Shown here: positions 1-42,051 of the stretch, one piece after another
How the letters are laid out: every line of letters begins with the position of its first letter
Numbering within the stretch: position 1 is the first letter of the stretch
Assembly: GCA_947449035.1 (NCBI GenBank)
Contig: CANFQC010000019.1
Coordinates: 1-42,051 of the forward strand
Source: Actinomycetota bacterium
GTDB lineage: Bacteria > Actinomycetota > Actinomycetes > S36-B12
Direction of reading: 5' to 3'
Length of the DNA stretch: 42,051 nucleotides
Program-made: the position numbers and the translations under genes
The notes under the pieces: generated by a model
What the model was told of the DNA's origin: nothing
The model's input: the letters and a program-made list of their open reading frames with translations, nothing else
The model's database searches: none

Positions 1-16
1 CCGGGGCCCTGTCTTG

Positions 17-100
17 TGCGCGAGGGGGGAGTTGAACCCCCACACCCTTTCGAGTACACGGACCTGAACCGTGCGCGTCTGCCTATTCCGCCACTCGCGC
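17..100 (-). tRNA. tRNA-Leu (anticodon CAG)
   Basis: Read on the minus strand this folds as an 84-nt class II tRNA. The acceptor stem pairs GCGCGAG with CTCGCGC, the anticodon loop is TTCAGGT (anticodon CAG), there is a long variable arm, and the T loop is GGTTCAA-like. The discriminator is A and the 3' CCA is not encoded. A leucine tRNA next to fhaA is also the usual end of this gene neighbourhood in actinobacteria such as Mycobacterium (from memory). Confidence 0.95.
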
Positions 101-169
101 TTGCCTCTTGTCTCCAAGGCCCGTGAAGGCTACCACCTGGGGAATTGCCGCCGCCAATGGCGAACTGGC

Positions 170-847
170 TCAGGAAGCTCTCGACCTGCGGAACACCACG
201 GCCAGCACGATCAGCCCCACGGGCAGCCAGGTCGAGATCGAGTAGGAGACGAGGGAGATTAACCCGATGAGCAGGAAGAACCCGGAGTAGATCCAGGCCT
301 TTAGCTGGCCGTGACTATCGGGAGGATTGTTCTGATCCAGGAGGGCGGGCCGGCGGCGAGCATGCAAACCGATCAAGCCGCCCACCGCGCTAATGGCGGC
401 CAGAGTGCCCCAATAAAAGAGGCCGACCCCAGCCTGATCACTGACCACGTCAGCGTTGCCGAATACCAGCGAGACGCCATACATCGTGGTCGGCCACGGC
501 AGGATTGCGATGAGGAGTAGCCACACCAGGTTGAGCCAGAAGGTCGTCGAGTCGTAGCCGCGCATGTGATTGAGGATCCGGTTATGGGCCAGCCACATGA
601 CTCCCACGATGAGGAAGGTGAAGCAGAAGGAGCCGATCTGGCCACCATTCTCCGAAATGACCGTCCAAACGCCCTCGCTGTAGGAATTCCGGCGGATCCC
701 GACGATGGAAAGCACGTTGACCGTCATGGCGACCGCCACGATTGCATCGCTCATGTTGATCAACCGATCAAAGGCTCGCCCAGTGCTGATACCCGCTTTG
801 ACGTCGACCAGCTTCTGCTCGCGCTCGTTCAACGCCTCGGAGTCCAT
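170..847 (-). CDS. TMEM175/DUF1211-family membrane protein (putative K+ channel)
   Basis: A 225-aa membrane protein with about six hydrophobic segments. Residues 27-47 carry a SDAIVAVAMT stretch that matches the pore-lining signature of first helices in the TMEM175/DUF1211 family (usual form FSDxVxAIAxT). Family members are tetrameric cation channels with a preference for potassium. Length fits the single-repeat bacterial type. The gene is alone on its strand, between tRNA-Leu and the divergent fhaA operon. ATG start at 845-847. The family assignment rests on the motif and topology; the ion selectivity is inferred. Confidence 0.7.
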   Translation of the reverse strand: MDSEALNEREQKLVDVKAGISTGRAFDRLINMSDAIVAVAMTVNVLSIVGIRRNSYSEGVWTVISENGGQIGSFCFTFLIVGVMWLAHNRILNHMRGYDSTTFWLNLVWLLLIAILPWPTTMYGVSLVFGNADVVSDQAGVGLFYWGTLAAISAVGGLIGLHARRRPALLDQNNPPDSHGQLKAWIYSGFFLLIGLISLVSYSISTWLPVGLIVLAVVFRRSRAS

Positions 848-1019
848 GGTCGAGTTCTAGCAGTAGGAGCGAGTGGCAGCAATCACCGCCTGACCCGGCT
901 TTCGTGCGGTGCGGGACCGTGATGGCCGCGTATTCGCGGGTTAGCATCGAGGCTCAGGGGTTCACGCTTATATGGGTGCATCTCCCGCTGAATCGGATAC
1001 GTCATCACTCGGAGGCATG

Positions 1020-1709
1020 GTGGGCCTGCTGGAACGGTTCGAGGATTCCCTCGACCGCCTCGTGAACGGGGCCTTCGCGCGCGCATTCAAGGCCGAGGTG
1101 CAGCCTGTCGAGATCGCGTCTGCCCTACAGCGCGAGATCGATGACCGCGCCGCAGTGATCGATCGCGATCGCACCGTCATTCCGAACGTCTTCATCATCG
1201 AGCTCTCTGACCACGACTACAAGCGCCTGTCAGTGTTCAAGGATGCCCTGCAAGTTGAACTCGCCACGCTGGTCAGCGACTACGGACGCGAGCAGCGTTA
1301 CACCCTCCTCGGCCCGGTCTCTGTGACCCTCGGCGCTGACGATGAACTCGATACGGGCATCTTCCGCGTGCGTAGTGAGGCACGCGCCGAAATCAGCGCG
1401 ACAGTGAGCGGCTCCGCCGCTGAGGCTGCAGGCGACACGCATCCGCGACTCGTGATCGGCGGGGTTGCTTACCCGCTGGTGCGCGCAGTTACGCGCATCG
1501 GCCGCGGCAGCGACTCTGACATTCGCATCGACGATCCCGGTGCCTCGCGCAATCACTGCGAGATCGTGATGGGTGATCCGGTGGTCGTCCGTGATCTCAA
1601 GTCGACCAACGGAACAATGCTCAACGGCGAGCGCATCACCGAACTCGCACTCGTCGATGGCACCGCGATCTCCATTGGTTCGACAACGCTGGTCTACCGG
1701 AACGGCTGA
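1020..1709 (+). CDS. fhaA: FHA-domain protein FhaA (DUF3662 + FHA)
   Basis: The N-terminal about 115 residues are the DUF3662 domain (VNGAF, EVQPVEIA and RDRTVIPN stretches), followed by a linker and a C-terminal FHA domain (RIGRGSDSDIRI, SRNHCEI, STNGTMLNG). FHA domains bind phosphothreonine; FhaA family proteins recruit phosphorylated PknB substrates, including the MviN lipid II flippase, in mycobacteria. I chose the GTG at 1020 because it follows GGAGG (1011-1015) and gives MGLLERFED, matching the start of streptomycete homologues as I remember them. An in-frame ATG at 972 would add 16 residues. First gene of a five-gene plus-strand operon. Confidence 0.92.
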   Translation: MGLLERFEDSLDRLVNGAFARAFKAEVQPVEIASALQREIDDRAAVIDRDRTVIPNVFIIELSDHDYKRLSVFKDALQVELATLVSDYGREQRYTLLGPVSVTLGADDELDTGIFRVRSEARAEISATVSGSAAEAAGDTHPRLVIGGVAYPLVRAVTRIGRGSDSDIRIDDPGASRNHCEIVMGDPVVVRDLKSTNGTMLNGERITELALVDGTAISIGSTTLVYRNG

Positions 1710-1711
1710 TC

Positions 1712-2206
1712 GTGTCCGAGCTCGCGCTCACCCTCATTCGGCTGGGCTTCCTCGCCCTGCTGTGGGCATTCGTGCTGATCACAGTGTTCGTGCTGCGTCG
1801 CGACCTCAAGCAGCCTGCTGATGCACGTCCCATGGCCACGCAGTCATCACGCGGCAGCAAGGCACCCAAGGCTCCGCGTGCCGAGAAGGTCAAGGCTCCC
1901 AGGGCGTCGAAGGTGAAGGGCACCAAACTCGTCGTGACCGAAGGTCCGCTCGCCGGCACTGTCGTTCCCTTGGATGGCGCGCAGGTCACCATTGGTCGAG
2001 CACCTGATTCCACCATCGTCATCGACGACGACTACGCGTCAAGCCGCCATGCACGCGTGTATTCCTCAGAGGGCACGTGGGTGGTCGAGGATCTCGGCTC
2101 CACCAACGGAACCTGGATTGAGCGAACGCGCATCACGACGCCCACAGTTCTTCCGGTCGGCGCACCCCTTCGTGTCGGCCGAACGACCCTGCAACTGCAG
2201 AAGTAG
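1712..2206 (+). CDS. fhaB: FHA-domain membrane protein FhaB (FipA)
   Basis: A 164-aa protein starting at GTG two bases after the fhaA stop. Residues about 5-30 form one hydrophobic helix, a Lys/Ala/Pro-rich basic linker follows (about 38-70), and the C-terminal half is a complete FHA domain with TIGRAPDST, SSRHARVY and STNGTWIE motifs. In mycobacteria the homologue binds phosphorylated division proteins and is itself a kinase target. The operon position between fhaA and pstP is canonical. Confidence 0.92.
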   Translation: MSELALTLIRLGFLALLWAFVLITVFVLRRDLKQPADARPMATQSSRGSKAPKAPRAEKVKAPRASKVKGTKLVVTEGPLAGTVVPLDGAQVTIGRAPDSTIVIDDDYASSRHARVYSSEGTWVVEDLGSTNGTWIERTRITTPTVLPVGAPLRVGRTTLQLQK

Positions 2207-2211
2207 CTGCC

Positions 2212-3579
2212 ATGACCCTTCAGTTGCGTTACGCCGCGAAGAGCGATGTCGGCCTGGTGCGCCCCGGCAATGAGGATTCCGGTTACGCCGGACCGCGCCT
2301 TCTCATGGTTGCCGACGGCATGGGCGGTCACGCCGCCGGTGAGCTTGCATCAGCAACTGCAGTCGCGATTGTCGCTGACCTTGATGTTCATCCGCCGACA
2401 GATGCAGAAGTGCTCTCTGAATTGTCGACATCGATTGATGATGCAGGCGATTCGATCGGCGCGACCATCGAGAGTGATCCCGAACTTGCGGGAATGGGTA
2501 CGACCGTCACAGGCGTCTTCTGGCTCGACGGACGCCTCGCGATCGTCCACGTCGGTGACTCGCGCGCATACTTGCTGCGCGATGGCGAACTCCTTCAGCT
2601 CACCCACGATCACACCTATGTGCAGACTCTCGTTGATGCCGGGCGCATCACCGAAGATGAAGCCGCCGTGCATCCGCGTCGCTCACTACTCATGCGAGCA
2701 CTCGATGGCGTGAATCCGGTCGAAGCTGATCTCTCTATTCGGGAGGCCCGAGTCGGCGATCGCCTGATGCTCTGCACTGACGGACTATCCGGCGTGATGA
2801 GCGCCTATGAGATCCAGGCACGGCTAACCGACGGTGATCCCACCGGCGCTGTCACTCGCCTTGTCGATTTCGCGCTCGAGCGCGGAGCACCTGACAACGT
2901 GACAGTCGTGGTGGCCGATGTCATCGATGTACCTGCGTCTGACGTACCTGTTGAGATCACCGCTGCCGATCGCGTTGTCGTCGGAGCGGCCGGAGAGCCA
3001 CGCGTGCGATTCCGGTTGCCGCACGTGCGATTCCCCGATGATGCGCAGCCTGACCCCGACCGCCCCGATGCACCCTTGCCTGTCGACGGGGGGCCGCCCA
3101 CCGCAGAGCAGCCACTCATCGACTCCGAGCTGATCGTCCCTGCGGCTGAGACGGCGCGGCGCACCGCTGCACGCGATGCAGTCGAAACCGCGATCGCTCG
3201 CCGGCGTCGCCGGCGTCGAATACTCGTGTGGTCGATCGTCGGGGTGCTGATTCTCGCGATCGCGGGCGCACTTATCGCGACGCGCGCCTGGATCAGCACG
3301 CAGTGGTACGTCGCCGTCAATGGCAGTGCGGGCACCGGCACCATCGCGATTTACAACGGCGTGCCGGGCTCGCTCCTGGGAATCCAGCTGTCATCGCTAG
3401 ATACGTCCTCGACTGTCACGGTCGGCGAGCTCCCGCTGTTCGACCAAGAACTCGTGAGCAAGGGGATCCCGGCAGCGAGCCTTGATGACGCCCAGCGCAT
3501 CGTGACGGAGCTGGCCATGCGAGCCACGGCCTGCAAGGCGGTCTTCCCGCCCGCGGGCTGCCCGGGAGCCACCACGTGA
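2212..3579 (+). CDS. pstP: PP2C-family Ser/Thr protein phosphatase PstP
   Basis: A 455-aa protein. The N-terminal about 240 residues are a PP2C domain with metal-binding aspartates in GNEDSG (about 20-24) and VADGMGGH (33-40), HVGDSRAY and CTDGLSG, and GAPDNVTVVV near the end. A 90-residue Pro/Asp-rich linker, an Arg-rich stop-transfer stretch and one transmembrane helix (about 338-358) follow, then a roughly 95-residue external domain with two cysteines near the C-terminus. PstP is the partner phosphatase of the PASTA kinase encoded at 7936. It overlaps rodA by 4 nt, implying translational coupling. Confidence 0.95.
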   Translation: MTLQLRYAAKSDVGLVRPGNEDSGYAGPRLLMVADGMGGHAAGELASATAVAIVADLDVHPPTDAEVLSELSTSIDDAGDSIGATIESDPELAGMGTTVTGVFWLDGRLAIVHVGDSRAYLLRDGELLQLTHDHTYVQTLVDAGRITEDEAAVHPRRSLLMRALDGVNPVEADLSIREARVGDRLMLCTDGLSGVMSAYEIQARLTDGDPTGAVTRLVDFALERGAPDNVTVVVADVIDVPASDVPVEITAADRVVVGAAGEPRVRFRLPHVRFPDDAQPDPDRPDAPLPVDGGPPTAEQPLIDSELIVPAAETARRTAARDAVETAIARRRRRRRILVWSIVGVLILAIAGALIATRAWISTQWYVAVNGSAGTGTIAIYNGVPGSLLGIQLSSLDTSSTVTVGELPLFDQELVSKGIPAASLDDAQRIVTELAMRATACKAVFPPAGCPGATT

Positions 3580-4964
3580 GCATCCCTGCCGTCAGGCAGC
3601 CCACGCGTCGCGGTGTCGAGCTCGTCCTTCTCGTCTTCGCCTGGCTGATTGGCGTCCTCGGCGTACTGCAGGTCGGCTGGGCCACCGGCGAGGGCACGAC
3701 GACTCGACTCTGGATCACCATCGGCGTTGTCGGTGCACTCGCACTCGCGATGCACATCACGGTGCGGTTCACCGCGCCGTATGCCGACCCGATCATGCTC
3801 CCGGTCACCACGTTGCTCACGATCCTCGGTCTGGTGATGATCTATCGCATTGACGTGTCAGCTGCGCAGCGTGCGGTGCGAAACGATGCTCCACTTCCTA
3901 CGCCGGATGTGTACGCGCAGCTCACGTGGTTCGCGATCGCGGTTGTGCTATTCATCGCCGTACTGGTGATCGTGCGTGATCACCGTCGCCTGCAGCGCTA
4001 CACCTACACCTTTGGCCTGATCGGCATCATCTTGCTAGTGCTGCCGCTCGCACCGGTCGTGGGAACCACGGTCAACGGGGCAACCTTGTGGGTGCGCATG
4101 TTCGGGCTCTCCTTCCAGCCCGGCGAACTCGCAAAGATCCTGCTGACGATCTTCTTCGCGGGCTACCTTGTCGTGAAGCGTGACTCCTTGGCGCTGGTGC
4201 GCACGAAGTTCCTGGGCCTGGGTTTCCCGCGCCCGAAGGATCTCGGTCCGCTGCTCATCGCCTGGTTGATCTCGCTCGCCGTCCTCGTGTTCGAAAACGA
4301 TCTCGGCACCTCGATGCTCTTCTTCGGTCTGTTCGTATCGATGCTCTACATCGCCACCCAGCGACGTTCCTGGCTCGTGCTCGGTGGCGGCTTGTTCGTG
4401 ATCGGCGCCGTGCTCGCCTACATGTTCTTCGGCCATGTGCGCCTGCGAGTCGAGATCTGGCTCGACCCCTGGACCTATGCGCAGGACTCGGGCTACCAGA
4501 TCGTGCAGAGCCTCTTTGGGTTTGCCAATGGTGGCCTCCTTGGCGCAGGCCTGGGTCAGGGATTCCCGAACCTGGTGCCGTTCGCCAATACTGACTTCAT
4601 CGTCGCGGCGCTAGGCGAAGAGATCGGTCTTACCGGTTTGATCGCAATGCTTCTGATGTACGGGATCCTGATCGAGCGGGGCCTGCGCACTGCGATCTCG
4701 GTACGCGACTCCTTCGGCAAGCTGCTGGCCGCCGGTCTGTCGATCACCCTTGCCCTGCAGGTATTCGTGATCATCGGCGGAGTCACCAAGCTGATTCCGC
4801 TCACCGGCCTGACCACGCCGTTCCTCTCGTATGGCGGATCCTCGTTGATCGCGAACTTCATCATCATCGGCCTGCTCCTTCGCATCAGCGATCGTGCACG
4901 ACGCCCCGATGTCACGGCTCCCGCCGTCGATGAAGCACTTACCCAGGTGGTGAGACGACCGTGA
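3576..4964 (+). CDS. rodA: FtsW/RodA/SpoVE-family peptidoglycan glycosyltransferase RodA
   Basis: A 462-aa polytopic membrane protein with about ten or more helices. SEDS-family landmarks are visible: NGATLWVRM, FQPGELAKI, ENDLGTSMLFFG, GYQIVQSLFGFANGG and LTGLTTPFLSYGGSS. SEDS proteins polymerise lipid II into glycan strands together with a class B PBP; the partner is pbpA directly downstream. GTG start at 3576 within the pstP stop context (GTGA overlap), and the 3' end overlaps pbpA by 4 nt. It could be called FtsW by homology, but the pstP-rodA-pbpA context supports RodA. Confidence 0.94.
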   Translation: MSIPAVRQPTRRGVELVLLVFAWLIGVLGVLQVGWATGEGTTTRLWITIGVVGALALAMHITVRFTAPYADPIMLPVTTLLTILGLVMIYRIDVSAAQRAVRNDAPLPTPDVYAQLTWFAIAVVLFIAVLVIVRDHRRLQRYTYTFGLIGIILLVLPLAPVVGTTVNGATLWVRMFGLSFQPGELAKILLTIFFAGYLVVKRDSLALVRTKFLGLGFPRPKDLGPLLIAWLISLAVLVFENDLGTSMLFFGLFVSMLYIATQRRSWLVLGGGLFVIGAVLAYMFFGHVRLRVEIWLDPWTYAQDSGYQIVQSLFGFANGGLLGAGLGQGFPNLVPFANTDFIVAALGEEIGLTGLIAMLLMYGILIERGLRTAISVRDSFGKLLAAGLSITLALQVFVIIGGVTKLIPLTGLTTPFLSYGGSSLIANFIIIGLLLRISDRARRPDVTAPAVDEALTQVVRRP

Positions 4965-6403
4965 ATCGGCCGATTCGCCGCATCGGTCTTGTACTTGCCA
5001 TCTTGATGGTTGCCTTGATCGTCAATCTCACGATCATCCAGGTCTTCATGGCTCGCGACTATCGCGATCGCCCGGGCAATCAGCGCAATCTTCTTGCCGA
5101 GTACGACCGTGAGCGCGGGCCAATTCTGGTCGGCAATGAGCCGGCTGCGCGTTCCGTCGAGACCGGAAACACGCTCAGGTATCAGCGCGAGTACAGCGAC
5201 GGGCCGCTGTTCGCCCCCGTCACGGGCTTCTATTCGCTGGTGTACGGAGCCACGGGCCTCGAGCGCACCGAGAACAACATCCTTACCGGCAAGAGCGATC
5301 TGTTCTTCGTCGATCGGATCCAGCAGTTGTTCGCCGGTAGGCGGCGCACCGGTGGCGCAGTCACCACGACTATTAACTCCGCGGCACAGGAAGCAGCCTT
5401 CAAGGGACTCGGCAGCAAGGTTGGCGCTGTCGTGGCTATCGAGCCGGCGACCGGCCGCATTCTTGCTTCGGTGCAGTCACCGTCCTTCGATCCGAACAGA
5501 CTCACCAACCATGATCCGGCTTCCATTCGCGAGTACTACAACGCCCTTCGCGATGACCCCACCAAGCCGCTGCTCAATCGTCCGATCGTGGCTCTGAATC
5601 CGCCCGGTTCGACGTTCAAGCTCGTGACGACAGCGGCGGCACTGGCCTCGGGCCAGTACACGCCTGACTCAATCCTGCCTGGCCCACGCGCGTACACGCT
5701 TCCGAACACCACGACCAAGCTCCACAACTGGAATGACAAGGCTTGTGGAACCAACGGCCAGGTCACGTTGCGCGATGCTCTTGCACTCTCGTGCAACACC
5801 GCCTTCGCCTGGCTTGGTGTGCAACTGGGCGATGACGCCCTGCGCGCCCAGGCCGAAAAGATGGGCTTCGACACGGCCTTCGATATTCCACTGCGATCTG
5901 CACGCTCGATGTATCCGGAGAACCCCGATGTTCCCCAGACCGCCCTGTCTGCCATCGGTCAGTTCGATGTTCGCGCCACCGCAATGCAGATGGCCATGGT
6001 GGGCGCGGCGATCGGTAATGGCGGAGTGACTATGAAGCCGTATCTCGTGCAGGAGGTTCGCGGCCAGGATCTCGCAATCCTGAAGACCACTCAGCCAGAA
6101 GTCTTCGCCACCGCGATGACGGCTGCCGATGCCGCAACTGAGACCGAGATGATGGTCAATGTCGTCGATAACGGCACCGGTTCGAATGCGCGAATCCCTG
6201 GAGTACGGGTGGCAGGCAAGACGGGCACCGCTCAAACGGGCAACGACCGCCCGTCAGTGGCCTGGTTCGTCTCTTTCGCTCCGGCCAAGAACCCGAAGGT
6301 GGCCGTGGCTGTGATGATCGAGGATGCCGGCACCGCGGAGATCAGTGGTAACGCCCTTGCGGCACCCATTGCCAAGAGCGTGATGAAGGCCGTGCTGCGC
6401 TAG
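4961..6403 (+). CDS. pbpA: Class B penicillin-binding protein PbpA (transpeptidase)
   Basis: A 480-aa protein with an N-terminal signal anchor (about 8-29), a non-catalytic PBP dimer-like region, and a transpeptidase domain from about 150. The three active-site motifs are present: S217-TFK220, S277-CN279 and K420-TG422. It cross-links peptidoglycan outside the membrane, as partner of RodA. GTG start at 4961 overlapping rodA by 4 nt. The TAG stop at 6401-6403 converges with the frameshift-corrected stop of the adenosine deaminase gene on the other strand. Confidence 0.95.
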   Translation: MNRPIRRIGLVLAILMVALIVNLTIIQVFMARDYRDRPGNQRNLLAEYDRERGPILVGNEPAARSVETGNTLRYQREYSDGPLFAPVTGFYSLVYGATGLERTENNILTGKSDLFFVDRIQQLFAGRRRTGGAVTTTINSAAQEAAFKGLGSKVGAVVAIEPATGRILASVQSPSFDPNRLTNHDPASIREYYNALRDDPTKPLLNRPIVALNPPGSTFKLVTTAAALASGQYTPDSILPGPRAYTLPNTTTKLHNWNDKACGTNGQVTLRDALALSCNTAFAWLGVQLGDDALRAQAEKMGFDTAFDIPLRSARSMYPENPDVPQTALSAIGQFDVRATAMQMAMVGAAIGNGGVTMKPYLVQEVRGQDLAILKTTQPEVFATAMTAADAATETEMMVNVVDNGTGSNARIPGVRVAGKTGTAQTGNDRPSVAWFVSFAPAKNPKVAVAVMIEDAGTAEISGNALAAPIAKSVMKAVLR

Positions 6404-7852
6404 ATCGCGTATTTTGACTCGAATTTGGCAAACGCTTGATCGAGTCGCTTTTTCAGCGCCCCCCTTGCGTGCATTCGAGACGAACGAGTGCGCAATTCCG
6501 TCATACGACATCTTCTTGAGATCGGCGTAAGACAGGTGGAACCACCGCCGCGCTTTCATGTACTGCGCTGAGAGATCCGTGCGTTCAACTCCGGGGTCAT
6601 CGGTAGACAGCGATACCGGCACACCATTAGCGCGATACACAGGAAGCTGACTCTGCATGCCCTTAATTCCGAGGATCTGCTCATTCGAGGTGAGGGATAC
6701 CTCGACGAGAACTCCGCGCTTGCGCATCTCGCTCATCAGCTGCTTCGCATTTCGCTCGGTGCGAATGCCGACACCATGGCCGATTCGTTCAGCGCCCGCG
6801 ACCTCCACCGCTTGGCGAATATGCGAGGCGAGTGCTGCAGGAGGAACCAGACCGGGCACGAGTTCACCCGCGTGCAAGGTCACGTGAACTCCCGGGAACT
6901 GGGATCTCATGAACCGGACCATCTGCATGTGCAGCGAGTAGTCGTTGAGTGCATTCAGACCATCTTCAGGTGCCACGAGATCTACTGCCACCACGCGTGA
7001 ATCCCGCGCGGCGATGGAGAAATCTAGAGCCAACTGGGCAAACACTTTGTCTGGGGTTGCATTGCGGTTGACCTGAGCGATGAGGCCAAGATCAACCCCG
7101 CACCCGGGCTGCTGCGCAACTGAGCCGCACCCGAGTGCAGCTTCCTTGGCAGCAAGAATCTCAGATGTACTGGATATCGCCGTGGTCGCCAGGGAGTCAA
7201 GACCTGCCCTCTGAAGAACGGCGAGTGCCTCAGGGAATCGCGCCGGGTCTCGTACCACTGATGGCGCCTGGCTGTTGATCGCGACCGTCAACGTCGGAAA
7301 GCCACTCACCCACGGGGTGAACTTGGTCTCCAGTCGAACAACTGAATCAGTAGCTGCCTGATTGAGTACCTCGGCAAGCGCCTGGCCGCTTCGATTGACC
7401 GGGTCAAGGATCGTGGAGAACTTGCCGAACGTGTTGAAGAACTGATCGTGACCGCTCTGAGTAAGGCTAGGGATGAAGAGGCGCATGGACCACGCGGCTA
7501 TGACTTGCGATTGCAGGGACGGGTTGGACAGGACACTCGCCGCACTGATCTGATCAGAGGTGCACGGGCCAGCACTGGCCACAAATGTCACTTGGGTGAG
7601 GCAGAGACCATCTTGTGCCGCCCAGGTAAGCAAAGACTCGGCCCAGACTGCACCCGACAGGTGCTGGTGGAGATCAGCGCCCTTAGGGAATTCAGTGAAG
7701 AACTCTCGGTAGGCAATCGGATCATTGGCAATCGCCGACATCACCGCATCCATGCGGGTGTTGGTTGAGGCAGGCTGCGCAACTGCCGGAAAGGACGGCG
7801 TAGCGAGCACGATGGAAGCGGCAAGAACGGCCGACAGGGTCCGAATACGCAT
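6400..7852 (-). CDS. Secreted adenosine deaminase-family protein, frameshifted near the 3' end
   Basis: An N-terminal signal peptide (residues 1-25, ending AVAQP) precedes a metal-dependent adenosine deaminase fold: KGADLHQHLSG (zinc His62 and His64), VTLHAGE, IGHGVGI, EVSLTSNE and SLSTDDPGV. Expected reaction: adenosine to inosine plus ammonia outside the membrane. As read, the frame runs past a run of six C (6459-6464) to a stop at 6254, adding a tail antisense to pbpA. Dropping one base gives an ARKGALKKRLDQAF-type ending with stop at 6400-6402, a normal ADA C-terminus of about 483 aa. I give the corrected extent. It is a single gene inserted against the flow between pbpA and pknB. Confidence 0.85.
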
Positions 7853-7935
7853 GAGTTCCGCCTCGACGTAGGGAGCCTCGGAAGTCTACGCCCCGATATC
7901 CGAGCCATCGGCGTGCCTGGTGAGAGGATGTCAAC

Positions 7936-9672
7936 ATGTCTGACGCGCGAATGCTGGGCGATCGCTACGAAATCGGCGAGGTCATCGGCCGCGGTGGAAT
8001 GGCCGAGGTCCATGAAGGACGTGACCTGCGACTGGGTCGCCGCGTTGCCGTCAAGATCCTGCGTCCCGATCTTGCCCGAGACCCCTCATTCCAGGCTCGC
8101 TTCCGTCGCGAGGCCCAGTCAGCTGCTGCGCTGAATCACCCGAACATCGTTGCCGTCTATGACACCGGCGAGGACATCCTTGCTGGTGAAGGCGCTGACG
8201 CGATCGTCGTGCCCTACATCGTCATGGAGTACGTCGACGGCATGACCTTGCGCCAGTTGCTCGCGAGCGGTCGACGTCTTCTGCCTGAGCGCGCCCTGGA
8301 GATCACCGGGGGAGTGCTCTCAGCCCTCGATTACGCACATCGGCACGGCATCGTGCATCGCGACATCAAGCCGGCGAACGTCATGCTGACTCGTACGGGC
8401 GACGTCAAGGTGATGGATTTCGGAATTGCACGTGCACTGAACGATGTCGGCAACACGATGACTGCGACCTCTGCGGTGATGGGCACGGCCCAGTACCTCT
8501 CGCCCGAGCAGGCACGCGGTGAGGTTGTTGACGCACGCTCTGACCTCTACTCAGCAGGTGTGCTGCTTTACGAACTTCTCACCGGTCGGCCGCCGTTCAC
8601 CGGCGACTCACCTGTCTCAATCGCTTACCAGCACGTGAGTGAAATGCCGACGCCTCCTTCGCAGGTTGACGGAGGAGTAAGCCCCGAGATCGACACCGTC
8701 GTCATGCACTCATTGTCGAAGCGTGCAGATGATCGCTACCAGACTGCTGCCGAGTTCCGTATCGACGTCGAGCGTGCCGTGGCCGGCTCTCCGGTGACCG
8801 CCGCTGTGCCGATGGTGGTCGGCGAGCACACGCAGCAGATGCCCGCGGTTGCCGCGGCTGGTCTGGACTATCGCGATGATTACCGTCGTCCGGCGCGCAA
8901 GCCGCGTCGTGCTGGCTTCTGGATCATCTCGATCGTCGCCATCATCTTGGCCATCGTGGGTGCTGTGCTCATCGGTCGATTCGTGCTGGGCAGTTCGAAT
9001 CTCTCACGCGTGGCAGTACCCAATCTCGATGGGCTCACAATCGAACAGGCGACATCCACCCTTGCTGATGCTCATCTTCAGCTCGGAGCCCAGACCCCTG
9101 AGCTCTCCGATCGTCCGGATGGCACCGTCATCGCGCAGCAACCAGCGGCCGGTGAACAACTCGAGCAGAACCAGTCGGTCAACGTCACGGTAAGCAGCGG
9201 CAAGGAGCAGGCAACTGTTCCTCAACTCGTCGCACTCACTTCACCAGAGGCTGCGCGCATTGCATTGAGTGACGCAGGGCTAAAACTCGGCATCGTCTCG
9301 CAGAAGGCATCCGATCAGCCTTCGGGTTACGTCCTCGAGCAGTCGCCTGCTGAAGGAACCCAGGTCGATGCAGGAACGATGATCAACATCACCGTCTCGT
9401 CAGGCCTGGTGCAGGTACCGAGCGTGACCGGCCTCAGCGAGGCGCAGGCACGCAGTGACCTGGCTCAAGCTGGGTTTGAAGCACAGGTCGTTGAACAAAA
9501 CGATTCCTCGGTACCCGAAGGAACTGTGCTCGCGCAATCGCCGAAGGCCGGAAGTAATCTCTCGCGCGGATCGACTGTGACGATCACCGTGGCCATCGCG
9601 ATTCCGGAGCCGCAGCCCGAACCGAGCGTTGGCCCGACCGATGCAACTCCGGCGCCTGTCGCAATTCCGTAA
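7936..9672 (+). CDS. pknB: PASTA-domain Ser/Thr protein kinase PknB
   Basis: A 578-aa kinase. Catalytic domain 1-275: glycine loop GRGGMAEV (18-25), Lys40, HRD (141-143), DFG (161-163), a Thr-rich activation loop (174-180) and SPEQARG. A juxtamembrane linker with an Arg/Lys-rich patch (318-325) leads to one transmembrane helix (about 327-350) and three extracellular PASTA repeats (about 359-424, 428-491, 493-557), then a Pro-rich tail. PASTA repeats sense muropeptides or lipid II. The usual mycobacterial count is four PASTA repeats, so this is a three-repeat version. ATG start at 7936. In the canonical operon pknA and pbpA abut it; here pknA is missing and the ada-like gene intervenes. Confidence 0.95.
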   Translation: MSDARMLGDRYEIGEVIGRGGMAEVHEGRDLRLGRRVAVKILRPDLARDPSFQARFRREAQSAAALNHPNIVAVYDTGEDILAGEGADAIVVPYIVMEYVDGMTLRQLLASGRRLLPERALEITGGVLSALDYAHRHGIVHRDIKPANVMLTRTGDVKVMDFGIARALNDVGNTMTATSAVMGTAQYLSPEQARGEVVDARSDLYSAGVLLYELLTGRPPFTGDSPVSIAYQHVSEMPTPPSQVDGGVSPEIDTVVMHSLSKRADDRYQTAAEFRIDVERAVAGSPVTAAVPMVVGEHTQQMPAVAAAGLDYRDDYRRPARKPRRAGFWIISIVAIILAIVGAVLIGRFVLGSSNLSRVAVPNLDGLTIEQATSTLADAHLQLGAQTPELSDRPDGTVIAQQPAAGEQLEQNQSVNVTVSSGKEQATVPQLVALTSPEAARIALSDAGLKLGIVSQKASDQPSGYVLEQSPAEGTQVDAGTMINITVSSGLVQVPSVTGLSEAQARSDLAQAGFEAQVVEQNDSSVPEGTVLAQSPKAGSNLSRGSTVTITVAIAIPEPQPEPSVGPTDATPAPVAIP

Positions 9673-9687
9673 ATCTGGGGAGGGTCG

Positions 9688-10308
9688 CTACGACCCGACA
9701 ACCGGTGCAAGACCGACGCTCTTCGCGAGTGCCTGATCATCACCGCATTCGGTCAGCCAGTTGGCGAGCATGTGGTGCCCACCTTCAGTGAGCACTGATT
9801 CCGGATGGAATTGCACGCCTTCGACGGCGAGCTCTCGGTGACGAATGCCCATGATGACGCCCGTCTCGGTCGCTCCGGTAATCATCAAGGAGTTCGGCAT
9901 TGTCGACGGATCAATCGCCAGCGAGTGGTAGCGCGTAGCCGTAAACGGCTCACGCAGACCCGCCATCACGCCGATCTCCTCGTGGAAGACCTCCGAGGTC
10001 TTGCCGTGCAATAACTCAGGAGCACGCGTAACCGTGGCGCCATAGGCGGTCGCAATTGCCTGGTGACCGAGGCAGACCCCGAAGATCGGGACCTTCCCGG
10101 CACATTCCTTGACGATGTCGATGCAGACCCCGGCGTCTTCCGGGGTTCCAGGGCCTGGGGACAGCAGAACCCCGTCATAGTCGAGGGCGTCGGCCGTGGT
10201 GACCTCGTCATTGCGCCTGACCGTCACCTCGGCGCCAAGCTGCGCGAGGTACTGAACGAGGTTGAATACGAAGGAGTCGTAGTTATCAACCACCAGGATG
10301 CGGGCCAC
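9688..10308 (-). CDS. Class I glutamine amidotransferase (anthranilate / aminodeoxychorismate synthase component II)
   Basis: A full-length GATase of 206 aa. It begins ARILVVDNYDSFVFNLVQYL, has LLSPGPGTPEDAG, the nucleophile Cys in GVCLGHQA, and the His-Glu pair in GVQFHPES. It releases ammonia from glutamine for a TrpE- or PabB-type partner that is not in this window, so trpG and pabA cannot be separated. I use the GTG at 10306-10308, which gives the family-typical start; an ATG eight codons upstream (10332) is also open. It is divergent from crgA and converges on pknB, the same order as in mycobacteria. Confidence 0.9.
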   Translation of the reverse strand: MARILVVDNYDSFVFNLVQYLAQLGAEVTVRRNDEVTTADALDYDGVLLSPGPGTPEDAGVCIDIVKECAGKVPIFGVCLGHQAIATAYGATVTRAPELLHGKTSEVFHEEIGVMAGLREPFTATRYHSLAIDPSTMPNSLMITGATETGVIMGIRHRELAVEGVQFHPESVLTEGGHHMLANWLTECGDDQALAKSVGLAPVVGS

Positions 10309-10356
10309 ACCCGTATTGTGGACCTCGAACATTCACCACAGTGCAGGAGGATCCAC

Positions 10357-10620
10357 GTGCCGGAGTCCAAGGGTCGCAAGCGGGCTGTCTACACCCCGCA
10401 ACAGACCATGGGTGAGCGCAAGGTTGCCAAGCTCGGATCACCGCGCTGGCTGGCCCCCACGATGGTGGCGTGCTTCCTCGTTGGCCTGATCTACATCGTG
10501 CTGTTCTACCTGGCGGGTGCCAGCATCCCGATCATGCGCGATCTGAGCGCCATTGTGAATGTCGGCATTGGCTTTGCCTTCATCGTCGTCGGCTTCATTC
10601 TCTCGACTAAGTGGCAGTAG
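10357..10620 (+). CDS. crgA: Cell division protein CrgA
   Basis: An 87-aa protein with a basic N-terminus (PESKGRKRAVYTP), two transmembrane helices (about 31-50 and 63-82) and a short C-terminal TKWQ ending like the family's MRWH-type end. CrgA is an actinobacterial divisome protein that binds FtsZ, FtsI and CwsA and coordinates septal peptidoglycan synthesis. The GTG at 10357 follows AGGAGG (10345-10350) at good spacing; the longer open frame upstream is antisense to trpG/pabA and is not real. The divergent neighbour is the glutaminase gene. Confidence 0.93.
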   Translation: MPESKGRKRAVYTPQQTMGERKVAKLGSPRWLAPTMVACFLVGLIYIVLFYLAGASIPIMRDLSAIVNVGIGFAFIVVGFILSTKWQ

Positions 10621-10629
10621 TTATCCACA
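10621..10629 (+). promoter_or_regulatory. Isolated perfect DnaA box
   Basis: TTATCCACA begins on the base after the crgA stop codon, about 21 kb from oriC. It is a perfect consensus match, but one 9-mer could be chance. Confidence 0.4.
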
Positions 10630-10634
10630 GTCTT

Positions 10635-10648
10635 TCCCCAGTTGGGGA
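10635..10648. terminator. Short hairpin between convergent crgA and rhomboid genes
   Basis: TCCCCA-GT-TGGGGA is a perfect inverted repeat between two convergent stop codons. It has no long T run on either side, so it is only a weak terminator candidate. Confidence 0.35.
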
Positions 10649-10667
10649 TGAATAACACCCGTGTAAG

Positions 10668-11552
10668 TCAGGCCGATAGGCCAGGGGTTCCCACCGGCGT
10701 GACCATGTCGACTATCTGCTGAGTGCGCACCATCGTGATGATCACCAGCACCACCAGAACCACCACGATGCCGAGTACCTGTGCGGGTATCCGAATCCGA
10801 GCCGGCGGAAGCACGAAGATCGCAGCAACCGCAGCACCGACCACGAGCCCGCCAACATGTGCCCGCCAGTCGACTCCAGGTGCCAGAAATCCGATGGCGA
10901 AGTTCACGGCGAGAAGTACAAGGACTTGGGTGATGTCGTACCGCAGCTTTCGGCCGGCCACAACGAGTGCGCCCATCAAGCCGAAGATCGCTCCACTCGC
11001 CCCGACCGACACGGTCATGACATCGGAGAAGGCGTACGAGCACACGGCGCCGCCGAGCGCTGCCATCACGTACAGCACCAGATAACGGGAATGCCCAAGT
11101 ACTCGTTCCAGTGACGGACCGAGCGCGTAAAGCACGTACATGTTGAAGGCGATGTGCAGCCATCCACCATGAAGGAAGGCGCTCGTGAGCAGGCGCCACC
11201 ACTCGTTGTCGATGGCGATGCTCGGCGGAAACATGCCCCACTTCGTTGCGGCCTGATCAATGCCAGAGACCAGCATCAGCAAGAAAGCGATGACATTTAT
11301 GCCGATGAGCACGAACGTGACGGTCGGCTTCTCAGCGAGTGGCGCTCCCACTGGCGACTTGATCCTCGGCGCGGATGCTGCGGCTCCATGCACGCAATCA
11401 GGGCATTGGAAGCCAACCGATGCGCTGATCATGCAGTTTGGGCAGATCGGGCGTGCGCATCTGGTGCACTTCACGTGACTGACGCGATCGAGATGACGGA
11501 AACAGACGGGATCCGATGACTGCGAGCTCACGCCTTCAGCGGTATCGGACAT
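10668..11552 (-). CDS. Rhomboid-family intramembrane serine protease with N-terminal zinc-binding module
   Basis: A 294-aa protein. Residues 17-55 carry a Cys/His-rich cluster (C17, H20, C29, C32, C37, C40, C50, C53, H55) resembling a B-box or zinc-ribbon. Six or so transmembrane helices follow, with the catalytic Ser186 in GASGAIFG and His232 in AHVGG; HGGWLHIAFNMY is the family's L1/TM2 motif. Rhomboids cut transmembrane substrates within the bilayer. The location between ppiA and crgA is conserved in actinobacteria. The substrate is unknown. Confidence 0.92.
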   Translation of the reverse strand: MSDTAEGVSSQSSDPVCFRHLDRVSHVKCTRCARPICPNCMISASVGFQCPDCVHGAAASAPRIKSPVGAPLAEKPTVTFVLIGINVIAFLLMLVSGIDQAATKWGMFPPSIAIDNEWWRLLTSAFLHGGWLHIAFNMYVLYALGPSLERVLGHSRYLVLYVMAALGGAVCSYAFSDVMTVSVGASGAIFGLMGALVVAGRKLRYDITQVLVLLAVNFAIGFLAPGVDWRAHVGGLVVGAAVAAIFVLPPARIRIPAQVLGIVVVLVVLVIITMVRTQQIVDMVTPVGTPGLSA

Positions 11553-11583
11553 CAGTCATTTTCCTTGTCTCGCATTAGCGCCG

Positions 11584-11619
11584 CTCAGCGCGGACGTTTC
11601 GCCCAGCCTAAGCGCTGAG
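11584..11619. repeat. 8-bp inverted repeat upstream of the rhomboid gene
   Basis: CTCAGCGC (11584-11591) and GCGCTGAG (11612-11619) are perfect complementary arms around a 20-nt spacer. They lie between the vapC stop and the rhomboid start on the same strand, so they could be a terminator for vapBC or an operator for the protease. No T tract is present. Confidence 0.35.
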
Positions 11620-11646
11620 TGCGATCCCGCGTGGGTTCAGCAACGA

Positions 11647-12057
11647 TCAGATGCGGATTCTGGGTGTTGCGGTGTCGAGGACGGCTATGCCCATTGCTGT
11701 GGACGCTGCTGCGAGTTGATTATCCAGGGTGACCATCACTGCGGCACCCGCGCGCTGAGCCGCCGCTAGGTGTAGAGCGTCGAGGCTGCCAAGACTGTCC
11801 ACCGGAAACTGACCAGCCACCGCGAAATCCGATGCCTCATGTTCGAAGACGTTGATCATCTCGATGATCGACGCCACTACAGAGGTGCTAATGCCCTGTC
11901 GCCGTGCTGCACGGTATAGCTCGGTCTCGAGCAGCTGTCCTGACACAAGAAGGTGCTCATCATCGACAAGGTCGTCGAGATATGCGCTGAGTTCGGTAGA
12001 GCGATCTTCGACTCTCATAAGTGGTACTAGAGCCGAGGAGTCGACGTAGACGATCAC
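11647..12057 (-). CDS. vapC: VapC-type PIN-domain toxin (ribonuclease)
   Basis: A 136-aa PIN domain. The acidic metal-binding set is visible: Asp6 in VYVDSSAL, Glu44/Glu46 in LETELYRA, Asp93 in SLDALHLA and Asp112 in TLDNQL. VapC toxins cut specific RNAs, commonly tRNA or rRNA, when free of antitoxin. GTG start at 12055-12057, overlapping the vapB stop as GTGA (4 nt). The pair interrupts the otherwise conserved ppiA-rhomboid adjacency, consistent with mobile toxin-antitoxin modules. Confidence 0.9.
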   Translation of the reverse strand: MIVYVDSSALVPLMRVEDRSTELSAYLDDLVDDEHLLVSGQLLETELYRAARRQGISTSVVASIIEMINVFEHEASDFAVAGQFPVDSLGSLDALHLAAAQRAGAAVMVTLDNQLAAASTAMGIAVLDTATPRIRI

Positions 12058-12323
12058 CGACTACCACGCAGATGCATAAGGCTTTCAAGAGCGGTCTCGT
12101 CCTCAAGCCCGATCTCGGCTTTGACCTCTGCGAATCGAACTCCAGGCGTTGCGCGACGCACGCGTAATCCGGCTAGCGGGTCTGCTGCTACCGGCCTAAG
12201 TTCCGCGACAGGTCGGCCATTGCAGGTAACGATGAAGACTTCACCGGCTTCAACTGCGCGCATGACCGCGCCACTGTCATTGCGCAGTTGTCTTTGGCTG
12301 ATCCGAGTCGGCAAGGCTGACAT
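12054..12323 (-). CDS. vapB: VapB/Phd-type antitoxin
   Basis: An 89-aa protein of the Phd/YefM fold: ISQRQLRNDSGAVMRAVEAG and VTCNGRPVAELRP are the family's DNA-binding N-terminal motifs, and the acidic C-terminal half (about 60-85) is the likely toxin-neutralising tail. It overlaps vapC by 4 nt. Directly upstream lies a pair of 8-bp repeats that may be its operator. Confidence 0.9.
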   Translation of the reverse strand: MSALPTRISQRQLRNDSGAVMRAVEAGEVFIVTCNGRPVAELRPVAADPLAGLRVRRATPGVRFAEVKAEIGLEDETALESLMHLRGSR

Positions 12324-12331
12324 GTATCGAA

Positions 12332-12349
12332 TGTAGCACGCTGTAGCAC
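12332..12349. promoter_or_regulatory. Tandem TGTAGCAC repeats upstream of vapB (candidate operator)
   Basis: TGTAGCAC occurs at 12332-12339 and again at 12342-12349, a 10-bp period that puts both copies on one face of the helix, 9 bp upstream of the vapB start codon. VapB/Phd antitoxins autoregulate by binding paired short repeats in this place; binding is inferred. Confidence 0.45.
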
Positions 12350-12379
12350 CATCAGCCGAGGTCGTCGAGACATGACAAA

Positions 12380-12404
12380 GGGGGCCGCCCGAAGGTCGGC
12401 CCCC
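12380..12404. terminator. Rho-independent terminator downstream of ppiA
   Basis: GGGGGCCG (12380-12387) pairs perfectly with CGGCCCCC (12397-12404) around a 9-nt loop, 17 nt past the ppiA stop. On the minus strand only a short TTTG tail follows. Confidence 0.65.
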
Positions 12405-12421
12405 TCTCGAGTCGGTCGTAC

Positions 12422-12940
12422 TCAGGAGCGATCGATGGTCACCGAGTTGATGACCACATTCTCCTTCGGACGATCCTGAGCACCCACCGGAACAGCTGCG
12501 ATCGCGTCGACGACATCGCGCGAGGACTGATCGGCAACCTCGCCAAAGATGGTGTGCTTGAAGTTCAGCCAGGGGGTTGCCCCGACGGTGATGAAGAACT
12601 GCGAGCCATTGGTGTTCGGGCCGGCATTGGCCATGGCCAGCAGGTACGGCTTGTCGAATACGAGCTCGGGGTGCGGCTCATCCTTGAAGCGGTAGCCCGG
12701 GCCACCGGTGCCGGTGCCCAGGGGGTCGCCGCCTTGGATCATGAAACCGGAGATCACGCGATGGAAGATCGTGCCGTCATACAGCGGCGCGGTGCTCTTC
12801 GCGTTGAGCTTCGGGTTGGTCCACTCCTTGGTGCCCTCGGCCAGGCCGGTGAAGTTGCGGACGGTCTCGGGAGCGTGATCAGGGAAGAGGTTCACCTTGA
12901 TGTCGCCCAGGTTCGTGTGCAAGGTCGCAGTCAGTGTCAT
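12422..12940 (-). CDS. ppiA: Cyclophilin-type peptidyl-prolyl cis-trans isomerase
   Basis: A 172-aa single-domain cyclophilin without signal peptide, so cytoplasmic. Active-site segments are FHRVISGFMIQGGDP (catalytic Arg) and NTNGSQFFIT, with a TPWLNFKHTIFGEV end. It speeds prolyl isomerisation in folding proteins. ATG at 12938-12940. In other actinobacteria ppiA lies close to gyrA and the tRNA-Ile/Ala pair; here about 10 kb of accessory genes separate them. Confidence 0.95.
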   Translation of the reverse strand: MTLTATLHTNLGDIKVNLFPDHAPETVRNFTGLAEGTKEWTNPKLNAKSTAPLYDGTIFHRVISGFMIQGGDPLGTGTGGPGYRFKDEPHPELVFDKPYLLAMANAGPNTNGSQFFITVGATPWLNFKHTIFGEVADQSSRDVVDAIAAVPVGAQDRPKENVVINSVTIDRS

Positions 12941-12982
12941 GACGCAATCCTGTCATGCCTGCGTGGTTCCGCAGCCAGGGGT

Positions 12983-14080
12983 CTACAGCCCGTGAGCTGC
13001 CACGACCTCGTCGATGCGAACCTTCTGATGGGGCTGCAGCGGCTGATCCGGCAGGGTCGAGACGCCGCCCAGGGGGTCTTCGACCCCACTGCGCACGCCG
13101 GACATCTGCTCGAGCACCGCAACACCGCAGTAGGGCACGTAGAACGGTGAGTAACCGCCCTCGTGGGTCATCATGATGCGCCCTTCGCAGAGTTCATCTG
13201 CTGCTTCCATGAGCACTGCAGTCATCTCGCGGTAACCGTGCGAGGTGACGATCATGCGACCCAGCTGGTCGTAGACACTCGCATCGAAGCCCGAGGGCAC
13301 GACGATGATTTGCGGCTTGAAGCGGCGTAGTGCAGGCACAACAACGCGCTTCATTACCTCGACGTATGCACCGTCACCGGAACCTGCCGGCAGTGGGACG
13401 TTGATGGCGAATCCTTCGCCTGCCCCCTCACCCTTCTCGGCAATGCTGCCGCTGGAGCGCGGGTAGAGATCGTCCTGGTGAATTGAGATGGTCAGCACGT
13501 TCGGATCGTCATAGAAGATCGACTGCGTGCCATTGCCGTGGTGAACGTCCCAGTCGACGACAGCAACGCGTTCTATGCCGCGATTGACGCGTGCGTGGGC
13601 GATCGCAATCGCGGCATTCGAGAAGATGCAAAAGCCCATGCCGTTCTCGCGTCGCGCATGATGACCCGGCGGACGAATCAACGCATAGGCGTTCGTGACG
13701 GTGCCGTCGAGTACGGCATCAATGGCGGCGATGGCGCCACCTGCAGAAAGCGCCGCGATCTCGTAACCGCCGTGGCCGAATGGTGACTCACCATCCCCGG
13801 CGTCACCACCCTTGACGTTCAGACTCTGCTTCTTGATGTCCTCGAGATGCTCCTTCGTATGAATGCGAAGGATTTCTTCCTCGGTCGCCGGGCGAGCCTG
13901 GATGCGCGTGAGGTACTTGGCGAGACCCGACACCTCGACCAGAGCTGCAAAGCGCACCTTGCTCTCAGGCGACTCGACATGCGTGTAGGGCTGCACGAGA
14001 CCACCGGCGACCATCAGGCCCGCGTAGGTGCCTGTGTCATGCCAGCCGTACAACTCATTCCATACGAAGCCTGTTGCCAT
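12983..14080 (-). CDS. Class II histone-deacetylase-like amidohydrolase (acetylpolyamine amidohydrolase family)
   Basis: A 365-aa enzyme of the arginase/deacetylase fold, complete by the family's motifs: RPPGHHA with tandem catalytic His (140-141), DWDVHHGNGTQ with zinc Asp178 and His180, SGFDAS with zinc Asp266, and EGGYS with the transition-state Tyr310. Bacterial members remove acetyl or other acyl groups from polyamines and small N-acyl amines. The ATG at 14080 follows GGGGAG at 5-nt spacing; a GTG two codons upstream is less likely. It is the last gene of the seven-gene transport and amide-hydrolysis operon, 20-26 nt after the dimethylformamidase-like gene, which suggests a second hydrolytic step or an alternative acyl substrate. 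Exact substrate unknown. Confidence 0.88.
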   Translation of the reverse strand: MATGFVWNELYGWHDTGTYAGLMVAGGLVQPYTHVESPESKVRFAALVEVSGLAKYLTRIQARPATEEEILRIHTKEHLEDIKKQSLNVKGGDAGDGESPFGHGGYEIAALSAGGAIAAIDAVLDGTVTNAYALIRPPGHHARRENGMGFCIFSNAAIAIAHARVNRGIERVAVVDWDVHHGNGTQSIFYDDPNVLTISIHQDDLYPRSSGSIAEKGEGAGEGFAINVPLPAGSGDGAYVEVMKRVVVPALRRFKPQIIVVPSGFDASVYDQLGRMIVTSHGYREMTAVLMEAADELCEGRIMMTHEGGYSPFYVPYCGVAVLEQMSGVRSGVEDPLGGVSTLPDQPLQPHQKVRIDEVVAAHGL

Positions 14081-14106
14081 CTTCACTCCCCGCAGTCACG
14101 CCTGGC

Positions 14107-16404
14107 TTACGTCCAGGACTTCTCTTCCTGATTCCAGGCGCCACCGGGCAATGAACCCGGCTTCTGGAAGGCATCGAGCACGTTCTTCATCACCTGTGAG
14201 ACGTTGTTCTCGAAGCCAAAGGACGGAAGCGCGCTCATCCACGCGATCGACCCCGTCGAGAACACCGCTCCATCGTTCGCTGCGGTGAAGTAAGTCATGT
14301 CAGCACGCACTGTGTCGCTCTGTGTACCCAGGGTTCCTGGGTGGTTGAACAAGATGTCTTCGACGACGCCTGCGTAGTTATCACTCCAGCTGGTCGACGA
14401 GGCGAGCAGCTTGGTATGCGGCGGAGTGCCGAGCTCGAGGTCGTAGCGCTCAGTCTCGAGACCTGCCGCACCACCGAGTGCCAGACCGAAGTCGCCGAAC
14501 ACCTCGCCTTCAACTCCATTGAAGATCCACGACACGGACTTGTGGTAACTATCGGGCATGCGCTTGTAGGGATGACACTCGTCGAAGCCCTGCGTCGTAA
14601 AGCCGACACCGGTGAGCTTCTGCGGCGGACGCGCACGGTTGCGCCAGATGCCGCCCTTTTCCGCACTGGTCTGGTGGTGGTACTCGCCGGGTTCTGCCTG
14701 CCAGGCACGCATGCCTGCCTCACCCTTGCGAACCTCCATAAACTCCGGCTCGCCTGCGCGGTACGAAACAACCCAGTAGAAGCCGTTGCCGCCCAGGTAC
14801 ATTAGGCGACCGCCGCCGGCGACGTAATCCTCGAGGTCGTTCAGGCCTTGCTCGCTCCAGTACTCAGGATGCGAGCCGGTGAGCACAACCTTGTAGTCCT
14901 TGAGCAGGTCAGGATTCGCAGCAAGATCATGGTCGGTCGCAACGTCGTAGCTGTAGTTCTTGTTCTCGAGCCATGCAATGACCGAGAGGTCACGCGGGAA
15001 CTGCCACGTCGTTCCGATTGCCGAGCTACGCCACTTCGGGCGGATGTTCAAGATGGGGCGCTTCCACGAGGTGTAGCAGACACCAGCTCCGTCAGCCCAA
15101 TGATCGTACGTTGAGCGGCCGTACTTCGGATCCTGGTAGTAGTCGGCTTCCTTCTCGGAGAGAACCGCGGCGTGCGCGAGGATGGCCTGACCCACAGGAA
15201 CGTGATGCACGATCATCTCGTTGGCGTAGGCCAGGTACGAGTTGGTCGGCATGAGATAGAGAATCGGTGCGGTTGCCTTGGTGGGGCGGATGAAGAACGT
15301 GATGTGATCCTCAACCTCGCCTATGGTGACGCGAATCGCGTAAGCACCACTGCGCGTACCCGCCGGGATCGTCCAGCTCACCGTGGCATCCCACTCGCAG
15401 TCCATGACTGCGTCGTCATGGAATGCGATTCCCCCGTATTCACCGGGTGCCACGCGCCAGTCATCGTGCTTGCCCGACCAGTTGTAGCCAGTCATAGCGC
15501 GAACCGGGCGCTGAAGTCCCTTGCCATGCAGGCCATTGGGTCCCTGGTCGCGCACGACATCGTCAATGCCGTCGGGTCCGTAGCCATCGGTGGTATCCCA
15601 GAACACCAGCGGATCCGCAATCACGCCTGCGTTGTCGGCCAGTGCCTTCATCTCATCGAGGGAGAGGGCTCGGCCGACAATGCCGCTGCGGTCGATCTTG
15701 CCGTTGTACTTGAAATCGCGGAATGTTCCACGCACCGCGGCCGAGTTGGTCGCTGCTCCCCAGTAGAACGGGCTGCTGGCAACCGTCGGAGTCACACGAA
15801 GCTTCTGCTCAACCGTCGACGTGTGATCGAAGGGTGCGACGCGACCTAGGCGACCGTTGTACGGATTGACCACGGCCTGCTGGTGCAGGACCGTCTTGCC
15901 TGACTTTGCATCAAAGCTCGCAGCAACGAAGTACCACGTGTGATGAACCAGGGGGATCTCCGATGCAATCTCATCAGAGTCCTTGCCGTTGGCGACCCAG
16001 AAGGCCAGGCGGCTGTGCGCATCAATGCCCAGTGCATAGCCGGCGTTCTCGGGAAGTGAGTAGCGACCTAGCAGTACCTGGCGGCCGTTATCAGGCATGG
16101 TCGGGAAGATGAATGAGTAGATGGTGAAGGAGTCAGTGAGGCCGAGCAGGTTGCGGGGATCCTCGACGACAACTGCATTGCCGTCATCGACGAACTGCTT
16201 GGTGACCGCGTGCGAGCCTGAGAGCGTCGAGGGAATGACTTCCTCGATGAACCCGGGACCTTCGGGATGCTCGTCGCCATGAATCAGGCGTACGACCTCG
16301 ACCTGTGCCTCGAGGGCGTTATCGACACTGACCTGCACATTGACGGTATCGCCCGGCGCGTAACTCACCTTGTCGGTGTATCCGGTGATGGAAATCGTGG
16401 CCAT
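14107..16404 (-). CDS. N,N-dimethylformamidase large (beta) subunit-like iron amidohydrolase
   Basis: A 765-aa protein close to the length of the known DMFase large subunit (about 762 aa). An N-terminal beta-rich domain (1-80), a laminin-G/concanavalin-like insert (about 90-245, LDEMKALADNAG at its end) and a ThuA-like core (380-740) are visible. Known DMFase uses iron bound by two Tyr and one Glu; candidates here are Tyr390 or Tyr393 (TNSYLAYAN), Tyr433 (GRSTYDHWADG) and Glu514 (SHPEYW), inferred from motif and offset. Expected reaction: cleavage of a small formamide or related amide to an amine and a carboxylate in the cytoplasm (no signal peptide). The matching small subunit is fused to the permease encoded 16 nt upstream. 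Confidence 0.88.
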   Translation of the reverse strand: MATISITGYTDKVSYAPGDTVNVQVSVDNALEAQVEVVRLIHGDEHPEGPGFIEEVIPSTLSGSHAVTKQFVDDGNAVVVEDPRNLLGLTDSFTIYSFIFPTMPDNGRQVLLGRYSLPENAGYALGIDAHSRLAFWVANGKDSDEIASEIPLVHHTWYFVAASFDAKSGKTVLHQQAVVNPYNGRLGRVAPFDHTSTVEQKLRVTPTVASSPFYWGAATNSAAVRGTFRDFKYNGKIDRSGIVGRALSLDEMKALADNAGVIADPLVFWDTTDGYGPDGIDDVVRDQGPNGLHGKGLQRPVRAMTGYNWSGKHDDWRVAPGEYGGIAFHDDAVMDCEWDATVSWTIPAGTRSGAYAIRVTIGEVEDHITFFIRPTKATAPILYLMPTNSYLAYANEMIVHHVPVGQAILAHAAVLSEKEADYYQDPKYGRSTYDHWADGAGVCYTSWKRPILNIRPKWRSSAIGTTWQFPRDLSVIAWLENKNYSYDVATDHDLAANPDLLKDYKVVLTGSHPEYWSEQGLNDLEDYVAGGGRLMYLGGNGFYWVVSYRAGEPEFMEVRKGEAGMRAWQAEPGEYHHQTSAEKGGIWRNRARPPQKLTGVGFTTQGFDECHPYKRMPDSYHKSVSWIFNGVEGEVFGDFGLALGGAAGLETERYDLELGTPPHTKLLASSTSWSDNYAGVVEDILFNHPGTLGTQSDTVRADMTYFTAANDGAVFSTGSIAWMSALPSFGFENNVSQVMKNVLDAFQKPGSLPGGAWNQEEKSWT

Positions 16405-16420
16405 CGTTATTCAGCTCCCG

Positions 16421-17965
16421 TCATGATGCCTTCAAATCGTTGATACGCCGCATGAAGACGGCGTGGTAGGCCTCATCAAGCGACCCATAGGTCTTGTCGT
16501 CGACGATGCGCGGCGGAACACCGGGGAGTCCGCTGAGCGCAACGACTCGGTAACTCTGGAACGGCACTTCGGTGTACACCGCGTACTTGTCAGGAATCGG
16601 TGCCTTGCGGAAGTAGTTCAGAATGCGCTCGAGGTGGTCGGAATGCTGGCCGAGCGGCGAGCGCCGGTGCTCCTCGATGATCTCCGGAGTGATCCAGCCC
16701 CGCAGCTTCTCGCGCAGCTCGCGCTCGAAGGTGCGCCCGGCGATGAGCGACTTGTCGTGAATATCCGGAGCCTGCTGCGGAAGGTACTCGGCGTACTTCG
16801 TGGTCTGCGCAGCGCGGTGCAGGGCCTGACGACGCGTACGAATCTCGCGCATCTGCTCCTTGAGGCCGAATAAGCCGTTGCGGGTATAGAGCACGGAGAG
16901 CAGGGCTAGCGCACCGGCGAGAACGATGCGCCAGGGTCCCCAGTCGGTGAACCACTGAGTGATTCCCACGACGATCACGGTGCCGATGACTGCACCTTCG
17001 GCGCGACCGAGACCACCGATGACGATCATTGCGAGCATCAACAGCAAGAGGTCGAGGCTGAAGATCTGCAGCGAGGTGCCGCCAATGTAGGTGGAGTAGA
17101 AGGCACCAAGCGCACCGAGCACGCCGGAAGCGACCATGAACACGATCATTCGTGCGCGCTGCCAGTCGATGCCGATCGCGGAGGCGAATGACTCGTCCTC
17201 CTTTGAGGTGGAGGCCGCTTTGAGCAGCAGACCGATACGGCCTCCATTGATCCAGCGGAACACGCCGAGTGCGACGAGCAACGCGACAAACGTCGTCAAG
17301 AAGGCCAGCGTCTGGCCCAGACGGGTTGTCAGCATGTCTGACGGCACGATGCGGCCGGCACCGAAGAGCGCACCGTTGAACTTGCCGCCCAGTGCCTCGT
17401 TCTGCGTCACGAAGTTTCGGCAGAACTCCGAGAGTCCGAGAGTGAGCAGCGCGTAGTAGAGACCATCAAGGCGTCGCGCGGGAAGGCTGATCAAGAAGCC
17501 CATCGCAATGCCCAGCACCAGGCCGACGAGCAACATCAACGGCCAGGGCAGGCCGAAGGTGATCGACAGATAGGCGGCACCGTATGAACCAACACCCACC
17601 GTGGCCAACGTCGCGAACGACTGCAGGCCCGCGGTTCCCATGATCAGGGTCCACATCACGTTGATTGCTGCGTAGATGCAGATGATGCCGAACAGCGACA
17701 GGAATCGCTCCGAGCCAACTGCCGTGGGGATCGCGACGAGCAGGAAGAGACCGAACAGCCAGAACAGCGGCTTCTTGTCAGTCAGCACGACCTCGCGCTT
17801 GAGGGTCTTCGGATTGAACTGTCCGGAGAGCTTGAGAACAGATCGCTTCGAGCCGAAGTAGCGACGGCGGCGCAACACCCGATCAGGGCGGGCCGGCCAG
17901 GCCGGGCGCCAGGCGCGGCGGCCAATGAGGTGCTTGCTCTGGGGTGAGCTCGATGTCTTACTCAC
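16421..17965 (-). CDS. LivM-type ABC permease fused to a dimethylformamidase small-subunit-like C-terminal domain
   Basis: About 514 aa. Residues 1-65 are a basic cytosolic extension; 66-365 are a complete LivM permease with 8-10 helices and the EAA-like cytosolic loop (SFASAIGIDW). LivM normally ends near NGLFGLKE; here about 145 residues continue. The last 85 (WITPEIIEEHRRSPLG, LERILNYFRKAP, YAVYTEVPFQSYRV, EAYHAVFMRRI) closely resemble the small subunit of N,N-dimethylformamidase as I remember it, including the NYFR and HAVFxxRI signatures. The frame is open throughout. The GTG at 17965 lies 6 nt after GGAGG; an ATG two codons upstream abuts the GGAGG. It overlaps livH by 8 nt. The fused domain should face the cytosol, next to the transporter exit. 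Confidence 0.88.
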   Translation of the reverse strand: MSKTSSSPQSKHLIGRRAWRPAWPARPDRVLRRRRYFGSKRSVLKLSGQFNPKTLKREVVLTDKKPLFWLFGLFLLVAIPTAVGSERFLSLFGIICIYAAINVMWTLIMGTAGLQSFATLATVGVGSYGAAYLSITFGLPWPLMLLVGLVLGIAMGFLISLPARRLDGLYYALLTLGLSEFCRNFVTQNEALGGKFNGALFGAGRIVPSDMLTTRLGQTLAFLTTFVALLVALGVFRWINGGRIGLLLKAASTSKEDESFASAIGIDWQRARMIVFMVASGVLGALGAFYSTYIGGTSLQIFSLDLLLLMLAMIVIGGLGRAEGAVIGTVIVVGITQWFTDWGPWRIVLAGALALLSVLYTRNGLFGLKEQMREIRTRRQALHRAAQTTKYAEYLPQQAPDIHDKSLIAGRTFERELREKLRGWITPEIIEEHRRSPLGQHSDHLERILNYFRKAPIPDKYAVYTEVPFQSYRVVALSGLPGVPPRIVDDKTYGSLDEAYHAVFMRRINDLKAS

Positions 17966-18854
17966 GGACATCCTCCAGAAGGCCGCCGAGACCGCGGGGG
18001 CGGAAGACGAGGATCAGGACAACGATGCCGAAGAGCACGAAAGGCACCAAGGACTGGGCGAGGTAACGCGCAGTCAGCGCCTCGGCAAGGCCCACGATGG
18101 CTGCAGCGATGACCGTGCCTGGGATCGAGCCGAGGCCACCTGCCAGGGAAATGATCAGACCGACCGTCAAGGGCTGTACGCCGGAAGTTGGGCTCACGAA
18201 GAAGGTCTGAGCGAGCATCACTGAGGCGAGACCGGTCAGCGCGCCAGAGATCGCGAGCACTCGCATGCCCGTCACGCGCACAGATACGCCCACGACTGCT
18301 GCGCCGAGCGGGTTCATCATCATCGCGCGCATCTGCAGGCCGGCACGGCTGCTGCGCATCCACATGATCACTGCGGTAAGCATCAATGTTGCAATGACGA
18401 TGGCACCGAGCTGACTGTAGGAGACACCGCCCGAACCGATCTCAATTCGTCCGGTACCGAAGATCGGCGGCAGCGGCTTGCTCTGCGGGCCGAAAAAGAT
18501 GAGCCACAACTGCGTACCGATCAAGCTGATGGCAAGGGTGGCGATCAAGCCGCGCGTGCGGAAGTTTGCACGGTCTTGCAAGGGAAGGAAAGCAATCGAT
18601 CCGACGAAGAGGCCGGCAATCGCCGAACCCGCCATGCCGGAGATCAGCAATCCAATTGACATCACGGGGCCCTCGGTGATGCCCAGGTTGGTCATGGTCT
18701 GTGCGTAGAGATACGCCGCGTAACCACCGGCAGTGAAGATGAATCCCTGCGCCAGGTTCAGCATGCCGATGCTGGCCCAGGTGAACGAGATGCCGATCGC
18801 CACGAGGCCATACATGGAGGCCAGCACCGCAGCGCTGATGATGAGTTCGATCAT
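17958..18854 (-). CDS. livH: Branched-chain amino acid/amide-type ABC permease LivH
   Basis: A 298-aa membrane protein with about eight helices: the LivH start ASMYGLVAIGISFTWASIGMLNLAQG, then GAAVVGVSVRVTGMRVLAISGAL (cytosolic coupling loop) and GGLGSIPGTVIAAAIVGLAEA. It forms the translocation channel with the LivM-type permease. It overlaps livF by one base (TGATG) and the fused permease gene by 8 nt. HAAT transporters of this type carry branched amino acids, urea, short amides and other small polar compounds, so the name gives no substrate. Confidence 0.92.
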   Translation of the reverse strand: MIELIISAAVLASMYGLVAIGISFTWASIGMLNLAQGFIFTAGGYAAYLYAQTMTNLGITEGPVMSIGLLISGMAGSAIAGLFVGSIAFLPLQDRANFRTRGLIATLAISLIGTQLWLIFFGPQSKPLPPIFGTGRIEIGSGGVSYSQLGAIVIATLMLTAVIMWMRSSRAGLQMRAMMMNPLGAAVVGVSVRVTGMRVLAISGALTGLASVMLAQTFFVSPTSGVQPLTVGLIISLAGGLGSIPGTVIAAAIVGLAEALTARYLAQSLVPFVLFGIVVLILVFRPRGLGGLLEDVRE

Positions 18855-19576
18855 CAGTGCATCCCTCCAGCTGACGGAGGGACATCGCCAAGTGCTTCGC
18901 CGACGTCGAGCTTGATCTCGCCAGCGTGCATGCCGAGCATGCGGTCGACGCGGCCTTCGAGCAGTGGAAGGTTCTGCTCGGCGATGATCATGGCTCCTTC
19001 GCCGATGTCGATCTCGCAGAGAGCAGCGACCAGGCCCATCGAGATCTTTGGTGCGAGCCCGAGTGACGGCTCGTCGACCAAATAGAGCTTGGAGTCCGAC
19101 ATAAGCGCGCGTCCGACCGAGACCATGCGGCGCTCGCCACCGGAGAGAGTGCCGGCTGTCTGCTTGAGGAGCTTGCCCAGCGGCGGGAAGACATTGATCA
19201 CGCTGTCGCGACGGCGCTTACGTGATCGCCACGAAGCGCTGGTGTATGCGCCGCTGTCGAGGTTGTCCTTGACCGACAGGCCAGGGAAGATCGCATCGCC
19301 TTGCGGCGCGAGTGCAATACCGCTGCGCACGATGCCCGGGGTCTTGCGTCCGACACCATGGGTACGGCGGCCGCCGATCTCCTTGCCCTCGAAAACGATC
19401 GAGCCGTCCTGCCAGCCGGTCAGACCCACGATGGTGCTGAGCAAGGTGGTCTTGCCATGACCATTGAGCCCGACCAGACCCAGGCGCTCACCCGGTTCGA
19501 CGCTGAGGTCGAGGTCGTGGAGAACTCGCACCGGGCCGTATCCGGCCGAGATACCAGTCAGCTTGAGAATCGACAT
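18854..19576 (-). CDS. livF: HAAT-type ABC transporter ATPase LivF
   Basis: A 240-aa nucleotide-binding subunit: Walker A GLNGHGKTT (His where Ala or Ser is common), Q-loop in IALAPQGDAIF, signature TLSGGERRMVSVGRAL, Walker B LYLVDEPSLGLAP and an H-loop replaced by IIAEQNLPL, which is normal for LivF (Gln position). It hydrolyses ATP for LivH and the LivM fusion. One-base overlaps with livG and livH show tight coupling. Confidence 0.92.
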   Translation of the reverse strand: MSILKLTGISAGYGPVRVLHDLDLSVEPGERLGLVGLNGHGKTTLLSTIVGLTGWQDGSIVFEGKEIGGRRTHGVGRKTPGIVRSGIALAPQGDAIFPGLSVKDNLDSGAYTSASWRSRKRRRDSVINVFPPLGKLLKQTAGTLSGGERRMVSVGRALMSDSKLYLVDEPSLGLAPKISMGLVAALCEIDIGEGAMIIAEQNLPLLEGRVDRMLGMHAGEIKLDVGEALGDVPPSAGGMH

Positions 19577-20322
19577 CAGCTGATCACCAGGTTCCCCTCG
19601 AGATCAGCGTTGATCGGAACATCGAAGTAAGCAGCACGAACCTCGGGAGACGTGAAGACCGTCTCAGGCGGTCCCTCGGCGATGATGTGGCCGACGTCGA
19701 GTACGAGAACCTTCGAGGCGACCATGGCGAGTAGTTCGAGGCGGTGCTCGATCAACAGCACGGCGACGCCGTATTCCTGCGAGAGCTTGCGCACGACGAG
19801 ATCGATTTCATCGATCTCCGATCCAGTGAGGCCCGAAGCAGGCTCGTCGAGCAGGACGATCTGAGGGTCGCGAAGGAGAAGGCAAGCCAACATCAACTTG
19901 CGACGCTCAAGGGTTTCGAGAAGTGCCGTGGGCGCATCCAACGGAGTGCGCATGCGCACGAATTCCGCGGCCCATTCGACAGTAAGCCGGGCGGGATAGG
20001 GCTTGTAGGCCTTGCGTGCGGCCTTAAGAGTTTCAGCAACGGTGAGTGTTGCCGGAACGATCGGGCGCTGATAGCTGCGCACCAGACCGAGCTCGACGCG
20101 CTTGCGCATCGGGAGCTTGCGAATCGACGTGCCATTCAAGAGCACGTCACCGCCGTGATTGAGCTGGCGGCCGGAGAGTACTTCGAAAAGGCTGGTCTTG
20201 CCGGCCCCATTGGGGCCGGCAAGACCGACAACCTCTGCCTTGCTCACATCAAGTGACACGCCTTCGAGAATTCGACGTCCGCCTAGTTCAAGCGTGATGT
20301 CGGTGCAGGAAAGAAGTGTCAT
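19576..20322 (-). CDS. livG: HAAT-type ABC transporter ATPase LivG with a degenerate signature motif
   Basis: A 248-aa ATPase starting at the ATG at 20320-20322 (MTLLSCTDITLELGG). Walker A is GPNGAGKTS, Walker B IVLLDEPASGL, and the H-loop is LLIEHRLEL. The usual LSxGQ-type signature ahead of Walker B is replaced by LLETLERRKLMLAC. In a LivF/LivG heterodimer this leaves one composite ATP site that may be weak or inactive. The 14-nt gap to the binding-protein gene puts it second in the operon. The reading was checked on the minus strand and shows no frame disruption. Confidence 0.88.
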   Translation of the reverse strand: MTLLSCTDITLELGGRRILEGVSLDVSKAEVVGLAGPNGAGKTSLFEVLSGRQLNHGGDVLLNGTSIRKLPMRKRVELGLVRSYQRPIVPATLTVAETLKAARKAYKPYPARLTVEWAAEFVRMRTPLDAPTALLETLERRKLMLACLLLRDPQIVLLDEPASGLTGSEIDEIDLVVRKLSQEYGVAVLLIEHRLELLAMVASKVLVLDVGHIIAEGPPETVFTSPEVRAAYFDVPINADLEGNLVIS

Positions 20323-20335
20323 GTGAAGTGTTGTC

Positions 20336-21661
20336 CTACTTCTGCCAGGGCTGCAGCTGGAAGGGTGCCTCAGCGTCATCAGCGGGAGCGATAACGGTGT
20401 GCTTACCGTTCTGCACCTGGTAGAAGTAGTGAGTCACGCCCTCTGCTGCAGAGCCGGCAACATCCGGGTAGATGTTGACTGCGCCCTTCGAGAAGTCGAG
20501 GTGACCGGTGACGCCATCAGTCGGGTTCGCGGCGATGAACTCATTCACTGCCTTGAAATCAGACGGATCGACGTTCTTCCAGGCGTTTGCCAGGACGTTG
20601 ACCATGTCGTAGCACCAGGCCGGGTACACGAAGCCCATCGTGGTGTCATCGACGTTGTAAGCAGCCTGGTACGCGGCACGGAATGCCTTGTCCTCCGGCG
20701 AGGTGTTGCCCGTACCGATGACGGTGCCCCACACGTAACCCTCGGCTGCCGGTCCTGCGATCTGCAGGTACTCGGGCTGCGACGGTCCGTACTGGAGGTA
20801 CACCAGTGCGTTCGGAACCGGGTCAGCGGCGAACTGCTGCGAGAACGAGGCGAGCTCGGCACCGATCCAGTGATCGACCACGATGACACCAGGGTTCGAT
20901 GCCTTCAGCTTCGAGATGACCGGGGCCCAGTCCTTGGTGCCGGCGGTGATATCGATGACGTCACCCAGGGTCCACTTTCCATTGGACGCCTTGATGGCCT
21001 CGATAAGCGCGTCAGCGATGTTCTTGTTGTATGCCGTGTCACCGCGAACGATGTCGACCTTGTTGTTGGTCGGCTTCCAGGTACCGGCATCAGCCAGCTG
21101 GGTGAGGAACACCGGAAGGCCGGCACCGTAGAAGGTCTCGGCGGGATCGGTGAAGTAGTTGCCGTACTTCGCCGGATCAGCCTCGCGCATCTTCTGTGCG
21201 TCGATGTTGGTGTCGCCGCTCATGTACGGAGCGCCGTATGCGGCAGCTGCGTCAAGTGCGGGCGGCGGGATGATGACGAAGGGGCTGACGATCGCGCTCA
21301 CCTTGTCGCCGGTCAGCTTCTGGAAGCCGGCGGTGATGCCCTCGGGGGACAGGATGTCGATGTCGGTGACATCGAGTGCCAGCGGACGACCGTTGACGCC
21401 GCCTGCGGCGTTCACCTGGTCGACAGCGAGCTGTGCGCCATTCCAGCAGTCCTTGTGGTCGGCAATACCTGCCGGGCCGGACTGGGCAATCGCAGCGCCG
21501 ATGTTGATCGGCTCGCCGCTGGCGGATGCTGCTGCCGAGGCGGCGGCAGAGCCAGCGGGCGCTGCGGATGACGAGGACGAACTAGAGCTGCCACCACACG
21601 CCGCAAGAAGCATTGCGGTCGTGGCGATGACACCTGCTGATGCAATCAGACGACGGTTCAC
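20336..21661 (-). CDS. HAAT-family periplasmic-type substrate-binding lipoprotein (LivK-like)
   Basis: A 441-aa protein with a lipoprotein signal: basic start (NRRLIAS), hydrophobic core and lipobox LLAAC, so it is anchored outside the membrane. A Ser/Ala-rich linker precedes the type I periplasmic-binding fold (GEPINIGAAIAQSGP, NAAGGVNGRPLAL, DNTNID-like core). It delivers substrate to LivH and the LivM fusion. The GTG at 21661 follows GGAGG at 6 nt; the 114 upstream codons in frame are not part of the protein. First gene of the operon. The ligand cannot be read from the sequence; context suggests a small amide or N-acyl amine. Confidence 0.9.
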   Translation of the reverse strand: MNRRLIASAGVIATTAMLLAACGGSSSSSSSSAAPAGSAAASAAASASGEPINIGAAIAQSGPAGIADHKDCWNGAQLAVDQVNAAGGVNGRPLALDVTDIDILSPEGITAGFQKLTGDKVSAIVSPFVIIPPPALDAAAAYGAPYMSGDTNIDAQKMREADPAKYGNYFTDPAETFYGAGLPVFLTQLADAGTWKPTNNKVDIVRGDTAYNKNIADALIEAIKASNGKWTLGDVIDITAGTKDWAPVISKLKASNPGVIVVDHWIGAELASFSQQFAADPVPNALVYLQYGPSQPEYLQIAGPAAEGYVWGTVIGTGNTSPEDKAFRAAYQAAYNVDDTTMGFVYPAWCYDMVNVLANAWKNVDPSDFKAVNEFIAANPTDGVTGHLDFSKGAVNIYPDVAGSAAEGVTHYFYQVQNGKHTVIAPADDAEAPFQLQPWQK

Positions 21662-21738
21662 TGAGCCTCCACAAAAGGGACAAAAGCGCACGATGGCGCA
21701 AGGTGAGCCAAGGCTCGTCCTCTCTGAGGCCCCTGACC

Positions 21739-21753
21739 ATACGTAGAAATACG
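21739..21753. promoter_or_regulatory. Candidate operator: ATACG repeats between the binding-protein and luxR-type genes
   Basis: ATACG occurs at 21739-21743 and 21749-21753, again a 10-bp period, inside the AT-richest part of the divergent intergenic region. It could bind the LuxR-type regulator; this is inference from position only. Confidence 0.25.
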
Positions 21754-21848
21754 CATATTGGAGAGATTTTGATTTCTGTTCGGTTACGAATGATTGATTC
21801 CAGGTGAAAAACCTGCGCCTGTCTCCCAGCCGCTGCCACGATGCGCGT

Positions 21849-22853
21849 GTGAGCACAGTGAGCGTTACCGAGGCCATGAGCACTGTTGCGGCCGTGGGTG
21901 CGATCACCTCTGACTCCGGCAGCGTCACCGACCGGGCATCCGCCATCCTCGAGGAACTGCGCAAGATCGTTCCTTTCGAAGCGGCCGAAATCGTCTCTAT
22001 CAACCCGATTACCCAGGAATCGGTACAAATCGCATCAGAGGGCTACAGCCAACGCGTTCTTGACGACCTCCATAGCCCTCAGTTCCACGACATCATGCGG
22101 GCGCTCAACCTGCCTGAGACGGGGAAGCCGATTCGCATGCGCGACCTTCCCGGTGACCCTCTCGACAACTGGGCCGTCGCCGACGTGCTCTACCCGGCGG
22201 GCTACGCCGAGGGCATGACCATGTGCCTTCGCACGCCAGACGGACGCTTCACAGGAGTCATCAACCTCTCAACTCTGAGTACCGAGCATCCGAGTGACAT
22301 CGCCCGTGATGCGATCGCTCATTTGTGCGCGACTCTTGGCAACCTCGTTGACCCCATGCAGTCCGGTAAGTGGATTTCGATGCTGCTCGGTGCGGGAAGC
22401 ATGGCCATCGGCTTGGATTCCGCCGGTGAAACCGTGAGCATCCCCGGCCTGGCCGGCCACAAGTTGCTGCAAAGCGGCACCGATCTCGTGCAGGTCGCGC
22501 AAAAGTCAGCAGTGCATAACTCCTGGGGCTCTTTCGTGTGGCCCGACGAGGAGGACTGGTTCAGGGTGCGCGTAGTGCCTTGCAAGGGCGAGCAGCCGAT
22601 CAGCACCGTGATCAGTCTCGACGCGATCGACATCGGACCGCTCACCCGGCGCGAGCTTGAGGTACTCACCCTTGCCGCAGAAGGCCTCTCGAATGGCGAG
22701 ATCAGCGAGGCACTCGTGATCAGTAGCCGTACCGTCACCACGCACGTCGAGCACATTCTCGCCAAGCTCAATGCACCCAACCGTGCAGCGGCTGCCTCGT
22801 ACGCACTTCGCGAGGGCTACATCCTCGGCAAGGTCGATCGCTACGACCATTAG
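21849..22853 (+). CDS. LuxR-family transcriptional regulator with N-terminal GAF-like domain
   Basis: About 334 aa. Residues roughly 10-190 look like a GAF-type sensor (ASAILEELRKIVPFEAAEI, PAGYAEGMTMCLRTPDGRFTGVINL), and the last 65 form a LuxR helix-turn-helix (LTRRELEVLTLAAEGLSNGE, ISSRTVTTHVEHILAKLN). It is divergent from the transporter operon, so it is the natural candidate for its regulator, perhaps ligand-responsive through the GAF domain. The start is uncertain: GTG at 21849 chosen, GTG at 21804 or ATG at 21876 are also open and none has a strong ribosome site. No receiver domain is visible, so it is not a response regulator. Confidence 0.8.
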   Translation: MSTVSVTEAMSTVAAVGAITSDSGSVTDRASAILEELRKIVPFEAAEIVSINPITQESVQIASEGYSQRVLDDLHSPQFHDIMRALNLPETGKPIRMRDLPGDPLDNWAVADVLYPAGYAEGMTMCLRTPDGRFTGVINLSTLSTEHPSDIARDAIAHLCATLGNLVDPMQSGKWISMLLGAGSMAIGLDSAGETVSIPGLAGHKLLQSGTDLVQVAQKSAVHNSWGSFVWPDEEDWFRVRVVPCKGEQPISTVISLDAIDIGPLTRRELEVLTLAAEGLSNGEISEALVISSRTVTTHVEHILAKLNAPNRAAAASYALREGYILGKVDRYDH

Positions 22854-22874
22854 TCGTGTTATCTCTGGAAAGCA

Positions 22875-22900
22875 GAAAGACCGCCCGAGGGCGGTCTTTC
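22875..22900. terminator. Strong bidirectional terminator between luxR-type gene and tRNA-Ala
   Basis: GAAAGACCGCC and GGCGGTCTTTC form an 11-bp stem with loop CGAG, followed by CTTTG on the plus strand and preceded by a purine run that gives a T run on the minus strand. It can end both the regulator transcript and the tRNA-Ala transcript. Confidence 0.85.
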
Positions 22901-22905
22901 CTTTG

Positions 22906-22978
22906 TGGAGCTTAGGAGACTCGAACTCCTGACATCTGCCTTGCAAAGGCAGCGCTCTACCAACTGAGCTAAAGCCCC
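22906..22978 (-). tRNA. tRNA-Ala (anticodon TGC)
   Basis: The 73-nt minus-strand cloverleaf pairs GGGGCTT with AAGCTCC (one G-U) in the acceptor, has TAGCTCAGTTGGTAGAGC as D arm, TTTGCAA anticodon loop (TGC) and GTTCGAGTC T arm. CCA is not encoded. It lies outside an rRNA operon, beside tRNA-Ile, as usual downstream of gyrA in actinobacteria. Confidence 0.97.
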
Positions 22979-22993
22979 GGGTGTGGAGACTGA

Positions 22994-23119
22994 CTAACGC
23001 AGATCAGGCTCAATGGTCGCTTCCGACCACAGATCCTGCTCTGCCTTATTCGCCGTGATTTGGCGGTATACGACATAGCCGATGCCAGCCAACAGGACGA
23101 TAAGCAGCAGTTTCTTCAC
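22994..23119 (-). CDS. DLW-39 family micro-protein
   Basis: A 41-aa frame starting at GTG (23117-23119): a hydrophobic helix (KKLLLIVLLAGIGYVVYRQI) and a polar tail containing QDLWSEAT, which carries the DLW motif after which the family is named. It sits between tRNA-Ile and tRNA-Ala, the family's conserved place in actinobacteria. Probably an inner-membrane single-pass peptide with cytosolic C-terminus; function unknown. Confidence 0.85.
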   Translation of the reverse strand: MKKLLLIVLLAGIGYVVYRQITANKAEQDLWSEATIEPDLR

Positions 23120-23120
23120 G

Positions 23121-23195
23121 TGGGCCCAGGAGGACTTGAACCTCCGACCTCTTCCTTATCAGGGAAGCGCTCTAACCAGGCTGAGCTATGGGCCC
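23121..23195 (-). tRNA. tRNA-Ile (anticodon GAT)
   Basis: The 75-nt minus-strand cloverleaf has acceptor GGGCCCA/TGGGCCC, D arm TAGCTCAGCCTGGTTAGAGC, anticodon loop CTGATAA (GAT) and T arm GGTTCAAGTCC. Discriminator A, no encoded CCA. It is downstream of gyrA and DUF3566, the canonical place. Confidence 0.97.
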
Positions 23196-23308
23196 GAACG
23201 GGGTCAAACAATACCCAGTGCCCCATGGGGGCGTCCAACTGACCTCACTCCGGCGTCTGAGCACCTACGCCGTGACCTAGTTCAAAGCCCCGTCAGGGGG
23301 TAGTTCCC
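23196..23308. other. Spacer between tRNA-Ile and the DUF3566 gene
   Basis: 113 bp with two small GC-rich hairpins near the DUF3566 stop: CCCC-GTCA-GGGG (23288-23299) and the overlapping AGGGG/CCCCT. They may attenuate read-through from gyrA toward the tRNAs. No gene or clear promoter seen. Confidence 0.3.
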
Positions 23309-23695
23309 CTAGTAATCGTCGCTCAGGACGACTTCGATTCCGCCGGTCATCCCGACCGTAAGGTTGTACATCACGGCGAAGAGGCCGGCGAAGATCGAGA
23401 TCAGCACGATCTCGACCGAAGCAATGACCACTGTGGCCCCGATGACAGTGGGGAAACTCAGCAGGCCTGTCAGGTCGATGGTGTTCGCGGAGTTACCGAC
23501 GACGTCGTTGACATTGCGAGTGAGGGTCTCGAATACGCCAATCGAGTTGAGCAGTAACCACAGCACGATCACCGCGATGATGAGCACCAGCCCGATTGCC
23601 ACGGCCAACAAGAATGCCGCCTTGGTAATCGACCAGGCATTGACGTGAGTGACATACAGCCGGGCACGCCGCGGGGCGCGGGCTGCATCGCTCAC
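23309..23695 (-). CDS. DUF3566 membrane protein
   Basis: A 128-aa protein with a basic cytosolic start, a LYVTHVNAWSITKAAFLLA segment typical of DUF3566, and two transmembrane helices (about 25-50 and 82-108), ending with GGIEVVL. Its gene follows gyrA by 3 bp in most actinobacteria (Rv0007 in M. tuberculosis). GTG start at 23693-23695. Function is not established. Confidence 0.9.
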   Translation of the reverse strand: MSDAARAPRRARLYVTHVNAWSITKAAFLLAVAIGLVLIIAVIVLWLLLNSIGVFETLTRNVNDVVGNSANTIDLTGLLSFPTVIGATVVIASVEIVLISIFAGLFAVMYNLTVGMTGGIEVVLSDDY

Positions 23696-23698
23696 GTC

Positions 23699-26317
23699 TT
23701 ACTCCTCGTCCGCGTTCGCCGGCGCACCCTCAGAGACCTCGTCGGACTCTGCCGCTTCGACAGAAGCCTCTGCTGCCTCTACTGCGCCATCAACGACCTC
23801 AGTGTCGTCAGCCTCATCATCGTCTTCGGACTCGCCACCACGCGCGACCGCCACGACGGCATCGCCTTCGGAGAGGTTCATGAACTTCACGCCCATGGTG
23901 TCGCGGCCCGAGGGGCGAATACCCTCGACGCTGGAGCGGATAACCACGCCGTTGGATGCGATGGCGAAGACCTGATCGGTGGCCTCACAAATGAGAGCCC
24001 CCACGAGCGACCCGCGCTCCTCGACCAGGCGCATGGCCCGAACGCCGAGGATGCCACGACCCTTCGCTGCCCATTCGCCCACCGCGGTGCGCTTGGCGAA
24101 ACCGCCATCGGTGATGGTGACGACGAAGGTGTCATCGCGCACGACATCCATGGCGAGAAGTGAATCGCCATCACGGAAGCGCATGCCAATGACGCCGCCG
24201 GTTGCACGGCCCATCGGTCGCAGGGTGTCGTCGTCGGCCACGAACCGGGCCGACATGCCCTTGCGGGAGAACAGCATCAGGTTGTCGCTGGCAGAGACAA
24301 GCTTTGCGGAGATCAACTCGTCTTCTTCGGCAAGGTTGATCGCGATGATGCCGCCCTGGCGGTTGGTGTCGTACTCGCCGAGCTTGGTCTTCTTAACCAT
24401 GCCACGACGGGTGGCGAGCACCAGGAAGTCGGCATCCTCGTAGTTCGGGATGGCGAGCACCGAGGCGATGGTCTCGTCGCTCTGGAAAGCCAGCAGGTTC
24501 GCCACGTGCTGTCCGCGGGCGTCGCGGCCGGCCTCGGGCAGCTGATAGCCCTTTGCGCGGTAAACACGACCCTTGTTCGTGAAGAACAGAAGCCAGTGAT
24601 GGGTGGTCGTGACGAACATGTGCTCGACGACGTCGTCCTGGCGCAGGGCCGCACCCTTGACGCCCTTGCCGCCGCGCTTTTGCGCACGGTAGAGCTCGGA
24701 CTTAGTGCGCTTGGCGTATCCGCCAGAAGTAATCGTGACCACGATGTCGTCTTCAGCGATGAGATCCTCGTCCGTGACGTCGCCATCCCAGGCGACGATC
24801 TGCGAACGACGCTCATCGCCGAACTTCTCAGTGATCTCCGCTAGTTCTTCCGACACGATCGTGCGCTGACGCAGCTCGCTAGCGAGAATGTCGTTGAAGT
24901 CGGCGATCTTGGTCATCAGATCGTCGTACTCGTCGATGATCTTCTGGCGCTCGAGGGCAGCCAGACGACGCAGCTGCATGTCGAGGATTGCCGTCGCCTG
25001 AAGTTCATCGAGCTCGAGCAGCGCCATGAGGCCCGAGCGGGCTTCTTCAACCGTCGCTGATGCGCGGATGAGGGCGATGACCTCATCGAGTGCATCGAGG
25101 GCCTTGAGGTAGCCGCGCAGGATGTGAGCGCGCTCCTCGGCCTTGCGCAGGCGGTAACGGGTACGGCGTTGGATGACCTCGATCTGATGCGTGATCCAGT
25201 GACGCACGAATTGCTCGAGAGTGAGCGTGCGCGGCACACCATCGACGATCGCGAGCATGTTGCAGCCGAAGTTGTCCTGCAGCTGGGTGTGCTTGTAGAG
25301 CTGGTTCAACACGACCTGCGCGACGGCGTCGCGCTTCAGCTCGATGATCAAGCGCATGCCGGTTCGCGATGACGAATCATCACGTACGTCAGCAATACCG
25401 GTGAGCTTGCCTTCGCCGACGAGCTCTGCGATGCGCAGCAGCAGGTTGTCAGGGTTGACCTGGTACGGCAGTTCGGTGACGACGAGCAGCTGGCGTCCGC
25501 GTGAATCTTCCTCGACGGTGACAACCGCACGCATCGTGACGGAGCCGCGGCCGGTGCGCTGTGCATCCTCAATGCCCTTGCGTCCGACGATCAGTGCACC
25601 GGTCGGGAAGTCCGGGCCCTTGATGCGTTCCATGAGTGCCGCGAGGCGCTCCTCGCGCTCTGCGTCGGGATTCTCGAGCATCCACTGCGCACCAGAAGCA
25701 ACCTCACGGAGGTTATGCGGAGGAATGTTCGTGGCCATGCCGACTGCGATACCCGAGCTGCCGTTGACGAGCAGGTTCGGGAAGCGACTTGGAAGAACCA
25801 GGGGCTCTTGGGTGCGACCGTCGTAGTTGGGGCCGAAGTCGACAGTTTCTTCATCGATATCGCGCACCATTTCCATGGCGAGCGGTGCCATGCGGCACTC
25901 GGTGTACCGCTGGGCAGCAGCGGGATCGTTGCCGGGTGAGCCGAAGTTGCCCTGGCCCTGCACCAGCGGGTAACGCAATGACCACGGCTGGGCCAGCCGC
26001 ACGAGGGCGTCGTAGATAGCACTGTCGCCATGCGGGTGGTAATTACCCATGACGTCGCCGACCACACGCGCGGACTTCGAGAAGTTGCGATCAGGGCGGT
26101 AGCCGCCGTCGTACATGGCATAGAGCACGCGGCGATGCACGGGCTTCAGACCATCACGCACATCAGGAAGTGCACGCGAGACGATGACCGACATCGAGTA
26201 GTCGAGGTACGAACGCTGCATCTCAGTCTGCAGGTCAACGGCCTCAATGCGGCCGTGTGCGCCCGGATGCTCCTCAGTACCTGAGCCGATGGTGTCGAGC
26301 TTGTTGTCGTCAGACAT
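23699..26317 (-). CDS. gyrA: DNA gyrase subunit A
   Basis: An 872-aa GyrA. Winged-helix and tower domain with catalytic Tyr138 (AAQRYTE), then the pinwheel C-terminal domain with the GyrA box QKRGGKG, and an acidic tail of about 45 residues rich in Glu, Asp and Ala. The quinolone region reads [10 protein letters not shown], with Ser99 and Asp103 in the susceptible-type positions (E. coli Ser83 and Asp87). ATG at 26315-26317 lies 7 nt after GGAG; a TTG just upstream is ignored. It introduces negative supercoils with GyrB, encoded 21 bp upstream. Confidence 0.98.
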
Positions 26318-26338
26318 CAATTTCTCCGTTAGCCGAGC

Positions 26339-28303
26339 TTAGATATCGAGGAAGCGCACGTCGCGTGCGTTCTGCTGAATGAAGTTACGGCGTGACTCAA
26401 CGTCTTCGCCCATGAGCACGCTGAACATCTCGTCGGCCTGCGCCGCATCATCGAGAGTCACCTGCAGAAGTACGCGACGCTGGGGATCCATGGTTGTTTC
26501 CCAGAGCTCATCAGCATTCATTTCACCGAGGCCCTTGTATCGCTGCACTGCTTCTTCCTTGGGAAGACGGCGGCCGGCGGCAACACCAGCCTCGATCACG
26601 GCGTCGCGCTCACGATCGGAGTACACGTAGTCGGGAGCCTCGCGCGACCACTTGATCTTGTACAGCGGCGGCTGAGCGAGGAATACAAAGCCCTGCTCGA
26701 CGAGCGGACGCATGAAGCGGAATAGCAACGTAAGCAGCAGTGTGCGGATGTGCTGGCCGTCGACATCGGCATCGGCCATCAGCACGATCTTGTGATAGCG
26801 CAAACGGTTGATATCGAACTCATCCTGCACACCTGTACCGAAGGCGGACACGAGTGCCTGAACCTCGGTGTTTGCGAGCACCTTGTCGATGCGCGCCTTC
26901 TCGACATTGAGGATCTTTCCGCGGATCGGCAGGATCGCTTGGCGCTTGGGATCGCGACCTTGACGAGCGGAACCACCTGCGGAGTCGCCCTCGACAATGA
27001 AGACCTCACAGTCTTCCGGCTCGCGGCTTGAGCAGTCGATGAGCTTGCCCGGCATGCCAGCGCCGCCGAGCAGACCCTTGCGGTTACGAGCGAGGTCGCG
27101 CGCCTTGCGAGCGGCCATGCGAGCGCTTGCGGCGTTGACCGACTTGCGGGCGATCTCCTTGCCTTCGGCGGGGTTCTTCTCGAACCATTCACCCAGGCAC
27201 TCGTTGACAACCTTCTGCACGAAGGCCTTCATCTCGGTGTTACCGAGCTTGGTCTTGGTTTGTCCTTCGAACTGCGGATCCATCAGCTTCACGCTGATGA
27301 TCGCGGTCAGGCCTTCACGAACGTCGTCGCCGGAGAGGTTGGCTTCCTTCTCCTTGAGGATGTTCCACTCACGCGCAAACTTGTTGACCAACGTGGTCAG
27401 TGCTGCGCGGAAGCCTTCTTCGTGGGTGCCGCCTTCAGTGGTGTTGATGGTGTTCGCGAAGGTGTACACCGACTCGGAGTACGTGGTGTTCCACTGCATC
27501 GCGACCTCGGCGCTCATGCGGCGATCCTCGGCCTCTGACTCCATGTAGATGATGGTGGGATTCGCAACGCCCTTGCTGGCATTGATATGCGCGACGAAGT
27601 CAGCAATGCCGCCTTCGTAGTGATAGCGCACACGCCGCACCGACTCGACCTCTTCGGTGCTGTCGATGTCGTCGCTGACGATCGGTGCGCGCTCATCGAT
27701 GAGTTCGAGTGCGAGGCCCTTATTCAGGAAGGCCATCTCCTGGAAGCGACGGGAGAGCGTGCTGAAGTCGTAGGTCGTGGTCTCGAAGATGTCACCGTCG
27801 GCCCAGAAAGTGATGGTCGTGCCGGTGTGATCAGAAGTGCCGCTCTTTTCGAGTTTGGCCTGCGGGACACCGTGCTTGTAGCTCTGACGGTAGATCGCCT
27901 GATCACGCTTGACCTCGACGTCAAGACGAGTCGAGAGGGCGTTCACGACGGACACACCAACGCCGTGCAATCCGCCGGAGACCGAGTAGCCGCTGCCGCC
28001 GAACTTTCCGCCGGCGTGCAGGACCGTGAGAACGACCTCGACAGCAGGCTTCTTTTCAACCGGATGCTCGTCTACCGGGATACCTCGGCCGTTGTCGACC
28101 ACGCGCACGCCACCGTCAGCGAGGAGTGTGACGACGATGTCGGTGGCGTAGCCGGCCATGGCCTCGTCGACGGAGTTGTCGACGACCTCGTAGACGAGGT
28201 GATGCAATCCGCGCTCACCCGTGGAGCCGATGTACATGCCGGGGCGCTTGCGAACGGCGTCGAGGCCTTCGAGAACGGTAATCGCGCTGGCGTCATACGA
28301 CAC
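26339..28303 (-). CDS. gyrB: DNA gyrase subunit B
   Basis: A 654-aa GyrB. GHKL ATPase with [27 protein letters not shown], transducer domain, and TOPRIM with EGDSAGGSA and [11 protein letters not shown]. The GTG at 28301-28303 follows AAGGAGG (28313-28319) and gives [20 protein letters not shown], the family start; the 27 codons further upstream are not included. Downstream of dciA with a 253-bp gap that probably holds the gyrBA promoter. Confidence 0.98.
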
Positions 28304-28556
28304 TGGGGCGAGCCTCCTTGGTCGGGTCACGGGGACCTGCGTGCACGGCTGCCCGACCATCTCTATTCCGGTGGAAAAACTCACCAGGAATGGGGCGGTT
28401 CGGACACTGCGGGGAAGGGCTCCAGTCTACCTGGTTTTCGGGTAATTCCCCGCGCGCCACGGGCCTGTGCATGACCTAACGGGATTTACCCCCCCATTCA
28501 CGTGATGGTGTATTGACCAGCCACGTTTCGGGCGACAGGGGCCTGTGACGGCTCGC

Positions 28557-29030
28557 TCAGCCGTATGTGTCGCGAGGGCCGCGGCCAGGTACGGACCGGG
28601 GACCTGACTTCCATGAGGGGGCGGTCGGTCCCTTCACGGTGACCTTGGTGACGACTCCTACCCCAATCGCCTGGTCAATGGCTGTACGCACAGTTCCCAT
28701 GAGGAGTCGCACCTGGGTCGCCCAGGATGTGGACTCGGCCCGGAGGACGAGCACACCCTCCTCAAAGGATTCTGGCTGCACATGATCGGCGAGCTCCGGG
28801 CCGACAATCTCGGCCCAACGAGTGGTGAGGCTGGCAGCTGAGGCCTCCGCAGCCCAACCGCGGTCCCGGATTAATCGATCGACCGCCGAACCTAGAAGCT
28901 CTGGATCACGACCGGCACCCCTGGCAGGGGTGGTCGGCTGCTTCTTGCGCGGCGCGGCGGCCTTCTTGCCCGAGGAGGCTGCCCTATTGAGGGCACGGGC
29001 CGCGGCGTCGCCGTCAGTGGGCTCAGCCAT
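28557..29030 (-). CDS. dciA: DUF721 protein (DciA-type replicative helicase operator)
   Basis: A 157-aa protein: a Lys/Ala/Pro-rich basic N-terminus (10-45) and a DUF721 domain from about 48 (RDRGWAAEASAASLTTRW, IVGPELADHVQPE, LVLRAESTSWATQVRLL). DciA proteins act on the replicative helicase DnaB in bacteria that lack DnaC; the mycobacterial homologue Rv0004 lies in the same place between recF and gyrB. It overlaps recF by 8 nt. Confidence 0.9.
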   Translation of the reverse strand: MAEPTDGDAAARALNRAASSGKKAAAPRKKQPTTPARGAGRDPELLGSAVDRLIRDRGWAAEASAASLTTRWAEIVGPELADHVQPESFEEGVLVLRAESTSWATQVRLLMGTVRTAIDQAIGVGVVTKVTVKGPTAPSWKSGPRSVPGRGPRDTYG

Positions 29031-30156
29031 GACTCACCCCTCCTTTGACGACCTCAATACGCGCGCCCGCCAATTCAGCGGGGACATCTTCCGCCACCGC
29101 CGCCGTGATGAACGCCTGCTGAGCAGTGCTCACATGTGCGGCCAAATGTGCCCGGCGCTGGGCATCGAGTTCAGCGAAGACATCGTCGAGGATCAGGATC
29201 GGTGATTCACCATCTGCTGTCAGGAGATCAAAGGCGCCAAGACGAAGTGAAAGCGCGAGTGACCAGGACTCCCCGTGCGAGACATAACCCTTTGCAGGGA
29301 AATCCCCGAGGTGAAGTGCAACATCGTCGCGATGTGGGCCGACAAGTGTCACACCGCGATCAAGTTCTTCCTTGCGGCGCAGCGCTATTGCGGTGAGAAG
29401 TTGAGTTGACCACTCTTCACGATCTGTTGACAGCACTGCCTCATCACCCAGTGATGACTGGTAGATGGCGTTGAGCACCATGTCGGTCTCGCTCCCTGAG
29501 ACCATCGCATACTGCTGCTGTGCAAGTGGCATCAATTCGTTAAGAAGTGAAATGCGCGCGGCTACAAGTTCGCCGCCATGCATGGCCAATTGTTCATCCC
29601 AGACTTCCAGGGTCTGAACAATGCGATCGGTTCCGGCTTTACGAGCAACACTTGCAGACTTCAACAGCGCATTGCGTTGCTTGAGCACTCGGTCGTAGTC
29701 AGCTCTTGTCCCAGCGAGCCGGGGAATTCTCTGAACTAACAATTCGTCGAGGAAACGACGGCGCGCACTTGGATCTCCCTTTACAAGCTCGAGATCCTCG
29801 GGTGCGAACACGACGGCGCGCACGATGCCCAGGATGTCGCGAGTGCGCGGTACCGGCGACTTGTTGATGCGCGCCTTATTTGCCTTGCCCGGCGTTATTG
29901 CAATCTCAAGGAGAACATCCCGATCGGCAGACGACACACTTGCTCGGATGAATCCGCGATCACATCCTTGACGAATCAGTGGTAGATCACTGGCCACGCG
30001 ATGACTGCTCAATGTTGCGAGAAAGCCAATGGCCTCGACGATGTTGGTCTTGCCCTGGCCATTGCGTCCGACGAAGGCAGTGATGCCCTGGTCGAACGGG
30101 CAGTCAAGCTGCTCATACGAGCGGATATCAGTCAGGCTGAGCGACTGAATCCACAT
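29023..30156 (-). CDS. recF: DNA recombination/repair protein RecF
   Basis: A 377-aa SMC-like ATPase: Walker A GRNGQGKTN (about 30-38), the RecF GxxRxRR-like DPSARRRFLDE, signature SHGESWSLALSLRLG and Walker B ILILDDVFAELD. It loads RecA at gaps with RecO and RecR. ATG at 30154-30156, 5 bp after the dnaN stop, and 8-nt overlap with dciA downstream. Confidence 0.97.
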   Translation of the reverse strand: MWIQSLSLTDIRSYEQLDCPFDQGITAFVGRNGQGKTNIVEAIGFLATLSSHRVASDLPLIRQGCDRGFIRASVSSADRDVLLEIAITPGKANKARINKSPVPRTRDILGIVRAVVFAPEDLELVKGDPSARRRFLDELLVQRIPRLAGTRADYDRVLKQRNALLKSASVARKAGTDRIVQTLEVWDEQLAMHGGELVAARISLLNELMPLAQQQYAMVSGSETDMVLNAIYQSSLGDEAVLSTDREEWSTQLLTAIALRRKEELDRGVTLVGPHRDDVALHLGDFPAKGYVSHGESWSLALSLRLGAFDLLTADGESPILILDDVFAELDAQRRAHLAAHVSTAQQAFITAAVAEDVPAELAGARIEVVKGGVSHG

Positions 30157-30161
30157 ATGTG

Positions 30162-31292
30162 TCAGCCAGTAAGGCGAACAGGCATGAGCAGGTATCGATA
30201 ATCATCGACACCCGACGCAGCATTGGTATCTGCACCGGTGAGAACAGCTGGGCGAGTGGCCTGCGTGAAGGAGAAGGTGGTGGTCACTGCATCAACTGCG
30301 CTTAGGCCATCAAGAAGGTATGTGGGATTGAAGGCAATCTCGAGACCATCACCATCAACACGACATTCGACTACTTCGTTGGCCTGAGCATCTTCGCCGG
30401 CACCGGCGCGGAGTACGACCTCGGAACCATCGAAGGCAAGACGCACTGGTGTGTTGCGCTCTGCTACGAGTGCTACTCGCTTGACTGCATCAGCAAGCGC
30501 CGACGTATCAACCGATGCGACGGTTGCAGCTTCACTCGGAAGTAGGGTGCGGTACTTGGGGAATTCGCCATCGAGTAGACGCGTGGTGGTGCGGCGGCCG
30601 GCACCTTCAAAGCCGATCAGACCTTCACCTGCACCACTGGCACTAAGTGCAATCGTCACGAGATGAGTGGTGGACAGTGACTTCGCTGTGTCGGCAAGAG
30701 TCTTCGCAGGAATGAGCGCGTTTACTGAAATTGAAGAACTCTTCGGATTCCAGCTGAACTCACGCACCGCGAGTCGGTATCGATCGGTGGCAGCGAGAAC
30801 GATATTGCCGCCTTCAATCTCCATGCGAATACCAGTGAGGGTTGGCAAGGTGTCATCGCGACCAGCTGCGACAGCAACCTGTGCCACTGCAGCGGCGAAG
30901 AGCGCGGCCTCAATGTCACCCGACGAATCAGGCATGGTGGGCAGTGAGGGGTAATCCTCAACTGGCAATGTGGGAAGAGTGAACGATGATCGCCCGCAGG
31001 TAATCACTACTCGGGTTCCCTCATTAGACAGCTGCACCGGTGCACCGGGGAGTGAGCGGGTGATGTCAGCCAGCAGTCGCCCTGAGACCAAACTCGTTCC
31101 CGGGGTCTGGACGTCGGCAGCAATCGTGACCCGTGAGGAGACCTCGTAGTCAAAGCTGCTCAAGGTCACGGAATCTTCTGAGGCCTCGAGTACCAGGCCG
31201 GCAAGCACAGGCATCGATGGGCGGGTGGGCAGCGTGCGGGCAGCCCAGGACACGGCGTCAGCCAGCACATCGCGTTCTACCCGAAACTTCAC
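30162..31292 (-). CDS. dnaN: DNA polymerase III beta sliding clamp
   Basis: A 376-aa three-domain clamp starting MKFRVERDVLADAVSWAARTL. Domains of about 120 residues each are recognisable, ending RYLLMPVRL, the conserved C-terminus near the peptide-binding pocket. GTG start at 31290-31292 preceded by GGGAGGA. First gene after oriC and likely co-transcribed with recF and dciA. Confidence 0.98.
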   Translation of the reverse strand: MKFRVERDVLADAVSWAARTLPTRPSMPVLAGLVLEASEDSVTLSSFDYEVSSRVTIAADVQTPGTSLVSGRLLADITRSLPGAPVQLSNEGTRVVITCGRSSFTLPTLPVEDYPSLPTMPDSSGDIEAALFAAAVAQVAVAAGRDDTLPTLTGIRMEIEGGNIVLAATDRYRLAVREFSWNPKSSSISVNALIPAKTLADTAKSLSTTHLVTIALSASGAGEGLIGFEGAGRRTTTRLLDGEFPKYRTLLPSEAATVASVDTSALADAVKRVALVAERNTPVRLAFDGSEVVLRAGAGEDAQANEVVECRVDGDGLEIAFNPTYLLDGLSAVDAVTTTFSFTQATRPAVLTGADTNAASGVDDYRYLLMPVRLTG

Positions 31293-31783
31293 GACTGTCC
31301 TCCCGTGATCAATAAGGGAGTCAGTGTGTCAGGAGGAGTGGGTACTCCACCAGCGGGGGGAAAGAATCCACAGGGAGTGAGTCAATGGTTGTTCTTTAAC
31401 TCTTCTGACTAGATAAGTAGTCATCGTCATAGGTGCTGTGGATTCTGTGGATAACCCATCTTTTCCGTGGTCACACGCCCTGACTGTCTGTGTGGGAGAT
31501 GTGGAGAGCGGCAGGTGTTTCTGTGGAGGACTGTGCGTGACGGGAGGTGACGGTTGATTCATCCACGATGTCGTCAGGTGTTGTTCACAGGGTGGTCAGA
31601 TAACTCCTGAGGAGGAAATTTCTTATCCACAGGGTTTCCACCACTGGGGATACAGGACACGTTTGGGAAGAATGGGATACATGTGATCCAAGGATTTCCT
31701 TCTAAATTAGAGGTTACCCACAGGCTTATACACAGAAGTTATCCACAATTGTGTGCACAACTGGGGACAGATGTGACGAATGG
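31293..31783. other. oriC: Chromosomal origin oriC (DnaA box cluster)
   Basis: This 491-bp gap between dnaA and dnaN holds many DnaA boxes. Perfect TTATCCACA: 31623-31631 and 31739-31747 (plus) and 31446-31454 (minus). Near matches: 31437-31445 (minus, abutting the previous box), 31364-31372, 31559-31567, 31581-31589 (TTGTTCACA), 31714-31722, 31726-31734 (TTATACACA) and 31752-31760 (minus). The four boxes in 31714-31760 lie a few bases apart. The stretch 31690-31712 (TTTCCTTCTAAATTAG) is the most AT-rich and is the likely unwinding element. No open frame of substance. Confidence 0.93.
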
Positions 31784-33223
31784 TTAAACAGGACGCGGTT
31801 GGGACTTGATTCGACTGGTCAGATCGGTGACCTGATTGAACAAACTGCGGCGCTCAGCCATGAGTTGGCGGATCTTCCGGTCGGCGTGCATCACCGTGGT
31901 GTGATCGCGACCCCCGAAGGCCTGGCCGATCTTGGGCAGGCTGAGATCGGTGAGTTCGCGGCACAGATACATCGCAATCTGGCGGGCTGTGACGAGCACT
32001 CGTGATCGGCTCGATCCGCAGAGTTCGTCAACGGTGACCCCAAAATATGAGGCAGTGGCGGCCATGATCTGCGATGCGGTGATTTCCGGCCCACTCTCTG
32101 ACGGGAAAAGATCCTTGAGAACGATCTCAGTGATAGCCAGATCAACCGGCTGACGGTTCAGTGATGCGAAGGCCGTCACGCGAATGAGCGCACCTTCAAG
32201 CTCTCGGATATTGCTGGAGATCTTGGAAGCAATGAATTCGAGGACCTCGGGCGGCGCCACGAGTCTTTCCTGAACGCTCTTCTTTCGAAGGATGGCGATG
32301 CGAGTCTCGAGGTCAGGCGGCTGGACGTCGGTGATCAAGCCCCACTCGAAGCGTGAGCGCATGCGATCTTCGAAGTCCTGAAGTTGCTTCGGAGGAAGAT
32401 CCGAGGTGACAACAATCTGCTTATTTGCATTGTGCAGAGTGTTGAAAGTGTGAAAAAACTCTTCCTGTGTCTGGACTTTTCCACTCAGGAACTGAATGTC
32501 GTCAACAAGTAGCACATCGACATCGCGGTACCGACGCTGGAAGACAGCGGCCTTATCGTCACGAATTGAGTTAATGAATTCGTTGGTGAATTCCTCGGAG
32601 CTGACGTAGCGAACACGCGTGCCCTTGTACAAAGTGCGGGTGTAGTGGCCGATGGCGTGCAGAAGGTGGGTCTTGCCCAGACCTGAGCCGCCGTAGATGA
32701 AGAGGGGGTTATATGCACGCGCTGGCTGCTCGGCGACTGCCACTGCAGCTGCATGTGCAAATCGGTTGCTCGAGCCGATCACGAAGGTGTCGAAGGTGTA
32801 CTTGGCATTGAGTCGGCCATCTTCAAGCCGGGTACCGGGCGAACCGGTGCCGGGGCGGGAGTCATCGGAGCGCTGTTCTGAGGTGAATTCCGGCGCATCG
32901 TCGCTGGCATCAGCGTAGGTGGCGTCGGCAACCTCGTCAGTGGCCTCTTCGTTGATGGCCGGTGCGATAGTCGGATCCACGGTCACGGCGAGTCGAATCT
33001 CGCGGCCCAATGTCTGGGACAGCGCCTGTACGACGACTGGGCGCAGACGAGCTTCCAGGACATCTTTGGTGAACTCATTAGGAGCGGCGACCAGGGCTGT
33101 GTCTTCGACCAGGCCAAGGGGGCGGGTCAGTGCGACGAAGGCTCGCTGCTGCGGGGTCAGGATGCCATCGGACAGGTTGGAGATCACCTCTGTCCACACA
33201 CTGGCGAGTGGATTGTCGTCCAC
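31784..33223 (-). CDS. dnaA: Chromosomal replication initiator DnaA
   Basis: A 479-aa DnaA. Domain I (1-80), an acidic, poorly conserved linker domain II (about 88-135), AAA+ domain III with Walker [10 protein letters not shown] (178-186) and Walker [10 protein letters not shown], and domain IV helix-turn-helix with the DnaA signature [23 protein letters not shown] start at 33223 after a GGAAGGGGG purine run. It binds oriC just downstream and probably its own promoter, where further boxes occur. Confidence 0.98.
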
Positions 33224-33254
33224 GCAACCCCCTTCCTATGACCAAGTACTCAGT

Positions 33255-33309
33255 TCATCCACAGGGTTTTCCACAGATGTGGACCCCGCGTAAAGTGCCC
33301 TGTGGACAT
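33255..33309. promoter_or_regulatory. DnaA-box-like sites in the dnaA-rpmH divergent promoter region
   Basis: TCATCCACA (33255-33263), TTTTCCACA (33267-33275) and TGTGGACAT (33301-33309, minus orientation) lie 30-90 bp upstream of dnaA. Such clusters mediate DnaA autoregulation in other bacteria; the boxes are imperfect. Confidence 0.5.
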
Positions 33310-33400
33310 TAGTCACAGTCACGCGGAGTGACAAGTCGTAATCCCACATTTCTGGGGACATTCGGATGCGGGTGATCGCCCATTTGACCGCCGATAGGTA

Positions 33401-33430
33401 TTGTCCGTAGGCTCACCGCACAAAATATGT
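33401..33430 (+). promoter_or_regulatory. Possible rpmH promoter
   Basis: TTGTCC (33401-33406) and ATATGT (33425-33430) with 18-nt spacing are a fair sigma70-like pair 43 bp upstream of rpmH. Seen by eye only. Confidence 0.3.
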
Positions 33431-33472
33431 TCTTCCCCCGTCTTACTTTGCACATCTCGTAGGAGCCCCACA

Positions 33473-33607
33473 ATGAAGCGCACCTTCCAGCCCAACGTCC
33501 GTCGCCGCGCCAAGACTCACGGCTTCCGACTGCGGATGCGCACGCGTGCCGGTCGGGCCATCCTCGCCTCGCGGCGCTCCAAGGGCCGCATTCGCCTGTC
33601 TGCCTAA
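33473..33607 (+). CDS. rpmH: Ribosomal protein L34
   Basis: A 44-aa protein, [20 protein letters not shown] at the start and the usual [12 protein letters not shown] core. It is a component of the 50S subunit. ATG preceded by AGGAG (33461-33465). Divergent from dnaA and three bases ahead of rnpA. Confidence 0.98.
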
Positions 33608-33610
33608 GAC

Positions 33611-33958
33611 ATGCTCCCGGCGGCTCATCGGCTGCGGGTGTCGGGTGAATTCACCCTTGTTCAACGTCGGGGTACCCGAATCTCCCGTCCCACTCTCATC
33701 CTGAGCGCTTTGTCGCGCCCCGACCAGCCCACGCGGGTTGGCCTCTCTGTGGGTAAATCAGTGGGAAATTCTGTTGTACGGCACTCAGTGAGCCGAAAGC
33801 TTCGCCATATGGCGGCCCCGCACCTCAGCGAACTACCCCAGGGGACCCAGATCGTGGTTCGAGCTCTGCCTGCTGCCTCGAGTGCGAATTCAGCTCAGCT
33901 CGACGCCGACCTCACCGAAGCAATCGCCGAGCTCACCCGTCGGGGGATCAAATCATGA
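33611..33958 (+). CDS. rnpA: Ribonuclease P protein component
   Basis: A 115-aa protein. The RNR region reads VGKSVGNSVVRHSVSRKLRH (usual form KxVGNAVxRNxxKR). It supports the catalytic RNA in 5' maturation of tRNA. ATG at 33611, three bases after rpmH; overlaps yidD by 4 nt. Confidence 0.95.
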   Translation: MLPAAHRLRVSGEFTLVQRRGTRISRPTLILSALSRPDQPTRVGLSVGKSVGNSVVRHSVSRKLRHMAAPHLSELPQGTQIVVRALPAASSANSAQLDADLTEAIAELTRRGIKS

Positions 33959-34287
33959 CCTCCCTCGGACGACAGGTGCTGTGGATCTGGGATCACTCCC
34001 TGGGTTACCCGCTGATGTGGGCACTCGTCGGTGTGGTCAGTCTGTACCGAGTGGCCATCTCTCCCCTGCTTGGTCCGACCTGCAAGTACCACCCCAGTTG
34101 CTCTGCATATGCCCTCGGCTCATTGCGCGCACATGGGTCTCTGAAAGGATCAGCACTGGCCGGTTATCGCCTGCTCCGTTGCAATCCCTGGAGCGGTGGC
34201 GGAGTCGACCCAGTGCCGTCACGCAATAGCTGGCGACCAGACATACTTCCCGATGGACGTCCCCGCGTTCTGGCACCTACGAAGTAA
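33955..34287 (+). CDS. yidD: Membrane protein insertion efficiency factor YidD
   Basis: A 110-aa protein with the YidD core YRVAISPLLGPTCKYHPSCS, YALGSLRAHG and GYRLLRCNPWS. An amphipathic N-terminal helix is expected to bind the inner leaflet; it aids YidC insertion. The N-terminal 20 residues and C-terminal 20 extend a little beyond the family core. ATGA overlap with rnpA and 14-nt gap to yidC. Confidence 0.94.
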   Translation: MTSLGRQVLWIWDHSLGYPLMWALVGVVSLYRVAISPLLGPTCKYHPSCSAYALGSLRAHGSLKGSALAGYRLLRCNPWSGGGVDPVPSRNSWRPDILPDGRPRVLAPTK

Positions 34288-34301
34288 GGAACTCCCCCTT
34301 C

Positions 34302-35243
34302 ATGTTCATTCTCGATTGGCTGAAGATCGGCGTCAGCTGGATCCTCGTGCAGTTCCATCAGCTGCTCAGCATCGTGATGGATCCGAACAGTGGCTGGACA
34401 TGGGCGTTCTCCATCGTGGGCCTCGTCATCGTCATCCGCATCATCTTGATCCCGCTGTTCGTCAAGCAGATCAAGTCGCAGCGCAACCTCCAGTTGATCC
34501 AGCCCCAGATCAAGGAGATTCAGAAGAAGTACAAGGGCGACAAGGAAATGCAGTCGCAGGAAATGATGAAGTTGTACAAGGAAACGGGTACCAACCCGTT
34601 GGCCTCGTGCCTTCCAATCCTGTTGCAGGCACCCATCTTTTTCGCCCTCTTCGGCGTACTCCAGAGCATTGCTCGTTACAGCGCAACAGATCCGACGTAC
34701 ACCGCACAGGGCGTGTTCCAGTGGGATCAGTACAAGGATCTGCTACCGATCGCACACAGTGCGCAAATCTTTGGAGTTCCCCTGTACGGCACCTTCAAGG
34801 ATGCCGCTCAGACACCGAATCCGACCGCGACGCACATTCTTGCGATCGTGCTGATCATCGCGATGACCGTGACCACGTTCACCACGCAGCGCCAGCTCAT
34901 TGTCAAGAACAGTGCTCCCGATAACCCGATGGTTAAGCAGCAGAAGATCATGCTCTACGTCTTCCCGCTCGTCTTTGCCATCGGCGGTATTAACTTCCCG
35001 ATCGGCGTGCTGATCTACTGGTTCACCACCAACCTGTGGACCATGGGCCAGCAGTTCTACGTGATCCATAACAATCCTCAGCCCGGCACTCCGGCGCACG
35101 ACGCCAAGATCGCGCGAGAGGCTGCGAAGGCGGCCAGCAAGGCCGGCACCCCCGAACTCACCACCGATGAGACTCCGAATCCGACCCCCCGGGTTCAGCC
35201 CAAGAAGACATCGCGCAGCAAGCGCAAGGGCACGACTTCCTGA
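34302..35243 (+). CDS. yidC: Membrane protein insertase YidC
   Basis: A 313-aa Oxa1/YidC family protein without the large periplasmic domain of proteobacteria. It has about five helices, a conserved cytosolic loop (QPQIKEIQKKYKGDKEMQSQ), the NPLASCLPILLQAPIFFALF segment and a Lys/Arg-rich C-terminal tail that can contact ribosomes. ATG at 34302. Confidence 0.96.
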   Translation: MFILDWLKIGVSWILVQFHQLLSIVMDPNSGWTWAFSIVGLVIVIRIILIPLFVKQIKSQRNLQLIQPQIKEIQKKYKGDKEMQSQEMMKLYKETGTNPLASCLPILLQAPIFFALFGVLQSIARYSATDPTYTAQGVFQWDQYKDLLPIAHSAQIFGVPLYGTFKDAAQTPNPTATHILAIVLIIAMTVTTFTTQRQLIVKNSAPDNPMVKQQKIMLYVFPLVFAIGGINFPIGVLIYWFTTNLWTMGQQFYVIHNNPQPGTPAHDAKIAREAAKAASKAGTPELTTDETPNPTPRVQPKKTSRSKRKGTTS

Positions 35244-35256
35244 ACGGAGAACGACC

Positions 35257-35757
35257 ATGAGCACCGAAGAGACCACTGAGACCCTGACTGGCGCCGCCCT
35301 CCTCGACCGTGAGGGCGACGTTGCCGCGGATTACCTTGAGGCACTCCTTGACATCGCAGATCTTGATGGCGATATCGATATCGACGTTGAGGGCAATCGC
35401 GCGATGGTGTCGGTAGTCGAGGCGAATTCTGGTGATTTGGGTCATTTGGTAGGAAATGACGGTGAAGTTCTAGACGCACTTCAGGAGCTCACCCGCCTGG
35501 CAGCCGCTCGTGAGACCGGTGAGCGCTCACGCCTGATGCTCGACATTGCCGGTCATCGTGCCGCTCGTCGGGCCGCCCTGGAAGAGGTTGCCAAGGAGGC
35601 AATCGCCGAAGCCCAGCGCACCTCTGCCCCGATCGCCCTTGAGCCGATGACCGCGTTCGAGCGCAAGGTTGTGCACGACGCGGTCGCCGCCGCCGGTCTC
35701 GTCAGTGAGTCCGCCGGCGAGGAGCCGGCTCGCCGGGTCGTTATCCGCGTCAGCTAG
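35257..35757 (+). CDS. jag: Jag/KhpB-like R3H-domain RNA-binding protein
   Basis: A 166-aa protein. A Jag-type KH domain (ISIDVEG-like core, LVGNDGEVLDALQELT with the GNDG loop) and a C-terminal R3H domain (FERKVVHDAVA, the R...H pair) are visible; the N-terminal Jag_N domain is absent as usual in actinobacteria. It binds single-stranded RNA. ATG at 35257 after GGAGA. Conserved place after yidC. Confidence 0.92.
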   Translation: MSTEETTETLTGAALLDREGDVAADYLEALLDIADLDGDIDIDVEGNRAMVSVVEANSGDLGHLVGNDGEVLDALQELTRLAAARETGERSRLMLDIAGHRAARRAALEEVAKEAIAEAQRTSAPIALEPMTAFERKVVHDAVAAAGLVSESAGEEPARRVVIRVS

Positions 35758-35764
35758 AACGCGA

Positions 35765-35780
35765 CGTTTCACGTGAAACA
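35765..35780. promoter_or_regulatory. parS: parS site 1, overlapping the rsmG start codon
   Basis: CGTTTCACGTGAAACA matches the parS consensus TGTTTCACGTGAAACA in 15 of 16 positions, with a perfect 14-bp palindrome. The rsmG GTG start is inside it (35773-35775). ParB is encoded 1.6 kb downstream. Confidence 0.93.
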
Positions 35781-36423
35781 TTCGCCAGCACTCCCCGACT
35801 GGCTTCTTCCCACTGAGGCTGAGTTGTCGGCCTATGTCGAGTTGTTGAGCACGACCGGTGTCGAGCATGGACTGATTGGTCCACGGGAAGTCCCCCGCCT
35901 ATGGGAACGCCATGTGCTCAACTGCGCTGTTGCCGCAGATCCGGCCAACGGCCTGGTTCCTGCCAGGTCACGTGTCGCTGACGTCGGGTCAGGCGCTGGC
36001 TTGCCTGGCCTGGTGTGGGGTATCGCGCGACCCGACATCCACGTCGTGCTGATTGAGCCCTTGCTGCGCCGGGCCACGTTCTTGACTCAGGCTGTGGATG
36101 ATCTCGGGCTGACAGGTCGGGTCACGGTGCTGCGTGGGCGCGCGGAGGACATCACCTCCTCCCCCGACTGGCAGGCGGTCGACGTGGTCACCGCTCGAGC
36201 CGTGGCCCCCCTGGACAAGCTGCTCGGCTGGACCGTTCCTCTGCTGGTGAAGGGTGGCCGTCTCGCGCTCCTGAAGGGGAGCAGTGCCGGGGAAGAGATT
36301 GCGACCGCCACTCCCACGGCTTTGTCACTGGGTGTGCGTGACCTGGGGATAACCACCTGCGGCTCCCCCTGGGTCGAGCCGGAGACCACCGTGGTGACCG
36401 GCACCCGAGGTACGGCACAATGA
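35773..36423 (+). CDS. rsmG: 16S rRNA (guanine527-N7)-methyltransferase RsmG (GidB)
   Basis: A 216-aa SAM methyltransferase: VADVGSGAGLPGLVWGIARP is the SAM-binding motif I, followed by VLIEPLLRRATFL, VLRGRAED, TARAVAPLDKLLGW and LLKGSSAGEEI. It methylates 16S G527. The GTG start lies in the parS palindrome; no better start exists before the conserved LWERHVLN. The stop overlaps a small frame by ATGA. Confidence 0.95.
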   Translation: MKHSPALPDWLLPTEAELSAYVELLSTTGVEHGLIGPREVPRLWERHVLNCAVAADPANGLVPARSRVADVGSGAGLPGLVWGIARPDIHVVLIEPLLRRATFLTQAVDDLGLTGRVTVLRGRAEDITSSPDWQAVDVVTARAVAPLDKLLGWTVPLLVKGGRLALLKGSSAGEEIATATPTALSLGVRDLGITTCGSPWVEPETTVVTGTRGTAQ

Positions 36424-36548
36424 GTCCCGTGACGACGACCCCCGAACCTGCCGGCCTGGGCTGGCCGGAGACCTATCTAGAGAAGCAGGACCCCGCCGTT
36501 TCACGTGAAACATCGGCGGAGCCAGCTGGCCTGGGGTGGCCCGAATGA
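36420..36548 (+). CDS. Small open frame carrying an embedded parS, between rsmG and parA
   Basis: A 42-codon frame: ATG at 36420 overlaps the rsmG stop (ATGA) and its own TGA overlaps the parA ATG at 36545 (ATGA again). The product would hold two copies of EPAGLGWPE around YLEKQDPAVSRETS, the VSRET being encoded by parS. In Mycobacterium and Streptomyces, as I recall them, ParA has an in-frame N-terminal extension that contains VSRETS-like residues; here it is in another frame. It may be a coupled micro-gene, or the ParA extension separated by a frameshift. Confidence 0.5.
   Translation: MSPVTTTPEPAGLGWPETYLEKQDPAVSRETSAEPAGLGWPE
36444..36545 (+). repeat. Two imperfect 27-bp direct repeats flanking parS site 2
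   Basis: 36444-36470 and 36519-36545 both encode EPAGLGWPE and are similar but not identical in DNA, differing mainly at third positions. That pattern suggests the peptide, not the DNA, is conserved. Confidence 0.6.
36497..36512. promoter_or_regulatory. parS: parS site 2 upstream of parA
   Basis: CGTTTCACGTGAAACA, the same 15 of 16 match as site 1, lies 32 bp upstream of the parA start. Both are used for ParB loading and origin segregation. Confidence 0.94.
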
Positions 36549-37354
36549 CCCGTATCGTCACCGTTGCCAACCAAAAAGGTGGCGTCGGCAAGACCACGAC
36601 CACGGTCAATATGGCAGCAGCCCTAGCTCAAAGCGGGGCAAAGGTACTGGTGATCGACCTGGATCCCCAGGGCAATGCCTCCACGGCATTAGGCGTTGAC
36701 CATCACGAGGGTGTTCCCAGCATCTATGAGGTGCTGTCGGGGGAGCGCACCATTGCCGAGGTCGTGCAGCCCTGCCCAGATATCCCCAACCTGATGACCG
36801 CACCCGCCACCATCGACTTGGCTGGCGCTGAGATCGAATTGGTCTCCCAGGTAGCCCGTGAGTACCGGCTCAGCCGCGCGGTTGAGGCCTATCTCGAGCA
36901 TGTCGTGCGCACAACAGGGGAGCCCCTGGACTACGTCTTCCTGGACTGCCCGCCCTCACTGGGCCTACTCACCCTCAACGGACTAGTAGCGGCCCGAGAG
37001 GTCCTGCTCCCCATTCAATGTGAGTACTACGCACTCGAGGGCCTGTCTCAACTGCTGCGCACCGTCGAAATGGTGACCACGCACCTCAATCCCAAGCTCC
37101 AGGTCAGCGCGATCTTGCTGACGATGTACGATGGACGCACCCGACTGGCCTCGCAGGTGGCTGATGAAGTGCGCACTCACTTCGGCACCAAGGTTCTTGA
37201 GACCGTAATCCCCAGGAATGTGCGTATCTCTGAGGCCCCGTCATACGCACAGTCGGTGCTGACCTACGACCCCTCATCACCGGGTGCCTTGACCTACCAG
37301 GAAGCCGCGGCGCAATTTGCCGCCATTGATCCACAGAGTCATCCACAGACATAA
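36545..37354 (+). CDS. parA: Chromosome partitioning ATPase ParA
   Basis: A 269-aa deviant Walker ATPase: KGGVGKTTT (13-21), VIDLDPQGNAS, DYVFLDCPPSLG and IPRNVRISEAPS are all present. It binds DNA nonspecifically in the ATP form and moves ParB-parS complexes. I use ATG at 36545; a GTG at 36536 adds three codons. Unlike many actinobacterial ParA proteins it has almost no N-terminal extension. Confidence 0.96.
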   Translation: MTRIVTVANQKGGVGKTTTTVNMAAALAQSGAKVLVIDLDPQGNASTALGVDHHEGVPSIYEVLSGERTIAEVVQPCPDIPNLMTAPATIDLAGAEIELVSQVAREYRLSRAVEAYLEHVVRTTGEPLDYVFLDCPPSLGLLTLNGLVAAREVLLPIQCEYYALEGLSQLLRTVEMVTTHLNPKLQVSAILLTMYDGRTRLASQVADEVRTHFGTKVLETVIPRNVRISEAPSYAQSVLTYDPSSPGALTYQEAAAQFAAIDPQSHPQT

Positions 37355-37410
37355 CGGTATAAATACGGACAATAACCCCATAATTGTCCCCAGTTAGGGA
37401 GGTTATCCCC

Positions 37411-38352
37411 ATGGCACCAGCACCTGCCAAGCGCGGATTAGGCAAGGGTCTTGGAGCCCTGATCCCTTCGACTCCTGAAGCACAGGCTGATCAGGTCAGT
37501 GATTCGACCGAATCTGCTCCTCAGATCGTCCCAGGCGCGGTCTACGCCGAGTTGGCCATCGGCACCATTGAGCCGAATCCACGCCAGCCTCGCAGTGTCT
37601 TTGACCCCGAGGCTCTGGCCGAACTCGTGCACTCAATCCGCGAGATCGGACTCCTCCAGCCAGTCGTGGTGCGCGAAGTTGGCGATCATTACGAGCTCAT
37701 CGCAGGTGAGCGGCGACTTCGTGCGTCCAAGGAAGCCGGACTGACTCATATTCCGTCGATCATCCGTGCAACCGATGATGACGACCTCCTACGCGATGCG
37801 CTGCTCGAGAATCTGCACCGATCGAATCTCAATGCACTTGAAGAAGCCGCTGCGTACTCGCAGTTGCTCGCTGACTTCGGATGCACGCAGGAAGAACTCG
37901 CACAGCGAATCGGTAGATCACGCCCGCAGGTGTCGAACACCCTTCGACTCCTGAAGTTGCCACCGGATGTTCAGCGTCGAGTAGCTGCGGGAGTTCTCAG
38001 CGCAGGTCACGCGCGTGCACTTCTCTCCCTTGACGACGCAGATGCAATGAACGCTCTCGCGCAGCGGATCGTCAATGAGGGATTGAGTGTGCGCAATGTC
38101 GAGGAGATCATTCTCCTTGGCCAGGGAAAGTCGAAAAAGAAGAGCAATAGCAAGAAGAAATCACGTTTTGACTCGCTTCAGGACCTCGTCGAAGAAGTAC
38201 AGGAACGTCTTGGGGATGCTCTTGATACCCGCGTAACTGTCACCGGACTTCCGCGTTCGAACTCGCGCGGGACCATCGTGATTGAAGCTGCTGATGCAGA
38301 GGATCTTCGCCGTATTGCCGATGCGATCGCCGGACCCGCACCCCGGTTGTAG
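37411..38352 (+). CDS. parB: Chromosome partitioning CTPase ParB
   Basis: A 313-aa protein: an N-terminal KRGLGKGLGALIP motif (ParA contact), the ParB/Srx fold with GERRLRASKEAG and a DNALLENLHR-like LLENLHRSNLN box (CTP-dependent clamp), a helix-turn-helix (EELAQRIGRSRPQVSNTLRLL), a Lys-rich linker and a C-terminal dimer domain. ATG follows GGAGG at 8 nt; parA ends 56 bp upstream. Two parS sites lie within 2 kb. Confidence 0.96.
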   Translation: MAPAPAKRGLGKGLGALIPSTPEAQADQVSDSTESAPQIVPGAVYAELAIGTIEPNPRQPRSVFDPEALAELVHSIREIGLLQPVVVREVGDHYELIAGERRLRASKEAGLTHIPSIIRATDDDDLLRDALLENLHRSNLNALEEAAAYSQLLADFGCTQEELAQRIGRSRPQVSNTLRLLKLPPDVQRRVAAGVLSAGHARALLSLDDADAMNALAQRIVNEGLSVRNVEEIILLGQGKSKKKSNSKKKSRFDSLQDLVEEVQERLGDALDTRVTVTGLPRSNSRGTIVIEAADAEDLRRIADAIAGPAPRL

Positions 38353-38355
38353 TTC

Positions 38356-39309
38356 TTAGTCGCGGCGTGACATTGCGCCAAGCACGAGGTCACGCGTGAG
38401 CTCACCGAGACCGACACCGGCTTCCAACAAAGCCTGCGGGAACAACGAGGTCTCAGTCATTCCCGGTGCAACATTGACTTCGAGGAACCACGGGGTTCCG
38501 TCACTATCGACAATGAGATCTGTACGCGACCAATCACGAAGTCCAAGACCTGAATGTGCCTCAAGCGCGACGGCAGCCACCGCTTCAGCGACATCAGTCG
38601 CCAGGCGCGCGGGAACGAAGAACTCCGTCGTGCCTGCGGTGTACCGAGCGTTGTAGTCGTAGATCCCGGCGGGCGGCACGATCTCCACGGCAGGTAAGGC
38701 CACCGGGCCGTCAGCCGTCTCATAGATGCAGACCGAAACCTCGGTCCCCTCGGCGAAGTGCTCCATCAGGGCAACCTCGCTGTACGCGAAGGCACCCACC
38801 ATGGCCGACGGGAATTCCGCGGCTGCGCGCACGACTGATGCCCCGAGGGCCGATCCACCCTTAGTGGGCTTCACGATGAGGGGAAGTCCGATGCGATCGA
38901 TCACGGCATTGAGGACTGGCTGTGCGCCGAGTTCACGGAAGGTGGAATGAGGAAGAGCCACAGAGGTGGGGGTATTTACGCCGAATCCTGAAAGCAGGCT
39001 CTTGGCAATGGGCTTGTCGAAAGCCAGGCGGCACGCGTCGCCCACGGAGCCCACGAAGGGGATGCCCAGCGATTCCAGGACGTCGCGAAGGGAGCCGTCC
39101 TCGCCAGCAGCGCCGTGCAGGAGTGGGATCACGCAGGCAGGGGGATCCGCGCGGAACCCATCGAGCAGTGAGGAATCAACGTCTGCCTCGGTCACCTCGA
39201 ATTCAGGGGCGATGGCACGCAGTGCCTCGGCTACCCGACGACCGGAGCGCAACGAGACATCACGCTCTGCGGACAGACCACCGGCAAGTACGACGACGCG
39301 AGTGCTCAC
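38356..39309 (-). CDS. ddl: D-alanine-D-alanine ligase
   Basis: A 317-aa ATP-grasp enzyme making D-Ala-D-Ala for peptidoglycan. Visible: VVLAGGLSAERDVSLRSGR (start), PLLHGAAGEDGSLRDVLE, PLIVKPTKGGSALGAS (grasp loop) and FLEVNVAPGMTETSLFPQA (usual form EVNTLPGMT). It is convergent with parB (stops 3 bp apart) and GTG start at 39307-39309. Confidence 0.92.
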   Translation of the reverse strand: MSTRVVVLAGGLSAERDVSLRSGRRVAEALRAIAPEFEVTEADVDSSLLDGFRADPPACVIPLLHGAAGEDGSLRDVLESLGIPFVGSVGDACRLAFDKPIAKSLLSGFGVNTPTSVALPHSTFRELGAQPVLNAVIDRIGLPLIVKPTKGGSALGASVVRAAAEFPSAMVGAFAYSEVALMEHFAEGTEVSVCIYETADGPVALPAVEIVPPAGIYDYNARYTAGTTEFFVPARLATDVAEAVAAVALEAHSGLGLRDWSRTDLIVDSDGTPWFLEVNVAPGMTETSLFPQALLEAGVGLGELTRDLVLGAMSRRD

Positions 39310-39327
39310 GTGTTTCCCTTCGAGTGA

Positions 39328-40620
39328 TCAGAGGATGTTGGGAGCCGGATTGACCGAGCCCTCGGAGTCGAGCAGCACGGCCCCAGTGCCGAAGGTCTGC
39401 GCGATTTCGAGTTCGGACTCGATGACGCCAGCCAAACGGCGCACACCCTCGCGAATGCGATCGGGATCGGGATAGCAATACGACAGGCGCAGGTTCTGGC
39501 GACCTTGGCCATCGACATAAAAACCCGTGCCCGGCACGTAGGCGACAAGTGCGGCAACGGCGCGCGGCAGCATTGCCTTTGCGTCAAGACCCTTGGGCAA
39601 GGTGATCCAGGAGTAGAAGCCACCGGCCGGCACCGTCCAGGTGATGTCAGACGGAAACAGCGAGGTCATCGAATCAAGCAGGGCATCACGGCGCTCGCGA
39701 TAGAGATCGCGGAAGGTGCTGATCTGATCACGCCATGGCTGGGTAGCGAGGTATTCAGACACCGTCAGCTGCGCATAATTCGAGGGGCAGAGAACGGCGG
39801 ATTCCGCTGCTAGTACTAGCTTTTCGCGCACTCCGTGCGGAGCGACGGCCCAACCGACGCGCAGGCCGGATGCGATCGTCTTCGAGAATGAGCCGAGGTA
39901 GATCACGCCGTCAGCGTCATCTGCGCGAATCGCACGAGGCGGCTCACCCTCGAAACCGAGCAAGCCGTACGGATCATCTTCAAGCAGCAGGATTCCCTCG
40001 CGCTGCGCGATGAGCAGGATCTCAGCGCGGCGCTGCGGACCTTGGGTGACACCAGCGGGATTATGGAAGGAAGGGATTGTGTAGATCATCTTGATGCGAC
40101 GCCCCGAGGCACGCACATCGCGGATGGCTTCCTCGAGTGCTGCGGGCGAGAGACCTTCGTCGTCCATCGCGACGTGCACGACACCGCACTCATAAGCACG
40201 GAAGACCCCCAGGGCTCCGACATACGAGGGTGCCTCGACGAGAACAACATCGCTCGGGTCGCAGAACACGCGAGTGACGAGATCGAGGGCCATCTGTGAA
40301 CCCGTCGTGACGATGATGTCGTCGGGGTGGGCGGTGACCTTGACCTCTTCCATCACCTCCAGGATCTGCTCGCGCAAGGTGACATCGCCCTGACCGGAGC
40401 CATACTGCAGCGCAGTCGCACCGCGCTCGCGGATCAGCTTCGCAACCGTGTCGGCCATCATGTCCATCGACAGGGCCTGCACGAAGGGCATGCCGCCGGC
40501 CAGTGAGACCACCTCGGGGCGGGAGGCCACGGCGAACAGAGCCCGGATCTCAGAGGCCGTCATGCCCTGGGTGCGCTCCGCGTAGGAATCAACCCAGGGA
40601 TCAAGACGGCTGCCGCTCAT
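39328..40620 (-). CDS. PLP-dependent fold type I aminotransferase (2-aminoadipate/MocR-type)
   Basis: A 430-aa aminotransferase with TASEIRALFAVASRPEVVSLAGGMP at the N-terminus, TTGSQMALDLVTRVF, PSFHNPAGVT and the PLP lysine in SFSKTIASGLRVGW. No DNA-binding domain is attached. Such enzymes transfer amino groups between 2-oxo acids and aromatic, branched or alpha-aminoadipate substrates; the substrate here is not determined. ATG at 40618-40620. Commonly found between parB and trxA in actinobacteria. Confidence 0.88.
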   Translation of the reverse strand: MSGSRLDPWVDSYAERTQGMTASEIRALFAVASRPEVVSLAGGMPFVQALSMDMMADTVAKLIRERGATALQYGSGQGDVTLREQILEVMEEVKVTAHPDDIIVTTGSQMALDLVTRVFCDPSDVVLVEAPSYVGALGVFRAYECGVVHVAMDDEGLSPAALEEAIRDVRASGRRIKMIYTIPSFHNPAGVTQGPQRRAEILLIAQREGILLLEDDPYGLLGFEGEPPRAIRADDADGVIYLGSFSKTIASGLRVGWAVAPHGVREKLVLAAESAVLCPSNYAQLTVSEYLATQPWRDQISTFRDLYRERRDALLDSMTSLFPSDITWTVPAGGFYSWITLPKGLDAKAMLPRAVAALVAYVPGTGFYVDGQGRQNLRLSYCYPDPDRIREGVRRLAGVIESELEIAQTFGTGAVLLDSEGSVNPAPNIL

Positions 40621-40687
40621 AGCGGTCAACGATAGATGCTCACTCGAATGACTGGTAACCGGGCGCTGAGCACGGGAGGATGGTCAC

Positions 40688-40813
40688 ATGCGCAAGGTGA
40701 TCTTCTGGGGAGTCGTACTGCTGGGCCTCGGCGTGGTCGCAGGCTTTGTCGGGCGACTCCTGTGGCCCAATGATGAGTCGAGCTGGAATGAGCTTGAAGG
40801 CTCGGCTGAGTAA
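40688..40813 (+). CDS. 41-aa single-pass membrane micro-protein
   Basis: ATG at 40688 follows GGGAGGA (40674-40680) at good spacing. The product has a Trp-containing hydrophobic helix (about 4-26) and an acidic tail (NDESSWNELEGSAE). It ends 1 bp before the convergent cwlM stop. I do not recognise a named family. The strong ribosome site and clean helix favour a real gene. Confidence 0.6.
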   Translation: MRKVIFWGVVLLGLGVVAGFVGRLLWPNDESSWNELEGSAE

Positions 40814-40814
40814 C

Positions 40815-41855
40815 TCAGCCAGGAGCGCAGAAGGCGCTCAGTGCGCGAGCAATGCCCTCAGCGGCGGCATCGATGAACGCTGAATCCGCGTGAAGTGCTG
40901 CATCGCCTGAATTCGTGGCGTAGCCAAGATCAATGCGCACGGCCGGCATGCGAGTCATGCGCAGGAGATCCCAGGTGCGTGGATGCGAGCGGCAGTCGAG
41001 CAGCGCGGTCTGGGCAATCAGTTCGTCCTGGATTCTTTCGGCGAGTGCACGGCCACCGGTCGAGTGGACGCCGCCATGCGGATCACCGAAGTAGAAGGTT
41101 GCAAGACCATTCGGACGATCACTCGTTGCGCTGTCGACATGGATGGCGATGACGAGATCCGCCTGCACGCGATTGGCGAAGTCTGCGCGATCGTGTTCGC
41201 TGGTCAGTGCAGATGCCACGGTTCCGTGCGTCAGGAGTACCTGGGTACCGAGCGCTGCGAGCCTTCCCTCGACGCGCACCGCTACTGCATGACACAGCGC
41301 ACCTGAGGGTTCGGTTCCCGGATCGATGACGATGACCTTGTCGGCGATGCCGCTGCGCAGATCACTCAAAGTCACATGCTCGCGCAAGGTTGCTGAGTTG
41401 CCTCCACTTACCGCACGCACCAAGCGCTCGAACGCGCGGAAGGTATCGGGACCGCAGATTCCGTCAGGGTTAACCCCACAGCCGCGCTGGAACTCACGCA
41501 CGGCGGTATCGGTATTACGCCCGAACATGCCATCGGCGCGGCCGGAATCAAAGCCAAGCTGATTGAGCCGACGCTGCAGCTCTGCAACATCGTCACCGCG
41601 CATCATCGTGCCGGGAACGAACTGGAGAACTCGATCACCGAGCTGCCAGCGCGCTTCATCGAGTCGGCGGAACGTGTCAGGTCCGACAATGCCGTCGGAG
41701 GTCAGGCCACGCTCTTGCTGAAAAGTGCGAACTGCGACATCGCAGTCGTCATCGAACACATCACTGTGATCGGTGTCGCTGAGGAGTCCTAGGTGCGCGA
41801 GCCGTGCGCGCACCTCCGCGACGGCCGCCCCGGTAGACCCAAGGCGGAGAAGCAC
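40815..41855 (-). CDS. cwlM: CwlM-like N-acetylmuramoyl-L-alanine amidase homologue, probably catalytically inactive
   Basis: A 346-aa protein, with no signal peptide: two peptidoglycan-binding repeats (about 5-65 and 84-145) and an Amidase_3-like domain (172-343). The zinc His of DPGHGG is Thr181 (DPGTEP), the zinc Glu is not found, and the catalytic Glu is Asp309 (VRIDLGY); only His239 (AIHVD) is kept. Mycobacterial CwlM, next to trxC and near parB in the genome, is phosphorylated by PknB and activates MurA; DCRSHPRTWDLLRMTRMP matches it as I recall. So this is likely a cytoplasmic regulator. GTG start overlaps the thioredoxin stop. Confidence 0.88.
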   Translation of the reverse strand: MLLRLGSTGAAVAEVRARLAHLGLLSDTDHSDVFDDDCDVAVRTFQQERGLTSDGIVGPDTFRRLDEARWQLGDRVLQFVPGTMMRGDDVAELQRRLNQLGFDSGRADGMFGRNTDTAVREFQRGCGVNPDGICGPDTFRAFERLVRAVSGGNSATLREHVTLSDLRSGIADKVIVIDPGTEPSGALCHAVAVRVEGRLAALGTQVLLTHGTVASALTSEHDRADFANRVQADLVIAIHVDSATSDRPNGLATFYFGDPHGGVHSTGGRALAERIQDELIAQTALLDCRSHPRTWDLLRMTRMPAVRIDLGYATNSGDAALHADSAFIDAAAEGIARALSAFCAPG

Positions 41856-42051
41856 TACAGGTACGGAGCGAGATCCGCGAGGAGTGCGGCCTTCGGCTTG
41901 GCGCCGATGATCGACTTCACGATCTGACCGCCCTGGAAGACGTGCAGGGTGGGGATGCTCGTGATGCCGTAGGAGGCCGGGGTCGCCGGGTTCTCGTCAA
42001 CGTTCATCTTGGCGATGGTGATGCCGTCGTTCTCGGTTGCGATTTCCTCGA
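41855..42051 (-). CDS. trxA: Thioredoxin (3' part, runs off the window end)
   Basis: The last 65 codons of a thioredoxin: EEIATEN, MNVDENPATPASYGITSIPTLHVF (cis-Pro) and FQGGQIVKSIIGAKPKAALL. The CGPC active site and start lie beyond position 42051. trx next to cwlM is the usual actinobacterial order. Confidence 0.93.
   Translation of the reverse strand, partial: EEIATENDGITIAKMNVDENPATPASYGITSIPTLHVFQGGQIVKSIIGAKPKAALLADLAPYL

Follow-up and report, generated by a model that had tools for sequence, protein, structure and literature searches.

The window, the whole 42,051-nucleotide stretch of DNA from a freshwater actinobacterium analyzed here, contains a minus-strand operon that encodes an ABC importer of the branched-chain amino acid type and an enzyme of the dimethylformamidase (DMFase) type. 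The substrate-binding lipoprotein (20336..21661; Peripla_BP_6, E 4e-28), recognized also by its N-terminal sequence, likely starts at the GTG at 21661, just ahead of the lipobox LLAACG; a longer mechanical reading frame that reaches 22003 is unlikely. It is followed by frames for a LivG-type ATPase (19576..20379) and a LivF-type ATPase (18854..19576), both in a gene order kept in relatives, and by an unfused LivH-type permease of 298 amino acids (17958..18854; BPD_transp_2, E 1e-28), a neighbor kept in complete relatives. The next gene joins a LivM-type permease to a DMFase small subunit (16421-17971), and the DMFase-type large, catalytic subunit of 765 amino acids comes after it (14107..16404; DMFA2_C, E 4e-94; 6lvb_A, E 1e-181). 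The fused BPD_transp_2 permease thus shares its operon with LivH, LivF, LivG, and a binding protein, and the order binding protein-LivG-LivF-LivH-LivM::small-large recurs in all complete loci examined, in Actinomycetota and Proteobacteria alike.

Two further genes flank this set. A LuxR-type regulator (21804..22853, plus strand; GerE, E 2e-19) is transcribed divergently, and its position is kept in relatives. It matches the LuxR gene beside dmfA1 on pAMI2 only distantly (26% over 88% of the query); the Paracoccus aminophilus dmf genes are activated by the LuxR-type protein DmfR. Downstream of the large subunit lies a histone-deacetylase-family amidohydrolase (12983..14086, minus strand; Hist_deacetyl, E 1.5e-91), found at the same place in at least eight actinobacterial loci (L021, L023, L025, L027, L028, L032, L034, and L041). 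It is probably an operon member in the actinobacterial lineage only, and this putative enzyme may act on the same amide or a follow-on amide. One of these loci, L032, has a second copy of the amidohydrolase upstream.

A LivM permease that continues into a DMFase small subunit

The fused gene is a minus-strand frame of 516 codons that runs from an ATG at 17971 to a stop codon at 16421-16423, with no internal stops. The preliminary description had proposed an uninterrupted LivM and small-subunit frame without naming the strand; the frame bears this out, and the large-subunit gene does begin, as had been stated, 16 nt beyond the fusion stop, with an ATG at 16404. Three parts can be told apart on the minus strand: the permease core (amino acids 1-362; 16886..17971), defined by BPD_transp_2 and the modelled fold; a connector (amino acids 363-405; 16757..16885), defined by alignment and model secondary structure; and the small-subunit domain (amino acids 406-516 and the stop codon; 16421..16756), defined by 6lvb_B, Foldseek, and VIA-align. 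Within the core, BPD_transp_2 covers amino acids 95-357 (Pfam, E 1.1e-21), and the N terminus (amino acids 1-67) is a basic extension; the NCBIfam LivM and UrtC models score far under their cutoffs on the fused permease. No Pfam or NCBIfam model matches the tail significantly. In a phmmer search of the PDB, the tail has a single match, to 6lvb_B, the small subunit of the Paracoccus DMFase (E 3.2e-14, over residues 61-148 of the tail).

The structure of the fused protein predicted from an alignment of 21 relatives (mean pLDDT 70.6, pTM 0.57) shows ten membrane helices, followed by a helix at 367-392 and by a domain at 404-515 that is modelled better. The top Foldseek matches of the model are 6lvv_B and 6lvb_B, with a TM score of ∼0.78 of the target. 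In VIA-align, model residues 372-516 superpose on residues 7-130 of 6lvv_B (Z 14.8, rmsd 2.4 Å, 119 of 125 residues), and residues 52-372 match HmuU, BtuC, and similar importer permeases (Z 10-14; ∼13-14 for the HmuU/BtuC type). Sequence match and predicted fold together uphold the proposed identity of the tail. Its extent had been underestimated: only the last 85 residues had been assigned to the small subunit, and the superposition takes in essentially the whole subunit of 132 residues. Both lines of evidence indicate that the tail is essentially an entire DMFase small subunit, and that one polypeptide combines a transporter with part of an enzyme.

The transition between the two parts is tight. 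In the model, the small-subunit part starts ∼10 residues or less past the last membrane helix, and the connector forms a basic helix (367-392) directly after that helix, partly aligned by VIA-align with the beginning of the DMFase small subunit. This helix lacks a clear amphipathic character: 17% of shuffles reach its hydrophobic moment. Five connector residues (Q373, R378, R386, A387, and T390) are invariant in the alignment across two phyla. There are 19 lysines and arginines ahead of the first helix, 8 within the connector, and 2 in all outside loops combined; because positive charges lie on the inner segments, both ends of the fused protein are predicted to be cytosolic (N-in/C-in).

The neighboring catalytic subunit

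The window's large subunit retains equivalents of Y399, Y440, E521, H519, N547, and F693. In the DMFase structure, Y399, Y440, and E521 are the iron ligands, H519 is essential, and N547 and F693 line the pocket (PMC7686228). The same study describes an α2-β2 enzyme in which the N-terminal helix of the small subunit is wedged between large subunits; the entrance to the active site runs between large and small subunits, which build it together, and the large subunit made without the small one is inactive (PMC7686228). A related acylase of the same large-subunit family has been deposited in the PDB with one kind of chain only, suggesting that not every family member may need the small subunit. 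On plasmid pMDW2 of Aminobacter (L048 14946-17267), a second large subunit follows right behind the first and has alanine in place of the iron ligand E521; it may be a partner subunit that has lost catalytic activity.

In each of eight genomes (G028, G072, G143, G150, G461, G463, G465, and G702), there is a single large subunit, and the only small-subunit domain detected is that of the fusion, in a count that a free small subunit of very divergent sequence could have escaped. Since no small subunit other than the fused tail was found there beside the single large subunit, and since the published large subunit is inactive alone, anchoring of the enzyme at the membrane through the tail, as had been suggested for this locus, is strongly indicated; we infer it from gene content and from the characterized enzyme. 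The window's own genome (L002, C37) also carries a second DMFase pair, which has a free small subunit and adjoins a GcvT-family (aminomethyltransferase-like) gene.

The same evidence bears on a regulatory role, in which the tail would couple the state of the enzyme to transport, with an importer that runs only while the enzyme is docked, or would throttle the importer, as accessory domains do in MetNI or ModBC; the enzyme may be located there, but the fusion would serve control and not hand-off. A review notes that small domains fused to transporters often have a regulatory role (PMC10710835), and the conservation of the five connector residues exceeds what a passive spacer would need. Yet the tail is a complete subunit, closely similar to a part of a known enzyme, with its large subunit encoded next, and several genomes have no other small subunit that we could find, all of which would be superfluous for a pure sensor. 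We consider this explanation improbable on its own; it is compatible with docking, and both could hold.

Recurrence of the fusion in two phyla

The search for the same fusion in other genomes, which the preliminary description had called for, recovered it in independent assemblies from two phyla, including many soil and water Proteobacteria (Rhizobiales- and Burkholderiales-type), and on finished plasmids. In the window's order, 14 genomes contain the fusion with a tail match that extends to the natural end, and two more copies are cut by contig ends. Among sampled genomes, 16 of 397 in the order of Bradyrhizobium and 7 of 300 in the order of Ideonella have it. Among the relatives are assemblies of freshwater actinobacteria, one of them labelled Nanopelagicales, as well as Rhodocyclaceae, Ideonella, Rhodopseudomonas, Hoeflea alexandrii, Bradyrhizobium aeschynomenes, and a Tepidamorphus; the finished plasmids are those of Aminobacter and Agrobacterium, on which the fusion is annotated merely as a branched-chain amino acid permease. 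In a wider sample of 296 Actinomycetota genomes, no fused copy was found except in the window's own genome. Viral contigs yielded no relative of the tail, and a phage collection gave weak matches to the permease core only.

As the window belongs to an 87-contig assembly, its fused frame could in principle be an assembly or frameshift artifact. However, the same open frame occurs in the independently assembled relatives and on the finished Aminobacter and Agrobacterium plasmids. Because the fusion recurs in this way, we regard the artifact reading as refuted and give it practically no weight. Against the nearest relative, dN/dS is <0.04 for the core, the connector, and the small domain (0.006-0.04 for tail and connector), indicating that tail and connector are under purifying selection. 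By its distribution and its place in the trees, the fusion is a widespread and old arrangement.

Some candidates did not hold up. Apparent extra fusions in L045, L060, L088, and L089 are long frames in which the part ahead of a normal small-subunit start is read outside any gene. A putative archaeal fusion in Halalkalicoccus, annotated as an "inner-membrane translocator" (L047 8779-9321), is actually a free small subunit of 180 amino acids, the name having apparently been carried over from fused proteins. A locus that seemed to have no large subunit (L091) was also rejected as such, for the wider stretch has one further downstream, beyond an extra 388-amino-acid frame. In L100 (7897-9063), the fused permease and the large subunit are separated by a frame of 388 amino acids that is weakly porin-like. 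Freshwater-actinobacterial genes of this operon also lie on L041 (large subunit 78% and PPI 81% to the window), a contig titled Bifidobacterium breve that is probably mislabelled or contaminated.

Origin of the fusion and free small subunits

On a phylogenetic tree, the fused tails fall into one clade (support 98/97) in which a few free small subunits are nested, and the large-subunit partners of the fused tails also form one clade (support 100/99). The DMFases of P. aminophilus pAMI2 and Methylobacterium DM1 lie outside the fused clades. The simplest reading of these trees is that one fusion event spread over two phyla and was followed by duplication or release, with the number of releases uncertain, as the forks near the nested free copies are partly weak.

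Three of the nested free small subunits are encoded between a fused permease and a single large subunit (L054 9231-9848, L074 1091-1549, and L102 7605-8015), and others, e.g., that of L051, lie away from a fused permease. The nesting of free small subunits among fused tails suggests that a fused-type tail is apparently able to serve as an ordinary subunit, and the relatives in which such a free copy stands between the fusion and the large-subunit gene suggest that anchoring may not be all-or-none. In one operon (L101 2782-9596), a fused permease and its large subunit are followed by a free small subunit and a second large subunit.

In a neutral alternative, the stop codon between neighboring genes would have been lost, the enzyme would be tethered or cut free with no functional benefit, and the fusion would be kept as both parts are needed. 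The parts were plausibly operon neighbors already, and small subunits of the fused type apparently became free proteins again on several occasions. On the other hand, the fusion has been retained in two phyla at ∼50% identity, its connector is conserved, and a single clade spans both phyla. We therefore consider a purely neutral fusion very unlikely.

An enzyme that may assemble on its importer

The reading that we favor, with a probability of roughly 0.72, is that importer and enzyme share a protein, that the LivM tail is the docking site of the large subunit, and that the imported amide is cut at the membrane. The cytosolic end of LivM would supply the small subunit that a DMFase-type iron amidohydrolase requires. 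The large subunit, made separately, would dock on this tail, and the active enzyme would thus be assembled on the importer at the membrane. There, the amide would be cut on entry to an acid and an amine, and a small uncharged amide would be trapped as charged products that do not leak back out. Docking on the tail and the membrane location of the enzyme are proposed from homology to the known DMFase and from the genomes in which no other small subunit was found. A direct hand-off of substrate, as originally suggested, is plausible and is compatible with an active-site entrance built by two subunits; a kinetic benefit of proximity is a more tentative extension.

The stoichiometry raises a question, since one importer has one LivM: a DMFase dimer must either join two importers or take up a free small subunit. 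In a more elaborate version of the proposal, the dimer would bridge two importers through their LivM tails, transport and hydrolysis would be mutually controlled, and the amide would pass from the permease exit into the entrance formed by the tail. We hold such a bridge to be doubtful. Some points weigh against the docking proposal itself: it is not obvious how the known DMFase architecture, with its wedged helix, would fit beside the importer ATPases, the related acylase has one kind of chain only, and some relatives retain a free small subunit. A composite prediction of tail and large subunit, obtained by reading through the single intervening stop codon in L027, has low confidence (pTM 0.62), too low to define an interface.

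Candidate substrates

An amide is the presumed transported compound because a DMFase-type enzyme is encoded next door; N-alkyl amides are a more tentative choice. In B. aeschynomenes (L040 11878-13643), the operon is followed by a homologue of the methylamine dehydrogenase heavy chain (mauB-like) and by a MauE-like gene; Rhodopseudomonas B29 (L037 3714-5087) likewise has a MauE-like gene directly after the fused operon. These mau-like genes point to conversion of an N-methyl amide to methylamine in these two loci. Dimethylformamide itself, which DMFase hydrolyzes to formate and dimethylamine, must not be assumed as the substrate, since a close homologue, the DMFase-like amidase AceAB, does not act on it, according to a review.

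Relation to known systems and implications

The closest characterized enzyme, DmfA1/DmfA2 of Paracoccus (PDB 6lvb), shares with the window both subunits, the catalytic residues, the small-large gene order, and a nearby LuxR-type regulator, but its small subunit is a free protein of 132 amino acids with no transporter annotated beside it on pAMI2, whereas here it is the C terminus of a permease. AceAB, the acetamiprid amidase of Pigmentiphaga, is likewise a two-subunit DMFase-like amidase; it has been described with two separate subunits, and it illustrates that the substrate can differ from dimethylformamide within the family. LivHMGF-type importers of branched-chain amino acids, urea, and amides have the same five-gene set and a LivM core with ten predicted helices, but here LivM has in addition a C-terminal enzyme subunit of ∼145 residues. 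In Rhodococcus USK13 (L052 8843-9397), an AmiS/UreI family transporter comes after a DMFase pair of the free type, another pairing of a DMFase with a transporter.

Transporter-enzyme fusions as such are already known. Those of SulP with carbonic anhydrase, which have been reported (PMC6458275), also place a transporter and an enzyme for the transported compound in one polypeptide; in our case, it is the operon that suggests that the enzyme acts on what is transported. They differ in that a secondary carrier is fused to a catalytic domain, whereas here an ABC importer carries a noncatalytic subunit that would recruit the catalytic chain. LacS-EIIA, the C2 domain of MetNI, and CBS domains are further cases of a cytosolic domain joined to a transporter (PMC10710835), but these are regulatory, unlike the window's tail, an enzyme subunit encoded adjoining its catalytic partner. 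In the open-licence literature, we found no paper that joins DMFase with a permease or a fusion, and none of the annotations that we found mentions the fusion. A DMFase small subunit on an ABC permease thus seems, tentatively, to be undescribed.

Coupling of an importer to the first catabolic enzyme has often been proposed but seldom within a single gene. An ABC permease that bears a subunit indispensable to a known enzyme would make transporter-enzyme coupling directly testable. The fusion also marks a widespread branch of DMFases, which is relevant to how amides are degraded in soils and fresh waters.
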